64,000 nt of DNA from Defluviitaleaceae bacterium (GTDB taxonomy: Bacteria; Bacillota; Clostridia; Lachnospirales; UBA5962), in the NCBI GenBank assembly GCA_009779915.1, contig WRBA01000005.1, positions 1-64,000 of the forward strand, written 5' to 3'. Made by a program: the position numbers and the translations under genes. Position 1 is the first letter of the stretch. Each line of letters begins with the position of its first letter. Below the pieces are notes generated by a model. That model was given only the letters and a program-made list of their open reading frames with translations. It did not search any database and was not told where the DNA came from. Below, in pieces: positions 1 to 64,000 of the stretch.

Positions 1-86
1 ATTCAGTTGGTATGGTTCGATTATTCCTTATTTTCTTACCTTACTTACTCTCTACCTCCGCACCCCTTCCCAGAGGCGCAAATCAT

Positions 87-115
87 AGTCTATCATAGCT
101 ATTATAAACTGTCAA
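87..115 (-). promoter_or_regulatory. sigma-A-type promoter pointing out of the window
   Basis: On the minus strand TTGACA (110-115) is followed after 17 bp by TAGACT (87-92). It reads leftward, away from fprA, so it probably drives a gene beyond the left edge. Positions 1-86 contain no start codon that I can assign to it. The rest of the 178-bp gap holds only AT-rich sequence. Confidence 0.55.
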
Positions 116-178
116 GTCGTTTTTTGAATTATTTTGCAAAATTTTCAAAGCTATAGCCATTCAACTTAAGAAAGCCAT

Positions 179-1390
179 TTAAGGGCGTTCATCAACTTTA
201 AAACTATCTACAATCGCCTTGGCGAGAGTGTTTAATTCATCAAGTTTTTCCTCTTTAACAGAGGATTTAATACTAAGGGTTTCCCCTACAAATCTCATAC
301 CCCTACAAGCGGCAAGTTTATCTTTCATTAGCTTCCCGCTAGTTGCCGCCCATGAGCCGTTTTCAATAACCCCAACAGTACGGTTTTGGATATTATGTGC
401 AGCCAAATCGTATATCAATGCTTCCATAGTAACAAAAACTCCGGCATTATAAGTTGTTGAGGCAAATACCAAATGGCTCCATTTAAAAGCCGCCGATATA
501 ATCTCCGACGCAGGCGTAACGGAAACATCAAACATAACAGTCCTAATCCCCGCTTCCCACAGGCGGCTTGCTAAGATTTCAGCTGCATTTTCAGTATTTC
601 CGTATACGGACGCATAGGCAATCATAACCCCTTGCTCTTCGGGCTCGTACTTGCTCCACAATGTGTAAGGCTTTATGATTTCCCCAAGGTTTTTCCTCCA
701 CACAAAGCCATGTAAAGGGCATATCATCTCAATTGTAAGCCCTTGAGCCTTATTTAAAAGTGCCTGCACCTGTGGTCCGTATTTACCTACAATATTTGTG
801 TAATACCGCCTTGCTTCGTCAAAATAATCCCTTTCAAAATTTATCTCGTCCGCAAATATGGCACCGTTAAGGGCACCAAAGCTGCCAAAAGCATCTGCGG
901 AAAAGAGAGTTTTCGTTTTCTCCTCATAAGTTACCATAACCTCCGGCCAATGTACCATAGGTGCCATAACAAAATGAAGCTTGTAAGTGCCTAAAGAAAG
1001 GTCATCTCCTTCCTTAACAATTATGCGCTTCACATCGCCAAGATTAAAAAATTGGGATACAAAATCCCATGCCTTAGCACTTAAAACCAGTGTAACATCC
1101 GGGTATTTAGCAGCAACCGCCTCTACCGCGTAGCTGTGGTCCGGCTCAATATGCTGCAAAATAAGATAATCCAGTTTCCTGCCTCCAAGCCCCTCTGCTA
1201 AATTTTCCATAAACCGTCCTTGAACCGCTTTATCCACCGTGTCAAATAATGCAGTTTTTTCATCTAACAACAAGTATGCGTTATAAGATACACCCTTCGG
1301 AACAGAATATACCCCTTCAAACATAGCAAGACGCCTGTCATTTGCCCCAACCCATAATAAATTGTCTGAAATTTTTTTTATACAATGCAT
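179..1390 (-). CDS. fprA: flavodiiron protein (class A, FprA type)
   Basis: A cytoplasmic flavodiiron protein of 403 aa, which reduces O2 to water or NO to N2O in anaerobes. The N-terminal metallo-beta-lactamase-like domain has the diiron ligands His80, Glu82, Asp84 and His85 (motif HIEPDH), His147, Asp166 and His227. A flavodoxin domain begins near residue 255, with the FMN phosphate loop at ASVYGNTENA. There is no C-terminal rubredoxin or flavin reductase domain, so this is the simple class A form and needs an external rubredoxin-type donor. The start follows a GGAGG-like site. It is the last gene of the leftward run but may be transcribed separately, since a weak terminator-like hairpin lies just upstream. 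Which substrate, O2 or NO, it prefers cannot be read from the sequence. Confidence 0.93.
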   Translation of the reverse strand: MHCIKKISDNLLWVGANDRRLAMFEGVYSVPKGVSYNAYLLLDEKTALFDTVDKAVQGRFMENLAEGLGGRKLDYLILQHIEPDHSYAVEAVAAKYPDVTLVLSAKAWDFVSQFFNLGDVKRIIVKEGDDLSLGTYKLHFVMAPMVHWPEVMVTYEEKTKTLFSADAFGSFGALNGAIFADEINFERDYFDEARRYYTNIVGKYGPQVQALLNKAQGLTIEMICPLHGFVWRKNLGEIIKPYTLWSKYEPEEQGVMIAYASVYGNTENAAEILASRLWEAGIRTVMFDVSVTPASEIISAAFKWSHLVFASTTYNAGVFVTMEALIYDLAAHNIQNRTVGVIENGSWAATSGKLMKDKLAACRGMRFVGETLSIKSSVKEEKLDELNTLAKAIVDSFKVDERP

Positions 1391-1423
1391 GATTTAACCT
1401 CCGATATAAAATTTGATACAAAG

Positions 1424-1455
1424 AACCTGCCTTGTATATAATTCAAGACAGGCTC
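1424..1455 (-). terminator. weak terminator-like hairpin after ispH-rpsA
   Basis: A 9-bp stem with one mismatch (CCTGxCTTG paired with CAAGxCAGG) lies between ispH-rpsA and fprA. The following tract, TTCTTTGTAT, is only moderately T-rich, so termination is probably partial. Confidence 0.4.
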
Positions 1456-1485
1456 CATTCTATTATAAGTTATTAATAAAAAAAT

Positions 1486-3474
1486 TTAAACTTCCTCCGG
1501 CTCCTCTGCCGCTTTTTCTTCAACTGCTTCCTCTACCTCTTCCTCAGCTTCCACTTCCTGAGGATACAAGATACCATCTGCCTCTTTTTTTGAAAGGCTG
1601 ATTTTCTTATTTTCAAGATCAATATCAACTACTTTAACGCTTACAGGCTGTCCTATTTTAAGCTCATCTTCCGCTTTCGCTACATGTTTTGCGGCTATTT
1701 GGGAAATATGAACAAGTCCGTCAACCCCTGGCTCAAGCTCAACAAAAGCACCAAATGGCACCATACGCACAACAATGCCGTCAACAATCGCCCCTACAGG
1801 GTATTTTTGCTGTACACTATTCCAAGGGTTGCTGCCTATATCTTTAAGAGAGAGAGAAATTTTATCCTTTTCCCGGTCTACTTTAAGGACAGTTACAGTC
1901 ACATTGTCACCGGCTTTTAAAACATCCCCAACCTTTTTAACCCGACCCCAGCTAAGCTCGGAAATATGGATAAGCCCATCAACGCCGCCAATATCAACAA
2001 ATGCGCCAAAATCAGCTATACGGCTAACGACCCCTTCCATCCTTTGACCTTCTTCGATACTTGAAAAGATTTTTTCTTTCTTTTCTGCTTCTTCCTTAAT
2101 AGCTAAATCTTTCCTGCCCCCTACGACTCTTCTCTTGCTTCTGTCGTATTCAAGTATGTTAAAATCAAACTCCTTGCCTTTAAACTGCTGAAGCCCTTCA
2201 ACATATCTTGGAGAAATCTGGGAAGAAGGTACAAACACCCGCACCCCTTTAACCATTACAATAAGCCCGCCCTTTACAAGGTCTGTAACGCGGCCTGATA
2301 CAGTGGTTTTATTATTAAAGGCTTCTTCTATATCAGTATAGCCTTTTTGAATTTCAAGTCTTTTTTTAGACAGAAGAACATTACCTTCTCCATCATTAAC
2401 CCTAACGACAAAAACTTCAATTTCATCGCCAATGCTAACTACTGTTTCGGGTGTCACATTGGGGTCATCAGAAAATTCACTTCTTGGTATAAGCCCATCG
2501 GATTTATACCCTAAGTTGACAGATACCTCTCCATTTATTATTTGGATGACAGTACCTTTAACCACATCTCCTGTATGTAAAGTCACAAAAGATTCATCCA
2601 ACATTTCTTCAAAACTTTGGTCGTTAGCCTTATTGTCATGCTCGCTCATCCTAGTTACAGCCTCCTTTATTATCTCTGGCGGGGTAGATGCTCCGGCCGT
2701 TATTCCAATTTTATCATTTGTTTGAAAATTATTCAACTCTAATTCTTCAATACTTTCAATAAAATAAGTATTTTCGCAATTTTTTTTGCAAATTTCATAA
2801 AGCTTTCTGGTATTTGCGCTTAATTTGTCTCCTAAAACTATCATTTTATCTACTCTGGTTGAAATTTCATATGCCTCTTGCTGCCTTTTTTCTGTCGCAG
2901 GGCAGATAGTATTATAAATTTCTACAATACAAGCTTTTGATTTTATTATATTTGCTATGCTCTCAAATTCCGCAGTTCTAAAAGTGGTTTGGGCTACTAC
3001 TGAGTACTTTTTATCCTTATCAAGCTCTAGGGCGGCAGCTTCCTCATAAGAATTTATAATCACAGGCTCTTTAATATTGCCGCACCATCCGGCACTGCCT
3101 ATAATTTCAGGATGGTTACTGTCACCAACTATTATTATTTCATAACCGGCTTCACTTTGTTTGGCTATTATATTGTGTATTTTTGTTACATCAGGACAGG
3201 TAAAGTCTTTGTAAGCTATACCCTCCTCTTCCATAAATTCGTATACATTGCGGCCGACCCCATGAGCCCTTATTACTACTGTGCGGCCTAAAGCCTCCGA
3301 AGGCTTGTCAATTACCGAAATTCCTTTTTCCGATAAATCTCTGAGTACTATCTTATTATGAGTTACAGGCCCCAAACAAACCAAAGATTTAGAGCAGGGT
3401 TCTTTATATATACCTTTTATCGCTCTTGCTACACCGTAACAAAAACCTGAGGATTTTGCTATAATAATTTCCAT
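1486..3474 (-). CDS. ispH-rpsA: bifunctional IspH / ribosomal protein S1 (IspH-RpsA fusion)
   Basis: A two-part protein of 662 aa. Residues 1 to about 280 are 4-hydroxy-3-methylbut-2-enyl diphosphate reductase, the last step of the MEP isoprenoid pathway. It has the three [4Fe-4S] cysteines in GFCYGV, FTCPDV and ICPATEKRQ. Residues from about 300 hold four S1 RNA-binding domains, beginning near DVVKGTV, KTTVSGRV, GQRMEGVV and GAIVDGIV. These resemble ribosomal protein S1, which helps bring mRNA to the 30S subunit. The tail is glutamate-rich. This fusion is well known in Clostridia, where it follows cmk and plsC as it does here. Both halves look intact. Why the two activities are fused is not known to me. 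Confidence 0.95.
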   Translation of the reverse strand: MEIIIAKSSGFCYGVARAIKGIYKEPCSKSLVCLGPVTHNKIVLRDLSEKGISVIDKPSEALGRTVVIRAHGVGRNVYEFMEEEGIAYKDFTCPDVTKIHNIIAKQSEAGYEIIIVGDSNHPEIIGSAGWCGNIKEPVIINSYEEAAALELDKDKKYSVVAQTTFRTAEFESIANIIKSKACIVEIYNTICPATEKRQQEAYEISTRVDKMIVLGDKLSANTRKLYEICKKNCENTYFIESIEELELNNFQTNDKIGITAGASTPPEIIKEAVTRMSEHDNKANDQSFEEMLDESFVTLHTGDVVKGTVIQIINGEVSVNLGYKSDGLIPRSEFSDDPNVTPETVVSIGDEIEVFVVRVNDGEGNVLLSKKRLEIQKGYTDIEEAFNNKTTVSGRVTDLVKGGLIVMVKGVRVFVPSSQISPRYVEGLQQFKGKEFDFNILEYDRSKRRVVGGRKDLAIKEEAEKKEKIFSSIEEGQRMEGVVSRIADFGAFVDIGGVDGLIHISELSWGRVKKVGDVLKAGDNVTVTVLKVDREKDKISLSLKDIGSNPWNSVQQKYPVGAIVDGIVVRMVPFGAFVELEPGVDGLVHISQIAAKHVAKAEDELKIGQPVSVKVVDIDLENKKISLSKKEADGILYPQEVEAEEEVEEAVEEKAAEEPEEV

Positions 3475-3516
3475 TTAATTGCTCCCCCGGCTAAATCTAA
3501 AGTATCTGTGATTTTT

Positions 3517-4107
3517 TCACAACAATTTCTGCTCCGCTAATTTTTTAACTTCCACCATAATTTCTTTTGTAAGTTTGGAAAGCTCAGGAGTTCTAAGCTT
3601 TTGACCTTCATATTCTTTAAAAGACATGGGCTTGCCTATACTGACTGTGAGCCTGGAAAATGGTTTAAAACTTCCTTTAATCCCAACCGGCACAACGGGA
3701 GCACCGCTTTTTACAGCAAAAAGCGCAACACCCGCCTTGCCTTCATCCTCGTTTACGGTATCCAGCCTTCCTCCTTGGGAAAATATACCCATAACCTGCC
3801 CGCTTTTTAATACTTCTAAAGCCTTTTTTAAAGTGGTTATTTCAACCGCATCCCTATTAACCGGAAAAGCACCCAGCTTAGTAATAATAAATCCAAATAG
3901 TTTTATATCGAAAAGCTCATGTTTAGCCATAAAACATATGGGGCGCCTAAGGAACACACCTAAAAGCACAGGATCCAATGCGCTTATGTGGTTTGCACAC
4001 ACTATCACCGCCCCGGATTTAGGTAAATTCTCATCTCCTATAATTTTTATATCATATATCGTATTAAACAGCAGGCTAAGGATTGATTGTCCGAATCGGT
4101 ATAACAT
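3517..4107 (-). CDS. plsC: 1-acyl-sn-glycerol-3-phosphate acyltransferase
   Basis: A membrane-associated acyltransferase of 196 aa that makes phosphatidic acid from lysophosphatidic acid. It carries the catalytic NHxxxxD motif (NHISALD), the substrate-binding block FSQGGR and a proline-rich block near PVVPVGI. A hydrophobic N-terminus (YRFGQSILSLLF) is probably the membrane contact. Length is normal for the short Gram-positive PlsC. It lies 7 bp after the aroH-cmk gene and just before ispH-rpsA, in the usual clostridial order. Together with plsX in the same run it gives two steps of phospholipid synthesis; the intervening PlsY is not in the window. Confidence 0.92.
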   Translation of the reverse strand: MLYRFGQSILSLLFNTIYDIKIIGDENLPKSGAVIVCANHISALDPVLLGVFLRRPICFMAKHELFDIKLFGFIITKLGAFPVNRDAVEITTLKKALEVLKSGQVMGIFSQGGRLDTVNEDEGKAGVALFAVKSGAPVVPVGIKGSFKPFSRLTVSIGKPMSFKEYEGQKLRTPELSKLTKEIMVEVKKLAEQKLL

Positions 4108-4114
4108 AGGTTAA

Positions 4115-5161
4115 TTAACCTCTTTTCAAAGTCATTCTTTTTCTGGCTATAGCGCATATTGCAGCAGAAACTTCGGATGCGCTCAAATTATCACAGATAA
4201 TAAGTACCGCATCCTCCGCTTTTTTTAATGGGTCAATTTCTCTGTTCATATCCCTGTGATCTCTATCTATAACTTCTTTTAAAATCATTTGATAGTCAGC
4301 CTTTTGCCCCATAGACTCAAGCTCATCACTCCGCCTTTTAGCTCTAATTTTTGCAGAGGCATCCAGATATATTTTTAAAGGAGAATCTTTAAGCACTACC
4401 GTACCTATGTCTCTGCCATCCATTACTACATTTTGACTCTTTGCAAACTCTTGCTGCATGGCTACAAGCCTTTTTCGCACAGAGGCTATGGTGGAAATCT
4501 TAGAGGTATTATCTGCCACCAATTGGCTTCTTATTTTTCCTGTAACATCTATTCCTTTACAGTAAACTATTTGCCGGTCATTTACAAATTTCACTTCAAT
4601 CGAAGCTGTGTCCGCTATTTTATCAACTTGGCTTTGATCTGTTATATCTATGCCGCTTTCCATGCAATAGTAGGCAAAAGTCCTATATATCGCCCCTGTA
4701 TCTATGTATAAAAAGCCAAGTTCTTTAGCGCAATGCTTTGCCACTGTGCTTTTGCCTACGCCGCTTGGTCCGTCAATCGCAACAGAAAAGTCGCTGCCGG
4801 AAGCTCCCGTAATATCCGGTCTTAAGCCTTTTGCCCCACGTAGATAAATATGTTTAACCTCTTCCTGTGATATATCCATCTCAGCACTTATAGTCAGCCT
4901 TATACACATAGCAAGGCTGCCTTCCACATACATTTCCTGAGCACATATAAGCGCAGCGTGTATAATCCCTAGCTTACGGGCTGATACAGCCGGATATGCC
5001 TTATCCAAATCCTTTGTGCAAGTAAATATTATACTCGTTATCTGGCTTATATCCAGGGCGTTTTCCCTTATTATATGATTAATAAGTTCACCGGTGGCTT
5101 CCAATATTTTAGATGCATCATTATTACTAACCGTTGTTGCTCCACGAATGCTTCTTAACAT
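4115..5161 (-). CDS. aroH-cmk: chorismate mutase (AroH type) fused to cytidylate kinase
   Basis: One 348-aa reading frame joins two enzymes. Residues 1-118 match the trimeric AroH chorismate mutase, which converts chorismate to prephenate for Phe and Tyr synthesis. The start MLRSIRGATT, the CAQEM segment near residue 75, Arg88, Tyr106 and Arg114 correspond to the known active-site residues. Residues from about 124 are cytidylate kinase, which phosphorylates CMP and dCMP. It has the P-loop GPSGVGKST (131-139), IDTGAIYR, DGRDIGTVV and the RAKRR lid. The linker is only a few residues (GASGSD). The gene is preceded by a GGGGG ribosome-binding site and followed closely by plsC. Both active sites look complete. 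The cmk-plsC-ispH/rpsA order is standard in Clostridia; the AroH half is the odd part. Confidence 0.92.
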   Translation of the reverse strand: MLRSIRGATTVSNNDASKILEATGELINHIIRENALDISQITSIIFTCTKDLDKAYPAVSARKLGIIHAALICAQEMYVEGSLAMCIRLTISAEMDISQEEVKHIYLRGAKGLRPDITGASGSDFSVAIDGPSGVGKSTVAKHCAKELGFLYIDTGAIYRTFAYYCMESGIDITDQSQVDKIADTASIEVKFVNDRQIVYCKGIDVTGKIRSQLVADNTSKISTIASVRKRLVAMQQEFAKSQNVVMDGRDIGTVVLKDSPLKIYLDASAKIRAKRRSDELESMGQKADYQMILKEVIDRDHRDMNREIDPLKKAEDAVLIICDNLSASEVSAAICAIARKRMTLKRG

Positions 5162-5189
5162 TATGATCCCCCTAAAATTAGCATATCTA

Positions 5190-6404
5190 TTAACAAACTG
5201 ACTCCCCCGCCAAAAAACCCGTAGAAAAAGCTATTTGCAGATTAAATCCTCCTGTCAGTGCATCTACATCTAAAACTTCACCTGCAAAATATAGACCTTT
5301 GCAAAGCTTAGACGCCATAGTTGATGGATTTATCTGGCGGCAATCCACACCGCCTGCTGTTATAACCGCTTGAGAGTATCCTTCTGTTTCGTCTATTTTA
5401 ACACCAAAGTTCTTTATAAGTACAGCAAGCCGCTCACGCTCTGTTTTTGTTATCTCATTAACCCTCTTATCCGGGTCTATATGAGACTTTTTTATTATCA
5501 CAGGTATTAATTTTGATGGCAGCAAACCATCTAATGAGTTTTTAAACTGTTTGTTTTTAGCCTCTTCAAAATCCGTAAGAATCCGCCGGTCAAGCTCTTT
5601 TTGACTAAGTGCCGGCTTTAAGTCTATTATAATCTCTGCCATCCCTGATTTATAATACCTGCTTGCTGATAATATCACAGGACCGCTTAGTCCCGTATGA
5701 GTAAAAAGCATTTCACCAAAGCCGTTAAACACTTTCTTGTCTGCCACTTTAAGCTGGGCAGCCACATTTTTAAGGCTAAGACCCGCCAAATCAGGAATAA
5801 AAGGTTCAGGAGAGCGTAACGGGACAAGTGAGGGGCATGTATCGATAATTTCATGCCCTGTCTTTTTTGCGAAATTATATCCATCCCCATTAGAGCCTGT
5901 TGAGGGATAAGACAGCCCTCCCGTAGCTATAATTACATTCTCTGCTTCTAAAAACCCTTCTTTTGTGTATACTCCTGTGACTTTACCCTCAGTAATTTGT
6001 ATACCTGAAACCTGTGTACCCACCTTTATATTTACACCAAGCCTATTCATCTGCCTTGTAAGAGCTTTGGTAATATCGCTGGCTTTCTCACTTACAGGAA
6101 AAACACGATTACCGCGCTCTACTTTAAGTTTAACTCCCAAATTTTCAAAAAAGTCCATAACATATTTACTATTGTAACCATAGATAGCACTGTAGAGAAA
6201 GTGAGGGTTACCTATAACATTTTTCAAAAACTCTTCTTCATCACAGTCATTTGTGAGATTACAGCGACCTTTACCTGTGATATAGAGTTTTTTGCCAAGT
6301 TTTTCATTTTTTTCAAGGAGGGTAACTAACTTACCGCTGCCGGCTGCCTTAATTGCCGCCGCCATACCCGCAGGTCCGCCCCCTATTATAATTATCTCGC
6401 TCAT
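5190..6404 (-). CDS. FAD-dependent oxidoreductase of the HI0933/YhiN family
   Basis: A flavoprotein of about 404 aa from a family often annotated as aminoacetone oxidase family FAD-binding enzyme. The N-terminal dinucleotide fold is IIIGGGPAGMAAAI, followed by GKGRCNLTN, typical of the family. ATGGLSYPSTGSNGDG lies mid-protein. The C-terminal FAD contact is GLYFAGEVLDVDALTGGFN. An upstream in-frame TTG exists, but ATG at 6404 is more likely because a GAAGA motif lies 6 bp before it. It follows rnc with a near overlap and precedes aroH-cmk. In many Clostridia this gene sits directly before cmk. The physiological substrate is not established. Confidence 0.9.
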   Translation of the reverse strand: MSEIIIIGGGPAGMAAAIKAAGSGKLVTLLEKNEKLGKKLYITGKGRCNLTNDCDEEEFLKNVIGNPHFLYSAIYGYNSKYVMDFFENLGVKLKVERGNRVFPVSEKASDITKALTRQMNRLGVNIKVGTQVSGIQITEGKVTGVYTKEGFLEAENVIIATGGLSYPSTGSNGDGYNFAKKTGHEIIDTCPSLVPLRSPEPFIPDLAGLSLKNVAAQLKVADKKVFNGFGEMLFTHTGLSGPVILSASRYYKSGMAEIIIDLKPALSQKELDRRILTDFEEAKNKQFKNSLDGLLPSKLIPVIIKKSHIDPDKRVNEITKTERERLAVLIKNFGVKIDETEGYSQAVITAGGVDCRQINPSTMASKLCKGLYFAGEVLDVDALTGGFNLQIAFSTGFLAGESVC

Positions 6405-6412
6405 ATTAGTCT

Positions 6413-7108
6413 TCAATCTTCCAAATCAAACCCCATACTTTTTAGGGCTTTAAACGCCGCGTCCTGTTCCGCTTCTTTCTTGCTCTTGCCGCTGCCTCTG
6501 CCTATTTCATTAGCAGAGGCGATGGCAATAGCAACAAAGGTTTTATCATGTGCCGGACCACTTTCAGAAACAATATCGTATGAAACTCCATCTTTATCAG
6601 TCTTTTGTACTTCCTCCTGCAGGGCGGTTTTATAATCCCCGCCGGTAAAATTTTTGGGACCTCTTACTATATCATCATCAAAAAGCTCAAGCACCATTTT
6701 TTGGGCAGCTTCAATGCCTTGATCCAAAAAAACAGCCCCAAGTACCGCCTCAAAAGTATCCGCAAGGGTAGATTCCCGTCCGCGCCCCCCTGACATTTCC
6801 TCGCCTTTGCCTATGTAGAGGCATTTGCCAAGGTCCATCTCCAATGCTTTTCTGGCAAGAGAGCCTTCGCATACCAGAGTGGCACGAAATTTGGTAAGCT
6901 CCCCCTCAGGCAGGTTGGGATAATATAAATAAAGCTTCTCACTTATTATAAGCTCCAATACAGCATCCCCCAAAAATTCCAGCCGCTCATTGCATTTAAG
7001 AGGATCCATTTTCTTTTCATGGGCGTATGAACTGTGTGTAAATGCCTGCTCTGCAAGGTCTGTGTTCTTAAATTTAAAACCTAATTTTTTCTCAAATTCT
7101 TTAAACAT
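6413..7108 (-). CDS. rnc: ribonuclease III
   Basis: The double-strand-specific endoribonuclease (231 aa) that processes rRNA precursors and structured mRNAs. It has the signature NERLEFLGDAVLEL near residues 40-53, the second acidic site DTFEAVLGAVFLD, and a C-terminal double-stranded RNA-binding domain from about residue 157. A strong AAGGAG site precedes the ATG. Its stop overlaps the start region of the downstream FAD oxidoreductase, suggesting coupling. Bacterial rnc is usually preceded by acpP and followed by smc and ftsY. Here none of these is adjacent, and a MITE-like repeat lies directly upstream. Confidence 0.96.
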   Translation of the reverse strand: MFKEFEKKLGFKFKNTDLAEQAFTHSSYAHEKKMDPLKCNERLEFLGDAVLELIISEKLYLYYPNLPEGELTKFRATLVCEGSLARKALEMDLGKCLYIGKGEEMSGGRGRESTLADTFEAVLGAVFLDQGIEAAQKMVLELFDDDIVRGPKNFTGGDYKTALQEEVQKTDKDGVSYDIVSESGPAHDKTFVAIAIASANEIGRGSGKSKKEAEQDAAFKALKSMGFDLED

Positions 7109-7126
7109 GGATACTCCTTTTTATGC

Positions 7127-7291
7127 TATAGTGAAATGATGCCGAAACAACAACACAAAAACACAGTGATTTTTTGGTAGGATAAAAAGACAGGTTCCAG
7201 GAATACCCATAGGTATTCCCGTGGTTCTGGCGATGCAGTAATACTAAAAAATAACAAGTTTTTGTTGTTGTTTTGGATTCATTTTGCTATA
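7127..7291. repeat. MITE-like element, copy 1 (165 bp)
   Basis: A non-coding element between rnc and plsX. Its left end is TATAGTGAAATGATGCCGAA; the reverse complement of its right end begins TATAGCAAAATGAATCCAAA. Both run on into AACAACAAC, so the inverted ends are about 28 bp with few differences. The centre has a second small palindrome, GGAATACCcatAGGTATTCC. It contains no usable reading frame. Similar ends occur at 22696, 37011 and 62410. Confidence 0.75.
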
Positions 7292-7334
7292 ATGTTTGAC
7301 TCACAGAAACAGTATAAGTATACTAAATAAACCA

Positions 7335-8354
7335 TCACCTATCAAGGCTTTTATTCATCAGACAATATTTTTCTATCTCTTCACAAAGCCTTAACGAAGA
7401 AAATACATAGGCTTGGTGTATTGCACTTCTTATAGCCCTGTGATCCGACGAGCCATGAGCTTTTATAACTACTCTTTTAAGCCCAAGAAATGGCGCGCCG
7501 CCAATTTCCGCATAGTCAAAGCGTTTTTTAATCTTTACAAAAGAGCCTCTGGCCATCATAGCACCGATTTTAGAAAGCGTGGTTGCCATCAACTCCTCCT
7601 TTATCATGCCCATAAGTGAGCCAGCCATTCCTTCAGTGTATTTAAGTATTACATTGCCTACAAAAGCATCGCATACAGCCACATCACATTCACCTTTTGG
7701 AATACTTCTAGCTTCAATATTGCCTATGAAATTAATAGTTTTTTCGTTTTCTAAAAGGGTATAAACCTCTTTTGTAAGCGCGTTGCCTTTCTCTCTTTCC
7801 ATACCTACATTTATAAGGGCAACTCTCGGATTTGGCTTTTTATGGACAAATTCCATATAAATAGAGCCCATTTTGGCAAATTGGACAAGATAGCTTGGCT
7901 TACAATCCATATTTGCGCCTGAATCCAAAAGAAATGTTATATCCTTCGCATTTGGAAGAGGGGTGCCTAAAACCGGCCGCTCTATCCCTTTAATCCTGCC
8001 TATTATAGATGTGGAACCTGCAAGGAGGGCACCTGAGTTGCCTGCAGAAACAAGAGCGTCGCAAAAACCCTCTTTGACTGAATTCACAGCCATTATCATA
8101 GAAGAATTTTGCTTTGTTCTAACTGCTTTTGTAGGAGATTCATCCATTTTCACAATTTCAGGTGCGTGGATAATTTCTATCCGGCTCTCATCATAATCAT
8201 GATTAGCAAGCTCGCTGCGAATAATATCTTCCGGTCCAAATAATTTTATATGGAGGTTCTTATTGGCAAGGGCTCTGACGCTGCCTTTTATTACCTCATT
8301 AGGGGCATTGTCACCACCCATGGCATCTACTGCAACTATGACTTTTGCTCGCAT
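7335..8354 (-). CDS. plsX: phosphate acyltransferase PlsX
   Basis: Makes acyl-phosphate from acyl-ACP, the first step of phospholipid synthesis in the PlsX/PlsY route; peripheral membrane protein. It opens with the family start VIVAVDAMGGDN and contains LLDSGANMDCKP and the C-terminal GAPFLGLKRVVIKAHGSS. With the start at ATG 8354 it is 339 aa. An upstream in-frame ATG overlaps the GAGG ribosome-binding site and is less likely. PlsX usually stands in a fapR-plsX-fabD-fabG-acpP group, but no fatty-acid synthesis gene follows here. The rpmF-plsX neighbourhood is conserved. Confidence 0.95.
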   Translation of the reverse strand: MRAKVIVAVDAMGGDNAPNEVIKGSVRALANKNLHIKLFGPEDIIRSELANHDYDESRIEIIHAPEIVKMDESPTKAVRTKQNSSMIMAVNSVKEGFCDALVSAGNSGALLAGSTSIIGRIKGIERPVLGTPLPNAKDITFLLDSGANMDCKPSYLVQFAKMGSIYMEFVHKKPNPRVALINVGMEREKGNALTKEVYTLLENEKTINFIGNIEARSIPKGECDVAVCDAFVGNVILKYTEGMAGSLMGMIKEELMATTLSKIGAMMARGSFVKIKKRFDYAEIGGAPFLGLKRVVIKAHGSSDHRAIRSAIHQAYVFSSLRLCEEIEKYCLMNKSLDR

Positions 8355-8388
8355 AAATAATTTCCTCATCTCTATACAACGTCAAACG

Positions 8389-8571
8389 CCCCCGCTAATT
8401 AACGGGGGTTAACTATAAATAACGTAAGTACGCTTTTAAGCGTTGCAAACTCTAAATCAAAAAACGGGCTTTGCCGGATTTTCCGAAATCGGCTGACCGC
8501 AGACAAAGTCTGCAAGCCGATTCATCCCAACAGCAAACCTCGAAAAAGTGGCATAGCCACTTTTTTGACGT
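8389..8571. repeat. family A palindromic repeat, copy 1, between rpmF and plsX
   Basis: Read on the minus strand it starts with a terminator-like hairpin (8543-8565, AAAAAGTGGC paired with GCCACTTTTT). It goes on with GGGATGAATCGGCTTGCAGA, the partner CAGCCGATTTC, and ends near GAGTTTGCAACGCT. A separate hairpin, CCCCCG/CGGGGG (8389-8409), lies next to plsX. The shared modules link it to the copies near 11.2, 14.4, 25.6, 33.3, 40.3, 44.1 and 57.9 kb. Transcripts from the yceD promoter must cross these hairpins to reach plsX. Confidence 0.7.
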
Positions 8572-8573
8572 TT

Positions 8574-8756
8574 TTAGTCCATATTAATAACAGTTTGCTT
8601 TTTGTACGCGCCACAAGCTCTGCAAGCCCTATGTGGAACCATAAGTTCCTGGCATTTGGAGCATTTAACTAAAGTAGGCGTAGAGATTTGCCATGAATGG
8701 GCTCTTCTCATTCTGCCTCTGGATTTTGAAACCTTACCCTTTGGTCCTATAGACAT
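8574..8756 (-). CDS. rpmF: 50S ribosomal protein L32
   Basis: The 60-aa L32 protein of the large ribosomal subunit. It has the basic N-terminus PKGKVSKSRGRMRRAHSW and a four-cysteine zinc ribbon (CSKC and CRACG), so it is the zinc-binding form. An AGGAGG site precedes the ATG. It follows yceD by 4 bp, the conserved yceD-rpmF pair. Confidence 0.96.
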   Translation of the reverse strand: MSIGPKGKVSKSRGRMRRAHSWQISTPTLVKCSKCQELMVPHRACRACGAYKKQTVINMD

Positions 8757-8760
8757 TTTG

Positions 8761-9252
8761 TTACACCTCCTCTTTGAAAAAGGAACTCAAAGCTGCAAAT
8801 CTTGAATCCAGCGGCTTCTCACATCCACAGGAGTCCTTATTCAAATTTTTGCCGCATATAGGGCATAACCCAAGGCAAGTATCATTACATAATATTTTCA
8901 TGGGCAAAAGAGCGCAAATATTAGCTCTTAAAACCTCAATAAAATCAATTTTATTATCTGCAACTGCCCAGCTTTCCGGATTTTCATTGGAAAACATTTC
9001 TCTAATCTCGGTAGAGAGACTCCACAAAACTTCTTTTAAGCATTTATCGCAAGAAATTTTAGCCGATATTTCAAGGCAGCCCAGAAACTTAAATTCTTTA
9101 TCCCCTGTTATATCCTCAGGCGAAATTACGCCCCTTAGAACAGCTTTAACCTCATTCCCTTCCACCAAATAGGAAGGTGGGATATCTACTATAACATCAC
9201 AGTCAATACTCAGCCCGGATGAAGATATTAAATCCGTGTCTATAATCGTCAT
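8761..9252 (-). CDS. yceD: YceD family protein (DUF177)
   Basis: A 163-aa protein of the YceD/DUF177 family, whose gene almost always precedes rpmF; links to 23S rRNA accumulation have been reported for some members. It has the two cysteine pairs typical of the family: CDKC near the middle, and CLGLCPICG followed by CGC near the end, which probably bind zinc. The ATG at 9252 is chosen because AGAGGA lies 6 bp before it; the earlier in-frame TTG overlaps that site. An exact consensus promoter lies 39 bp upstream. Confidence 0.9.
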   Translation of the reverse strand: MTIIDTDLISSSGLSIDCDVIVDIPPSYLVEGNEVKAVLRGVISPEDITGDKEFKFLGCLEISAKISCDKCLKEVLWSLSTEIREMFSNENPESWAVADNKIDFIEVLRANICALLPMKILCNDTCLGLCPICGKNLNKDSCGCEKPLDSRFAALSSFFKEEV

Positions 9253-9290
9253 ACCTAATCCTCTCAAAATATCAAACAGACACGATTGAT

Positions 9291-9319
9291 ATTATAAACA
9301 GCCTGCGCCAATTTGTCAA
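9291..9319 (-). promoter_or_regulatory. consensus sigma-A promoter for yceD-rpmF
   Basis: On the minus strand TTGACA (9314-9319) and TATAAT (9291-9296) are separated by 17 bp. Both hexamers are exact consensus. The expected transcript start is about 30 bp before the yceD start codon. Confidence 0.9.
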
Positions 9320-9406
9320 TAGAGTTATGGCGAAAATATACTACACATCGTCATTAGAGTTGCGGGCAAATTCTAATTTCCCTACATCTCTCATTCCAAG
9401 GAATCC

Positions 9407-10621
9407 CTACTTCAAATATCTTGACAATGTATTTACAACCTCTGTCATATCTATAGGCTTACTTAGATGCTCATTCATACCTGCTGCAATACACCGTTCA
9501 ACATCCTCTTTAAACACATTTGCGGACATAGCAATAATTGGGATAGCAGAGGCTTTATCGGTATTCATCACTCTAATCATTTGAGTTGCCTTAAGCCCGT
9601 CAACCTCGGGCATTTGCATATCCATAAAAATCAAATCGTACCCATAGGGATTTGCGGCAAATAAATCCACCGCCTCTTTCCCGCTTGCCGCTGTTATTAC
9701 TTCAAGATTAAGAGGCTCTAAAAGTGCGGCGGCTATTTCTAAATTTATAGCCACATCGTCCACCACAAGTACTTTTTTCCCTAAAAAGTCTGTTAAAGCT
9801 CCCATACCTTCAACATTATCCGGAATACTTATTTTACTTGGATTGGTCACCAAAAAGCTTACAGTGAATATAAATGTCGAGCCTTGACCTTTTTCGCTCT
9901 CCACTTTAATTTCGCCGTCCATAAGCTCAAGGAGGCGTTTTGTAATTGCAAGACCAAGACCCGACCCGCCGTACTTGCGGGATGTACCTGCTTCGGCTTG
10001 CTGGAATATGTTGAAAAGTTTGGCACTCTCCTCTCCCGTCATACCTATGCCATTATCTTCTATAGAAATTTGGAGGGTGCATTTATCATTTTCCAGCTCC
10101 AAAAGTTCTGCTTTTAATATAATTTCACCCTCTTCATGGGTAAATTTAGTGGCATTTGCCAAAATATTAGTCATTATCTGTGCTAAACATCTATCATCAC
10201 CATATAGATAGTTGGGAATTCGAGGGTCTATTTGCAGCGAAAATATCTGATTTTTATCCTGCACACGAACAGCAATAACGCTTACAACCGCATCTACCGT
10301 TTCCCTAAAATCAAAATCAATAAAAGATAATTCCATCTTCCCTGATTCTATCTTCGAAATATCTAGAATATCGTTTATAATACCAAGTAAATGAGTTGAT
10401 GCAACACCAATTTTTTCAAAAGCCTCATTTTTCCCTTTAAGAGTCTCCTCACTTTTGCCTATACTTGTCATTCCTATTATCGCATTCATAGGCGTCCTGA
10501 TCTCATGACTCATATTAGAAAGAAATGAGCTTTTAGCCTGACTTGCTGCCAAAGCCTCTTCCCGTGAACGTTTAAGATTTGTAACATCATGAAATAAAAG
10601 CATCATACCTAAGCCTTTTTG
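9407..10621 (-). pseudogene. histidine kinase / receiver portion of a hybrid sensor kinase, cut off by TAG
   Basis: The C-terminal part of a hybrid two-component sensor. After the end of a PAS domain come an H-box ([17 protein letters not shown]), an N-box ([13 protein letters not shown]), G1 (DNGIGMT) and G2 ([13 protein letters not shown]) ATP-binding motifs. A receiver domain follows, with VLVVDD, the phospho-acceptor region FMDMQMP, and KPID. It is in the same frame as the upstream piece (10622-11107), separated by a single TAG at 10622-10624. Without the stop, the PAS domain would continue through [19 protein letters not shown] into the kinase. The first in-frame ATG after the stop (10606) has no convincing ribosome-binding site. 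Kinase and receiver motifs are all intact, so decay is either very recent or the stop is bypassed. Confidence 0.8.
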
Positions 10622-11107
10622 CTACTCGTCTTTCATAGGTACCAAAAGCCCTGCAAAATCAACAATATTCCCGCCAAAAGAAAAGCTCACATCAAGAGAA
10701 AGAGGCATATTTGTAAGAGATACCAGCTTGGTATGCTCTAAAAGTTCGCTGTGAGCCTCATCACTCATAAAAGATTGCAAAACCTCCGCTAAAGGATGCC
10801 CTAAAGCATCTGACGGATTTTCAAACCCTGCCATTTCAATAAAATAATCAGTACAAAACTCAATCCTTCCCGTTTGATTCAAAATTAGTATAATACTTGG
10901 AGAGTTCGCAAGAAGAAGTGCTAAATAACGCTCCCTCTCACGCTGTATGAAGGTACTCGCCTTTTGCTGGTTTAAAACCGTGGTATAAGCAATTTTCTCC
11001 TGTGCAATAGCAGCTTTTAGATGTGTAATTTCGCGGCTTAATTTGCGATTTTCACGCTTAAGAACTTTAAGCTCTTCTTCATAGTTTTTTTCTACATTAT
11101 CTTCCAA
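10622..11107 (-). CDS. N-terminal coiled-coil and PAS portion of the split sensor kinase
   Basis: A 161-aa product made of a predicted coiled coil (about residues 5-60, rich in Lys, Glu and Leu) and most of a PAS domain (about 65-161, from RYLALLLANSPSIILIL). It ends at TAG inside what would be the last PAS strand. There is no membrane segment, so the sensor is cytoplasmic. The FIST-domain gene lies upstream on the same strand, and a FIST protein next to a PAS-kinase-receiver is a familiar pairing. As it stands this fragment has no output domain. It could be a dead fragment or a free PAS module. Confidence 0.75.
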   Translation of the reverse strand: MEDNVEKNYEEELKVLKRENRKLSREITHLKAAIAQEKIAYTTVLNQQKASTFIQRERERYLALLLANSPSIILILNQTGRIEFCTDYFIEMAGFENPSDALGHPLAEVLQSFMSDEAHSELLEHTKLVSLTNMPLSLDVSFSFGGNIVDFAGLLVPMKDE

Positions 11108-11124
11108 AGTATCACCTTCTTAAG

Positions 11125-11425
11125 TCAAAAAAGTGACTATGTCACTTTTTTGAACTGCGGTAGGAAAAATCAGCTTATGTGCTAAACGCTACCCATTAAA
11201 GATTTGTTTTAATGGGCTCCCGTTCTCACACGGGCAACTGATTCTCCTCAACCGGGCAAGACCCGGTTTGCGGATTTAAGTCAAGGAGAGTCGAACCTTG
11301 CGCGCCCATAGCGCAGTAAGGCAAGGACAATGACAAAGGCGGGGCTAAAATTCCATACGCAAAACCGCTCATTATTCGACTCTCCTTGACCTAAATCTGC
11401 GACGCTATAAAAATATAGGTTTTTA
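11125..11425. repeat. family A palindromic repeat, copy 2, interrupted by another element
   Basis: The whole 328-bp gap between the FIST gene and the sensor kinase. It starts with the hairpin TCAAAAAAGTGAC/GTCACTTTTTTGA (11125-11153). It continues with copy-specific palindromes such as CCATTAAAgattgTTTTAATGG and CCCGTtctcACACGGG, then the module CTCAACCGGGCAAGACCCGG. The final module GCGGATTTAA...CTGCGACGCT is split by the 111-bp inverted-repeat element at 11280-11390. No gene is visible here. Confidence 0.7.
11280..11390. mobile_element. 111-bp element with perfect 16-bp inverted ends
   Basis: The left end GTCAAGGAGAGTCGAA (11280-11295) and right end TTCGACTCTCCTTGAC (11375-11390) are exact inverted repeats. 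The similarity extends outward as GATTTARGTC to about 23 bp. It lies inside the closing module of a family A repeat. Related ends occur at 43980 (GTCAAGGAGAATCGAACCTT) and 62519 (GTCAAGGAGAGTCGAC). It has no coding capacity, so it is non-autonomous if mobile. Confidence 0.65.
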
Positions 11426-11435
11426 TCAGTTTTAA

Positions 11436-12590
11436 CTACAGTACACAAGCACAGAATGTATAATTATGAAAACGATTATACAACTTCCCATCCACACCCT
11501 GCATAGGGCAAATTTCACCGCCGGAATAGCCCATCATAAAAGGTTGACCGCTTGCTTTTAGTTTTTCGGTAATAAGCTTAAGCTCACCTTCCTGATTAGG
11601 CGCAAGCATAATATAACGTGTAACACAAGGCAGAAGTAAAGTAGCGTGGCGTTCAGGATTGGTTAGTATCTCATTAAGCCCAAGCTCAGTTGATTCGAAA
11701 ATCCCCTCTGTATCAATACTTCCAACAGCAAAAGAAGTACCTTCCGGCAATTCCCCGCCGGTAAGAACTGACCCATCCTCAAATAGAGTGTAAAAACCAA
11801 GTGCAACAGGCTCTACCGCGCCATCATAATACACCATGAGAGGAGTGGTTGTAATATTTTCTTTAGTAATTATAAGCCCTATATCCTTTAAATACTCAAG
11901 TATAGGCATGTCATTAACTTCTCTCAATATGGAGCCTTCACTTTTTGTAATAATCGCACGATTGTTGGAAATATTACGCTCAGGTATAGATGAAACAATA
12001 AATTTCGGATTGACCGGTCCATTTAAAAACATCATTGCAACACCACTCGATAAATATTCCCCATTGCAAATGGTTTGAACCGTTTCATAGTTAAAATCAA
12101 TATTATTTGTAATAGAACCCCATATAGGAATGCCGGATACAGCTTTATCCATAGCCTTAACCACTTCATAGCCAGATACATCCCTGATATAAGGCATAAA
12201 TGAAAGTATAAGCCCCGGATCCTCAGCTACATTACCGCGAATATTTTTATAAAGATTATCAATTTCATCAACGTAATTGGCTTTGTTTATGCCCTGTGTC
12301 ATTCCCGCACTAAAACTTACCTCATCACTTGTAAGTATAGTAAGTGTAAGATCATAAAGCCCATAACCGTTCTCACAGGCGCCTGCCATACTGGTCATGC
12401 CAATAACATCAAAGGGCAAAGCATTGCAAAGCTCTGTTACTAAACCGCTTTCAACAAACTCAATATGGCAAAAAATTACACCGCCGGAGTTTTTCTTAAG
12501 CATCGAAAAGTCAATCTGGCTTTTTATTTCCTCCATTGCAATATCAAGCTCATCAATTTCCGAGGTGCGCGCCACATGCATTTTAATCAT
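11436..12590 (-). CDS. FIST domain sensory protein
   Basis: A soluble protein of 384 aa with an N-terminal FIST domain (from about GGVIFCHIEF to TILTSDEVSFSAG) and a C-terminal FIST_C domain (from about residue 230 to ATLLLPCVTRYIMLAP...GYSGGEICP). FIST domains are thought to bind small ligands such as amino acids and to feed signals to kinases or other outputs. The ATG at 12590 follows GGGGATG at normal spacing; the longer frame upstream adds 28 unlikely residues. It lies directly upstream of the split PAS kinase on the same strand and probably supplies its signal. The ligand is unknown. Confidence 0.85.
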   Translation of the reverse strand: MIKMHVARTSEIDELDIAMEEIKSQIDFSMLKKNSGGVIFCHIEFVESGLVTELCNALPFDVIGMTSMAGACENGYGLYDLTLTILTSDEVSFSAGMTQGINKANYVDEIDNLYKNIRGNVAEDPGLILSFMPYIRDVSGYEVVKAMDKAVSGIPIWGSITNNIDFNYETVQTICNGEYLSSGVAMMFLNGPVNPKFIVSSIPERNISNNRAIITKSEGSILREVNDMPILEYLKDIGLIITKENITTTPLMVYYDGAVEPVALGFYTLFEDGSVLTGGELPEGTSFAVGSIDTEGIFESTELGLNEILTNPERHATLLLPCVTRYIMLAPNQEGELKLITEKLKASGQPFMMGYSGGEICPMQGVDGKLYNRFHNYTFCACVL

Positions 12591-12695
12591 AATAACATCC
12601 CCTTTTATTGAATAAAAATACAGCCGTCTGTATATCTTGCAGATGAGTATAGCATAACTTATAGAGATTTTCAATAGTAAAGGCTGTCTTGCTAA

Positions 12696-12845
12696 TATAG
12701 TGAATTGAATTCAAAACAGTCTGAATGAGCTTGCTCATTTTGCTGTTTTAAATTCAATGAACGCCTCCTGCATGAGCATTTTTGCTAAGCAAAAGTGCTC
12801 ATGCAGGGGCATCGTTTCAGTCCATTTTGGACTGAAACGACTATA
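12696..12845. repeat. hairpin-rich 150-bp element with TATAGT ends
   Basis: Begins TATAGTGAATTGAATTC and ends ACTATA. Inside are three nested palindromes: TTGAATTcAAAACAG paired with CTGTTTTaAATTCAA; CATGAGCA paired with TGCTCATG through TTTTTGCTAAGCAAAAG; and CGTTTCAGTCCA paired with TGGACTGAAACG. Only the outer 6 bp match the MITE-like family, so it may be a diverged or composite copy. Confidence 0.5.
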
Positions 12846-13136
12846 AAAAGCAAAGCAGCCTCTTTTTCATGATATACTGCTTCAACTTGTGAAAAGGCAA
12901 CAGTGCATAACCTAAGTTGAAGCAATTTTTTGGAGGGGTACGAGGGTAAGCGAGTATTTTGCGGTAATGATTTTTGCGTGGGTTTTGGAAAAGGGAGACT
13001 TCCGGCTAAAGCCGGAACCGAGCCTTGCGGCTCGTCCGCTATTGCGGGTCATTGTTAAAGCAGCGACCGGTCACAAGCCTTTAGCTTGCTACTCGCCATG
13101 CTTCCCGGATACTGCTCAATCAATCTAAAATCAGTC
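12846..13136. other. non-coding stretch with small palindromes before the FIST gene / after ackA
   Basis: No gene is visible. The stretch holds short perfect palindromes (CCGGCTaaAGCCGG, GAGCCttgcGGCTC, CCGCtattGCGG, AAGCctttaGCTT). It also has GCTTCAACTTgtg with the partner AAGTTGAAGC at 12876-12928. The style resembles the variable arms of the family A repeats, but I could not align it to their shared modules. Confidence 0.4.
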
Positions 13137-14324
13137 CTATTTCAGACAATCTTTTGTGTCTCTTGCAATAACCAATTCCTCATTAGTCGGTATAAGAAGT
13201 GCCGCCACTTTAGAGCCGTCTTTAGCAAAGTTAACTTCCACACCTCTAACATTGTTCTTTTCATCATCAATTTCAAGACCGAGATAAGTAAGGTAGCTGC
13301 AAATTTCTTTTCTTGCTACGGCAGAGTTTTCCCCAAGACCCGCGGTAAACACCACAGCATCTACACCATTCATTGCGGCTGCGTATGCACCTACATATTT
13401 TGCCACTCTGTAATAATATACATCAAGTGCCGCCTTAGCTCTCTTGTTGCCTTCGGCTGCCGCTCCTTCAATATCTCTAAAGTCACTTGACACGCCGGAA
13501 ATACCCAATACGCCGGAATTTTTGTTAAGGACATTTTCCATCTCTTTGATGCTTAACCCTTCTTTGCCCATTACAAATTGCATAATAGCCGGATCCATAT
13601 CCCCGCTTCTGGTACCCATTACAAGCCCTTCAAGAGGAGTAAGACCCATGGAAGTATCCACAACTTTGCCGCCTTTTATTGCCGCAACAGACGCGCCGTT
13701 ACCCATATGGCAGGTAATTATTTTCAAATCTTCAATTTTTTTGCCTAAGAAACTAGCCGCACGGTCTGATACATATTTATGGCTTGTACCGTGGAAACCG
13801 TAGCGTCTAACTTTGTATTTTTCATAATATTCATAAGGAAGAGCGTAAAGATAAGCTTTCTCAGGCATAGTTTGGTGGAAAGCCGTGTCAAAAACCCCTA
13901 TCTGCGGCTTGCCTGGCAGAAGCTTCTCGCAAACATCAATCCCAATAAGATTTGGAGGGTTGTGAAGAGGGGCTAAATCAGCACATTCCTTAACAGCCGC
14001 CTTAACTTCATCAGTGATTATAACGCTTGTTGCAAATTTCTCACCGCCATGTACAACTCTGTGTCCAACTGCGTGAACTTCATCAATTGATTTAATTACG
14101 CCGTGTTTTCCATCAAGTAATGCCTCAATAACCAGCTGAATAGCCTCCGTATGTGTTGGCATAGGTTTTTCAGTTTCGTATTTTTCGGCTCCTTCGTGTT
14201 TAATTTTGCTGCCTTCAATACCAATCCTCTCACAAAGACCTTTAGCCATAACCCTTTCGTCAGTCATGTCAATAAGCTGGTACTTTAAAGATGAGGAACC
14301 GCAGTTCATAACAAGTATTTTCAT
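13137..14324 (-). CDS. ackA: acetate kinase
   Basis: Converts acetyl-phosphate and ADP to acetate and ATP, the main substrate-level ATP step of fermentation. 395 aa, full length. It has the first signature [13 protein letters not shown] at the N-terminus, [28 protein letters not shown] and GIGGRS-like [16 protein letters not shown] lies just before the ATG. It follows pta on the same strand with a 179-bp gap that contains a family A repeat, so co-transcription would run through a hairpin. Confidence 0.97.
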
Positions 14325-14353
14325 TTAAAACTCTCCTTTTGGTGTATAATTTA

Positions 14354-14456
14354 TGGAGCTGTTGGCAAAGTCAACAGCTTTTAGCGAACCTTTTACAGTA
14401 GGTATGAATCCGCTTGCGCCTTCGGCGCGGGCTGCGGATTATAAGCCTGCGACGCT
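14354..14456. repeat. family A palindromic repeat, copy 3, between pta and ackA
   Basis: Hairpin GAGCTGTTG...CAACAGCTT (14355-14380), then TTTTACAGTAGGTATGAATC, the palindrome GCGCCTTCGGCGC, and the closing GGATTATAAGCCTGCGACGC. This is a short copy: the CCTCGACCGGGCA module is missing. Confidence 0.65.
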
Positions 14457-14503
14457 ATAAATATCGCATAATCAATATATCCATTTTATTTATCATGAGG
14501 TTT

Positions 14504-15493
14504 TTAGCTGCACTGCACAGCAGTAATCGCAACAACGCCAACAATATCATCAGCCGAGCAGCCTCGTGACAAATCGTTAACAGGCTTTGAAATCCCTTGG
14601 GTTATAGGACCATAAGCCTCCGCTTTAGCAAGCCTTTGAACCAGTTTGTAAGCAATATTGCCTGCATCTAAATCAGGGAAAATAAGCACATTTGCATTGC
14701 CTGCCGCCGCGTCATTTGGTGCTTTTGACTTGCCTACGGAAGGTACAATTGCTGCATCCGCCTGGAATTCACCGCCTACTTTAAGCTCTGGTGCCTTTTC
14801 TTTAACAATTTTTGTAGCCTGTATCACTTTGTCAACATCTGCATGTTTAGCACTTCCCAAAGTTGAGTGAGAAAGCATCGCAACAATAGGCTCCACACCT
14901 ACAAGGCTCTTAAAACTTTGAGCAGATGAAAGGGCAATCGCTGCAAGTTCCTCACTGTTAGGGTTTTGCACCAAACCGCAATCAGAGAATATAAATACAC
15001 CATTCTCCCCCATATCACAATTAGGCACAACCATAACAAAGAAAGATGAAACCAAGCTTATCCCGGGGCTTGTTTTAAGTATCTGCAAGGAAGGGCGCAA
15101 AACATCAGCAGTAGCGTAATGGGCACCTGCAACCATACCATCAGCAATCCCCATTTTAACCAGCATATCCCCAAGATAAAGAGGCTCTTCTTTCAAAAGC
15201 CTTTTTGCCTCGTCCAGCGTCATGCCTTTTTCTTTTCTAATCTCATACAATTCCGTGCAAAGCTCGTCCCTTTTCTCATAATCATTAGGGTTAACAAAGG
15301 TCGCTTTTGATAAATCCAAATCGGTGGCACTTGCTTTAAGTTCTCTTTCATCCCCAATAAGTATAATATTTGCAATATCCTCTTTTAAAACCGTATGCGC
15401 CGCATCCAAAGTTCTCCTATCAAAAGCTTCAGGCAGTACTATAGTCTTTTTATTGCTCCTAGCTCTTTGTTTCACACTTTCTAAAAAATTCAC
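14504..15493 (-). CDS. pta: phosphate acetyltransferase
   Basis: Interconverts acetyl-CoA and acetyl-phosphate, feeding acetate kinase. 329 aa, the short Gram-positive form without the N-terminal DRTGG and cobyrinic acid synthase-like domains. Recognisable blocks are KKTIVLPEAFDRRTLDAA, GMVAGAHYATADVLRP, FIFSDCGLVQNPN, MLSHSTLGSA and ANVLIFPDLDAGNIAYK. The start codon is GTG, with AAAGGGG 9 bp upstream. A good promoter precedes it. Confidence 0.97.
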   Translation of the reverse strand: MNFLESVKQRARSNKKTIVLPEAFDRRTLDAAHTVLKEDIANIILIGDERELKASATDLDLSKATFVNPNDYEKRDELCTELYEIRKEKGMTLDEAKRLLKEEPLYLGDMLVKMGIADGMVAGAHYATADVLRPSLQILKTSPGISLVSSFFVMVVPNCDMGENGVFIFSDCGLVQNPNSEELAAIALSSAQSFKSLVGVEPIVAMLSHSTLGSAKHADVDKVIQATKIVKEKAPELKVGGEFQADAAIVPSVGKSKAPNDAAAGNANVLIFPDLDAGNIAYKLVQRLAKAEAYGPITQGISKPVNDLSRGCSADDIVGVVAITAVQCS

Positions 15494-15538
15494 AATTTAA
15501 TGCCCCTTTCTCTACAATTTTTTAATATACTAAGAGAT

Positions 15539-15567
15539 ATTATAAAACTGTTTGAGAAAATAATCAA
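15539..15567 (-). promoter_or_regulatory. sigma-A promoter for pta-ackA
   Basis: On the minus strand TTGATT (15562-15567) and TATAAT (15539-15544) are 17 bp apart, about 45 bp before the pta start. The upstream gene is closed off by the terminator at 15584-15611. Confidence 0.8.
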
Positions 15568-15583
15568 CCGTTGTATGCAAAAA

Positions 15584-15611
15584 ACACTATGCCAGACTAT
15601 AGGCATAGTGT
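15584..15611. terminator. strong bidirectional terminator between the CorC-type gene and pta
   Basis: Perfect 10-bp stem ACACTATGCC/GGCATAGTGT with an 8-nt loop, flanked by T/A runs on both sides. It ends the transcript of the CorC/HlyC-type gene. Confidence 0.85.
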
Positions 15612-15679
15612 TTTTTTACTTAAATCCGAACAAAATAGTAACAAAAGCCTTACTGTTTTAAAAGAATTTAAGTATTAAG

Positions 15680-16990
15680 CTATATTTTACAAATCACAGC
15701 CGTCTTCAGCCGGTGATCCTCAATAAGAGTTATCTTTATATTTAAACCATATTCCTCAATTTCCAGCGTTGAGCCGTCCTCTGGTATATTCCCTAATAGT
15801 CCTATAACCATACCTGCAAAAGTATCATACTCCTCACAAGGCAATGAAACTCCCACAATCTTCTCAACTTCCGTAAGAGGAGCAGCACCATTTATATGCC
15901 ATGAATTAGAGTCAATAGGCTCAATCAAAGGCTTTTCATCCGGCTCCGCATCGTCATCAAAATCCCCTACAAGCTGCTCTAATAGGTCGTTGATTGTGAT
16001 AATGCCGCTCATGCCGCCGTAATCATCCATAATTATAGCAAAATGATTGCGGTTCTTTTTCATTTTTTGCAAAACAACATCAGCCCGTGCCGTTTCCGGA
16101 ATAAGCTGAGCAGGTTTTACCGCATGATACATAACAGCGTCTCTATTGCGATCTCGTAATCTGAAATAGTCCTTTGTATTTAGGACACCAATTATATTAT
16201 CCTGACTGTCGCCGCACACAGGATGGAAAGTATGACGTTTTTCATAGATTGTCCTCTCCCACTCTTCGTCGCCTTCTTCAAGCCACAACATAGATACATC
16301 CCGGCGATGAGTCATTATTTTTTCTACTGTTAAATCATCAAAATCAAAAAGATTATGTATAAACTCCTTTTCATCTACATCAATAGTGCCTTTTTCCGAT
16401 CCAACATCCACCATTATGCGGATTTCTTCCTCTGTTACCCGCTCATCTTCCGCATTAGGATCAATACGCAGTAAATGCAAAATCCCATTTGTAGAAATTG
16501 TCAAAAGAGACACAAGAGGCTTAAATAACCTTGCTAAAACACAAATAACACCTGACAGCCCAAGACCTATGCTTTGCGCGTTTTTCATAGCTATACGCTT
16601 TGGCACAAGCTCACCAAGCACAATTGTAATATATGAAAGTATCAGAGTAATAATTATTATAGATACAGTATTTATCACAGTTAAGGGCAAGTTTACCCCT
16701 AAGCCGTAAAACCACCCTACAAGCCTCCTGGCAAAATTATTTGCCGCAAACGCACTTCCTAAAAATCCTGCTAAAGTAGTTCCCACTTGAACTGTTGCAA
16801 GAAATTTAGCCGGCTCACTTGTCATTGACATAATCCGCTTAGCCCTTTTATTCCCTTCTTTTGAAAGTTTTTCCAATTTAGCATCATTCATAGAAATAAC
16901 TGCAATTTCCGCACAGGCAAAAATAGCATTAATCGTTATCAAGAAAATTTGAAGCAGTACAGACCACAAAAGAGGATCTCCCTCGTTCAT
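15680..16990 (-). CDS. CorC/HlyC family membrane protein with CBS domains
   Basis: About 436 aa. An N-terminal CNNM transmembrane domain with about four hydrophobic segments (ILLQIFLITINAIFACAEI near the start, then LATVQVGTTLAGFLGSAFA and TVSIIIITLILSYITIVLG with the conserved GELVPK). Two CBS domains follow (roughly residues 210-335), then a C-terminal CorC_HlyC domain. The family includes magnesium and cobalt efflux proteins such as B. subtilis MpfA. The older name haemolysin is misleading. ATG at 16990 is chosen over an in-frame TTG 6 bp upstream. Single gene between terminators. Confidence 0.88.
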   Translation of the reverse strand: MNEGDPLLWSVLLQIFLITINAIFACAEIAVISMNDAKLEKLSKEGNKRAKRIMSMTSEPAKFLATVQVGTTLAGFLGSAFAANNFARRLVGWFYGLGVNLPLTVINTVSIIIITLILSYITIVLGELVPKRIAMKNAQSIGLGLSGVICVLARLFKPLVSLLTISTNGILHLLRIDPNAEDERVTEEEIRIMVDVGSEKGTIDVDEKEFIHNLFDFDDLTVEKIMTHRRDVSMLWLEEGDEEWERTIYEKRHTFHPVCGDSQDNIIGVLNTKDYFRLRDRNRDAVMYHAVKPAQLIPETARADVVLQKMKKNRNHFAIIMDDYGGMSGIITINDLLEQLVGDFDDDAEPDEKPLIEPIDSNSWHINGAAPLTEVEKIVGVSLPCEEYDTFAGMVIGLLGNIPEDGSTLEIEEYGLNIKITLIEDHRLKTAVICKI

Positions 16991-17197
16991 AGGCAAATAT
17001 CACCAACCTTTTTAAATAATACGATAGTGCATTTTAGCACATATAGACTATAAATACAATGGAATTTTTTTGACTTTACTACAAGTCATTATATTAATTG
17101 ATACAAATATCATATATACTATGCATAATAGAAAATTTTATAAATATCTTATGAAAAACTTTGCATCCTATTTAATTCCCAGGCTCCACCCCATTAT

Positions 17198-17229
17198 AAA
17201 TGCGCCGTTTGCTTGCAAACGGCGCATTT
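17198..17229. terminator. terminator after cheW
   Basis: Perfect palindrome AAATGCGCCGTTTGC paired with GCAAACGGCGCATTT around a 2-nt centre. It sits 11 bp beyond the cheW stop and closes the cheR-cheA-cheW unit. Confidence 0.8.
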
Positions 17230-17240
17230 AAGCGAAAATA

Positions 17241-17729
17241 TTAGCGTTCCACTATATCATCATACAACAATTTTTGCACATCTATAAGGAGCATTACCGA
17301 CTCTTCCGTATTTCCCAAATTTTTTACAAATTGATTAATATGGCTTAATTTAGCCGAAGGGGGAGGTGCGATACGAGATTCATCAATATATTTAACCTCA
17401 TTAACCTCATCAACAATAAGTCCTATATTCCCGTCTTTCTGCTCGATTACCACGATACAAGTAGACTCAGTAAACTCCTTTGGTTCCATTAAAAATCTAA
17501 GCCTAACATCTATAACAGGTATAATATAACCCCTTAAATTACTTATCCCCTTTACATAATCAGGCGTATGAGGCACATGAACAATATCAAGGGTATTTAT
17601 AATTTCCTTAACCATATCTATTTCAATGCCAAATATTTCACCGCCTATGCCAAAGGAAAGGTACCTGTTCTTAGTGGTAGAGTTGGAAGCCACTGATGCC
17701 ACACTATCGCTGTTTCTTTCCATAACCAT
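17241..17729 (-). CDS. cheW: chemotaxis coupling protein CheW
   Basis: Links chemoreceptors to CheA in the polar signalling array. 162 aa with the CheW SH3-like fold from about residue 22 (YLSFGIGGEIFGIEI), the ISNLRGYIIPVIDVRLRF block and GLIVDEVNEV. AGGGGGC lies 8 bp before the ATG. Gene order cheR-cheA-cheW with small gaps indicates an operon. Confidence 0.95.
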   Translation of the reverse strand: MVMERNSDSVASVASNSTTKNRYLSFGIGGEIFGIEIDMVKEIINTLDIVHVPHTPDYVKGISNLRGYIIPVIDVRLRFLMEPKEFTESTCIVVIEQKDGNIGLIVDEVNEVKYIDESRIAPPPSAKLSHINQFVKNLGNTEESVMLLIDVQKLLYDDIVER

Positions 17730-17754
17730 AACAAATGCCCCCTAATCCTAATCT

Positions 17755-20100
17755 TTATCTGTCAAAGAATCCTGCAACATCTATAATAAGCGAAATTTCA
17801 CCGTTGCCTAAAAGGGTACAGCCGCTTATACCGGGCGGTTTCTTAATATATTTAGGAATACTCTTAACAACCACAGGCTGCTCACCTATAAGCTCGTCCA
17901 CCAGCACACATATTTTATGCTCGCCATTTTCAAGCATCATAACAATGCCTTCTTCCACATTGCAAACACCTTCATTCCAAGCAAATTCCTTATTAAGCCG
18001 CACGAAATTAAATGTTTCCTCCCTTACGGTTATCATTTCATTACCGGAAGGATCGATTACCAAATCATTCTCAGTGGCTTTAAAGCTCTTTTCAATTGAA
18101 ATTATAGGTATAGTATACTTTGTATCGCCTACTTTTATTATCATGCCCTCGATAATTGCTAAAGTAAGAGGTATTTTTAGCGTAAATATACTGCCTTCCC
18201 CAGGTGTGGAATCCACAATAACCGTGCCGCCTACCACCTCAATATTAGAAGTAACAACGTCCATCCCAACACCGCGGCCTGAAAACTGTGTTACATTTTC
18301 ATTGGTGGAAAATCCCGGGAGCAATATAAAGCCATAAATTTCTTTTTCCGAATACTCTTCCTCCGGCTTTGTAAGGAGCCCTTGACGCTTTGCTTTTTCC
18401 ATGATTTTATCACGGTTTAAGCCCTGCCCATCGTCTTTAACGATAATAAGAACATCGCCGCCCTGATTTTTAGCTTCAAGTGTTATCTTACCCTTTTCAG
18501 GCTTACCTTTTTTAATCCGGTTTTCGGGAATTTCTATACCGTGATCAACAGAATTTCGTATTATATGCATCAATGGGTCTGAAATATGTTCTATAATATT
18601 CTTATCAACCTCTGTGTCAGCACCTACCACCTCAAGGTTAACTTCCTTACCCAAGGTTTTACACATATCCCTAACTATACGATTCATTTTAAAGAATGTA
18701 GGAGACAAAGACACCATCCGCATACTCATAACCGTATCTTGAACGTCTTTTATAATTTTGTGAAGCTGCCTGGCTTCCTTCGTAAAATTCTCAAGTTCAA
18801 GACCGGTCAAATCCGGGTTCTGAGTAACCATGGACTCGGAAATAACAAGCTCCCCAACTAAGTTCATAAGCTGATCTAATTTGCCTACATTTACACTTAT
18901 AGTAGATTGAGTTGTGGGCTTTTTATGTCCAGCCGCTTGCGCCGCTGCAGGTTGTTTGTTTTCCGGTTCATCGGAAGATGATATGCCCGGCTCCTTAAGT
19001 GCTACCTGCTCTGCTCCTTCTTGCACTTGGTCAGTACTTACAGGGCTTGCCTCCTCCGCTGTATCTGCTGCCAAGGAAGTTGCCTCATTTATCTCAAGAG
19101 ATTCAAGACATATTGTGGCATCCAGCAATTTCTTTATCTCTTCTATACTTTTATCCGTAACCAGCAGCATTTTTAGCCCATCTGCACGAACCGACTCTAT
19201 AGAAGACTCGTCGACTAAATTACTTGGTGTGTGTATAATTGATTCACAAAGCCCCGTTAAATTATGAACAACGCCGTAAGCACGGACATTTTCCATCTCA
19301 CAGCCTTCTTGGAATTTAATATGAACTTCAAAATTATTAAGTCCTGAGCTTGCTGCTGTCACTTCTTCTATCACTTCAAGCCTTAAGTCTCTGACAAATA
19401 CACTTCTCATAAAAATTTCTTGAATTTTGTCAAAATTAAGCTCCGTGTTAAAACTGATATGCAGACCTTCGTTTCTTATCGTCTCTATGGTATCTTCGTT
19501 CATAAGATCTTCAGGGTCAGAAACAATATCCGATGCCACTGACTCCAGATTATGAATAATCCCATAAGCACGAACATTTTCCATTTCGCAGCCTTCTTCA
19601 AACAAAACAAAGGCATGATACTTCTTCCCATTTATAGAAGGTTTTCCGGAAGTTGTTTTAGGCTTAGCAGTAGTTGCATCCCCCCCAGCAGCAACAGTTT
19701 CACCTTTTAATTTAGCCACATATTCCTTTATCCTGGCTATAAGATCAACCGCTTCACCGTCCGGGTCTGTACCAGACTCCAAAACCTCAAGCTCCCCTTT
19801 AATAAAGTCGGTAACTTCAAGGGTTAAGTCTGTAATGTCTTCATAATTATCAATTTCCGGATTTTGCTCTCTAAGATAATAAAACAAATCCTCAATTGCG
19901 TGCGCTGTGGTAGCTATGCCATTATACATCATCATAGCAGCAGAACCTTTGATGGTATGCATTATCCGAAATATTTCATTAATCATGTCGCTTGTTAGAC
20001 CCGCGTCCGCTTGAACGCTAATATTCTCCAGCTGTTCTAAAAGCGTACGCATTTCATAAATAAACGTCTCAAGCATGGCTGATTTATCATAGTCACCCAC
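17755..20100 (-). CDS. cheA: chemotaxis histidine kinase CheA
   Basis: The chemotaxis kinase, which phosphorylates CheY and CheB. About 781 aa. The Hpt domain is at residues 1-105, with the phospho-accepting His in IMHTIKGSA near residue 48. Two similar CheY-binding-like domains follow in tandem (each containing EGCEMENVRAYG). Then come a linker rich in Glu and Ala, the dimerisation domain (KLDQLMNLVGELVI), and the ATP-binding domain (HIIRNSVDHGIE, DDGQGLN, GRGVGMDVV). The C-terminal CheW-like domain starts near IEGMIIKVG. The GTG at 20100 is preferred because AGAGGTGG lies 6 bp upstream and VGDYDKSAMLETFIYEM matches family starts. Confidence 0.94.
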   Translation of the reverse strand: MGDYDKSAMLETFIYEMRTLLEQLENISVQADAGLTSDMINEIFRIMHTIKGSAAMMMYNGIATTAHAIEDLFYYLREQNPEIDNYEDITDLTLEVTDFIKGELEVLESGTDPDGEAVDLIARIKEYVAKLKGETVAAGGDATTAKPKTTSGKPSINGKKYHAFVLFEEGCEMENVRAYGIIHNLESVASDIVSDPEDLMNEDTIETIRNEGLHISFNTELNFDKIQEIFMRSVFVRDLRLEVIEEVTAASSGLNNFEVHIKFQEGCEMENVRAYGVVHNLTGLCESIIHTPSNLVDESSIESVRADGLKMLLVTDKSIEEIKKLLDATICLESLEINEATSLAADTAEEASPVSTDQVQEGAEQVALKEPGISSSDEPENKQPAAAQAAGHKKPTTQSTISVNVGKLDQLMNLVGELVISESMVTQNPDLTGLELENFTKEARQLHKIIKDVQDTVMSMRMVSLSPTFFKMNRIVRDMCKTLGKEVNLEVVGADTEVDKNIIEHISDPLMHIIRNSVDHGIEIPENRIKKGKPEKGKITLEAKNQGGDVLIIVKDDGQGLNRDKIMEKAKRQGLLTKPEEEYSEKEIYGFILLPGFSTNENVTQFSGRGVGMDVVTSNIEVVGGTVIVDSTPGEGSIFTLKIPLTLAIIEGMIIKVGDTKYTIPIISIEKSFKATENDLVIDPSGNEMITVREETFNFVRLNKEFAWNEGVCNVEEGIVMMLENGEHKICVLVDELIGEQPVVVKSIPKYIKKPPGISGCTLLGNGEISLIIDVAGFFDR

Positions 20101-20173
20101 AGCTAACCACCTCTTCATAAAAATTTTTATCAGTTTGATTAATAGACCGGTCTAATATTCATATTGTTTTATA

Positions 20174-20989
20174 TCAAACCTTTTTATATACAGCCGGCAT
20201 AATATATTTAAACTTTGTTCGCATACTTAACCGCTCCGAATGACCAATAAACAAATACCCGCCAGGCTCAATCATATTATACATTTTTTCCACCAGATTG
20301 TCTCTTGTTTCTTCATCAAAGTATATCATAACATTACGGCAAAAGATAGTATGAAGCTTTTTTGTAAAAATTTTGTCAAGTTTTTCGTCCATCAAATTAA
20401 TTCTTCTAAAAATCATTTCTTTTCTTATAAAATCTTTAACTCTGTAAGAATCTTCATCATATGGGTCAAAATATTTCTTAACAAGCTCAGGAGGCATTGC
20501 AGAAACCGCTTCCTTACTATAAACCCCCCGATGAGCTATATTAAGCACTTTTGTGGATATATCTGAAGCTATCATAGAAGTATCCCATTTGCCTTTATTT
20601 GCAAAATACTCTTTCATGAGAATTTGAAGGGTATACGGCTCTTCCCCTGAGGAGCTTGCGTTACACCAAATTCTCATATCGTTATTTCTGGTATTTTGCT
20701 CAATTTCCGGCAATGCAGTTCTGGTAAAATAATCAAAATGATCCTTCTCCCGCATAAAGTAAGTATGGTTTGTTGTAATGCGGTTTATAAACTCATTAAC
20801 CATTTTACCGGATTTATCCGCTATTAAACTATTATAGTATTCTGAAAATGAGTTAAGCCCCAGCCCAACTATAATAGCGCGAAGCCTGGAATAAACCAGT
20901 GTTTTTTTTTCATCACTTAAGTTTATACCATAATTTTTCTTTATATGGTCTCTTAACAAATTAAATTCCTTATCAGAAAATTCTACCAT
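20174..20989 (-). CDS. cheR: chemotaxis protein methyltransferase CheR
   Basis: Methylates glutamates on chemoreceptors using S-adenosylmethionine, for adaptation. 271 aa with an N-terminal helical domain (about 1-75), then RITTNHTYFMREKDHF and the SAM-binding block WCNASSSGEEPYTLQI. Later blocks are ASDISTKVL and FCRNVMIYFDEETR. It is the first gene of the cheR-cheA-cheW run, preceded by AGAAGGA. No receptor, cheB or cheY gene is in the window. Confidence 0.95.
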   Translation of the reverse strand: MVEFSDKEFNLLRDHIKKNYGINLSDEKKTLVYSRLRAIIVGLGLNSFSEYYNSLIADKSGKMVNEFINRITTNHTYFMREKDHFDYFTRTALPEIEQNTRNNDMRIWCNASSSGEEPYTLQILMKEYFANKGKWDTSMIASDISTKVLNIAHRGVYSKEAVSAMPPELVKKYFDPYDEDSYRVKDFIRKEMIFRRINLMDEKLDKIFTKKLHTIFCRNVMIYFDEETRDNLVEKMYNMIEPGGYLFIGHSERLSMRTKFKYIMPAVYKKV

Positions 20990-21169
20990 AATTATCCTTC
21001 TAAATAAAATTTATCCCATTTATGTTAAAATCGTCATAAATGTGGTATCCTATTATACATAAATTGCTAAAACGCAGCCGCAATTCATATTTTGCCAAGT
21101 TTTTCTTGTGTTACTAGTCAAAGCTTGTTTTTAAGTATGCCGCCTTATAAAAATTTTTAGTACACAATC

Positions 21170-21375
21170 AGTGAACTACCCCGCTCCAAGGGGCGGGGTA
21201 TCGGTTTAATACTGCGCGGCAGATCACGGTACTGGTCATTCGCTTCGCTCACCGCACACCCTTGCAGTCCGGGTATTAAACCTATTCACTCCGCGGCATT
21301 CGCCAAATACGAAAACGCAAGCATTTTCGTGCTTGGCTTACTGCTCCGTGAGAATAAAAAAATGCTTACACATTT
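21170..21375. repeat. palindromic intergenic region between cheR and tmcAL
   Basis: The 461-bp gap between divergent cheR and tmcAL. It contains TACCCCGCTCCAAGGGGCGGGGTA, a near-perfect hairpin (21178-21201). It also has GGTTTAATAC (21204-21213) paired with GTATTAAACC (21272-21281) enclosing smaller palindromes, and GCAAGCATTTTCGTGCTTG. It does not carry the family A modules. It could be a decayed end of an IS200/IS605-like element, but I see no transposase. Confidence 0.45.
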
Positions 21376-21450
21376 TTATTTATGTGCACAGTATACCACT
21401 AATTTAGAAATATTACAACTAATTATTACAGTATTATAAGGAGCTAAATA

Positions 21451-22662
21451 TTGTTGGAAGCAATTGGTATAATAACTGAATATAACCCTTTTCACAAGGG
21501 TCATTTGCGTCAAATTGACATTGTAAAAACCCACTTTCCGGGGAGTCCTGTCATCTGTGTAATGAGTGGTAATTTTGTCCAACGCGGGGAGCCGGCTATT
21601 TGGAATAAATTTGTAAGAGCTAGGGCAGCACTTCTATGTGGCGCCGATATGATAATCGAGCTGCCGGTGCCTTTTGCCACAGCAAGTGCTGAATATTTTG
21701 CTCACTATGGGCTCAGCCTGTTAAATTCATTGGGCTTTGTGAAATATTTATGCTTTGGCAGCGAAAATGATGATTTGGAAATCCTTAAAAAAACAGCCGA
21801 AATATTGGTTATGGAACCTTATGGCTTTAAATCCGAACTTAAGGCGAGACTTATTTTGGGAGACTCATATCCTGCGGCAAGGCATAAGGCTCTTGAGCAT
21901 TTAATGCCTGCTCTTTCTGATATTTTGAATAAGCCAAATAATATTTTGGGCATTGAGTATATAAAAGCTATTATGAGACTTGGCTCAAATATTAAACCCT
22001 TCGCTATAAAGCGTGAGGGTGAAGGCTACCACAGCAGCGATTATACAAAAGAGCTAAGCTCCGCCAAAGCTATAAGAGAAGCCCTTCGTGCCGGCAAGTG
22101 TAACCTTATAGGTCTGCCGGAAAAATTAAAGCCTTTGTATGATGATCAAATAAAAAAGGGCGATTACCACGATTTTGACCGCTTAGGGGATGTTTTACAA
22201 TACATTGTAAAAACAAGCCCTCCTGAAAAGCTTGCTAAAATACTAGATGTAGATGAAGGGCTTCACCACCGCATTATTGATATTTTAGGCAGCGAACGGC
22301 TTATTTCAAAGAGCCTTTGGAGCTTAAAATCCAAGCGATACACCTATACGCGCTTATCCCGCGCACTTCTTCATATTTTACTTGATATTACGACAGCGGA
22401 TTTTAATAATTTCTATGAAAGCGGTCCTAATTATGTGAGAGTGCTGGGCTTTCGCAAGGAATGGGAAAGTTTGTTCTCATACATAAACACCTATTGCCCT
22501 TTACCAATTATAACCAATATTAAGAACTACCACACAGTGCTAAGCCCTATAGGCAAAGAACTTTTGGAGAAAGAGATCCGCTCTACTGATATTTATAATC
22601 TGTCGGGGATTAACCCTGCCCCTAAAAATGCGGAGTTTTCAGAGTCGATTGTCGTCGTCTGA
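21451..22662 (+). CDS. tmcAL: tRNA(Met) cytidine acetate ligase
   Basis: Forms N4-acetylcytidine at the wobble position of elongator tRNA-Met from acetate and ATP, preventing misreading of Ile codons. 403 aa. The nucleotidyltransferase-like N-terminus has the HxGH motif in EYNPFHKGHL, and MSGNFVQRGEPA follows. The start codon is TTG at 21451, with AAGGAG 8 bp upstream; the next ATG would remove the active-site strand. In older annotations this family is called YlbM or nucleotidyltransferase. It lies divergent from the chemotaxis genes. Confidence 0.9.
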   Translation: MLEAIGIITEYNPFHKGHLRQIDIVKTHFPGSPVICVMSGNFVQRGEPAIWNKFVRARAALLCGADMIIELPVPFATASAEYFAHYGLSLLNSLGFVKYLCFGSENDDLEILKKTAEILVMEPYGFKSELKARLILGDSYPAARHKALEHLMPALSDILNKPNNILGIEYIKAIMRLGSNIKPFAIKREGEGYHSSDYTKELSSAKAIREALRAGKCNLIGLPEKLKPLYDDQIKKGDYHDFDRLGDVLQYIVKTSPPEKLAKILDVDEGLHHRIIDILGSERLISKSLWSLKSKRYTYTRLSRALLHILLDITTADFNNFYESGPNYVRVLGFRKEWESLFSYINTYCPLPIITNIKNYHTVLSPIGKELLEKEIRSTDIYNLSGINPAPKNAEFSESIVVV

Positions 22663-22695
22663 TTTTAAGGATTATTTTGCCATTTTATGTTATAC

Positions 22696-22905
22696 TATAG
22701 TGAAATGACCTCGAAACAGTGGCAAAAAACACAGGAATTTTTTCGTAGGTCAAGGAGGCACAAATCCGTAGTACCAGAAGGGCTGGTCGTAAATGCTGTG
22801 CATTTACTGCTCGCCCAAGCAACCCGGTACAAATGGTTTTGTGCCAACGAAGAAATATGGAAAAATCACAAGTTTTTGCTACTGTTTTGGGGTTATTTTG
22901 CTATA
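22696..22905. repeat. MITE-like element, copy 2 (210 bp)
   Basis: The left end is TATAGTGAAATGACCTCGAA; the reverse complement of the right end begins TATAGCAAAATAACCCCAAA. The interior has a partial GGTCAAGGAG motif (22749-22758) like the ends of the 111-bp element. Between tmcAL and the vanY-like gene. Its right end creates an in-frame ATG that extends the vanY frame, but this is not the likely start. Confidence 0.75.
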
Positions 22906-22943
22906 TGAGTCATAAACATAAGAAAAGCTTAAGGAGTGAGGGT

Positions 22944-23744
22944 TTGAAGCGATTTGGAGTGTTTTTACTGATATTTTGTATTATTTTTTCGGCAGCTCTC
23001 ACTACTGTTTATGGGCAGCAGGCAAACAGTCGTTTAAGGGTTGTTTCCAGCACCTTTAACAGGTTTATAGATATGCTTTCAGAAAGTGCGAGAACATATT
23101 GGGATATTCAGGATAATATTCCCGCAGTAAATATTCTTGCTCCTGATATACTCCTCGTTAATAGAGACAATCCTATTGACAGATATTACCGCCCTGAAAG
23201 TATGATAGATATTGCCAGATATGTGCGAAGTACAAGGCACAGCTTGTACCTTGAGGAAAATGCGGCAAGAGCTTATATTGACATGGTTAATTCAATGGGT
23301 GATGCCGGCATTACGGATATAGCTGCCGTAAGCGGCTTTAGAGACTTTGACCACCAAACAAGGATACACAATGCGGAGATTAACCGTCAAGCAAACCGTT
23401 TTCCTCGCGAGGAGGCAAGATGGCGTGCAGCAATGATAGTTGCCGCTCCCGGCACCAGCGAGCATCAGAGCGGGCTTGCGGTAGACGTATCCTCCGCCGA
23501 GGTTGGCTTTAGCTTAACCACACGCTTTGAAAACACACGAAGTTTTCGCTGGCTTTCCCAATATGCCCATAATTATGGCTTTATAATACGATATCCAAGA
23601 GACAGTACGGAAATTACAGGGGTAATTTTTGAGCCTTGGCATTTACGTTATGTAGGTATAGACCACGCAGCGAGAATTTTTGAGAGCGGCTTAACTTTGG
23701 AGGAGTATTTTATTGCATACGCCGGAGGTATTTGGAGTGAGTAA
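22944..23744 (+). CDS. D-alanyl-D-alanine carboxypeptidase, VanY type (M15B)
   Basis: A secreted zinc peptidase that trims D-Ala from peptidoglycan precursors. 266 aa from the TTG at 22944, which has AAGGAG 7 bp upstream and opens a clean signal peptide (KRFGVFLLIFCIIFSAALTTVYG, cleavage near YGQQ). Longer frames start inside the MITE-like repeat without a ribosome-binding site. Zinc ligands fit SEHQSGLAVDV (His and Asp) and EPWHLRYVG (His). Its stop overlaps the GTG start of the next gene. In this context it is more likely a cell-wall maintenance enzyme than part of a vancomycin cluster, since no vanHAX genes are near. Confidence 0.87.
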   Translation: MKRFGVFLLIFCIIFSAALTTVYGQQANSRLRVVSSTFNRFIDMLSESARTYWDIQDNIPAVNILAPDILLVNRDNPIDRYYRPESMIDIARYVRSTRHSLYLEENAARAYIDMVNSMGDAGITDIAAVSGFRDFDHQTRIHNAEINRQANRFPREEARWRAAMIVAAPGTSEHQSGLAVDVSSAEVGFSLTTRFENTRSFRWLSQYAHNYGFIIRYPRDSTEITGVIFEPWHLRYVGIDHAARIFESGLTLEEYFIAYAGGIWSE

Positions 23745-24753
23745 AATCCGTAAATTTTTGCATAAAAAAGATATTGTCTTTTCATTAAAAAGATATGGTA
23801 TAGAAGCCTTGTCCAGTATGGCTTTGGGTCTTTTTTCATCCCTTGTGGTGGGGCTTATTATGCGTGAGTTTGGGACTCATATGGGTTTGGAGTTTTTAGT
23901 CATAGCAGGCTCCGCGGCTATGAGCTTAACGGGCGGTGCTATTGGCGCAGCTGTTGCTTTCGGGCTTAAAGCACCTAATTTGGTGCTTTTTTCATCTATT
24001 ATTACAGGATTTATGGGAAATGAGCTTGGAGGTCCCGCCGGGGCTTTTGTTGCCGCCGCTTTAGGGGCTGAATTTGGCAAGCTTATTTCAAGAGAGACAA
24101 AAGTGGATATTATCGTAACTCCTGTGACTACAATTATAACCGGTGCTATTGCTGCGGCTTGGGTAGGTCCCGGAATTAATGCTTTTATGACGGGCATTGG
24201 CTCGGTTATTATGTGGGCTACGGAGCTTATGCCTCTTCCAATGGGCATCTTAGTCTCTGCCATTATGGGACTTGTGCTGACTGCGCCTATATCCAGTGCT
24301 GCTTTGGCTATAATGCTTGATTTAAGCGGTATTGCGGCAGGTGCAGCAGTTGCGGGGGGCTCCGCTCATATGATTGGTTTTGCCGTTGCAAGCTTTAGAG
24401 AAAACGGCGTTGGCGGACTTATATCCCAAGGGCTTGGTACATCAATGCTTCAAATACCTAATATTATTAAAAACCCAAAGATACTTATACCGGCAGTTGC
24501 CGCAAGTATCGTATCCGGACCTTTATCAACTGTAGTATTTAGGATGGAAAATATTCCAACCGGTGCCGGCATGGGCACATCAGGTCTTGTAGGGCAGTTC
24601 GGTACTTTGACTGCAATGGGCTATAATACACATACTTTTATCGCTATAATTGTTGTGCATTTTATAACTCCGGCAGTGGTGGCATTTGTAGCCTCTGAGA
24701 TTATGCGTAAAAGGGGTGCTATAAAGTCGGGGGATATGAAATTAGAGGTGTAA
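23737..24753 (+). CDS. PTS EIIC-like integral membrane protein
   Basis: About 338 aa, very hydrophobic, with eight to ten transmembrane segments rich in Gly and Ala. It resembles the stand-alone PTS_EIIC_2 family of membrane proteins annotated as PTS sugar transporter subunit IIC. No EIIA or EIIB domain is attached or nearby, so sugar phosphotransfer is doubtful. The GTG at 23737 has GGAGG 8 bp upstream and overlaps the vanY stop by 8 bp, indicating coupling. Function unknown; coupling to a cell-wall enzyme suggests an envelope role, but this is inference. Confidence 0.7.
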   Translation: MSKIRKFLHKKDIVFSLKRYGIEALSSMALGLFSSLVVGLIMREFGTHMGLEFLVIAGSAAMSLTGGAIGAAVAFGLKAPNLVLFSSIITGFMGNELGGPAGAFVAAALGAEFGKLISRETKVDIIVTPVTTIITGAIAAAWVGPGINAFMTGIGSVIMWATELMPLPMGILVSAIMGLVLTAPISSAALAIMLDLSGIAAGAAVAGGSAHMIGFAVASFRENGVGGLISQGLGTSMLQIPNIIKNPKILIPAVAASIVSGPLSTVVFRMENIPTGAGMGTSGLVGQFGTLTAMGYNTHTFIAIIVVHFITPAVVAFVASEIMRKRGAIKSGDMKLEV

Positions 24754-24782
24754 TGGTGTAATTGCCAATGCACAATGTCCTG

Positions 24783-25544
24783 TCATCCCCTATAAACTCT
24801 CATATTCTCTGCCATCATATCCTGCAAAAATTTCATATCAATAAGCATTTTGTCAATATTAAACTTTCTCGCAAAATACTCGCTTATTCGGATCCCTGCA
24901 TATCGCCCGTTTTCTAAAAACTCTTCTTTTCTGGCAAAATAGTCTTTTATTATTTCATACTCCTCGTATGTTAAGGGGTATTTTGTGTCTATAGTGGCGG
25001 TTTTTTCGTTTTCTTCATAATTTTCCGGTTTCCAAACAAGGGATTTTGTACTGTATTTACTTGGATTTTCAGAGATAACAATGGTGCCGGCCAGCATATC
25101 ACCAAATCTCGTATGATTCTTAGTAAGCATCATCATTATAATCCCAAGCCCTGTATTGTCTATAAACAGCCTTAATATATTGCGTATTATAGATTGTATA
25201 AAAGTTATAGGCTGGCCGTTTGTACGAATCGTTCTAAGACCAAAAACTTTTTTGCCGGGAGTACGCCCTTTCATAATAATTTCAAAAACTATAAAGTATC
25301 CAAAAAATATTATAAAATACAGCAGCAGTACTACAGCTGCCACATTGGCTGCCCGCCCAAATGTAACCATTAAATCCCTTATATCAAAGCTAAACAAAGT
25401 CCAAAGAGCTGCCAAAATGATTATAAGAAACACCCCAAACTGTATCAGAGTATCAATAATTACTGCACCCAGCCTGGAGCCTGCACCTGCAAGCCTGTAT
25501 TCAACTTCAATATTATCAGGGGTTGTAACAAATATACTTTTCAT
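24783..25544 (-). CDS. RDD family membrane protein
   Basis: A 253-aa membrane protein with an RDD domain (about residues 10-160: LAGAGSRLGAVIIDTLIQ, then GRTPGKKVFGLRTI), with three to four transmembrane segments and a soluble C-terminal helix region. RDD proteins are poorly defined; some move ions. ATG at 25544 is chosen because AAAGGAG lies 6 bp upstream; the longer frame runs back into the repeat. It stands divergent to the SpoIIM-like gene and belongs to the RDD/SpoIIM/DUF58/MoxR gene set. Confidence 0.83.
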   Translation of the reverse strand: MKSIFVTTPDNIEVEYRLAGAGSRLGAVIIDTLIQFGVFLIIILAALWTLFSFDIRDLMVTFGRAANVAAVVLLLYFIIFFGYFIVFEIIMKGRTPGKKVFGLRTIRTNGQPITFIQSIIRNILRLFIDNTGLGIIMMMLTKNHTRFGDMLAGTIVISENPSKYSTKSLVWKPENYEENEKTATIDTKYPLTYEEYEIIKDYFARKEEFLENGRYAGIRISEYFARKFNIDKMLIDMKFLQDMMAENMRVYRG

Positions 25545-25557
25545 GGTAAACTCCTTT

Positions 25558-25744
25558 CGTGGAAGTGCGTTGATGACTTCGTCTCCTCCGCACTTCCACG
25601 AGTTTTTTACTGTAAGAATGAATCGGCTTGTGCTCACACGCGGTCAGCCGATTTCCCTCGACCGGGCAAACGGGAACCCGCTGAAGCAACGCTTCAGTGG
25701 GCAGTGAAAGCCGTGTCTGCGGATTAAAGTCTGCAACGCTAAAA
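25558..25744. repeat. family A palindromic repeat, copy 4, between RDD and SpoIIM-like genes
   Basis: A large hairpin (CGTGGAAGTGCG paired with CGCACTTCCACG, 25558-25601) is followed by TTTACTGTAAGAATGAATCG. Next come CAGCCGATTTCCCTCGACCG, the palindrome GCTGAAGCAACGCTTCAG, and the closing GCGGATTAAAGTCTGCAACG. This is one of the two most complete copies. It lies between two divergent start codons, so it must sit in both leader regions or contain the promoters. Confidence 0.75.
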
Positions 25745-25760
25745 CTTTTAGGAGGCATAT

Positions 25761-26714
25761 ATGAAAGAAGATAAATTTATCGCAAAAAACATCGATAATT
25801 GGCAAAAACTGGAAAGCTATAATGAAATATTGACAAAAAGCGGTCTTGCATCTCTTTCCGGGGATGAAATTAAGGAATTTATCGGTCTTTACCGAAGTTT
25901 AAGCCATAACCTATCCTATGCGCGGACATTTTTCCCCGGCAGCAGTATTGTATCCTATCTCAACCAACTTATAGGCACAAGCCACAATTATGTTTTTGTG
26001 CGGGAAGAGAAAGGGCTTTCAGGTTTTTTACATTATATTACACGTGGGCTGCCTCTTGCAATAAGAAGTTACAGAGGCTATATATTCGCCGCGTCCTTAA
26101 TGTTTATGGCAGGGGCTTTACTTGCCTTTGTACTTGCCGTTGTTGACCCGTTTTACAGTAATTTTTTCTTCCCCGGTGTTACAGTAGACCAGCTTAATTT
26201 AGACCCGACCAATGACGGAGCGTGGGCTTATGCCCTTTTCAGCTCTTTTATTATGACTAATAATATCCAAGTAAGCTTTTTTACCTTTGCTCTTGGCGCA
26301 ACCGCCGGGCTTGGGACTATATATATACTGCTGTATAACGGCATGATTGTGGGTGCTCTTGCAGGGGTTGTCTCCTCAGGCGGCGGTAGCCTTGCCATGT
26401 TCTTCGCTATGATACTGCCCCACGGATTTATTGAACTTATGGCAATTTTCATAGCGGGTGGAGCTGGGCTTATGATAGGAAAAGGGATGCTAGTCCCTGG
26501 AGATTTAAGCCGTAAGGACTCCGCCTTAAAATACGCAAAAGCTGCCGCTTACTTCATCCCTGCCATTGTAATTATGCTTATTATAGGGGCACTGATTGAA
26601 GGCTTTTTCACCCCAATGGCTGTAGATTATAGGCTAAAGCTTGCTTTTTCTTTTTTGACTTTGTTTCTCATGGTTGGGTATTATAAATTTTTTATCAGGA
26701 GAGCCTCTCTTTAA
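25761..26714 (+). CDS. SpoIIM-like membrane protein (stage II sporulation protein M family)
   Basis: 317 aa. A soluble N-terminal helical region (1-105) is followed by about five transmembrane segments. The family block NNIQVSFFTFALGATAGLGTIY and the glycine-rich PHGFIELMAIFIAGGAGLMIG match the SpoIIM family. SpoIIM works in septal peptidoglycan hydrolysis during sporulation in Bacillus, but this longer form is generally found beside MoxR/DUF58 genes, as here, and need not be a sporulation gene. A GGAGG site precedes the ATG. Its 3' end overlaps the convergent DUF58 gene by 20 bp. Confidence 0.85.
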   Translation: MKEDKFIAKNIDNWQKLESYNEILTKSGLASLSGDEIKEFIGLYRSLSHNLSYARTFFPGSSIVSYLNQLIGTSHNYVFVREEKGLSGFLHYITRGLPLAIRSYRGYIFAASLMFMAGALLAFVLAVVDPFYSNFFFPGVTVDQLNLDPTNDGAWAYALFSSFIMTNNIQVSFFTFALGATAGLGTIYILLYNGMIVGALAGVVSSGGGSLAMFFAMILPHGFIELMAIFIAGGAGLMIGKGMLVPGDLSRKDSALKYAKAAAYFIPAIVIMLIIGALIEGFFTPMAVDYRLKLAFSFLTLFLMVGYYKFFIRRASL

Positions 26715-28005
26715 GTGCCAAATATTGATTTAGGGTATCTATTGCAAAATTTTCCGCATAGGTTTCTAAGCATATTACTCCTCGCATATTAAGGGCGCGT
26801 ACAAGGCTTTTCCGCTCTTCCAAGAGGCTTTCAGCCATTGCTTGATTAAAGGTGTCCCTAAGACCTTCGCCCCTTTCTCCCGCAATTTTTTCAAGGCTTT
26901 CATTGACACATAAAACCACTACGGGAACATGGGCACGGCAAAGTATTGGTATAGTTTCCATCAGTTCCTTAGCTTCTTCTCCTGTTTCAAAATCAGTGAA
27001 AATAAAAACTATACTGCGCCGCTTTTGCACCTTTAAAAGATGAAGGAACGCACCTGCGTAATCACTGGATAAATTACTGTCTGAAATATGGTAAAGGGTC
27101 TCCATAAGCTCATTTCTATGAATGTCCCCTTTGCCAGGCTTTATAAAGACCGATACATCGGTATTAAATACCATCAGCCCGCTGTTGTCGCCTTTTTGCC
27201 CGACAATATCTGATAATATAAGGGTCGCGTTTATAGCATAGTCCAGCTTTTTATACCCTCTTATAGAATAGCTCATGGCACGACCTGTATCAAGAAGTGT
27301 ATATACAGGCTGGTTTTTTTCAGCTTCATACTGATTTACCATAAATTTATTGCTCCGTGCGGTAGCTGCCCAATTTATCTTTCTGTAATCATCTCCAGAC
27401 ACATAATCTCTAAGGCTTTCAAATTCAAAACCCATGCCCCTTTTAGGGACACGCTTTTGCCCGCTTGCCATCAGCCTGTGCTTTGTTATTATAAGCCTGT
27501 ATTTACTCAAATCTTTAAGATTTGGGTATACTTTAAACTCCTTAGACTCATCTACGCTAAAATATTTCCGGCAAAGCCCTAATATTCCGTCATAACGTAT
27601 ATAAACCGCAGGGAAAATATATGCCCCCCGCTTAGTCGGCGTAACAGTGTAGGAAAAAACCCGCTCCTCACCGTAAGGTATCTCCCCTTCCATATTTTCA
27701 TCCGAAACTTTGAAATGAAAATCCGGCAATTCGTCTTTAATCTCTATCTTAAGCTTTCTGCTCCAGGAATTTTTTACTTTAAACTCAATAATATTTGTAG
27801 TTTTAAAGTATAATTTTTCATCTTCCTGGCGGGTAAGAGTAAAAACCTTCGAGTCCGGCGTCAAAAAATAGTCTATTATATAAAGAGCCAGTATAACCCC
27901 ATTATATGCAATAAATGTAAGAAACGTAAGACTTGGCGACAAAAGGGCAGCGATACCGATAAAAACAAGCCCCAGCCCTGCCAAATAAACCATTCTTTTT
28001 GTCAT
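26695..28005 (-). CDS. DUF58 domain protein
   Basis: 436 aa with two transmembrane segments at the N-terminus (about 6-50), a beta-rich middle and the DUF58 core (GDDYRKINWAATARSNKFMV near residues 210-230). A von Willebrand-like region follows (TLLDTGRAMS, IVFIFTDFETGEEA). DUF58 proteins are regular partners of MoxR ATPases. The start overlaps the end of the moxR gene (ATGA), so they are translationally coupled. Probable role: membrane-linked client or adaptor of the MoxR ATPase. Confidence 0.88.
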   Translation of the reverse strand: MTKRMVYLAGLGLVFIGIAALLSPSLTFLTFIAYNGVILALYIIDYFLTPDSKVFTLTRQEDEKLYFKTTNIIEFKVKNSWSRKLKIEIKDELPDFHFKVSDENMEGEIPYGEERVFSYTVTPTKRGAYIFPAVYIRYDGILGLCRKYFSVDESKEFKVYPNLKDLSKYRLIITKHRLMASGQKRVPKRGMGFEFESLRDYVSGDDYRKINWAATARSNKFMVNQYEAEKNQPVYTLLDTGRAMSYSIRGYKKLDYAINATLILSDIVGQKGDNSGLMVFNTDVSVFIKPGKGDIHRNELMETLYHISDSNLSSDYAGAFLHLLKVQKRRSIVFIFTDFETGEEAKELMETIPILCRAHVPVVVLCVNESLEKIAGERGEGLRDTFNQAMAESLLEERKSLVRALNMRGVICLETYAENFAIDTLNQYLALKERLS

Positions 28006-28961
28006 CTTGGCACCTTTACTTGGGATAATATCCCTTCAATTACTCTGTCGGTTTTCATACCGTCAATTTCCGCCTCAGGCTTTAAAATTATCCTGTGGCG
28101 AAGTATTGGGAGGGCTAACTCTTTTATATCATCAGGGGTTACAAAATCCCGCCCTTTTATTGCTGCGTAAGCCTTGGCATTTGTAAGAAGTGCCACAGAT
28201 CCTCTTGGGCTTGCGCCTATGGCAACGGAGTTTACCCGGCGGGTAGTCTCTATAATACTTACGATGTAATTTAAAATACTGTCATCTACTACTATATCTG
28301 CTACTTCTTCCCTTGCTCTTTCAATATCATAGGCGGTTGCCACAGCATTTATCCCTGCCGTATTAATATCCGCTGCGTTAAAGCCTCTGTTATACATACT
28401 TAATATAGTCTTCTCCGAAGCAATGCCCGGATAAGTAACCATAAGCTTCATCATAAATCTATCTACAAGAGCTTCAGGCAGAGGGTATGTGCCTTCGTAC
28501 TCCACAGGGTTTTCGGTGGCAATTACCATAAACGGCGATGATAATATATGGGTCTCCCCATCAATTGTTATAGCCTTCTCTTCCATAACTTCCAAAAGAG
28601 CTGATTGGGTTTTAGGGGGCGTTCTGTTTATTTCATCGGCTAAAAAAAGATTGGTAAATAACGGTCCTTTTTTAAGGACAAAGACGCTCTGCTCCATATT
28701 ATAAATTTTCATACCCAATATATCTGCCGGCATAAGATCAGAGGTAAATTGAACCCGCTTAAAATCCACATTAATAGCTTTAGACAATGCTCGTACCCAC
28801 AAAGTTTTAGCAAGCCCGGGTACCCCTTCTATAAGGACATGACCGCGAGACAATAGGCATGTAAGGGCATAATCGGTTATTTCAGGCTGATTTATTACAG
28901 CCTTTTCAATTTCAGCTCTTATACGAGCGGCTAAATCGGCAGTAAATCCTTTTTCTGTCAT
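28002..28961 (-). CDS. MoxR family AAA+ ATPase
   Basis: A 319-aa AAA+ ATPase. Walker A is GVPGLAKT, Walker B is LFLADEINR, then sensor 1 (VIATENP) and a C-terminal lid with a sensor 2 arginine (SPRGSVAL). MoxR ATPases act as chaperones in assembling or activating protein complexes, often with von Willebrand-type partners. It is coupled on both sides by start/stop overlaps to DUF58 and DUF4350 genes. Confidence 0.92.
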   Translation of the reverse strand: MTEKGFTADLAARIRAEIEKAVINQPEITDYALTCLLSRGHVLIEGVPGLAKTLWVRALSKAINVDFKRVQFTSDLMPADILGMKIYNMEQSVFVLKKGPLFTNLFLADEINRTPPKTQSALLEVMEEKAITIDGETHILSSPFMVIATENPVEYEGTYPLPEALVDRFMMKLMVTYPGIASEKTILSMYNRGFNAADINTAGINAVATAYDIERAREEVADIVVDDSILNYIVSIIETTRRVNSVAIGASPRGSVALLTNAKAYAAIKGRDFVTPDDIKELALPILRHRIILKPEAEIDGMKTDRVIEGILSQVKVPR

Positions 28962-29977
28962 TTTTTCAGCTCCTTTATTAAATCTCTATAGCAAGCGACT
29001 GTTTTTAGAAACTCAGCCCGCTCTTTTTTGCGTTTTGTGTTAAATTCTGTCTCCTGATTTTCAATAATATATTCAAGCTTGCCTAATGAGCCTTTGTTTT
29101 CACTTTTCCATAACTCATAAATCTCGTAATAGTCAGGCTCACCTATCATTCCAAAATAATCATATGCAAGCTTTTTAAACTTTTTATCATAAACATTTAA
29201 AACAGCACCACCAAGCCCAATGGACATATAAAGATTTGAAAGGGTGAATACATACTCATTTTCTTCCCGCTCCACTTCTTCATAATATGCTGCCACTTTG
29301 CCAAAGCGGCGGCCGCTGTAAAGTACCACAACTAAAGCAATAAGCCCTATTTGAACACCCATAAGTCTAAGAGGCAAAGGAAGTATTTCAAAAAAAGTCC
29401 TGTTTTGATTATAGCCATGATAGGCTTCGTTAAAATATATCCGGACAAAATCCATTGTATTTAGGAGATTAACTATTAGCTGACCGTACTCGCCATCGTT
29501 TTCTAACAGGCTTATATTTGTAATCCTGCTGGCATCCCCCACAAAAAGAGTGCCAAGACCGATACGGTATAATACACCTCCTTGGACAGGCGTAACCCCA
29601 TCGATTGTAACCCCTGAGAGAAGCCGGCGTCCGGCATTCGCCCCTGTAACTGTATCGAAAAACAGAAGCTGACCTCCATGTATAACCCAATCAATCATCT
29701 TTTCTCTAAGTTCATCATCAAATATCATGGGAGCGATTACAATTTGTACATTATTTGTAGGTCTCCCCGCTGATATAAACATAGTATCTCTTCTTACGGG
29801 ATAGCCCATGATACTCAAGGTGTCATAAATTAAAGCCGCGCCTTCTTCCCTCGTTGAAAATGTGGTATATGAAGGAAAATCAAGCCCTTCAAAAAAATTG
29901 AAACGCTGGCTGAGGATTAAGACCGCTGCCACAAGTACAGCTATAAAAATTATCCGGCGCAAATTAATTTTTCTCAT
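28958..29977 (-). CDS. DUF4350-type membrane protein
   Basis: 339 aa. One N-terminal transmembrane segment (RRIIFIAVLVAAVLIL), an extracytoplasmic domain resembling the DUF4350 fold (STREEGAALIYDTLSIMGY, VHGGQLLFFDTVTG), and a second transmembrane segment (LMGVQIGLIALVVVLYSG) near residue 220. A charged cytoplasmic tail follows. Family function is unknown. Overlaps the moxR start by 4 bp and the upstream DUF4129-like gene by 14 bp. Confidence 0.8.
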   Translation of the reverse strand: MRKINLRRIIFIAVLVAAVLILSQRFNFFEGLDFPSYTTFSTREEGAALIYDTLSIMGYPVRRDTMFISAGRPTNNVQIVIAPMIFDDELREKMIDWVIHGGQLLFFDTVTGANAGRRLLSGVTIDGVTPVQGGVLYRIGLGTLFVGDASRITNISLLENDGEYGQLIVNLLNTMDFVRIYFNEAYHGYNQNRTFFEILPLPLRLMGVQIGLIALVVVLYSGRRFGKVAAYYEEVEREENEYVFTLSNLYMSIGLGGAVLNVYDKKFKKLAYDYFGMIGEPDYYEIYELWKSENKGSLGKLEYIIENQETEFNTKRKKERAEFLKTVACYRDLIKELKK

Positions 29978-30629
29978 AAAGCTGCGCCTCCTCCATAACT
30001 GCTTTATAATCTGCCAAATAGGCTTTATAGTCTTCTAAACTTATAGCTTTATGCCCGAAAAACAAATTATAATACATATTGACAGTGTCTCTTACACCGC
30101 TTTTTAGGTACGGCATATTCTTAGCCGCCTGACGCTCAAACTGCGCCCCTGTCATAGAGTCTGTAACCGTCACAATCTCCTTTGAATTAAACAGCATAAT
30201 AAGCCCGATATAGCGGTAGCGGGCAGCTTCTTTAAAATTTTTTTCACTATCGTGCTTTGCTGCCAGATTCATTATTTCATCAAAGCTTAATTTATTTGAG
30301 CGAAAATCATCAAAAATTTCTTCCAAAGCCATTTTCTTGCTTACCTTGACTTTTAAAAGCATACGAACTATCAAAAAAATTAATAATCCTATGACAAATA
30401 TAGAAAAAGCAATAAATATCCCGGAAACTACATCAGTATTTACTCCTTGACCAAATCCTGCAAATTCCACATTAAAGAAAAGCTCTAAAAAGAAGTTGAT
30501 AATATTTGCAATAAAGTTTACTATCCGCTCGCCAATATCTTCAAATCTTCCCGTTAGGTAGCTGTATTTCCCATCATTCAACGCCTCGTTCATGGCGCTC
30601 TCGAATGTCATGTTCGTTACGCTCGTCAT
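29964..30629 (-). CDS. DUF4129-like membrane protein
   Basis: About 221 aa. One transmembrane segment around residues 70-95 (GIFIAFSIFVIGLLIFLIV) and a C-terminal soluble part with DSEKNFKEAARYRYIGLIM, which resembles the DUF4129 domain that ends many proteins in MoxR/DUF58 clusters. ATG at 30629 follows AGAGG and is my choice; earlier and later ATGs are possible. It overlaps the upstream gene by 56 bp, which is unusual, so a later start near 30593 would also make sense. Confidence 0.7.
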   Translation of the reverse strand: MTSVTNMTFESAMNEALNDGKYSYLTGRFEDIGERIVNFIANIINFFLELFFNVEFAGFGQGVNTDVVSGIFIAFSIFVIGLLIFLIVRMLLKVKVSKKMALEEIFDDFRSNKLSFDEIMNLAAKHDSEKNFKEAARYRYIGLIMLFNSKEIVTVTDSMTGAQFERQAAKNMPYLKSGVRDTVNMYYNLFFGHKAISLEDYKAYLADYKAVMEEAQLYEKN

Positions 30630-31587
30630 AATTCCTCTTAACCTCCAAAGCATTCAGGTTTAGTTCAATATCCATCCCTTCAAGCTTAATGCGCTGATTA
30701 ATATAGACCATTGTAGAAAATATACCCGACAGTGGAGCTACAACTACACCTACTGCTATGGAAAAAAGACTTCCAAATATGAAAGTACTTAAAAATACAA
30801 AACCTGCCGCCTCCTCCGGAAAGAAGTACATTAAAAGGCTGGGACCTACGCTAAAGAGAGTCTCTAAACTAATTGTTATGCCAAATGTTATCAAAAACCA
30901 TATGGCAACAAGTCCCATAATCCGCATAAAGTCCTGCTTTACCAGTTGGAAGCTTCGCATAACCGCGCCAAAGAACCACCGGCCTTCAAATATAGCTACA
31001 CTCATACTCATCATTGTAATTGTAGCTAAAACCAAAGATAGAGCAAGCATTAATAAAATCAAAACAATAGTTGCTGCTATTATAGGTCCGCCCGGAGTGC
31101 CCTCCATATTTCCAAAACCAATTATTGTAACAATATAAATATATACAAGAAAGGCAGCCAGGGCAATAACAGGTATCAAGACTATTAAGTTAGCTAAAGC
31201 TGCAGTTGTTGCTATTAAAATTTTTTTGAAAGATGCTTTTAATACTCCCCATACATCACAGTATTCCCCAAGAAATGTATGTTTTGTAATAAGAGCCACT
31301 CCGGTAGCGGTTAATGCTTCATAGATTGAAATCCCTAAAACCAAAAATATCAAAAGTGCTCCAATGGTAATAATCATACCTGCTCCAATGCCAGTTCCAA
31401 GACCTGCACTGGCAAACCCCGCAACTAACACAAATATGCCTACAATCAAAAGGAGATAAAAGCCCACAAAAAATATAATACTAAAAACAGTCGATACGAC
31501 TAACTGCTTCAAAAAACTCTTTTTATAGACTGATAGTACTTGATCCAAAACTTCCGCTGAGTTCATAGGATAGTATTTATTATCCAT
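30574..31587 (-). CDS. multi-pass membrane protein of unknown function
   Basis: About 337 aa with six or seven hydrophobic segments and a charged, Arg/Glu/His-rich C-terminal tail. It opens with YYPMNSAEVLDQVLSVYKKSF, a start often seen in proteins with a glycerophosphoryl diester phosphodiesterase-type membrane domain. I do not recognise a catalytic motif. ATG at 31587 has GAGG 8 bp upstream; the two earlier starts overlap that site. First gene of the MoxR operon, following yhbY by 15 bp. Confidence 0.7.
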   Translation of the reverse strand: MDNKYYPMNSAEVLDQVLSVYKKSFLKQLVVSTVFSIIFFVGFYLLLIVGIFVLVAGFASAGLGTGIGAGMIITIGALLIFLVLGISIYEALTATGVALITKHTFLGEYCDVWGVLKASFKKILIATTAALANLIVLIPVIALAAFLVYIYIVTIIGFGNMEGTPGGPIIAATIVLILLMLALSLVLATITMMSMSVAIFEGRWFFGAVMRSFQLVKQDFMRIMGLVAIWFLITFGITISLETLFSVGPSLLMYFFPEEAAGFVFLSTFIFGSLFSIAVGVVVAPLSGIFSTMVYINQRIKLEGMDIELNLNALEVKRNYDERNEHDIRERHERGVE

Positions 31588-31602
31588 ATTGCACATCCTC
31601 AA

Positions 31603-31881
31603 TCATTTTGACTTCTTATCGGCTTTCCTGTAAAGAACAATCTTACGCCCAATTACTTGTACAACCTGAGAGCGGGTTCTCCCGGCAAGCTGTTCTGCCG
31701 CATCTTTCGGTATCAGTTCACAATTATCCAAAACCGACAGTTTAACAAGCTCATGAACCTCCAAATAAGAGTCAATGGCTTCCGTAAGGCTTGGAATTAC
31801 ACCATTTTTACCTATTTGGAATGTTGGTGTCAATTTTTGAGCCATACCTTTAAGAGCTGCTCGCTCTTTTGTGGTTAACAT
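31603..31881 (-). CDS. yhbY: YhbY family RNA-binding protein
   Basis: A 92-aa CRM-domain protein that binds pre-50S ribosomal particles. It begins LTTKERAALKGMAQKLTPTF and has the conserved IGKNGV and ELVKLSVL blocks. It follows obgE at 10 bp and so links the ribosome-assembly genes to the MoxR cluster. Confidence 0.93.
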   Translation of the reverse strand: MLTTKERAALKGMAQKLTPTFQIGKNGVIPSLTEAIDSYLEVHELVKLSVLDNCELIPKDAAEQLAGRTRSQVVQVIGRKIVLYRKADKKSK

Positions 31882-31890
31882 ATTACACCC

Positions 31891-33156
31891 CTACTTATAA
31901 TAATCAAACATTAAATCGTAAATTAGAACTGTGTCCCCATCTTGAATGCCTTTCTCTTCCAAGGCGTCTATGATGCCTTTGTCTCTTAGGTATTTCTGGA
32001 AAAAAGCAAAGCCCTTCTCCGTATTTAAATCGGTATAACCTACCATTTTTTCAACGCCGACACCTTCAACAATATAAACTCCGTCAGGGGTAATATTGAT
32101 TATAAAGCTTTCATGCTCTATAGGCATTTCGTAAAACTCCTCATAGTCCTCTTCAAATACAATATTTCCGGGGTAATCCTTTAAAATATTAGCGGCACAT
32201 ATTAAAAGCTCTGATATCCCTGCACCGGTTGCGGCAGAAACAGGAAATACATGTTCGTATATTTGCCGTATCTTTTCCACATTTTCATCACTTTCGGATA
32301 TATCCATTTTATTGCAGGCGATAATCTGAGGACGCTCCAAAAGCTTTTCATTATAGGCTTTAAGCTCACTATTTATAGTCTCTATATCCTTTATAGGGTC
32401 GCTGCCAAAAAGAGCGGCGGCATCAACCACATGTATAAAAACCTTAGTCCGCTCCACATGGCGTAAAAACTCATGCCCCAGTCCTGTACCTTCGGAAGCT
32501 CCTTCGATAAGTCCCGGAATATCCGCCATAACAAAGTCCTGATCATAAGAAGTTCTAACTACACCGAGATTAGGTGCCAAAGTAGTAAAGTGATAATCGG
32601 CAATTTTAGGGTTGGCGTTAGTAGCCATAGCAAGAAGAGAGGATTTGCCTACATTCGGCAAGCCTATAATCCCCACATCGGCAATAAGCTTAAGCTCCAA
32701 TATAATTTCATATTCTTTTGAAGAGCGGCCGCGCTCCGCATATCTAGGGGCTTGACGGACAGGAGTGGCAAAATGCTGATTGCCCTTGCCTCCCTTACCC
32801 CCTTTTATAAGAGTAACCTCTGTATCTTTGGTGCTTATATCAGCCATAATTCTTCCTGTTTTGGCTTCTTTTATAATAGTGCCTACAGGGACACGGATAT
32901 ATACGTTAGGCGCGTCCTTGCCGGAGCAATTGCGCTTCATCCCATCCTCACCGTTTTTCGCTTTCCAGACACGTTTGTACCTAAAGTCCATAAGCGTATG
33001 AAGCCCTTCATCCGCGACAAAAACTATATTGCCGCCGCGACCGCCGTCGCCGCCGTCAGGTCCACCAGCCACCACATATTTAGCTCTATAGAAGGATACG
33101 CACCCATTTCCTCCCGAGCCGCCTTTTACGGTTATTTTTGCTTTATCAATAAACAT
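31891..33156 (-). CDS. obgE: GTPase ObgE/CgtA
   Basis: A ribosome-assembly and stress GTPase of 421 aa. It has the glycine-rich Obg fold (GGSGGNGCVSFYRAKYV, GGPDGGDGGRGG), the G domain with GLPNVGKSSLL, the DIPGLIEGA switch II, and NKMD. A C-terminal OCT domain follows, from about residue 345. ATG at 33156 is chosen because AGAGAGG lies 6 bp before it. It is separated from rpmA by a family A repeat that lies between two hairpins. Confidence 0.96.
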   Translation of the reverse strand: MFIDKAKITVKGGSGGNGCVSFYRAKYVVAGGPDGGDGGRGGNIVFVADEGLHTLMDFRYKRVWKAKNGEDGMKRNCSGKDAPNVYIRVPVGTIIKEAKTGRIMADISTKDTEVTLIKGGKGGKGNQHFATPVRQAPRYAERGRSSKEYEIILELKLIADVGIIGLPNVGKSSLLAMATNANPKIADYHFTTLAPNLGVVRTSYDQDFVMADIPGLIEGASEGTGLGHEFLRHVERTKVFIHVVDAAALFGSDPIKDIETINSELKAYNEKLLERPQIIACNKMDISESDENVEKIRQIYEHVFPVSAATGAGISELLICAANILKDYPGNIVFEEDYEEFYEMPIEHESFIINITPDGVYIVEGVGVEKMVGYTDLNTEKGFAFFQKYLRDKGIIDALEEKGIQDGDTVLIYDLMFDYYK

Positions 33157-33176
33157 TTTTACCTCTCTTACCAAAT

Positions 33177-33201
33177 AAACCGCCGATCCCTCGGCGGTTT
33201 T
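33177..33201. terminator. hairpin on the obgE side of the repeat
   Basis: AACCGCCGATCCCTCGGCGGTTTT: 8-bp stem plus T run. Nearly identical to the hairpin at 33390-33415 on the other side of the family A repeat. In the obgE direction it lies only about 20 bp before the obgE start. Confidence 0.65.
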
Positions 33202-33207
33202 AATCTG

Positions 33208-33364
33208 TCGTAAAAGTAGTGTAAGCCACTTTTACGAGTTTACTGTCGGCATGAATCGGCTTATAGACTCCGTCGATTGAAAGCCGATTTTCCTCGACCG
33301 GGCAGAAGCAACGCTTCAGTGGGTAGTGAAAGCCCTGTCTGCGGATTTAAAGTCTGCGACGCCT
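33208..33364. repeat. family A palindromic repeat, copy 5, between rpmA and obgE
   Basis: Order: hairpin CGTAAAAGT...ACTTTTACG (33209-33237), GAGTTTACTGTCGGCATGAA, GCCGATTTTCCTCGACCGGG, palindrome GAAGCAACGCTTC, and closing GCGGATTTAAAGTCTGCGAC. It has all modules and is a good reference copy. It is bracketed by near-identical hairpins at 33177-33201 and 33390-33415. Confidence 0.78.
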
Positions 33365-33389
33365 AAAACCCAAACCTTATTAATAATCT

Positions 33390-33415
33390 CAAACCGCCGA
33401 TTACTCGGCGGTTTG
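33390..33415. terminator. terminator-like hairpin after rpmA
   Basis: CAAACCGCCGATTACTCGGCGGTTTG, an 11-bp palindromic stem 11 bp beyond the rpmA stop. Differs from the hairpin at 33177-33201 only in the loop and flanks. Confidence 0.65.
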
Positions 33416-33426
33416 ATTATGCGTTT

Positions 33427-33708
33427 CTATGATACCGGATAAACAGAAACTTGCTTTTTATCCCGACCTTTTCTCTCATATCTAACTTTACCGTCAACAA
33501 GAGCGAAAAGGCTGTCATTAGAACCCCTGCCTACATTGTTACCCGGATGGATTTTTGTCCCTCTTTGAGTATAGAGAATATTACCTGCACGAACAACCTG
33601 CCCATCGGCGCGCTTAGCACCAAGACGCTTAGAAGCAGAGTCCCTGCCGTTTTTAGAGGAGCCTACCCCTTTTTTATGTGCGAAAAACGAAAGATTCATT
33701 CTTAACAT
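33427..33708 (-). CDS. rpmA: 50S ribosomal protein L27 with cleavable N-terminus
   Basis: 93-aa L27. It starts [20 protein letters not shown], so it carries the Firmicutes N-terminal extension that ends at FF and is removed by the protease Prp before ribosome assembly. Conserved core [17 protein letters not shown] follows. The prp gene is directly upstream, 3 bp away. Confidence 0.97.
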
Positions 33709-33711
33709 TAA

Positions 33712-34023
33712 TTAAACCTCCTTTACAAAAATCTCAATTTCATTTTCATACTCAGCCGCAATACTGCAAATCCCTAAATCTAAACTATCAAGGAGCAGAG
33801 CTGCTGCCGGTTCAATTTCCTCATCTACAATAAGAAATTCCATAAACCCGCCATCTTCATTAAAATCCACATTGAACTTACAATCACTAAATACTTCAAT
33901 AGAATTTATAGCGTTCATAGTCAAAGCACTTACAGCGGCGCAAACTATGTCCTTACCGTGGCTTGTACACCGAAAGCCTGCCAGATTGCCTGACTTATTC
34001 TTTAATAGAGTAAACTGTATCAT
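33712..34023 (-). CDS. prp: ribosomal-processing cysteine protease Prp
   Basis: 103 aa. Cleaves the N-terminal extension of L27. The catalytic pair is visible as His in CTSHGKDIVCAAVSAL and Cys in the same segment, spaced 7 residues apart after HGKDIV, as in staphylococcal Prp. Formerly YsxB. Located between rplU and rpmA as usual, 9 bp after rplU. Confidence 0.95.
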   Translation of the reverse strand: MIQFTLLKNKSGNLAGFRCTSHGKDIVCAAVSALTMNAINSIEVFSDCKFNVDFNEDGGFMEFLIVDEEIEPAAALLLDSLDLGICSIAAEYENEIEIFVKEV

Positions 34024-34032
34024 AATATTTTA

Positions 34033-34344
34033 TTATTGGACAATTTTGTCAATTTTCAGCTTAGTAAAAGGCTGTCTGTGACCTTTTTTCCTACGATAGC
34101 CTTTTTTAGGCTTGTATTTGAAAACTATTACTTTCTTATGCTTGCCTTCCTCCACTACAGAAGCTTCTATTTTAGCTCCCGCAATCAAAGGGGCACCCAC
34201 TTTAATCTCATTGCCGGAATTAAGAGCAAGAACATTTTCAAAAACATGATTAGTACCGGCTTCAAGACCTAATTTTTCGACGGTGATTACATCACCTTCA
34301 CTTACTTTGTACTGTTTGCCGCCGGTTTCAAAAATTGCGTACAT
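34033..34344 (-). CDS. rplU: 50S ribosomal protein L21
   Basis: 103 aa, start [14 protein letters not shown], typical C-terminal [20 protein letters not shown] which binds 23S rRNA. First gene of rplU-prp-rpmA. AGGAGG precedes the ATG. The leader is about 110 nt and contains paired segments (ATGCGGTTGCAGCGCATTTAACCGCA); L21 leaders in Firmicutes are often autoregulatory, but I cannot confirm that here. Confidence 0.97.
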
Positions 34345-34462
34345 CTGTACACCTCCTCTAAAATGGAACTCGCCGGAGATAGGCGCTCGCTATGAGGCTT
34401 ATTGCCTGCTCCGTGCGGTTAAATGCGCTGCAACCGCATATCATCTTGACACGCTATAAAAT

Positions 34463-34491
34463 ACTACCATAACTCACATTAAATGTCAATC
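34463..34491 (-). promoter_or_regulatory. sigma-A promoter for rplU-prp-rpmA
   Basis: TTGACA (34486-34491) and TAGTAT (34463-34468) on the minus strand with 17-bp spacing, about 120 bp before rplU. Confidence 0.8.
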
Positions 34492-34526
34492 ATAAGATAG
34501 GATATTTTAAAAGGCAGCTATAATTC

Positions 34527-34555
34527 TTGACTGGATTTTCAAAACTTGGTATAGT
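34527..34555 (+). promoter_or_regulatory. sigma-A promoter for the zinc-ribbon / Lgt-like gene pair
   Basis: TTGACT (34527-34532) and TATAGT (34550-34555) with a 17-bp spacer, about 50 bp before the ATG at 34608. Divergent from the rplU promoter. Confidence 0.75.
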
Positions 34556-34607
34556 TTAGTCAAAATATATTTGTCTAGTAACTTAAAGTGATAGAAGGAG
34601 AACCTTT

Positions 34608-35054
34608 ATGCCCTGTGAAAAATGCGGTTACATATTAGAAGGAGACGGCTCGTACTGCCCCGAATGCGTAAAGCGCTCAAGGCGCACCTCACCTAAAGGG
34701 TATTTTATTATATTCGGGTTTTGTATAGGTGTAATGTTTTTCTCTTTTTTGATGCCTGCGCCGGTTTCCAGGATACCTATTGATGTACCTATAGACGGAG
34801 TTGATATTGACATACCGCTGCGGATGCCTTTATTTTTTATGTCGCCCTTTTTATTTGGAGTGGCTCCTTATATTGCCGCTTTGGCAACGGTTATTTCGGC
34901 AAAAATAAATAACCCTCAAAATACTGTAATTGCTGTTTTGTTTTGGACTTTTATAGCTGTCACTGTTCTAATGGTAGTATTGGTTGTTATTGCTATAATA
35001 GCCTGTTTCGCGGCATGTAACGCTTGTGCCGGTGAACTGCAAAGCTGCCGCTGA
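34608..35054 (+). CDS. zinc-ribbon membrane protein of unknown function
   Basis: 148 aa. An N-terminal zinc ribbon with CEKC and CPEC (residues 3-21), then three hydrophobic segments (near GYFIIFGFCIGVMFFSFL, FGVAPYIAALATVIS, and AVLFWTFIAVTVLMVVLVVIAII). The end is Cys-rich (CFAACNACAGELQSC). No enzyme motif is seen. It precedes the Lgt-like gene by 9 bp, with the next ribosome-binding site overlapping its stop, so the two are probably co-translated. Confidence 0.7.
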   Translation: MPCEKCGYILEGDGSYCPECVKRSRRTSPKGYFIIFGFCIGVMFFSFLMPAPVSRIPIDVPIDGVDIDIPLRMPLFFMSPFLFGVAPYIAALATVISAKINNPQNTVIAVLFWTFIAVTVLMVVLVVIAIIACFAACNACAGELQSCR

Positions 35055-35063
35055 GGTGAGATT

Positions 35064-35792
35064 ATGCTAAACACAAATTTCCCGTTTTATGGAATTGCAA
35101 TAATTTTATCCCTTATAGTTAATGTTATTGTCGTTATTTTCTGTGCTAAAAAATATAACTTTACAAGGGATGAATTAATAGGTGCCCTTATTTACGAAAA
35201 TGTGGGTATTATTATGGGGGCAATGGTATTATCTTATTTACAAAGCCCTTACGTACATGAAGGTTTTGATTTGACCAGAGTTGGGCTGACTGCTTACGGC
35301 GGTGTAATCGGTGCTATTGTTTGTTTGGTTATATTCGGGCTTCAATTTAAAAAGACTATAGGGCAAATGCTTTTTACATTTATGCCTTCAATCCCGATTA
35401 TGTATGCTATCGGAAAAATCGGCTGCTTTTTTGCCGGATGCTGCCACGGCATTGAATATAATGGCTTTGGAAGTGTGGTATATAACTATTCCCTCGCCGC
35501 TCCCGCAAATATAAGTCTGTTTCCTGTCCAAATAGTTGAGACCGTTGTATTTACAGGGATTTTTATATATATGATAAATAGGGCTATTAAAAACAAGTTT
35601 GATTTTAAGACTTTGGGCTTTAGTTTTATACTGTGCGGATTTGCTAAATTTGCATTAGATTTTTTGAGAATGAGCCACACCGGACAAATTTCTTTAAACC
35701 AAATAATAAGTATAGCCTTTATCATTATTGGGGTTTGGCTGTTTTTTATAGTTAACAGAGAGAAATCTATATTACAAGCAGTGGATAAATAG
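35064..35792 (+). CDS. prolipoprotein diacylglyceryl transferase-like membrane protein
   Basis: 242 aa, about seven transmembrane segments, overall Lgt-like layout with AYGGVIGAI early and GKIGCFFAGCCHG in the middle. In true Lgt the central signature is close to GRIGNFINGE. Here the Asn and Glu are replaced by a Cys-Cys-His cluster, as seen in a clostridial paralogue group. Catalytic equivalence to Lgt is therefore doubtful. A lipoprotein gene (DUF3048) lies just downstream. Confidence 0.75.
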   Translation: MLNTNFPFYGIAIILSLIVNVIVVIFCAKKYNFTRDELIGALIYENVGIIMGAMVLSYLQSPYVHEGFDLTRVGLTAYGGVIGAIVCLVIFGLQFKKTIGQMLFTFMPSIPIMYAIGKIGCFFAGCCHGIEYNGFGSVVYNYSLAAPANISLFPVQIVETVVFTGIFIYMINRAIKNKFDFKTLGFSFILCGFAKFALDFLRMSHTGQISLNQIISIAFIIIGVWLFFIVNREKSILQAVDK

Positions 35793-35935
35793 CGTTTATT
35801 ATAGTATACTATGCATATAATAAGAAATGCTGAGCAAAGTGAAGCTTTTCTACAGACATGTGCAGCAGGTACCGGTAACCGGTAAGAAGCCCGGACGCCT
35901 GAGTCAAAATTGCAACTATAAGTACCGGAGGATAT

Positions 35936-37009
35936 ATGAAAAAATTATCATTAACAATAGCTGCCTTTCTTATAGCTTTATCCATAACCGCTTGCCAAAG
36001 TCCTGCCCTCCAAGAGGCACCGGAGATGGAAATTGTTGAAGCAGTTTCCGTAGAAATTACAGCACCTGCTGACGAACCGGAGGAAATTCCCGATACCGGT
36101 CCTGATTTAACAGGTCTCAGCATGAATCCTCTCACCGGTCACTACATAGACGAGGAACTTGCTGTCCGCCGCCCTATAGCCATTGTTATTAATAATATTG
36201 GACAAGCACTGCCTCAAAGCGGTATTGCCGAAGCCGATATAATTTACGAAGTTTTAGCCGAAGGGGGCATAACCCGCCTTGTTGCTATATATAAAGAACT
36301 TAGTTCTGAAAAAATCGGTCCTGTTAGAAGTATGCGCCATTATTTCTTAGATTTCGCCTTTAACCATGATGCGATTTTTGTTCATCACGGCGGCAGCCCT
36401 CAAGGCTATGCGGCCATAAACAGTCTTAGGGTAAATAATCTTGATGGTATGCATATAGCCCGCGCCTTTTTTAGAGATCCCGAAAGGGCGGCTATCCCTC
36501 GTATGATTGAACACTCTTCTTATGCAAGGGCTTCAGGGCTTTTTGAAGAAATTGAGCTTAGAGGGCTTAGAACTGAGCTGCAAGAAGACTTTACCCTACC
36601 GTTTTTGTTTTTTGACGATGATGATGTTATAGAAGGAAATGAATATCATGAGGTAATCGTTAATTTCGCACCGGGCAGTCAAGTAGGTTTGTTTGAATAT
36701 GTCCCAGATGCGCGAATTTATTTAAGAAGCCAAAATGGCAACCCTCAAATAGATGAGTATACAGGTCAGCAGCTTGTTGTAGAGAATGTGATCATACAAT
36801 ATGTATCTATGCGCGTAATTGACGGAGAAGGGCGCAGGGATGTAAATTTAGTCGGAGAAGGGCGCGGCACACTCCATACAAGAGGTGTAGCTATACCTAT
36901 CAGATGGTCCAAAGCAAGTCATGAAGCCCCAACAATATGGACCTTTGAAAATGGGGAACCAATGAGGATTTCCAGAGGTAAAACCTGGATTTGTATAATA
37001 GCAGAGTAA
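35936..37009 (+). CDS. DUF3048 family lipoprotein (YerB-like)
   Basis: 357 aa. Lipoprotein signal peptide KKLSLTIAAFLIALSITAC with the lipobox cysteine at residue 20. Mature protein has the DUF3048 start SMNPLTGHYIDEELAVRRP and the conserved RPIAIVINNIGQALPQSGI and GPVRSMRHYF blocks. Attached to the outer face of the membrane. Function unknown. AGGAGG precedes the ATG. Confidence 0.88.
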   Translation: MKKLSLTIAAFLIALSITACQSPALQEAPEMEIVEAVSVEITAPADEPEEIPDTGPDLTGLSMNPLTGHYIDEELAVRRPIAIVINNIGQALPQSGIAEADIIYEVLAEGGITRLVAIYKELSSEKIGPVRSMRHYFLDFAFNHDAIFVHHGGSPQGYAAINSLRVNNLDGMHIARAFFRDPERAAIPRMIEHSSYARASGLFEEIELRGLRTELQEDFTLPFLFFDDDDVIEGNEYHEVIVNFAPGSQVGLFEYVPDARIYLRSQNGNPQIDEYTGQQLVVENVIIQYVSMRVIDGEGRRDVNLVGEGRGTLHTRGVAIPIRWSKASHEAPTIWTFENGEPMRISRGKTWICIIAE

Positions 37010-37010
37010 T

Positions 37011-37292
37011 TATAGTTAAATGACCTTGAAACACTAAGAAAAACTCGTTGTTTTTTCGTATTTTATCGTCAAAGGGAGAGCGACTGCTTACAGCGGTCAT
37101 CGGCGCGCTGCAACCCCCGCTATGGCAGCTCAGGAACCCTGCCATACCTTTGGGCTGGACAGTTCCTGCCAACACGCGACCCCGCATTAGTCTGCTCGCC
37201 CAAGCGTCCCGGGTATGCCAGGAGCCCGTTTCCTCAATCTGCAAAAAAACACCTGCGTTTTTCTGTTACTATTTTGAAGTAATTTCACTATA
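37011..37292. repeat. MITE-like element, copy 3 (282 bp)
   Basis: Left end TATAGTTAAATGACCTTGAA; the reverse complement of the right end begins TATAGTGAAATTACTTCAAA. Sub-terminal arms also match (AAGAAAAACTCG against CAGAAAAACGCA). The GC-rich centre (37075-37235) is unlike the AT-rich flanks and unlike the other copies, as if different cargo sits between common ends. Starts 2 bp after the DUF3048 stop. No convincing gene inside. Confidence 0.7.
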
Positions 37293-37324
37293 AAAGCCGC
37301 CGAGTATATACTAAGCGGCTTTTA
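37293..37324. terminator. terminator between the MITE-like element and the Ca2+ ATPase
   Basis: AAAAGCCGC paired with GCGGCTTTT around a 14-nt loop, followed by a T-rich stretch. Probably the original terminator of the DUF3048 gene, now displaced by the inserted element. The remaining 160 bp before the ATPase hold no feature I recognise. Confidence 0.7.
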
Positions 37325-37486
37325 ATTAGTTTTACGGTCGAATTGCGAATTGCGATGGGCATAAATACTGAAGTGTACTGACATTGTCACAATCTCATAT
37401 GCATAAACTCTCTCCCCCTCGAATATATTTTACGGACAAGCTACAAGCTATCTAAAGAAAATATTTAAGGGCAAGGAGATGAACAA

Positions 37487-40111
37487 ATGAGTTGGTATAC
37501 TAAAAGTTTCAATGATGCAATAAGAGCCTTTGATTCAGACTTAGGCTATGGCTTGACTGTGAGCCAATCAGCGCAATATCTTACAAATTACGGTCCCAAT
37601 AAGCTTGCAGAGTCTAAGAAAGTAAGTATTATCATTAAATTTTTCCTTCAATTTAATGATTTTATGATAGTGCTTTTACTGATAGCTGCAGGGATCTCAG
37701 CAGGAGTTACCCTTATACAAGGAGAGAGCGATTTTCTTGACCCTATAATAATAGTGGGAATTGTAACTTTAAACGCTATATTAGGTGTAGTCCAAGAAAG
37801 TAAGGCCGAAAAAGCAATAGAAGCACTTAAAAAAATGTCCGCCCCTAAAAGCCGGGTACTTAGAAATGGGCGTATACATGCAATTGATACTGCCGAACTT
37901 GTACCGGGAGACATTATAATGCTTAAATCCGGGGATATGGTTGGGGCCGACGCGCGGCTTATAGAGTCGGTTAATTTATCGGCTGAGGAATCGGCTCTAA
38001 CAGGGGAATCTATGCCTGCGGAAAAAAATGCCGATGGAACACCTCAAAAAGACTGCCCTATAGGAGACCGCCATACAATGGTTTTCGCCGGAACAACAAT
38101 AACTACAGGTCGTGCCAAAGCAATTGTTATAGCAACAGGTATGCATACTGAAATGGGGCGCATAGCCGATTCCCTCCTTGAAAACGGCGGGCTTGAAACG
38201 CCTTTGCAAAAAAAGCTGGCAAAAACTGGCAAAACCCTTGGGCTTGCCGCAATTATAATATGCACAATCATATTTTTAATAGGTATCTTGCAAAGATTTT
38301 CTCCTATGTTTATGTTTATGACATCGGTTAGCTTGGCTGTAGCAGCAATTCCTGAAGGGCTTCCCGCTGTCGTTACTATTGTTTTAGCTATAGGAGTCCA
38401 GCGGATGGTTAAGCGTAAGGCAGTTATCAGGAGACTTCCCGCTGTGGAAACTTTAGGCTCAGCTACTGTCATATGCTCTGACAAAACTGGTACTTTAACT
38501 CAAAATAAAATGAGTGTAGTTGAAATAGACGGAAATAATAAGGAATTAATGCTAAAATACGCCTGTCTATGTAATGACACAATAGTTGATATAAAAGGGA
38601 GCGGACCTGAGTTTATGGGCGATCCTACCGAATCCGCTTTGGTTAGTGCCGCTTATGAGTCTTTTATATCAAAACCTGACTTAGATAAAGAGTATCCACG
38701 TGTTAGGGAGATTTCTTTCGACTCTAAAAGAAAACTTATGAGTACACTACATAAGGATGGCGAAGGCTATATCCTAATTACAAAAGGTGCCCCTGATGTG
38801 CTTATTACAAAAAGTAATTTAGAAGATAAGGATAAGCGGGATTTTCTTGCCAGAAACAATATTATGGCAAGCCGCGCCCTTCGCGTCCTTGCAATTGGTT
38901 ATAAAAAAATAGCTGATTTACCTGCTCTTCCAAAAAATGGGCAAGATACTTCCTTGGAAAACGACCTCACATTCTTAGGGCTTATAGGTCTTATTGACCC
39001 GCCGCGCCCTGAGGCTAAATCCGCTGTTATTTTATGTAAAAAAGCCGGCATAAAACCTGTGATGATAACAGGCGACCATGTAATAACTGCCCGTGCCATA
39101 GCTGAAAACCTCGGTATACTTACCCAAGGAGACAAAGCTATTACCGGAGCCGAACTCTCTAAAGTACCTTCTGAGGAATTAGTTGAAATTATAGATGACT
39201 ATACTGTATTTGCCAGGGTATCTCCTGAGCACAAGGTTCAAATTGTCAAAGCATATAAGGCTAAAGGTTATATAGTAGCTATGACAGGTGACGGAATAAA
39301 TGATGCCCCTGCATTAAAAGCTGCCGATATAGGCTGTGCCATGGGCATAACAGGCACGGATGTGGCAAAAGGTGCCGCTGATATGATACTCCAAGATGAT
39401 AATTTCGCAACAATAGTTGAAGCTATCAGAGAAGGCCGCAGCATATATCAAAATATCCGTAAAGCCGTTCATTTTCTCCTTTCCAGTAATATAGGGGAAA
39501 TTATAACAATATTAGCAGCTATATTCGCAGGGCTTGCCGTACCTCTTCTTGCTATACAGCTTCTTTGGGTAAATTTAGTGACCGATAGTTTTCCGGCTCT
39601 TGCTTTGGGAGTAGACCCGGCTGATGAGGATATAATGGAAAACCCTTCAGCCAAAACCGGTGATAATCTTTTTACCCCCGAACTTTGGAAGCGTATAATA
39701 TTAGAAGGAGCAATGATTGGCGGCTTGTCTTTAACTGCTTTCGTTTATGGTACAACCCGTCATGATGCTCCCGGCGAAATTTGGATAGGGCGCACTATGT
39801 GCTTTGCTGTGCTTGGCATATCCCAGCTGGTTCATGCTTTTAATATGCGCTCAGAAAAAAGTCTCCTTAAAATAAGACCATTTTCAAATATATATTTAGT
39901 AGGAGCATTTTTTGCGGGGCTTCTTCTTCAGATTACGGTTATTATGACTCCTGCCATTTCTACTGTTTTTGGCTCAATACCTTTAAACTTAGAACAGTGG
40001 TCTATAGTAGCACTTTTAAGTATCATGCCATTAATTATTGTCGAGATAGAAAAATTTGTATATTCTCACAAACAAACATTCATTTGGAAGGCGCAAATTC
40101 ATCAAAAATAA
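37487..40111 (+). CDS. P-type Ca2+-transporting ATPase (P2 type)
   Basis: 874 aa, a cation pump of the SERCA/PMCA-like P2 class. It has the cation-transporter N-terminal domain, the actuator motif LTGESMP, the M4 motif PEGLPAVVT, the phosphorylation site [12 protein letters not shown] (Asp near 334) and [13 protein letters not shown]. The M6 motif is [13 protein letters not shown], where the Asn and Asp match calcium ligands. Ten membrane segments fit the pattern. Exports Ca2+ from the cytoplasm. Single gene with AAGGAG before the ATG. Confidence 0.92.
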
Positions 40112-40134
40112 CACAAACTAATCCTTCCCTTTTA

Positions 40135-40182
40135 AATCTATATATAGTATAATGTACATACACTCACTACTATATATAGTAG
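40135..40182 (+). promoter_or_regulatory. two NrdR boxes and a -10 element upstream of nrdD
   Basis: Two copies of CTATATATAG (40138-40147 and 40170-40179) match the core of the NrdR box exactly (CWATATATWG). Their centres are 32 bp apart, about three helical turns, as known for NrdR sites. TATAAT (40148-40153) lies between them, so bound NrdR would cover the promoter. NrdR represses ribonucleotide reductase genes in response to dATP. The nrdR gene is not in the window. Confidence 0.85.
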
Positions 40183-40185
40183 TTG

Positions 40186-40395
40186 TAACTTGTCGAAAAA
40201 GTGGCAAAGCCCACCCTGTGGATTTAAAGTCTGCGACGCTTTAAATCCATTCTATATCGACAGTAAGCCGCCTGCCTATCCGCCCATTGGGCGGCTCTAA
40301 TCCGCAGACCGCAGGTAAGCAAAGCGAAGCCTGCAAGCCGATTCATACCGACAGTACTCGTTAAAATCTGCTACGTAGATTTTAACGAAAGGTCG
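40186..40395. repeat. family A palindromic repeat, copy 6, inside the nrdD leader
   Basis: Contains the closing module GTGGATTTAAAGTCTGCGAC in one orientation and the opening module GCCGATTCATACCGACAGTA in the other. Between them are CCGCCTGCCTATCCGCCC with GGGCGG. It ends with the hairpin TCGTTAAAATCTGC/GCAGATTTTAACGA-like at 40359-40389. It lies between the NrdR-controlled promoter and the nrdD ribosome-binding site and is therefore transcribed as 5' UTR. Confidence 0.7.
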
Positions 40396-40421
40396 ATAGA
40401 CCGTATATCAAGGAGGATAAA

Positions 40422-42755
40422 ATGTTACTTTTACAACAGCAAAACAACATACTTACTGCCATAGTCAAAAGGGATGGACGCACGGCAATTTTTGATGAAG
40501 AAAAAATCGTTGAAGCAATAAAGAAAAGTTTCCAAGCTGTAGGGGATTATAGAAATTACAGCTATTATCAGCAAATATCGTCGGATGTTTTAAGGACTCT
40601 TTTTGAGCGCGGCATTACTCCGCCTACAGTTGAACAGGTTCAGGATACTGTGGAAGAAGTACTTATGAAAAACGGTCACCCACAAGTGGCAAAAGCCTAT
40701 ATTCTTTACCGTGCCGAGCGCAGCCGCATAAGAGAAATGAACACCCGCCTTATGCAAATTTATGAGGAAATAACTTTAAAAGACTCTAAAGATTCCGACA
40801 TCAAGCGTGAAAATGCCAATGTAAACGGCGATACCGCCATGGGCACTATGCTAAAATACGGCTCTGAGGGAGCTAAGCAGTTTTACGATATGTTTGTCCT
40901 AAACCCTGAACATTCAAAAGCCCATAAAGATGGTGATATCCATATACATGATTTGGATTTTCTTACAATGACTACAACTTGCTGCCAGATTGATATTGTA
41001 AAACTGTTTAAAGACGGTTTCTCCACAGGTCACGGCACCCTTAGGGAGCCTAAATATATCGGCAGTTATTCGGCTCTTGCTTGTATCGCAATACAATCTA
41101 ACCAAAACGACCAGCATGGCGGTCAATCTATCGCAAATTTTGATTACGGCTTGGCTTTAGGAGTTCAAAAAACCTTTGTATGCCAGTATTTTCAGAATAT
41201 GCTCCAATCTCTTGAGCTTATTGCGAACTTTGATGGGGAGGAAGTACTTGAGTCTGTTCACGAAAGGCTTCACGAATCCGGGCTTACCCTTCGTATGGAA
41301 AATTATGGCGAGTTTTTAGAAGCTGAGCGGGCTAAACTCCTTGAACTTGGCATTGAGGACTCCCTCATTAAAAAATGCCAGCAAAGCTCCGTTAAAAACT
41401 CTATTAAAGGCACTGATAAAGACACTTATAAGGCAATGGTTGCTTTGGTTCATAATTTAAACACAATGCACTCACGTGCAGGGGCGCAGGTTCCTTTCTC
41501 TACTATTAATTACGGTATGGATTATTCTCCCGAAGGGCGTATGGTTATTAAAAATGCTCTTTTAGCTTTGGAAGCCGGACTCGGTAATGGGGAAACACCG
41601 ATATTCCCAATACATGTATTTAGGATTAAAGAAGGGGTAAATTACAATCCCGGCGACCCCAATTACGACTTATTTAAACTTGCCTGCAAGGTAAGCGCTA
41701 AGCGGCTTTTCCCTACATTTGCTTTTGTGGATGCGCCTTTTAACCTTAAATACTATAAGGAAGGTCACCCTGAAACTGAAATCGCTTACATGGGCTGCCG
41801 TACAAGAGTTGTGGCAAATGTACACGACCCTTCTAACGAAACTATTTACGGCAGGGGTAACTTAAGCTTTACTTCCATTAATCTTCCCCGCATAGGCATT
41901 AAATCCGACGGCGATTTAAACGCTTTCTTTAATGAGCTTGATGAAAAAATTGATATGGCGGCAAATCAAATCCTTGAACGTTTTGAAATTCAGGCAAATA
42001 AAAAAGTCCGTAATTATCCATTTTTAATGGGTGAAGGTATTTGGCACGGCTCTGATAAACTTGGTCCTGACGATAAGGTGGGGGAAGTACTTAAGCATGG
42101 CACTCTATCCATAGGCTTTATAGGTCTTGCGGAATGCTTAATTGCCCTTACGGGCAGCCACCATGGTGAATCCACGGAAGCTCAGGAGCTTGGCGTTAAA
42201 ATAATCAGCCATATGAGAAAACGTGTTGATGAATGGGCCGTGGCTAACAAGCTTAACTTCTCCCTCCTTGCCACTCCGGCGGAAGGATTATGCGGGCGCT
42301 TTGTAGGTATGGACAGAAGACTTTACGGCGAAATGGACGGCATCACCGATAAGGAATATTATACAAACAGCTTCCATATCCCTGTAGGCTATAAAATATC
42401 AGCATTTGATAAAATCAAGCTTGAAGCACCTTACCACGAATTTACAAATGCCGGACATATTACCTATGTTGAAATGGACGGCGATATGGCTAAAAATGTG
42501 GACGCCTTTGAAAAAATCATACGCCATATGAAAGAGAGCGGCATAGGCTACGGCTCAATAAACCATCCTGTGGACAGAGACCCGCTATGCGGCTACACAG
42601 GCACCATAAACGACACCTGCCCTAAATGTAACCGCAGCGAAGCTGACTTGCCTTTCGAGCGTATAAGAAGGATTACAGGGTATTTGGTAGGTACCTTGGA
42701 TAGGTTTAATAACGCCAAACTTGCCGAGGTACGGGATAGGATAAATCATCAGTAG
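40422..42755 (+). CDS. nrdD: anaerobic ribonucleoside-triphosphate reductase (class III)
   Basis: 777 aa glycyl radical enzyme reducing NTPs to dNTPs without oxygen. N-terminal ATP-cone (about 10-100, IVKRDGRTAIFDEEKIVEAI) for allosteric control. The C-terminal zinc site is in CGYTGTINDTCPKC. The glycyl radical loop is RRITGYLVG close to the end. AAGGAGG lies 6 bp before the ATG. The activase nrdG, which commonly follows, is not present; the next gene is a MerR regulator after a terminator. So the activase must be encoded elsewhere. Confidence 0.96.
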   Translation: MLLLQQQNNILTAIVKRDGRTAIFDEEKIVEAIKKSFQAVGDYRNYSYYQQISSDVLRTLFERGITPPTVEQVQDTVEEVLMKNGHPQVAKAYILYRAERSRIREMNTRLMQIYEEITLKDSKDSDIKRENANVNGDTAMGTMLKYGSEGAKQFYDMFVLNPEHSKAHKDGDIHIHDLDFLTMTTTCCQIDIVKLFKDGFSTGHGTLREPKYIGSYSALACIAIQSNQNDQHGGQSIANFDYGLALGVQKTFVCQYFQNMLQSLELIANFDGEEVLESVHERLHESGLTLRMENYGEFLEAERAKLLELGIEDSLIKKCQQSSVKNSIKGTDKDTYKAMVALVHNLNTMHSRAGAQVPFSTINYGMDYSPEGRMVIKNALLALEAGLGNGETPIFPIHVFRIKEGVNYNPGDPNYDLFKLACKVSAKRLFPTFAFVDAPFNLKYYKEGHPETEIAYMGCRTRVVANVHDPSNETIYGRGNLSFTSINLPRIGIKSDGDLNAFFNELDEKIDMAANQILERFEIQANKKVRNYPFLMGEGIWHGSDKLGPDDKVGEVLKHGTLSIGFIGLAECLIALTGSHHGESTEAQELGVKIISHMRKRVDEWAVANKLNFSLLATPAEGLCGRFVGMDRRLYGEMDGITDKEYYTNSFHIPVGYKISAFDKIKLEAPYHEFTNAGHITYVEMDGDMAKNVDAFEKIIRHMKESGIGYGSINHPVDRDPLCGYTGTINDTCPKCNRSEADLPFERIRRITGYLVGTLDRFNNAKLAEVRDRINHQ

Positions 42756-42794
42756 TGTAAATAATAGAAGTTGCTAGATATAGTCAACGCAGAT

Positions 42795-42843
42795 AAAGGC
42801 TGACACTCAGAGGATAAAACGCCTCTTGGTGCCAGCCTTTTTT
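42795..42843 (+). terminator. terminator after nrdD
   Basis: AAAGGCTG.CAC paired with GTGCCAGCCTTT, with an inner GAGG/CCTC stem, followed by six T. It cuts nrdD off from the MerR gene. Confidence 0.8.
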
Positions 42844-42934
42844 AAGGAAATCAACTATATTTATATTTTTTTCAAAAAGGGGTTGCTTATGAAGTAGGTT
42901 TATGAATTATATTATAAGGTGGAGGTCACGAGCT

Positions 42935-43732
42935 GTGGAAAAATACAAAGTAATACCACAAGGTTATATGTTGGTAGGAGAGATTGCAAAGAAAATGGGC
43001 GTACCTGTCAGCACTTTACATTATTATGATAAAAAAGGCGTATTGTCACCGGCTTCGGAGAGTAAAGGGGGACGTAGACTTTATACTCACAAAGATATTG
43101 TGCGGCTATCACAAATCCAATCAATGAAACATTTAGGATTTTCCCTTGAAGATATTAAAACCCGGCTACCCTTGATTGATACGCCGGAAGAAATGTCAAA
43201 TATCCTTACAGATCAAGCAAAAGAAATCCGAGAAAAAATTAACCATCTGAAGGATTCATTGGATGCTGTAGAGAAGTTAAATGCGGAAGTATTGCAAATG
43301 GAAACTGTGGATTGGGAGAAATGCGCGGATATCATAGCTCTTTTACAAGCCAACAGCGATTCATATTTAGCAGTTAAGCATTTTGATAACAGTACACTCG
43401 ACCACTATCGCAGTCGCTTTGATAAAGAAAGCGGAAGTTATGTACTTAACACTTACAAAAAGCTGACAAAAAAAGTGAAAGAACTACAGATAAAAGGGCT
43501 TTTACCTGAAAGTGAACAAGGACAAGCACTTGCAAAAGACTGGTGGGATATGATTATGGATTTTACAGACGGCGATATGAGCCTATTGCCTGAACTTTCT
43601 AAACTTGCCGATAAATTAAGTGATAATGAAGAGAACAATAAATTTGAGGTGAATTTAGACTTTATTGATAAAGCAATGAGAATTTACTTTACAAATCTTG
43701 GATATAATCCATTTGACAAGGAGGAAATATAG
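42935..43732 (+). CDS. MerR family transcriptional regulator
   Basis: About 265 aa. N-terminal MerR helix-turn-helix (LVGEIAKKMGVPVSTLHYYD then GRRLYTHKDIVRL), a coiled-coil dimer helix (about 85-120), and a C-terminal effector domain resembling the TipAS antibiotic-binding type. GTG at 42935 has GGAGGT 8 bp upstream and is preferred over the earlier ATG. The next small membrane protein gene starts immediately after the stop and may be its target. The inducer is not identifiable. Confidence 0.85.
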   Translation: MEKYKVIPQGYMLVGEIAKKMGVPVSTLHYYDKKGVLSPASESKGGRRLYTHKDIVRLSQIQSMKHLGFSLEDIKTRLPLIDTPEEMSNILTDQAKEIREKINHLKDSLDAVEKLNAEVLQMETVDWEKCADIIALLQANSDSYLAVKHFDNSTLDHYRSRFDKESGSYVLNTYKKLTKKVKELQIKGLLPESEQGQALAKDWWDMIMDFTDGDMSLLPELSKLADKLSDNEENNKFEVNLDFIDKAMRIYFTNLGYNPFDKEEI

Positions 43733-43733
43733 T

Positions 43734-43934
43734 ATGAAAAACAAAGATAACAAAACAATCAGCAGTATATTAAAGGCTGTGCCTCTTGCTATGGGAGTCG
43801 CTGTTGTTGTGCTTTCTATTCTAAATGAGATTGAAACGCAATCTGCTATTATCATGCTTGGCATTGGTTTAGCTTGCTTGGCTATTGGCACGTTAAACGA
43901 CAGTAAGAGCGAGGAAAAATCTTGTAATACATAA
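43734..43934 (+). CDS. small two-helix membrane protein
   Basis: 66 aa with two hydrophobic helices (ILKAVPLAMGVAVVVLSI and SAIIMLGIGLACLAIGTL) and a charged C-terminus. The start has AAGGAGG 9 bp upstream, overlapping the end of the merR-type gene. Function unknown; it is probably co-expressed with the regulator. Confidence 0.7.
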   Translation: MKNKDNKTISSILKAVPLAMGVAVVVLSILNEIETQSAIIMLGIGLACLAIGTLNDSKSEEKSCNT

Positions 43935-43965
43935 GACTAAAAATATGATTAATATGTTATATAGT

Positions 43966-44104
43966 GAATTTAAACTTAGGTCAAGGAGAATCGAACCTTA
44001 ACCTAATACAAACAAAAACAGCCCCGCCTCAAAATTCGCTTTTAAGGCAGGGCAATATCCTTGTGCAAAGTCTGTACTTTGAGACTTTGGCATCGAAGAT
44101 TTTA
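43966..44104. repeat. partial copy of the GTCAAGGAG element
   Basis: TATAGTGAATTT at 43966 and TTAGGTCAAGGAGAATCGAA at 43977-43996, followed by AACCTTAACC and a GCCCCGCC block. Ends and contents recall the 111-bp element at 11280-11390 (GTCAAGGAGAGTCGAACCTT). The opposite inverted end is missing, so this looks truncated or decayed. Confidence 0.5.
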
Positions 44105-44220
44105 AATCCGCAGCCTGGACTTCGTCCGGGCAAGGGAAATCGGTTGCCAGCAAGCTTTAGCTTGCAAGCCGATTCATACCGACCGTAAACTCAAAAAAAG
44201 CGGCAAAGCCGCTTTTTTTG
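44105..44220. repeat. family A palindromic repeat, copy 7, with the rpoC terminator
   Basis: On the minus strand: hairpin (44192-44220, AAAAAAAGCGGC paired with GCCGCTTTTTTT), GAGTTTACGGTCGGTATGAA, the palindrome GCAAGCTAAAGCTTGC, CGATTTCCCTTGCCCGGACG, and closing GCGGATTTAAAATC. The hairpin is a strong bidirectional terminator 5 bp beyond the rpoC stop and must end the rpoBC transcript. Confidence 0.75.
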
Positions 44221-44225
44221 AAACT

Positions 44226-47200
44226 CTATTTCATATCCATAGCCGAATAATATGCAGAATAATGACTGTCATAGTCATCTTTCGTAGTAGCTACTTCAAT
44301 CTTTCTGTACAAGTTCATGCCTGTACCAGCAGGTATAAGTTTACCGATAATAACATTTTCCTTAAGACCTATAAGCGGGTCAATTTTGCCTTTAATTGCC
44401 GCTTCTGTAAGGACTCTTGTTGTCTCTTGGAAGCTGGCGGCAGAGAGGAATGAATCAGTGGCAAGAGAGGCTTTTGTGATTCCTAGAAATACGCGGCTGC
44501 CTATGGCTTGCTCTTTTTCTTCTTCCGACATTTTGTGATTAACTTCCTCAAATTCAAGCCAGTCTACAAGGCTGCCCGGCAAAAATTCCGTATCGCCGTT
44601 TTCCTCGACTTTGACCCTCTTAAGCATTTGGCGTACTATAACTTCAATATGCTTATCATTAATATCAACACCTTGGAGCCTGTATACCCTTTGGACTTCC
44701 TTAAGCATATAGTCTTGAACGGCGCGGATACCTTTGATTTTTAATATATCGTGAGGGTAAACAGAACCTTCTGTAAGTTCGTCCCCTTCTTTTATAACTT
44801 CCCCGCTTGACACTTTTATCCTGGAGCCATAAGGGATAAGGTATTCCTTAAGCTCCCCTGATTCGCTGGTTATTACTACTTCACGTTTTTTCTTAGTATC
44901 ATTGACGGTTACAGTGCCTGCAAGTTCAGAGATAATAGCCAAACCTTTAGGCTTTCTCGCCTCAAATAACTCCTCAACACGAGGAAGACCTTGAGTAATA
45001 TCCTCTGCAGAGGCTATACCTCCCGTATGGAAGTTACGCATTGTAAGCTGTGTACCCGGCTCACCAATAGACTGGGCAGCAATAATACCAACAGACTCAC
45101 CTATCCTTACGACACGCCCGGATGCCATGTTGGCACCGTAGCATTTGGAGCAAAGCCCTATACGGCTTCTACATGTAAGGATGGTGCGTATATTAACTTC
45201 CAATATGCCGCTTTCTTCGATTTCATCAGCAGCATCGTGGCTTATAAGGCTGTCGGCTTCCGTTATAACTTCGCCTGTTGCAGGGTGAATAATACTATCA
45301 ATAGCCCAGCGACCGCGAACTCTGTCAGAAATAGGTTCAATAACCTCTTCCCCGTCCATAAAAGCAGCTACATACATGCCGGGAGCTTCCTCACCCTCGC
45401 CAGCGCAGTCAAACTCCCTAACAATAATATCCTGAGAAACGTCAACCAAGCGGCGGGTTAAATACCCTGAGTCAGCCGTCCTAAGTGCCGTATCAGAGAG
45501 ACCTTTTCTTGCACCGTGACTTGATATGAAATACTCAAGAACGGACAAGCCCTCACGGAAATTGGATTTAATAGGCAGCTCATTAGTCTCGCCGGATGGA
45601 GAAGCCATAAGCCCTCTCATCCCTGCAAGCTGCTTAATCTGGCTGGTTGTACCTCTTGCCCCGGAGTTCGCCATCATGAAAAGGCTGTTATATTGCCCAA
45701 GTCCCGCTAAAAGCTCTTGGGTTATATTGTCATTGGCTTCTTCCCAAGTTTTTATGACTTTTTCCCTGCGCTCATCATCGGTCATAAGCCCGCGGCGGAA
45801 CATTTTAGTAATATTATCAACGGCTTTGTCCGCTTCTTCCAGCATTTCATCTTTCTTGCCGGGAATTTCCATATCAGAAACAGATACCGTAAGTGCCCCT
45901 ACTGTGGAGTACTTAAAGCCTAAAACCTTGATTTTATCAAGGACTTCCGCTGTTTGGGTTGAACCGTATTTATTTATACAACGGTTAATAATGCGCCCGA
46001 GAGCCTTTTTGTCAGTTAAGAAATCAACTTCAAACATAAGCCTGTTTTCCGGCTTAGAGCGATCAACAAAGCCTACATCCTGTGGTATTGCCTCGTTAAA
46101 CAAAATTCGCCCAACCGTTGTATTTACCTCGCCGGATATGATATCCTCGCCCCATTCTTTGGTGCGTCTGACACGTATCCTGTCATGAAGGGATATTTGG
46201 TGGTTGTCATAGGCAAGTATTGCTTCGTTTTCATCTTTAAAAATTTTAATTTCCCCAAAACGTTTAAGAACAAGTGCAGGCGTTGTATTTACAAAGCATT
46301 CCGCATTTGAAAACTCAAGCTCTACCCAGCGTTTTTGTATAATTTTATCATCAATGGCAATAACGCCCGCGTTAAGAGCGTCGATTACAGCTTTATCTCC
46401 GTCGAAAACATTATTTCCATCGGACTCAGCTAAACTTTCCCCTTCAAATAGAGGCTTTTCCTTAGCAACAGTCAAATAATAAATACCTAAAACCATATCC
46501 TGTGCAGGGACAGTTACAGGTGCCCCGTCGGAAGGTTTTAAGAGATTATTCGGCGCAAGTAGAAGGAAGCGGCATTCCGCCTGAGCTTCAGCCGAAAGTG
46601 GTACGTGTACTGCCATTTGGTCACCGTCAAAGTCAGCGTTATAAGCGGTACATACCAAAGGATGCAGCTTAAGAGCTTTACCTTCAACTAAAACCGGCTC
46701 GAAAGCCTGTATACCAAGGCGGTGCAAAGTCGGCGCACGGTTTAGCATAACAGGATGCTCTTTAATAACATCTTCTAAAACGTCCCAAACCTCAGGCTGG
46801 AGGCGCTCCACCATACGTTTTGCCGATTTTATATTATGAGCCAAGCCTACCTGTACAAGTTTTTTCATTACAAACGGCTTAAACAGTTCAATTGCCATTT
46901 CCTTAGGCAAACCGCATTGGTAAAGCTTAAGGTTAGGCCCAACAACTATAACCGAACGACCGGAATAGTCAACACGCTTACCTAAAAGGTTTTGTCTAAA
47001 ACGACCTTGCTTGCCTTTTAACAAATCGGACAGAGACTTTAAAGGTCTGTTGCCGGGACCCGTTACAGGGCGACCGCGGCGACCGTTGTCAATAAGAGCG
47101 TCCACCGCTTCTTGAAGCATACGTTTTTCATTTCTAACGATTATATCCGGTGCCCCAAGCTCCAAAAGACGCTTAAGACGGTTATTTCTGTTAATAACGC

Positions 47201-47990
47201 GGCGGTATAAATCATTTAAGTCAGATGTGGCAAAGCGTCCGCCGTCAAGCTGAACCATAGGGCGAAGATCCGGCGGTATAACCGGAATAGCATCCATAAT
47301 CATCCAATCAGGCTTATTACCTGAAATTCTAAAACTTTCAATAACTTCAAGTTTTTTGATTAAACGAATGCGCTTTTGCCCTGCGGCGTCAACAAGCTGA
47401 GCTTTAAGCTCAACACTTTCAGCTTCCAAATCGATATTTTCCAGAAGCTCTTTTATAGCCTCCGCGCCCATGCCAACACGGAATGTAAGCCCGTATTTAT
47501 CAATAGCATCCCTATATTCTTTTTCCGTCAAAAGCTGCTTATAGTCAAGTCCGGTACGACCTGTATCAAGTACTATATAAGATGCAAAATATAAAACCTT
47601 CTCCAAAACCCTTGGAGATAAACCAAGTATAAGCCCCATACGGCTTGGGATACCTCTAAAATACCAAATATGTGACACAGGAGCCGCAAGCTCAATATGC
47701 CCCATACGCTCTCTGCGAACCTTGGATTTAGTTACTTCAACCCCGCACCGGTCACAAATAACCCCTTTATAACGAATCCGCTTGTATTTGCCGCAATGAC
47801 ATTCCCAATCCTTTGCGGGACCGAAAATACGCTCGCAAAACAGCCCTTCTCGCTCAGGCTTCAAGGTTCTGTAATTTATGGTCTCAGGCTTTTTAACCTC
47901 ACCTCTTGACCATTCCCTAATTTTTTCCGGAGAGGCAAGACCAATTCTTATGGAGTCGAAAGTGATAGATTGTTCGTTGGTTTGCGCCAT
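44226..47990 (-). CDS. rpoC: DNA-directed RNA polymerase subunit beta'
   Basis: 1254 aa. First zinc site [20 protein letters not shown], catalytic [12 protein letters not shown] (three Mg2+-binding Asp), bridge-helix region and second zinc site [11 protein letters not shown]. Start [20 protein letters not shown] has a GGAGGG site upstream. It follows rpoB by 14 bp. Normally rpsL and rpsG follow rpoC; here the transcript ends at a terminator. Confidence 0.98.
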
Positions 47991-48004
47991 AGATAAAAGC
48001 CCTC

Positions 48005-51000
48005 CTAAAATTTGTCTATTTCATCTTCATCATCAAAGCCCGGGTCGAACAGCTCTTCATCCAAAACTTCAATACTGTCTGACTTTAAAAGCTCGTTTTC
48101 GTCAATTTCTTCAGGGAAATCAGCCTCAGGAAAGTCAACTTCATCGTCAAAATCCATTTCAGGGTCTTCCGGCTCGTAGCTATCTTCCGTAAGAGCAATT
48201 TCATCATCTATATCCATATCATCCGCAAGAATATCAACATCATCATCTTGAAGATGATCTTCCTCATCCAACTCTTCTGTATCATCGTCATCTGAGAGCA
48301 TGTCAATATCCATTAACGAAGGTTTTTTGATAAATGGGCTGGAATTATCGTCATCAGCCTCCCGCCCTTCTATATTGACAGACATATCTTCAAAATCTTC
48401 CACGGATTCCTTAATTTCCACTTCGGAATAATCTTCCAGAAGAACTCTAACATCAAGCCCAAGAGCTTGAAGCTCTTTAAGAAGAACTTTGAAACTTTCA
48501 GGAACCCCAGGCTCAGGCACATTTTCACCCTTAACGATTGCCTCGTAAGTTTTAACGCGGCCTATAATATCGTCGGACTTAACAGTGAGAATTTCCTGGA
48601 GAGTATAGCTTGCGCCATAAGCTTCCAATGCCCAAACTTCCATCTCCCCAAAACGCTGACCGCCAAACTGGGCCTTGCCCCCAAGAGGCTGCTGCGTAAC
48701 AAGGGAATAAGGGCCTGTTGAGCGGGCATGAATCTTATCATCGACTAAATGATGCAGTTTAAGATAATGCATATAGCCTACTGTAACAGGGTTGTCGAAA
48801 GCTTCCCCTGTTCTGCCGTCTCTTAGCTGAATTTTACCATCTCTGGTAAGAGGCACACCTTTCCATTCATTCCTATTGTCCTTATTTTGCTCAAGAGCCT
48901 CCATAATATAATCATCAACCATACTATGCCATTTTTCATGGAATTTATCCCATTCCATATTGGCATAGTCGTTTGCCAGCTCTAATGTATCCATAATATC
49001 AAACTCGTTTGCCCCATCAAATACAGGTGTTGCCACCTTCCAGCCCAAAACTTTAGCCGCAAGCCCAAGGTGAACCTCCAAAACCTGCCCAATATTCATA
49101 CGAGAGGGAACCCCTAATGGGTTTAATACAACATCCAAGGGTCTTCCGTTTGGCAAAAATGGCATATCCTCAACAGGGAGAACGCGAGAGATAACACCTT
49201 TGTTACCATGACGCCCTGCCATTTTATCCCCTACAGAAATCTTGCGTTTTTGAGCAATATAAGCCCTAACAAGCTGATTAACACCGGGAGGCAGTTCATC
49301 CCCATTTTCCCTGAGGAAAACTTTAACATCGACTACCGTGCCGGATTCACCATGAGGCACTCTAAGAGAGGTATCCCTAACTTCCCTTGCTTTTTCGCCG
49401 AAAATAGCGCGAAGAAGCCGCTCCTCTGCCGTAAGTTCAGTCTCGCCTTTAGGCGTTACTTTCCCTACAAGTATATCATTAGGCCCAACTTCCGCACCTA
49501 TACGGATAACCCCTTTAGAATCTAAATCCCTAAGGGCTTCCTCGCCGATATTGGGGATATCTCTTGTAATTTCCTCAGGTCCTAACTTAGTGTCACGGGA
49601 TTCAGCCTCATATTCTTCAATATGGATTGACGTATAAACATCCTCTTCCACCAGTTTTTCACTTAGGAGTATGGCATCCTCGTAATTAAACCCTTCCCAA
49701 GTCATAAAGCCTATGAGAGGGTTTCTCCCAAGGGCCAGCTCACCGTCTTGAGTGGATGGTCCGTCAGCAATAACATCCCCTGTTTCAACTATCTGCCCTT
49801 TTGTAACAATAGGCTTCTGGTCGATACAAGTAGATTGGTTAGAGCGGACAAATTTTGTCATTTTATATATATCTTTGCGCCCTGTTGCGGTTTTTATAAC
49901 AATTTCATCAGCAGATAAACGCTCAACTACCCCAGCTTCTTTTGCGATAACACAAACACCGGAGTCGTATGCACATTTAAACTCCATCCCCGTGCCTATT
50001 ATAGGCGAATCGGTTTTAAGAAGAGGTACTGCTTGACGCTGCATATTAGAACCCATGAGAGCCCTTGTAACGTCATCATTTTCAAGGAATGGGATTAAAG
50101 CCGTTGCCACAGAAACCATCTGCTTCGGCGAAACGTCCATTAAGTCTACCCTGGAAATAGCAAGCTCCGTAATCTCTTCACCGCGGCGGCAAGCCACCCT
50201 GGAAAGGACAAATTCACCGTTTTCTTTTAAAACAGTATTAGCCTGAGCAATTATGAATTCTTCCTCTTCGTCAGCGGTAATATAGCGGCATTCATCAGTA
50301 ACTCTAGGCACAGCTCCATTATGATCCACCACTCTGTAAGGGGCTTCTATAAATCCGTATTCATTAATACGGGCATAAGTTGCCAAATTGTTTATAAGAC
50401 CGATATTAGGTCCTTCAGGCGTCTCAATCGGACACATACGTCCATAGTGGGAGGAGTGAACGTCCCTAACCTCAAAGCCGGCACGCTCCCTTGAAAGACC
50501 ACCGGGGCCAAGAGCCGACAGCCTTCTCTTATGAGTCAGCTCCCCAAGAGGATTAGTCTGATCCATAAACTGAGAAAGCTGGCTGGAGCCAAAAAACTCC
50601 TTAATAATAGAAGTAACCGGACGAATATTTATAAGAGCCTGAGGGGTTATAATATCCATATCCTGTATGGTCATACGTTCTCTTACAACTCGCTCCATCC
50701 TTGCAAGACCAATTCTAAATTGGTTTTGCAAAAGCTCACCAACGCAGCGTATACGGCGGTTGCCTAAATGGTCGATATCATCAATATTGCCTATGCCATA
50801 ATCCAAATTTATTACATAGTTAATAGAAGCCACAATGTCAGGCACAGTAATATGCTTAGGCAAAAGCTTAGGTATATTCATAAGAATAGCTTCTTTTAAA
50901 TCTTTTGGGTCTTCATTGGCTTCCAAAAGTTCTTTAAGAACAGGAAAATGAACCCCTTCATTTATGCCAAGCTCTTTTGCCGAAAGACCAAAAGGCTTTA

Positions 51001-52054
51001 TAAAACCGTCAATTTTAACAGTGGAGTTGGATATAACCTTAATTGCCTTACCATCAATAGCTACAAGCAAGGCATCAACCCCTGCATTTTGCAAGTCATC
51101 GGCAAGTTGCGCGGTAATAATATCACCCTCTGACGCCAAAATTTCACCACTTAGAGGGCAAACCACAGGCTGTGCCAATTTAAAACCTTTAACACGACCT
51201 TTAAAACTTAATTTTTTATTAAATTTATACCTGCCGACCTTAGCTAAGTCATATCTCTTAGGGTCGAAGAACATGCTGTTTAAAAGACTTGCGGAACTTT
51301 CCACCGTAGGAGGCTCCCCCGGGCGGATACGTCTGTATATCTCTAAAAGACCTTCTTCATAATTTTTAGAAATGTCCTTTTCAATAGTGGCTATAATCTT
51401 TGGTTCATCGCCAAAAAGACCTACAATCTCCTCATCGGAAGATATGCCAAGAGAGCGCAAAAGAACCGTGACAGGAACTTTCCGTGTCCTGTCAACTCTT
51501 ACACTAAAAACATCTGACGAGTCAGTCTCATATTCAAGCCAGGCACCACGGTTAGGTATAACCGTTGTAAACATCAACTCTTTGCCCAATTTATCCCGCT
51601 GGATATCATAATAAATCCCCGGAGAACGGACAAGCTGGCTTACTATAACCCTCTCAGCACCATTTATAATGAAGGTTCCCGTATCAGTCATAAGAGGGAA
51701 GTCACCCATAAAGAGCTCCTGCTCTTTAATCTCGTCAACTTCCTTATTACGAAGACGAGTTTTTACACGCATTGGCGCAGCATAGGTAGTATCTCTTTCC
51801 TTACATTCCTCGATGGAGTATTTCGGCTCATTATCCAGCCTGAAATCAACAAATTCCAGCACTAAATTACCGTTATAATCCGTAATGGGAGAAATATCCT
51901 GAAATACCTCTTTAAGCCCTTCTTCCAGAAACCATTTGTAACTGTCTTTCTGCACCTCAATCAAATTCGGCATAGAAAGAACCTCATCAATCCTGGAATA
52001 GCTCATACGCCCGGAAAGGCCTTGCCCTACGTAACGCACACGGTTTTTCTCCAT
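48005..52054 (-). CDS. rpoB: DNA-directed RNA polymerase subunit beta with acidic C-terminal extension
   Basis: 1349 aa. The conserved core is complete, including the rifampicin region [20 protein letters not shown] and [19 protein letters not shown] with no known resistance change. It also has [14 protein letters not shown] and the C-terminal clamp ([20 protein letters not shown]). After [12 protein letters not shown] comes a tail of about 130 residues very rich in Asp and Glu, longer than the short acidic ends usual in Firmicutes. ATG at 52054 has AAGGGG 9 bp upstream; the in-frame GTG 9 bp earlier overlaps this site. Transcribed from its own promoter, not behind rplJ-rplL. Confidence 0.98.
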
Positions 52055-52103
52055 TAAAATCACCCCTTAGCGTTTTAGAAGTTTTCTGTATAAACACAAA
52101 CAC

Positions 52104-52140
52104 AAAAAAGTACCGAGATATTGAATTTCAACATTTCGGT
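52104..52140 (-). promoter_or_regulatory. attenuator-like hairpin in the rpoB leader
   Basis: On the minus strand a long imperfect stem (52112-52140), ACCGAAATGTTGAA paired with TTCAATATCTCGGT with one mismatch and one G-T pair, is followed by TACTTTTTTG. That is the shape of an intrinsic terminator, 50-60 bp before the rpoB start and about 235 nt into the leader. Confidence 0.65.
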
Positions 52141-52309
52141 CTATCTGATTTCAAAATTAACGATTATGGCTTGAGAGAAATTGTCATTCGTTAGGTTTTC
52201 CTTTTTTAAAAACATAATGCTAAACATTGGTAAGTATATATGTTATACTTATAAGAAAAAATACATATACTATAATTAAATTGCCGGACAAAATTTTTGT
52301 AAAAAAATG

Positions 52310-52338
52310 TTGAAATTGTTTAATAACTATGATATACT
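52310..52338 (+). promoter_or_regulatory. sigma-A-like promoter reading rightward inside the rpoB leader region
   Basis: TTGAAA (52310-52315) and TATACT (52333-52338) with a 17-bp spacer on the plus strand. It points away from rpoB and towards a terminator at 52458-52491 without an intervening gene. Confidence 0.6.
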
Positions 52339-52344
52339 ATATCT

Positions 52345-52491
52345 ATATTGCCGTATTTTGGCATTTAAGGATACATTTAAGTATTATACCAGCTTGTGGC
52401 ACCTCTGTCAAGGCTTATTTTTATATGGGGAAAAAAATATTAATACACTGAATACCTACCCTTTGATAACTTAGTTGTCAGAGGGTTTTTT
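52345..52491 (+). ncRNA. candidate small RNA antisense to the rpoB promoter
   Basis: A stretch of about 147 nt bounded by the plus-strand promoter at 52310-52338 and a strong terminator. The terminator (52458-52486) has a 13-bp stem ACCCTTTGATAAC/GTTGTCAGAGGGT, a 3-nt loop and TTTTTT. A small hairpin TGCCgtattttGGCA lies near the 5' end. It contains no start codon with a ribosome-binding site. The opposite strand carries the rpoB promoter at 52383-52411. I do not recognise a known RNA family. Confidence 0.4.
52383..52411 (-). promoter_or_regulatory. consensus sigma-A promoter for rpoB-rpoC
   Basis: TTGACA (52406-52411) and TATAAT (52383-52388) on the minus strand, 17 bp apart, both exact. 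The expected start near 52376 gives a leader of about 320 nt before the rpoB ATG. Confidence 0.88.
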
Positions 52492-52594
52492 ATGTTCACC
52501 AATCACCAAATAAAGCTATTTGTAATAAGTATAGTATATATAGCCGTTCAACTTAAAAACACACTATAACTGCTTTATATGAGGAGGAAAAAAT

Positions 52595-53242
52595 ATGATT
52601 GATTCAAGAAATATTTCTGACCTGCATCCAACCTTGCAGCGTGGTGCCAATGAACTTATAAGAAGGATGAAGGAACTTGGATATCCTGTAGGGATTTCTT
52701 CCACTTATAGAGATAATGAGGCACAGGATTATTTATACGCCCAAGGCCGTACACGTCCAGGTGCTATTGTTACCAATGCCCGCGCCGGCGACTCTATGCA
52801 TAATTATAAATTGGCTTTCGATATTTTCAAAAATATTAAGGGTTATGAATATTCCGATTATAATTTTTTTGATACCGCCGGAAGGATTTGGACTGAAATG
52901 GGAGGTGAATGGGGCGGCAGCTGGACTACTTTTGTGGATAAGCCCCATATGCAATTTACCGGCGGTCTTAGCTTAGCTGATTTAAAAGCAGGAAAGAGAC
53001 TCGCCAATGACGCAAAAATGTATTGGGAAACTAAAATAGAAGATATGAAAAAACCGGAAGGAGATGAACATTTGCAGCCGCGATTTAATTTCATACACGA
53101 ATTGCCCTATTGGGCTGAACCGACTATATCAAAGCTTATGCGCCTTGGTTATTTAAAAGGTGACGAAAAAGGAAGGCTTAATCTGTCTGAAGATATGGTT
53201 AGGATATTGGTTATTAATGACAGAGCAGGGCTGTATAAGTAA
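52595..53242 (+). CDS. endolysin-like M15C peptidase (CwlK / L-alanyl-D-glutamate type)
   Basis: 215 aa. The N-terminal peptidase domain (about 1-125) has zinc-ligand motifs SMHNYKLAFDI (His and Asp) and KPHMQF (His). The C-terminal 50 residues (LPYWAEPTISKLMRLGYLKG then LNLSEDMVRILVINDRAG) match a short repeat common at the end of clostridial phage lysins. No signal peptide. No holin or other phage gene is near, so it may be a domesticated lysin. AGGAGG lies 8 bp before the ATG. Confidence 0.82.
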   Translation: MIDSRNISDLHPTLQRGANELIRRMKELGYPVGISSTYRDNEAQDYLYAQGRTRPGAIVTNARAGDSMHNYKLAFDIFKNIKGYEYSDYNFFDTAGRIWTEMGGEWGGSWTTFVDKPHMQFTGGLSLADLKAGKRLANDAKMYWETKIEDMKKPEGDEHLQPRFNFIHELPYWAEPTISKLMRLGYLKGDEKGRLNLSEDMVRILVINDRAGLYK

Positions 53243-53274
53243 ATATAGGCAATAAACTTGAAAAACATAACAAA

Positions 53275-53309
53275 ATCCCCTATAATAAACAAAATAAGAT
53301 ATAGGGGGT
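53275..53309 (+). terminator. terminator whose 3' arm also supplies the M42 gene's ribosome-binding site
   Basis: ATCCCCTATA (53275-53284) pairs with TATAGGGGGT (53300-53309), followed by TTTTT. The GGGGG of the 3' arm lies 7 bp before the ATG at 53316 and is the only plausible Shine-Dalgarno for that gene. Confidence 0.65.
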
Positions 53310-53315
53310 TTTTAT

Positions 53316-54389
53316 ATGAAAGAAGCCTTACGTGATTTAATCAAAGAACTTGCCGCAATAGACAGTATCTCTGGTCAGGAGCAGCAGGTAGTCCGGGCTC
53401 TACTTAAACATCTTAAGCCTCTTGCAGACGAGGTTAGCGTTGATTGTTTTGGCAATATTATCGCTGTTAAAAACGGCACAAAATCAGGTCCCAGTGTGCT
53501 TATAGCCGCACATACAGACGAAATTGGCGCCATCGTTAAAAGCATCGAGCCAAATGGATGGATTCGTTTTGAAAAAATCGGCGGCGTTGGCGATGCCCTG
53601 ATTTTAGGTCGCCAAGTTTCCGTTAAAGGTCATTTTGGTATTGTTGGGGTAAAAGCCGGTCACTTCATGACCCAGAAGGAACGAGGGGAAGTCAAGCCTC
53701 ATAGCGATTTATACATCGACGTAGGCTGCAACAGTGATGAGGAAGTGGCTAAACTTGGCATCAAACCAGGGGATCAAATTTGCCAATGGCCTTATTATAA
53801 TGAATTTACTAACACTGACCTTCTCTGCTCAAAAGCCCTTGATAACCGTGTCGGCTGTGCTATTTTGGTACAGCTCCTTAAAGAACTTCAAAGCCAGACC
53901 TTTGGAGGCACTCTTTACGCCGTCTTTACCGTACAGGAGGAAATAGGGCTTAGAGGCGCACAGGTAGCCGCTTATAATATTAAGCCTGATTACGCCATAG
54001 CACTAGATACAGTGCCTTCAGGGGATACGCCCGATGTTAATTTCATTAAAGAGCATCCTGTGGCAATCGGCAAAGGACCTCTTTTGCAGCTTATGAGCCG
54101 CTCTTTTATTATGAATCCAATTATGAAAAAACTCATGATAGAAGTCTGCGACCGCTCCAATGAACCTTATCAGCTGGCACTTTTCACCGGCGGCAACACC
54201 GACGCAGCAGCAATGCACCTTGAGGCAGGCGGCATACTCTCGGCGGCACTTACCATCCCCCGCCGCTACTCTCACTCACCGGTGGAAGTACTTGATATTA
54301 ACGATTGCATCTCGTCTTTGAATATTCTTAAACAGTTTACTTTAGATATGGGCAGTTTTGATAAACCGGCTTTTGAGGATGTAGAATAG
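53316..54389 (+). CDS. M42 family metallopeptidase (glutamyl aminopeptidase / endoglucanase-like)
   Basis: 357 aa cytoplasmic dinuclear metal aminopeptidase. Motifs: AAHTDEIGAIV (first metal), KALDNRVGCAIL (bridging Asp), TVQEEIGLRGAQ (catalytic Glu pair), ALDTVPSGDTPD, and the final His in RRYSHSPVE. The family forms large tetrahedral dodecamers and degrades peptides. Members were once labelled endoglucanases, which is not supported by the motifs. Confidence 0.92.
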   Translation: MKEALRDLIKELAAIDSISGQEQQVVRALLKHLKPLADEVSVDCFGNIIAVKNGTKSGPSVLIAAHTDEIGAIVKSIEPNGWIRFEKIGGVGDALILGRQVSVKGHFGIVGVKAGHFMTQKERGEVKPHSDLYIDVGCNSDEEVAKLGIKPGDQICQWPYYNEFTNTDLLCSKALDNRVGCAILVQLLKELQSQTFGGTLYAVFTVQEEIGLRGAQVAAYNIKPDYAIALDTVPSGDTPDVNFIKEHPVAIGKGPLLQLMSRSFIMNPIMKKLMIEVCDRSNEPYQLALFTGGNTDAAAMHLEAGGILSAALTIPRRYSHSPVEVLDINDCISSLNILKQFTLDMGSFDKPAFEDVE

Positions 54390-54397
54390 GATTGAAT

Positions 54398-54442
54398 ACA
54401 TAAAAGAATCAAGGTTTATAGTAAGCCTTGATTCTTTTATGT
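54398..54442. terminator. bidirectional terminator after the M42 gene
   Basis: ACATAAAAGAATCAAGG paired with CCTTGATTCTTTTATGT, a 17-bp perfect stem with an 11-nt loop. It serves both the M42 gene and the broken gene converging from the right. Confidence 0.85.
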
Positions 54443-54458
54443 GAAACTGCCATCGAAT

Positions 54459-54756
54459 TTAAATATATTTTACTTCAGAAAGCTTATTGTATGCTTCCAA
54501 TATTGTTTTTTCATCAAAGTGAGGCTTTATTTCATGGACTTTGCTGATTATGCTCTCTTGGGTACCCGGTATTTTGTTTTTCAAATAAAGCTGATTGATA
54601 AACACAATAGTCGAGTACAACTCTAAAGTTTTTGCAAGTTTTCCATCTGTAAAATTTAAAACCTCTTGTATTTTCTCCTTGTCTTGGCTAGACAATAAAA
54701 CCATAAATAGGGTCACGTATTTTATATACCTTATCTAATTTTGACTTTTGCGGCAC
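54459..54756 (-). pseudogene. frameshifted small gene, possibly an HD-type phosphohydrolase remnant
   Basis: A GTG at 54754-54756 with AGGAGG 8 bp upstream opens a 22-codon frame whose end reads KVYKIRDPIYGFIV and stops at 54688. IRDPIYGFI is the typical start of dGTPase-like HD-domain proteins. In another frame a longer open stretch follows (85 codons from 54716, LSSQDKEKIQEVLNF onward, to 54459). A single indel near 54690-54710 would join them. The joined product (about 105 aa) is far shorter than an HD enzyme and lacks the HD residues, so much is missing. The second part is unknown to me. Confidence 0.5.
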
Positions 54757-54840
54757 TAAATAAGCCTCCTTGATATAGTATATATTAATCTCTCTCTATC
54801 TAAAATTATAACTCGTTTCAGAGTACAGCGCAATATAAAC

Positions 54841-54876
54841 AGAAACCCCTGAAAAGTTAAGCTTTCAGGGATTTCT
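54841..54876. terminator. terminator after the second amidohydrolase
   Basis: AGAAACCCCTGAAA paired with TTTCAGGGATTTCT, T/A-rich on the outside. Closes the minus-strand run that begins with the aldo/keto reductase. Confidence 0.75.
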
Positions 54877-54886
54877 GCTTATATGC

Positions 54887-55621
54887 TTACAACCCTAAAA
54901 CCCTACTAATATTCCCACAAAACACAGCTTCCTTCTGCTCCTCCGGTACCTGAATCCCTTTTACCCTCTCAATCTCAAGGCTGGGATCCATATAAGGGGC
55001 ACAGCTTCCGTATATTACATTTTTCCCATTACCTGCATTTAACATTCTCTCAATAAAGTCCCTGCGATAAACTCCTGATAAATCGAAGAGAACGTTAGGG
55101 GCATCCAGTGCTACAAATAGGGCATCATCTATACTGCCGCCGCTTATATCCAGCTGAGCGGCGTGGGTAGCTATAAATGTAACCTCAGGAAAGCGGAGTG
55201 CAAGCTCCAGCATTTGAAGAGGCTCCGACACATTAGGGTATCCTACGGAAACATAGACAGGGAATTTCATATTTTTAGCAGCAATAATAGTTTTGTTTAC
55301 CATTTCGCTGTGTATAGGATAGGTTTCCTCCCAAGGGTGAAGATGGATGCCTGCAAGTCCGTATTCAGCAGCTTTTTCCACCTGCTCAGGGGCATTTTTC
55401 TCCCAAGGGTTTACACGCCCAAATCCAATAAAGCGGTCGTCCCCTTTAATACTGGCAGCAAGGTCTTGATTAGCACGATCAAAATTATAATCAATCGGAA
55501 ATAGAGGACGGACAATGGCTTTATCAATTCCCAGCCGTTTCATTTGCGCCCCATAGGCTTCCAAGGACAGGCTGTTGTGCATCAATGATTCCCCAACGAA
55601 AACACAAGCGTCAATAATCAT
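54887..55621 (-). CDS. amidohydrolase-like TIM-barrel protein lacking metal ligands
   Basis: 244 aa, clearly related to its upstream neighbour (55618-56370): both open MIIDA, both have GxHLHP or FKLHP and end with ISRVLGL or IARILGL. Here the N-terminal HxH of the superfamily is replaced (DACVFVG), and the C-terminal metal/catalytic Asp motif reads YGSCAP instead of ASDNP. One His (IATHAAQLD) remains. Its ATG overlaps the stop of the neighbour (ATGA), so the two are made together. Likely a non-catalytic partner or an enzyme with altered chemistry. Confidence 0.82.
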   Translation of the reverse strand: MIIDACVFVGESLMHNSLSLEAYGAQMKRLGIDKAIVRPLFPIDYNFDRANQDLAASIKGDDRFIGFGRVNPWEKNAPEQVEKAAEYGLAGIHLHPWEETYPIHSEMVNKTIIAAKNMKFPVYVSVGYPNVSEPLQMLELALRFPEVTFIATHAAQLDISGGSIDDALFVALDAPNVLFDLSGVYRRDFIERMLNAGNGKNVIYGSCAPYMDPSLEIERVKGIQVPEEQKEAVFCGNISRVLGL

Positions 55622-56370
55622 ATCGCCATCCCCCTTACTTTCTTAAGACCTAAAATCCTCGCAATATTTTTATAAAGAATAAGCTCCTCATCTTCTTTTT
55701 TCAATCCAAGATTGGTAATTTTTGCCAAATCTGAAATCGGGTCACCTGCAGGGTTGTCCGATGCGAAAACTATCCGATCAGCTCCAAGAATATCAATTGC
55801 CTTAAGGATAAGATCAGGATATGGGCAAGATGATGTGTCAAGATAAACATTAGGGCACTTTTTTGCCATAAGAATACTGTCATCCCCATGGAAAAAGCCT
55901 CCCATATGGCAGATAAACACTACCTCCGGCTGCATTAAAAGCCCTCTGGCAATCTGCAATGGCTGTGCCGCAACTCTATCACAGCAATGAGAAAAAATAG
56001 GCAGCCCCAGTTCACCGGCACGCTTTAAAACCCTTTGTGCAGGCTTATTATAAGCTTTAGCACCGTTAGAGATAGGGTGAAGCTTAAAACCGCTTATTTC
56101 CGGAAAGGTTGCGGCGTATTCCATCGCCTCAATGGTTTTATCACCGCCGTTAGGGTTAATACGGGCAAAGCCAAGGAGTCTGTCAGGATATTTGCGTACA
56201 GTTGCAGCCAAGCTGTCAATTGCATCCGGATTAGTAGGTGCCTCGATAAACGATGTTACCAAAGTAAGGTCTATACCGGCAATATCCATCAAAGAGATAA
56301 CCAGCTCCGCCGGTGTATGCCACGCAGCCATTGGATGTTCCTCCACATGACCATGAGCGTCTATAATCAT
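55618..56370 (-). CDS. amidohydrolase family protein (amidohydrolase_2 type)
   Basis: 250 aa TIM-barrel hydrolase or decarboxylase. It keeps the metal site: HGH in DAHGHVEEH, His in FSHCCDR and HMGGF, and Asp in FASDNPAG. The ATG at 56370 is chosen because AGGAGG lies directly before it; an upstream in-frame ATG overlaps that site. It is coupled to the degenerate paralogue downstream and lies 30 bp after the aldo/keto reductase. Substrate unknown. Confidence 0.87.
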   Translation of the reverse strand: MIIDAHGHVEEHPMAAWHTPAELVISLMDIAGIDLTLVTSFIEAPTNPDAIDSLAATVRKYPDRLLGFARINPNGGDKTIEAMEYAATFPEISGFKLHPISNGAKAYNKPAQRVLKRAGELGLPIFSHCCDRVAAQPLQIARGLLMQPEVVFICHMGGFFHGDDSILMAKKCPNVYLDTSSCPYPDLILKAIDILGADRIVFASDNPAGDPISDLAKITNLGLKKEDEELILYKNIARILGLKKVRGMAI

Positions 56371-56399
56371 ATTTTTCCTCCTCATTATTAAAATTAGCC

Positions 56400-57530
56400 C
56401 TAAGGGTAAACTTTAAGCAAAAACTCATGAAGCTCTGTAAGTTTATTAGGAATATCTATATCTTGAGGGCAAAGAGGGGCGCATTGACCGCAATTTATGC
56501 ATTTATCTCCGGCTTTTTTAAGCTCTAAGAAGTCTTTATAATCAGCATTTGCCCGGAAATTATTGCCAAATAGCTGCTGGATATTGTAAATAGAGAATAT
56601 TCCGGGAATATCAACACCATACGGGCAATCCATACAATAGTTACAGGCTGTACATGGTACAGATTTTACGCTTTTTAAAACATCTACGGCAGAAGCAAAC
56701 ATCTCCTTTTCGCCAGACGAAAGTTTTTTAGGCACCTTAAAGGTTTCAAGATTATCCTCTACCTGATCCATATGGCTCATACCTGAAAGTATAACAGGGG
56801 TGTTATCCAAATCCATACACCAGCGCATAGCCCACGCCGCAGGGCTTAATTTGCTGTCCAGGGCAGTCATAAGCTCACTTACTCTTGGCGGCGGATCTGC
56901 CAAAAAGCCGCCCCTGACAGGCTCCATTACAATACAGGGGATTTTTTTCTCAGCTAAAATATCAAAATAAGCTTTTGCCCCTATCATTTCATAATCAGCG
57001 TAATTTATTTGAATTTGCACAAAATCCCAATCAAATTCATCTACCAATCCTTTAAAAGTTTCGAGGTCTCCATGATATGAGAAGCCCAAAAATTTAATGC
57101 GGCCTTTTTTCTTCTCTTCCAATAGCTGCTCCATAGCTCTAAGTTTTTTTGCAGCATTCCAGCGTCCTCCATTAAGAGCGTGGAGCATATAAAAATCAAT
57201 CATCTCTACACGGAGCCTATTAAGCTGCTCTTCAAAAATTTTAATTACGTCCTTTTCCTGATTTGCGAGCCAAATTGGCAGTTTCGTGGCTATGTAGAAG
57301 CTGTCTCTTGGGTATTTGGACAAAACCTCGCCCATAAAAGATTCCGATTCTTGATTTAGATAAATATAAGCCGTATCAAAATAGTTTACTCCGCCTTTGA
57401 ATGCTGCATCAACCATTGCCTCTGAAGGTTCTCTGTCAATTTTTCCATCAATTGTAGGAAAGCGCATAGCACCATATCCCAGTCTTGATACAGATATGCA
57501 GCCCCAATGCTTTACTTTCGTAAGCTCCAT
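56400..57530 (-). CDS. aldo/keto reductase with two 4Fe-4S clusters
   Basis: 376 aa. The aldo/keto reductase barrel (1-280) has Asp and Tyr in FDTAYIY, Lys in IATKLPIW and His in YMLHALNG. The C-terminal ferredoxin-like part has CTACNYCMDCPYG and CINCGQCAPLCPQ, enough for two clusters. Such proteins are common in anaerobes and their substrates are largely unknown. It is the first gene of a run with the two amidohydrolases, suggesting a small catabolic unit. Confidence 0.9.
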   Translation of the reverse strand: MELTKVKHWGCISVSRLGYGAMRFPTIDGKIDREPSEAMVDAAFKGGVNYFDTAYIYLNQESESFMGEVLSKYPRDSFYIATKLPIWLANQEKDVIKIFEEQLNRLRVEMIDFYMLHALNGGRWNAAKKLRAMEQLLEEKKKGRIKFLGFSYHGDLETFKGLVDEFDWDFVQIQINYADYEMIGAKAYFDILAEKKIPCIVMEPVRGGFLADPPPRVSELMTALDSKLSPAAWAMRWCMDLDNTPVILSGMSHMDQVEDNLETFKVPKKLSSGEKEMFASAVDVLKSVKSVPCTACNYCMDCPYGVDIPGIFSIYNIQQLFGNNFRANADYKDFLELKKAGDKCINCGQCAPLCPQDIDIPNKLTELHEFLLKVYP

Positions 57531-57699
57531 TAAAATCCCTCCCTAATAATTCGTTATATCTGTTTAACTATATATTAAGAATAGCATAGGACAAGACACT
57601 CGTCAAAGAAAATAAACATATGTTAAATATTCCAAAAGCCCATAGGAGAGGTTACAAGTTTCTAAGCTTCAAAGCAGTTAAATCAGGATTAACTTTTTT

Positions 57700-57861
57700 T
57701 AACAACATAATAATTTGATTTTAGCTAATACTTATACTGTGCTAAACTTAGCACATATATATCGGAGGTGTCAGGCTATATGAACGGCAATGCAAGTATA
57801 ACGGTTTAGCTGTTATAGTATGTATTGATTGTAACAGCTAGACTATTCGAATAGATAATAG
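57700..57861 (+). promoter_or_regulatory. promoter-like region with a palindromic operator and a nine-codon reading frame
   Basis: TATACT near 57731 is followed by the palindrome GTGCTAAACTTAGCAC (57738-57753), then CGGAGGTGTCAGGCTAT and an ATG at 57780 that opens MNGNASITV and stops at TAG. Right after it TAGCTGTTA pairs with TAACAGCTA across 16 nt. The layout is promoter, operator, ribosome-binding site, mini-ORF and hairpin, but no gene of normal size follows. The preceding 170 bp (57531-57700) hold nothing I recognise. Confidence 0.4.
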
Positions 57862-57914
57862 GGTGCCCGCTTTTTAGCGGGCACCACAGGCTGAAGATAA
57901 AATCTTCAGCCTGT
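57862..57914. terminator. two adjacent perfect hairpins
   Basis: GGTGCCCGCTTTTTAGCGGGCACC (57862-57885) and ACAGGCTGAAGATAAAATCTTCAGCCTGT (57886-57914, shown in part by its arms ACAGGCTGAAGAT and ATCTTCAGCCTGT). The first is repeated almost exactly at 58108-58131 on the other side of the family A repeat. Confidence 0.7.
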
Positions 57915-58050
57915 TCGAAAAAATGGCTTTGCCATTTTTTCGAGGTACTTAAGGTGCGAATCCGCTTGCAAGGCTTTGCTTCGCAATCCCTTGCGGGCAG
58001 CGGATTTCCCTCGGTCAGGCAAAGCCCGACCTATGGATTTAAATTGGGAA
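57915..58050. repeat. family A palindromic repeat, copy 8
   Basis: Hairpin TCGAAAAAATGGC/GCCATTTTTTCGA (57915-57943), GAGGTACTTAAGGTGCGAAT, arms GCAAGGCTTTGC and GCAATCCCTTGC, CGGATTTCCCTCGGTCAGGC, then TATGGATTTAAATTGGG. Diverged from the other copies (CCGCTTG in place of CGGCTTG) but with the same order. Confidence 0.65.
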
Positions 58051-58107
58051 ACCTACGGTTTCCCAAACCCTTCCCTTTCATAAATAAAGGGTTTGCCTTC
58101 AGTTTAG

Positions 58108-58131
58108 GGTGTCCGCTTTTTAGCGGGCACC
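58108..58131. terminator. second copy of the GGTGCCCGC hairpin
   Basis: GGTGTCCGCTTTTTAGCGGGCACC, one base different from 57862-57885, followed by TTTCT. The two copies bracket family A copy 8. The following 105 bp up to selO are AT-rich leader. Confidence 0.7.
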
Positions 58132-58236
58132 TTTCTAATAGGCTGCCACAGTAATAATTTTAATTAATATACCCGTACGCTAATATATTTACACAGCTTA
58201 AAAATAATAATTATGTAATACCGAGAGGATTTTATT

Positions 58237-59676
58237 ATGCAATTCAAAGACTGGAACTTTGAACATACTTACACGAAGCTTCCTGAAATATTTTTCCAAA
58301 ATCAAATGCCGGCAGCTGCCCCTGCTCCGCAAATAGTTATTTTTAATCAAGGGCTTTCCCAAACTTTAGGATTAAACACAGACAAATTAAAAATTACTCC
58401 ACAAATTTTTGCAGGCAGCGAACTGCCTTATGGGGCTAAGCCCATATCCCAGGCTTATGCCGGATATCAATTCGGTCATTTTGCTATGCTTGGTGATGGC
58501 CGAGCTGTTTTACTTGGAGAACATATTGCGCCGGATAATCGCAGATTTGATATTCAATTAAAGGGATCAGGCAAAACCCCTTATTCCCGGCGAGGCGATG
58601 GGCAGGCTGCCCTCTTGCCTATGCTTAGGGAGTATATTATTAGTGAGGCAATGTTCTTTTTAGGTATTCCTACAACCCGTTCTTTGGCAGTTGCACTTAC
58701 CGGCAAAGATGTTATCAGAGAAAAAGTTTTACAAGGTGCTGTTTTAACACGAGTGGCATCAAGTCATATTAGGGTGGGTACTTTCAATTATATATCCGCT
58801 TTCGGCACACTTGAAGATCTGTGCAAACTCTCAGACTACTGCATCTGGCGTCATTTTCCTTGGCTTGAAAACTCAGATAACAAATATCTTTTGTTTTTAA
58901 GGGAAGCTGCACATCTCCAAGCATCTTTAATCGCTAAATGGCAGTTGGCTGGCTTTGTTCATGGTGTAATGAATACAGATAATATGGCAATTTCAGGTGA
59001 AACGATAGATTATGGTCCTTGTGCCTTTATGGATTTTTATAACCCTGATACAGTTTTCAGCTCAATTGATATTGAGGGACGCTACGCATATAAAAACCAG
59101 CCGCTTATAGGAGCCTGGAATTTATCCAAATTAGCTGAAGAATTATTGCCCTTAATTGATGAAAACCAGAATATGGCTGTGGAGCTGGCACAAAAGGAGA
59201 TAGATAATTATTGGAAATGCTATAACGAAAACTGGCTTGCCGGTATGCGGTCTAAATTAGGAATTGTCTGTGATGAGCCTGAAGATACCCGCCTTATTGA
59301 AGAATTATTGGATTTGATGGAAAAGAATAATTTAGATTACACAAATACCTTCCGCGCTCTGTCCTCTGCAAATAATAAAACTTCATCATTATTTGAAATA
59401 CCCGAATTTATTCTCTGGCATAAAAAATGGCAGTTCAAAATAGAAAAACAGCCACAAAGCCTAGATCATAGTATTGAAATGATGAATAAGCATAACCCTG
59501 CCGTTATTCCAAGAAATTATCGTGTGGAAGAAGCCCTAACAGCAGCGGAAAATGGTGATTTTTTAGTTATGGATAATCTCCTTCATGCTTTAAGCAAACC
59601 CTTTGAAGAGTCCGAAATTTACTCAAGTCCTCCTAAACCATCTTCTTGCAGATATAAAACATTTTGTGGTGTTTAG
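58237..59676 (+). CDS. selO: protein adenylyltransferase SelO (YdiU family)
   Basis: 479 aa pseudokinase-fold enzyme that transfers AMP to proteins, linked to redox stress in other organisms. Recognisable blocks: [66 protein letters not shown] (catalytic-loop Asn/Asp) and the metal-binding DYGPCAFMD. The C-terminus CRYKTFCGV is the usual TFCG-type end of the prokaryotic family; there is no selenocysteine. Full length. Confidence 0.93.
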
Positions 59677-59748
59677 ATGTAAAAAGCCCGCATTTCTCAT
59701 ATATTGCTTTATATCTTGGAAATCCAAGCAGCATTAATAAAGTTGCAG

Positions 59749-59778
59749 TTGACAGATATTCTGCCCTAGTGATACAAT
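59749..59778 (+). promoter_or_regulatory. sigma-A promoter for the larC unit
   Basis: TTGACA (59749-59754) and TACAAT (59773-59778) with an 18-bp spacer. Expected start near 59785, giving a leader of about 178 nt before larC. Confidence 0.75.
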
Positions 59779-59784
59779 TACATT

Positions 59785-59935
59785 AATTGTGTACTATGAA
59801 GGTACACGCGCAGGAAATTTAGCCATATAGGTAATAGTCATAATTTAACAGACAAAGCAAACATAATAATGCCATGAAGGTATTTATGCGGTAAAAACTG
59901 CATATTTGACTTTTGGCATTTTTTATTTTCAAAAA
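59785..59935 (+). promoter_or_regulatory. structured larC leader ending in a terminator (candidate riboswitch or attenuator)
   Basis: The leader has a 5' hairpin GTGTAC/GTACAC (59795-59813). A linker with several short complementary segments follows. A two-part terminator then has outer arms AATGCC (59868-59873) and GGCATT (59915-59920), an inner stem ATGCGGT/ACTGCAT (59886-59903), and TTTTTTATTTT. The larC ribosome-binding site lies 10 bp further on. It does not resemble TPP, cobalamin, FMN, SAM, NiCo or manganese riboswitches as I know them. A nickel or pyridine-dinucleotide signal would suit the gene, but that is inference. Confidence 0.5.
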
Positions 59936-59962
59936 ATTTGCAATAAAGGAGTATGTACCAGT

Positions 59963-61258
59963 ATGAAAACCCTATATTTTGAATGCGGCATGGGTGCAGC
60001 CGGTGATATGCTGATGGCTGCGCTTCTGGAATTACATGATAACCCTGATGAATTTTTGAAAACCTTAAACAGCGCAGGTATCCCAGGTGTGACCGTAACA
60101 ACCTGCCCCTCTGTAAAATGCGGCATAACCGGTACACATATCACGGTTAAGGTTAATGGTCAGGAGGAACACTCTCATGACGATGCCCATAAACATCATC
60201 ATGATCACTCTCACGAACACCATCACAGCCACGAAAGCCATCATGAGCACAATCACAGTCATGAACATCATGAACATGAACACAATCATAACCATGAACA
60301 TGAACACAACGCCCATCATCATAGCAGCTACGCAAACATTGAGCACCTGATAAGCCATTTGCACATATCAGACTACGTAAAGCATAATGCCCTCGCTGTA
60401 TACAAATTGATTGCCGAGGCGGAAAGCCATGCCCATGGTGTTCCGATTACTCAAATCCACTTTCATGAGGTGGGGGAAATGGATGCGGTTGCCGACATTG
60501 TTGGTGTTTGTATGCTGATAGAGGAGTTAGCACCGGAAAAAATCCTCTCCTCGCCGATTAATGTAGGCAGTGGATATGTACGCTGCTCACATGGAGTTTT
60601 GCCAGTCCCCGCGCCGGCGACTGCTTTTATTTTGAAAAAAGTGCCTATTTACAGCGACCATATTCAAGGGGAACTATGTACCCCGACAGGTGCAGCTTTG
60701 TTGAAGCATTTCGCAAGCGAATTTCGCGGGATGCCGATGATTTCCGTAGGCAAACTCGGCTATGGCATGGGTACAAAGAATTTTGAAAAGGCAAACTGTG
60801 TGCGTGCGTTTATAGGTGAAGCAGATTATAAATGCGACGAAGTGATTGAACTGGTCTGCAATTTGGATGATATGACCCCTGAAGCCTTGGCTTTCGTACA
60901 ACAGCATTTGATGGATGATGGGGCTTTAGATGTATACATTACGCCAATCATCATGAAAAAAGGTCGGCCCGGTTTTATCCTGACCTGTATGTGCCGTGTT
61001 TCAGACCGTGAACGAATGCGCTTTTTGATTTTCAAACATACTACCACTCTCGGCATGAGGGAGTATTACACAAATAACCGCTATGCCCTGCAGAAGGAAG
61101 ATAGTATAGTCAAAACTCAGATGGGTAATGTACGTGTAAAAACTTCCCACGGCTATGGTGTGAAAAAAAGCAAACCAGAGTACGATGATATTGCGAAAAT
61201 CGCAAAAGAGCATAATATATCCATTCAAGATGTATTACAAAAATTAGAGGTGGAATAA
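59963..61258 (+). CDS. larC: LarC, nickel insertion protein for the nickel-pincer cofactor
   Basis: 431 aa from ATG 59963 (AAAGGAG 11 bp upstream); start KTLYFECGMGAAGDML is typical. LarC inserts nickel into pyridinium-3,5-bisthiocarboxylic acid mononucleotide to make the cofactor of lactate racemase and related enzymes. A linker of about 55 residues at roughly 75-130 is very rich in His, Asp, Glu and Asn and probably binds nickel. In Lactiplantibacillus plantarum LarC is made by a programmed frameshift; here both halves are in one uninterrupted frame. larA, larB and larE are not in the window. Confidence 0.92.
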   Translation: MKTLYFECGMGAAGDMLMAALLELHDNPDEFLKTLNSAGIPGVTVTTCPSVKCGITGTHITVKVNGQEEHSHDDAHKHHHDHSHEHHHSHESHHEHNHSHEHHEHEHNHNHEHEHNAHHHSSYANIEHLISHLHISDYVKHNALAVYKLIAEAESHAHGVPITQIHFHEVGEMDAVADIVGVCMLIEELAPEKILSSPINVGSGYVRCSHGVLPVPAPATAFILKKVPIYSDHIQGELCTPTGAALLKHFASEFRGMPMISVGKLGYGMGTKNFEKANCVRAFIGEADYKCDEVIELVCNLDDMTPEALAFVQQHLMDDGALDVYITPIIMKKGRPGFILTCMCRVSDRERMRFLIFKHTTTLGMREYYTNNRYALQKEDSIVKTQMGNVRVKTSHGYGVKKSKPEYDDIAKIAKEHNISIQDVLQKLEVE

Positions 61259-61260
61259 CA

Positions 61261-61824
61261 ATGAACGGTACAACAAAAAACCTTACCCTTTCCGCAATGT
61301 TTATTGCCCTTGCTATTATTTTACCATATATTGCTATGCAAAATCCGGTGATTGCACAGACAATGCTTCCGATGCATTTTCCTATTCTCCTATGTGGTCT
61401 TATATGCGGGCACAGATATGGTCTGATAGTTGGTTTTATATCCCCATTAATGCGCGGTTTTATGTTTGGGATGCCTCCTTTGTTCCCAATGGGTACTGCT
61501 ATGGCTTTTGAGCTGGCTACATACGGCTTTGTTGCCGCACTTGTTTATTATGGTCTTCGTCGGAGTGCTTCCAGCTTGGTTTCAGTGTATGCCGCATTAA
61601 TCGCCGCAATGATTGCAGGCAGGATTGTATTTGTTGCAGCGTGGATTTTATTTGTTGGGGTCATAAGAGGTGATGAAGGATTTTCGTGGTTAGCTTATGC
61701 CACTACTTTTTTCACTGTTGATGTTGTGCGTGGACTGCCCGGTATTGCTGCACAGCTTATCTTAATCCCGGTATTGGTTGTTGCGCTGCAGCGTACTGGT
61801 CTTTTAGTGTCCAATGAAGGATAG
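61261..61824 (+). CDS. ECF transporter S component-like membrane protein
   Basis: 187 aa with five to six transmembrane segments (LTLSAMFIALAIILPYIAM at the start, then MHFPILLCGLICGHRYGLIVGF). This is the general pattern of vitamin-type S components of energy-coupling factor transporters. The EcfA and EcfT parts are not near, so it would use a shared module. It starts 2 bp after the larC stop and is followed by an overlapping kinase gene. The substrate is not evident from the sequence. Confidence 0.75.
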   Translation: MNGTTKNLTLSAMFIALAIILPYIAMQNPVIAQTMLPMHFPILLCGLICGHRYGLIVGFISPLMRGFMFGMPPLFPMGTAMAFELATYGFVAALVYYGLRRSASSLVSVYAALIAAMIAGRIVFVAAWILFVGVIRGDEGFSWLAYATTFFTVDVVRGLPGIAAQLILIPVLVVALQRTGLLVSNEG

Positions 61825-62389
61825 TATGATAGAAACCATCTGCCGTGAAATTGAAAAAATCCACAGGGAAAAAGGTTATGTACTTCTCGCCATAGACGGC
61901 AGATGCGGCTCCGGCAAAACCACGCTGGCAGCGCATTTGCAAAGGATTTTCCAATGTGAAGTAATCCACATGGATCATTTTTTCCCAAGGCTTGAGCAGC
62001 GGACTGCAGAGCGCCTTAACGAACCGGGCGGTAATCTCGACCGAGAACGCTTTCTGGAGGAAGTTATTGCGCCATTGAAGAGCCGTAAGGCGTTTTCTTA
62101 CCGACGCTATGACCCCCGCATACATGAAATGGCAGAAGAGTTCCAAATACAGCCCTGTGACGTAATTATCATCGAAGGTTCGTATAGTTGCCATCCGGCT
62201 TTATTTGACAATTACGACCTGAGAGTCTTTCTGAGCGTCGATATGCCTGAGCGTTTGCGCCGGATTAAGGAGAGAAACGGCGAAGATGGCTTAAAGCAAT
62301 TCCGGGAAAAATGGATACCTATGGAGGAGTATTATTTTTCCGCATTTAATTTGGAAGATCGCTGTGATTTTGTTTTTAAGACAGGTTGA
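61814..62389 (+). CDS. P-loop kinase of the uridine kinase-like type
   Basis: 191 aa. Walker A GRCGSGKTTLA near residue 29, HMDHFF as in uridine, pantothenate and nicotinamide riboside kinases, and VIIIEGSYSCHP. It probably phosphorylates a nucleoside or vitamin. ATG 61814 overlaps the ECF gene by 11 bp; ATG 61826, 4 bp after AAGGATAGT, is an alternative. The tight larC-S component-kinase order suggests uptake and phosphorylation of a small molecule related to the nickel-pincer cofactor (inference). Confidence 0.78.
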   Translation: MKDSMIETICREIEKIHREKGYVLLAIDGRCGSGKTTLAAHLQRIFQCEVIHMDHFFPRLEQRTAERLNEPGGNLDRERFLEEVIAPLKSRKAFSYRRYDPRIHEMAEEFQIQPCDVIIIEGSYSCHPALFDNYDLRVFLSVDMPERLRRIKERNGEDGLKQFREKWIPMEEYYFSAFNLEDRCDFVFKTG

Positions 62390-62409
62390 TAAATTCCATC
62401 TCTCATATA

Positions 62410-62486
62410 TATACTGAAACAACCCCAAAACACTAACAAAAGCTTGCTGTTTTTCCGTTACTATTTTGAAGTAATTTGTCACTATA
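62410..62486. repeat. MITE-like element, copy 4 (77 bp)
   Basis: Left end TATACTGAAACAACCCCAAA; the reverse complement of the right end begins TATAGTGACAAATTACTTCA. It is almost only the two inverted ends, with AACACTAACAAAAGC near the middle. Its right half matches copy 3 closely (CCGTTACTATTTTGAAGTAA against CTGTTACTATTTTGAAGTAA). Confidence 0.65.
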
Positions 62487-62518
62487 ATAACAGTTCTAAA
62501 ATGATACCGCCCCCTTAG

Positions 62519-62534
62519 GTCAAGGAGAGTCGAC
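62519..62534. repeat. single end of the GTCAAGGAG element
   Basis: GTCAAGGAGAGTCGAC, preceded by TTAG, identical in its first 14 bp to the ends of the 111-bp element. No partner end is seen nearby. It lies in the leader of the methyltransferase gene. Confidence 0.5.
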
Positions 62535-62558
62535 AAGTAACTTTATGGAGGAAAAATA

Positions 62559-63311
62559 ATGAACAATACTTTTTCAAATAAATTCATCGCTGATGAGAAA
62601 AATCTTGCACTATTAAAAGAAACAATGTGGGGACCCAACGCAATACGGCAAGCCGAGGAATTGTCATCACATTTTCGCATTACAAAGGATATGAAAATCC
62701 TTGATTTAGGATCTGGAATGGGCTTGTCCGCGTTGTATTTGGTGCAGCAATATGGTGCAAACGTTTTTGCCACCGATTTATTTGCTGACCCGACTGAAAA
62801 TTATGAGAGATTTCAATCCCTTGGCATTGCGGATAAAATTATTCCGATGATTCTGGACGCAACACAGCCCTTGCCTTTTGCAAAAGGTTACTTTGATGTG
62901 ATTTTTTCGGTAGGTGCATACAATATGTTTGGCGATAACGAGGAAATGCTGCCAAGGTTAATTCCTTATGTGAAAAAAGGCGGCTATATTGCCGTTGCGT
63001 TCCCCGGATTGAAATATGATTTTGGTGACAATGTTCCGCCGGAAATGCAGCCGTTCTGGGAAGTTCCTGAGGTTGCGGAAACTGTCCGTGGCACAACATG
63101 GTGGAAGGATTTATTCAACAAGGCAGAGGGCATAGAAATTGTAACCATCAGCGAAATGGCTTGTCACGACATAGCTTGGGAAGAATACCTTGCAAGCCTT
63201 GACCCCTGTGGTGAATACAAATGGGGCGAGGACAAGTGGACATTGGATATGAAAGCAGCAGAAGATGGGAAGTATTTTAATACAATTCAGTTGATTGCTA
63301 AAGTCCTCTAA
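62559..63311 (+). CDS. class I SAM-dependent methyltransferase
   Basis: 250 aa with the SAM-binding motif I LDLGSGMGLSALYL, motif II ATDLFAD and FDVIFSVGAYNMFG. Resembles small-molecule methyltransferases annotated only by fold. GGAGG 8 bp before the ATG. Flanked by repeat fragments on both sides and next to a possible mobile-element remnant, so it may be a recent arrival. Substrate unknown. Confidence 0.83.
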   Translation: MNNTFSNKFIADEKNLALLKETMWGPNAIRQAEELSSHFRITKDMKILDLGSGMGLSALYLVQQYGANVFATDLFADPTENYERFQSLGIADKIIPMILDATQPLPFAKGYFDVIFSVGAYNMFGDNEEMLPRLIPYVKKGGYIAVAFPGLKYDFGDNVPPEMQPFWEVPEVAETVRGTTWWKDLFNKAEGIEIVTISEMACHDIAWEEYLASLDPCGEYKWGEDKWTLDMKAAEDGKYFNTIQLIAKVL

Positions 63312-63390
63312 GTATAAGCAAACTACCGTGTAAGCCCTTGCAGTACCAACAACTGTATAATCATCGTGATTAGCTATATTTACACCGAAA

Positions 63391-63438
63391 GAAAAGCGAA
63401 TACCAATTACCAATGCCCTGTGCAGGTACTCGCTTTTC
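63391..63438. terminator. inverted repeat after the methyltransferase gene
   Basis: GAAAAGCGAATACC (63391-63404) pairs with GGTACTCGCTTTTC (63425-63438) with one mismatch; loop 20 nt. Probably ends the methyltransferase transcript. Confidence 0.55.
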
Positions 63439-63456
63439 TTGTTCTTATTCTTATGT

Positions 63457-63594
63457 TCAAGGCAACTGCTCCCCTTGGTTTGGCTCTTTCATACTCTTGG
63501 TAAGCATTAGCCTTAGTAACTTATCTTGAAATGTTCCCTTACTGCTGTGGTTAAATCGTACTTTCATAATGAATGTTTGGTTATTTATCCGCAT
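63457..63594 (-). pseudogene. short TnpW-like reading frame, probable mobile-element remnant
   Basis: A 45-codon frame, MRINNQTFIMKVRF followed by TFQDKLLRLMLTK, resembles TnpW-type small proteins of Tn1549-like conjugative transposons in the pattern RI-x-N-x-T-[FY], then a Lys-rich DKL-RL helix. The in-frame extension upstream (CHCQGRQDG) has no start codon and there is no ribosome-binding site. The identification is by pattern only. If correct this is a decayed remnant of an integrative element beside the tRNA genes. Confidence 0.35.
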
Positions 63595-63691
63595 TGCTAA
63601 CGTACCGTCCTGGCGACCTTGGCAATGGCATCCTTATTTATGGATACTAAAGGAAATATCGCCAATAGCCTAAACGAGAGATTTCAAAAAC

Positions 63692-63729
63692 TAGGCTCCT
63701 AAATGCAAATCGTAGGCATTTGGGTTTTT
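63692..63729 (+). terminator. rightward terminator-like hairpin
   Basis: CCTAAATGC paired with GCATTTGGG around 9 nt, followed by TTTTT. Nothing obvious upstream on this strand needs it apart from the methyltransferase gene 380 bp away. The rest of 63439-63740 has no other feature I can support. Confidence 0.5.
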
Positions 63730-63733
63730 AGAC

Positions 63734-63772
63734 AAAAAAATAGAATCGGGGTTCTCTGAAAACCCTGATTCT
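63734..63772 (-). terminator. terminator of the tRNA transcript
   Basis: On the minus strand AGAATCAGGGTT pairs with AACCCCGATTCT (stem with one G-T pair, 63742-63772), followed by seven T. It lies 20 bp beyond tRNA-Cys. Confidence 0.85.
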
Positions 63773-63791
63773 ATCAGTCTTTGAAGCTAGA

Positions 63792-63862
63792 AGGTACCAC
63801 CCGGATTTGAACCGGGGGTGGAGGAGTTGCAGTCCTCTGCCTTACCACTTGGCTATGGTACC
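63792..63862 (-). tRNA. tRNA-Cys (GCA)
   Basis: 71 nt. Acceptor GGTACCA pairs with TGGTACC, D arm GCCAAGTGGTAAGGC, anticodon stem GAGGA/TCCTC with loop CTGCAAC (anticodon GCA), T arm CCCGGTTCAAATCCGGG. Discriminator base U. CCA is not encoded. Confidence 0.96.
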
Positions 63863-63869
63863 GTATAAG

Positions 63870-63941
63870 CTCCCCGAGTAGGATTTGAACCTACGACCCT
63901 CCGGTTAACAGCCGGATGCTCTACCGCTGAGCTATCGAGGA
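63870..63941 (-). tRNA. tRNA-Asn (GTT)
   Basis: 72 nt. Acceptor TCCTCGA pairs with TCGGGGA (one G-U pair), D arm GCTCAGCGGTAGAGC, anticodon stem CCGGC/ACCGG-type with loop containing GTT, T arm GTAGGTTCAAATCCTAC. Discriminator G. Lies 7 bp upstream of tRNA-Cys on the same strand, so the two are co-transcribed. Confidence 0.95.
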
Positions 63942-64000
63942 ATAGTATATTATAGTTAGTTTTGCTACACAAAAACTTCATTGGACAATCAGGGAAGAAA

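Follow-up and report, generated by a model that had tools for sequence, protein, structure and literature searches.

Upstream of larC in a Defluviitaleaceae bacterium, an intrinsic terminator separates a promoter from the first gene that it would serve, which raises the question of whether this terminator is conditionally opened and, if so, by what. The stretch of DNA analyzed (the window) comprises 64,000 nt, positions 1 to 64,000 of contig WRBA01000005.1, forward strand, and belongs to the genome designated G000 here. A first-pass annotation had listed a promoter, a leader, a terminator with a T run, a ribosome-binding site, and larC, and each of these was found (Table 1). The leader is about 135 nt long, between the promoter and the terminator and ribosome-binding site, and larC starts at the ATG at 59963.

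Table 1. Features of the larC leader and operon (window positions) and of the small membrane-protein loci (locus positions)
Feature	Position	Strand	Basis or remark
Promoter TTGACA-18-TACAAT, extended TG	59749..59778	+	11/12 consensus matches; best among five sites in a 2.5-kb scan
Hairpin H1, 8 bp, loop AUGAA	59788..59808	+	Present in all minimum-energy folds computed for nascent prefixes; relatives have 5' hairpins with this loop
Variable linker H1-H2	59809..59867	+	Sequence and length vary among relatives
Hairpin H2, AAUGCC-AUGAA-GGUAUU, putative antiterminator	59868..59884	+	Computed folds; register kept in relatives; H2 covariation in relatives
Intrinsic terminator, outer stem AAUGCCA/UGGCAUU plus inner stem, T6	59868..59924	+	Stems 59868-59920, T6 59919-59924; same register in nine leaders
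Ribosome-binding site AAAGGAG	59945..59951	+	Sequence
larC, nickel insertion in pincer cofactor biosynthesis; insert rich in His	59963..61258	+	PF01969 and TIGR00299/NF052512 over cut-off
ECF transporter S component, folate-family-like	61261..61824	+	Relatives have the same leader motif
PRK/uridine-kinase-like small-molecule kinase	61814..62389	+	Accompanies the S component gene in many relatives
Methyltransferase, probable operon member	62559..63311	+	Membership inferred from position only
Pair of small, apparently membrane proteins	L359 1609-2312; L366 1607-2370; L369 1599-2347 (reverse-complemented); L272 2135-2880		Loci between motif and lar genes

The larC leader has mutually exclusive hairpins

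The leader was computed to fold at -46.2 kcal/mol (z, -2.55), and none of 200 shuffles folded equally well. The terminator reuses AAUGCC, the 5' arm of H2, so that either H2 or the terminator can form but never both. When growing prefixes of the nascent transcript were folded from an assumed start near 59785, H1 and H2 were both kept until UGGCAUU (59914-59920) emerged, after which the terminator was favored (-33.8 kcal/mol for the terminator conformer versus -29.7 kcal/mol for the H2 conformer). Mutually exclusive antiterminator and terminator hairpins, the hallmark of attenuators that act through an intrinsic terminator, were thus apparent from the shared arm, from the computed folds, and from the two terminator registers of the relatives described below.

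In a scan of 2.5 kb, promoter-like sites as a class (5 found versus 8.2 expected) and terminator-like hairpins (3 found versus 2.0 expected) were not above chance, so these scans by themselves are weak proof, and it is conservation among relatives that raises the leader above chance. Given the scans, and with selO ending 5' of the leader at 59676, the hairpin could be viewed as a plain terminator serving selO or as a chance structure with no regulatory role. We consider this most improbable, since the promoter is downstream of selO and ahead of the terminator, and the same architecture occurs far above chance before functionally related genes, a conservation that contradicts such a view. From the sequence comparisons, the window leader is very probably a conserved transcription attenuator. 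The earlier expectation that the terminator must be conditionally opened is supported by the arm shared with H2 and by the conserved attenuator plan.

The hairpin motif recurs before nickel-related and lar genes

BLASTN of the window leader against 57 relatives gave short, low-value matches only, which indicates that the element is conserved by structure and loops rather than by overall sequence. The exact pattern CCATGAAGGTAT..CTTTNTGGNATTTTT likewise matched one genome only and missed the window itself. The pairing of S component and kinase genes is widespread in the window's order, and S-component leaders were fetched from about 90 loci. A large subset of them followed a common plan: often a promoter, then a C-G-closed (A)NGAA hairpin, a variable linker, ACC-ANGAA-GGU, and a terminator. 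Promoters were seen by eye in a similar place in several relatives (e.g., L029). The motif comprises two to four C-G-closed hairpins bearing (A)NGAA loops, the last of which competes with a terminator. The spacing between H1 and H2 varies widely, from about 5 to 60 nt, and in some lar leaders the H2 loop is AAGA, AAAA, or AAAG.

Two terminator registers were distinguished, both incompatible with H2. In the first, that of the window, the terminator takes the 5' arm of H2, and nine such leaders were aligned (alignment A2). In the second, it takes the H2 loop and 3' arm, as in GATACC-AGGAA-GGTATC followed by AAGGTATC...GATACCTT-T. One leader (L149), read by eye, seems to sequester the ribosome-binding site instead.

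Enrichment was counted on 90 S-component leaders against dinucleotide shuffles. C-G-closed loops ending in GAA on stems of at least 6 bp were observed 26 times versus 0.17 expected, while the next commonest loop class reached 8 versus 1.5. The same loop class ranked top in 87 lar leaders chosen solely by LarC homology (7 versus 0.15 expected).

A covariance model built from A2 (R1) was searched against 392 genomes of the window's order. Its matches outside the training set lay 5' of S components (G032, G224, G082, G203, and G069), in larE-larB-larC leaders (G148 and G073), and in leaders of FecCD-type or NikABC-like transport operons (G041 and G095). A yjdF (azaaromatic) riboswitch (L248 88-186, minus strand) adjoins the FmdE/FecCD-type transporter locus of G095. 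On loci fetched by LarC homology, R1 matches in Proteocatella sphenisci and Peptoniphilus asaccharolyticus lay in larE leaders, and inspection revealed the motif upstream of cbiM/nikM in L065 and L083. Weak R1 matches in G004 and G314 were judged unrelated after reading.

A model of the second register (R2) was run on 80 genomes that encode the uncharacterized protein family DUF3842, considered below, and on 80 that do not. At an E value of ≤0.005, matches were found in 12 of the former and none of the latter (Fisher P = 3e-4, ignoring phylogeny). Among the best 13 R2 loci, all of which were read, 11 precede larE-larB, larC, or larB operons or a NikA/Opp-like binding protein; two R2 matches (L363 and L368) appeared unrelated on reading. 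At some of the lar loci matched by R2, a pair of small membrane proteins lies between the motif and the lar genes. Two small conserved and apparently membrane proteins (MACFLVPAAEAVITTV... and MTLLTTVFAAI...TVIWY...) were observed in this position, before larE, larB, or larC, in several operons (Table 1). Since H2 is nearly invariant in the nine A2 leaders, covariation in A2 is weak and little informative. In the R2 set, two-sided changes occurred in four of the six H2 pairs, with a score reached by none of 500 shuffles.

Taken across these sets, the motif precedes ECF S-component/kinase operons, larE-larB-larC, FecCD-type and NikA-like ABC transporters, and cbiM/nikM. The search for a conserved structure upstream of lar genes that the first-pass annotation had suggested was therefore productive: the motif stands before other larC, larE, and larB genes, and homologous leaders do have a conserved structure.

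Genes of the operon and the likely signal

The nickel cofactor gene, vitamin-type transporter, and kinase noted downstream of the leader were identified as LarC, an ECF S component, and a PRK-like kinase. The long insert of LarC, rich in His, Asp, and Glu (HHDHSHEHHHSHESHHEHNHSHEHHEHEH...; window 60150-60330) and present too in relatives L255 and L257, is likely a nickel-binding or storage segment. LarC genes about 56 to 67% identical to that of the window were observed in termite-gut metagenome-assembled genomes (MAGs; L036-L062) carrying the labels Clostridia, Fibrimonadales, Treponema, and Chitinispirillia, a spread that suggests horizontal transfer. In G000 (93.6% complete), LarC is present, LarA gave a weak sub-threshold match, and no LarE was found over the family cut-off; the pincer cofactor may be used by salvage only, or contigs may be missing. 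We speculate that the S component and kinase might salvage a pincer-cofactor nucleoside that is then completed by LarC. A NikBC/NikA-like operon under the motif is headed by a methyltransferase gene (L249 3312-3953), and the window operon likewise ends in one.

The targets (larE, larB, larC, three kinds of nickel/cobalt-type transporter, and the S component with its kinase) suggest that the signal is nickel or the nickel-pincer nucleotide. LarE and LarA each exceeded the cut-off in 7 of the 29 genomes searched, which rules them out as universal partners; because many motif genomes lack both, the regulon may involve more than the pincer cofactor.

Comparison with known RNA regulators

No Rfam family, including NiCo, guanidine-II, T-box, THF, and cobalamin, reached its gathering score in the window leader or in those of its relatives. 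Permissive thresholds were likewise negative for the leaders, the best weak match being freshwater-2 at 23 bits versus a gathering score of 49.9. The NiCo (czcD) RNAs, a known nickel riboswitch class associated with metal export, share a metal theme that includes nickel, but they are built on a junction rather than on small tandem hairpins, and the motif would control nickel uptake and cofactor synthesis, not export. T-box leaders also have a 5' stem followed by exclusive antiterminator and terminator structures before transporter or biosynthesis genes; the motif differs in repeating one hairpin and, as with NiCo, in having no Rfam match.

The first-pass annotation had proposed a new riboswitch with nickel or the pincer cofactor among its ligands. 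In such an arrangement, the (A)NGAA hairpins would themselves recognize a ligand (nickel, the pincer nucleotide, or a precursor) and set the choice between H2 and the terminator without a protein, possibly by loop-loop docking as in guanidine-II. Guanidine-II (mini-ykkC) RNAs consist of small hairpins in tandem that have identical loops and are joined by a variable linker, and the resemblance of the motif to them favors this idea, as do the common small-molecule or metal theme of the targets and the L149 leader, which looks translational, as members of riboswitch families often are. The defining tandem ACGR loops of guanidine-II were absent, however, both window hairpins having AUGAA instead, and the target genes are different. 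Nothing complex is conserved beyond the small hairpins, whose number ranges from two to four, which also argues against a riboswitch.

The dual hairpins recognized by ANTAR-domain antiterminators (eut, nasF, and amiE) are closer in logic. These targets comprise a pair of small hairpins, of which the second competes with a terminator, and their loops are 6 nt long with A first and G fourth; in eut the consensus is AGCAANGRRGCUY and the hairpins are 5 to 12 nt apart (PMC3369931). The motif has the same pair of same-loop small hairpins with a second that excludes the terminator, the eut consensus resembles its YC-ANGAA-GR, and an ANTAR protein is encoded in many of the motif genomes. Its loops, however, are AUGAA/ANGAA or NGAA, 4 to 5 nt long with G at position 2 or 3. 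Its linker is also far more variable than that of eut, its hairpins number up to four, and its targets are nickel and lar genes. Moreover, no ANTAR protein over the cut-off was found in G000 (best, 19.9 bits, in an assembly 93.6% complete) or in motif genomes G063, G091, G069, G059, G078, and G203, some of which are 94 to 96% complete. The loop rule and these carriers with no such match led us to reject canonical ANTAR regulation, and we consider a divergent ANTAR target to be very unlikely. By analogy with the ANTAR systems, the short repeated hairpins nevertheless suggest a trans-acting protein.

DUF3842 as a candidate trans-acting factor

DUF3842 (PF12953), an uncharacterized Rossmann-like protein, is often encoded adjacent to the motif, and often by the gene directly upstream. 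Each of the 17 clear motif genomes of the order encodes it, versus 89 of the 375 others (P = 8e-11, a statistic that ignores phylogeny and shared location), and G000 itself has the gene (contig C19, 262-645). In a separate collection of lar-bearing genomes, it was present in 11 of 12 with the motif versus 7 of 26 without (P = 3e-4, again ignoring phylogeny and shared location), and in six of those 12 the gene already lay within the fetched locus. Tandem AGAA hairpins were observed before the DUF3842 gene of a Treponema MAG (L083 1150-1200), suggesting autoregulation.

Tiny same-loop hairpins, the lack of a complex aptamer, and a distribution that tracks DUF3842 fit a protein-dependent antiterminator better than a riboswitch. 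The riboswitch does gain from one clear motif genome with four hairpins, the MAG L085, which is without DUF3842, but on balance we regard it as unlikely. The original proposal is supported as regards a structured regulator that is conserved, a terminator that is conditional, and target genes that point to nickel or the pincer cofactor; its assignment as a riboswitch is unproven, and direct ligand sensing by the RNA is less probable than a protein-dependent mechanism.

A protein factor probably acts on the leader, and DUF3842 is our main, though tentative, candidate for it. The frequent position of DUF3842 beside the motif means that their co-occurrence may reflect a common pathway, in which case the protein could be a pathway enzyme rather than a regulator, and many DUF3842 genomes gave no covariance-model match. 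The predicted structure (pLDDT, 83.8) is a Rossmann-like nucleotide-binding fold, similar at Z scores of about 9 to 10 to lactate, malate, and alcohol dehydrogenases, generic in character with no standout family, and it contains no known RNA-binding fold. A PDB sequence search produced nothing convincing, and no paper on DUF3842 was found in the literature searched. Such a fold could suit the sensing of a pyridinium nucleotide.

Proposed mechanism and implications

We propose that H1 folds first and then H2 and that, once the polymerase has passed about 59920, the 3' arm of the terminator would capture the 5' arm of H2 and stop transcription before larC. The (A)NGAA loops repeated in H1 and H2 would be the binding sites of a trans-acting factor, probably a protein, for which DUF3842 is the leading candidate. 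The bound factor would keep H2 closed, permitting read-through into larC and the S-component and kinase genes and probably into the methyltransferase gene, with nickel or nickel-pincer-nucleotide status as the probable signal. We lean toward this explanation as a whole, an attenuator with a trans-acting factor that is most likely DUF3842 and a nickel or pincer signal.

The tandem-hairpin attenuator of a nickel/lar regulon is apparently undescribed in Rfam and in the literature searched. It recurs among many gut bacteria, ahead of genes for nickel transport or the nickel cofactor, and is absent from Rfam, and so looks like a new system for the control of nickel use. A bolder extension, which we consider rather unlikely in its entirety, is that DUF3842 proteins form a class of Rossmann RNA-binding antiterminators that would sense a pyridinium nucleotide (the nickel pincer or its precursor) and act on (A)NGAA hairpins to govern a new, post-transcriptionally controlled nickel/pincer-cofactor regulon in anaerobes; the larC-S-component-kinase operon of the window would then import and phosphorylate a pincer-cofactor nucleoside before nickel insertion. 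The RNA element is widespread and connects lar (nickel-pincer) biosynthesis with nickel uptake of several kinds and with an orphan transporter of vitamin type and the kinase that accompanies it. It provides a first functional lead for DUF3842 and makes RNA-level sensing of nickel or the pincer cofactor a testable idea in the bacteria that carry the motif.
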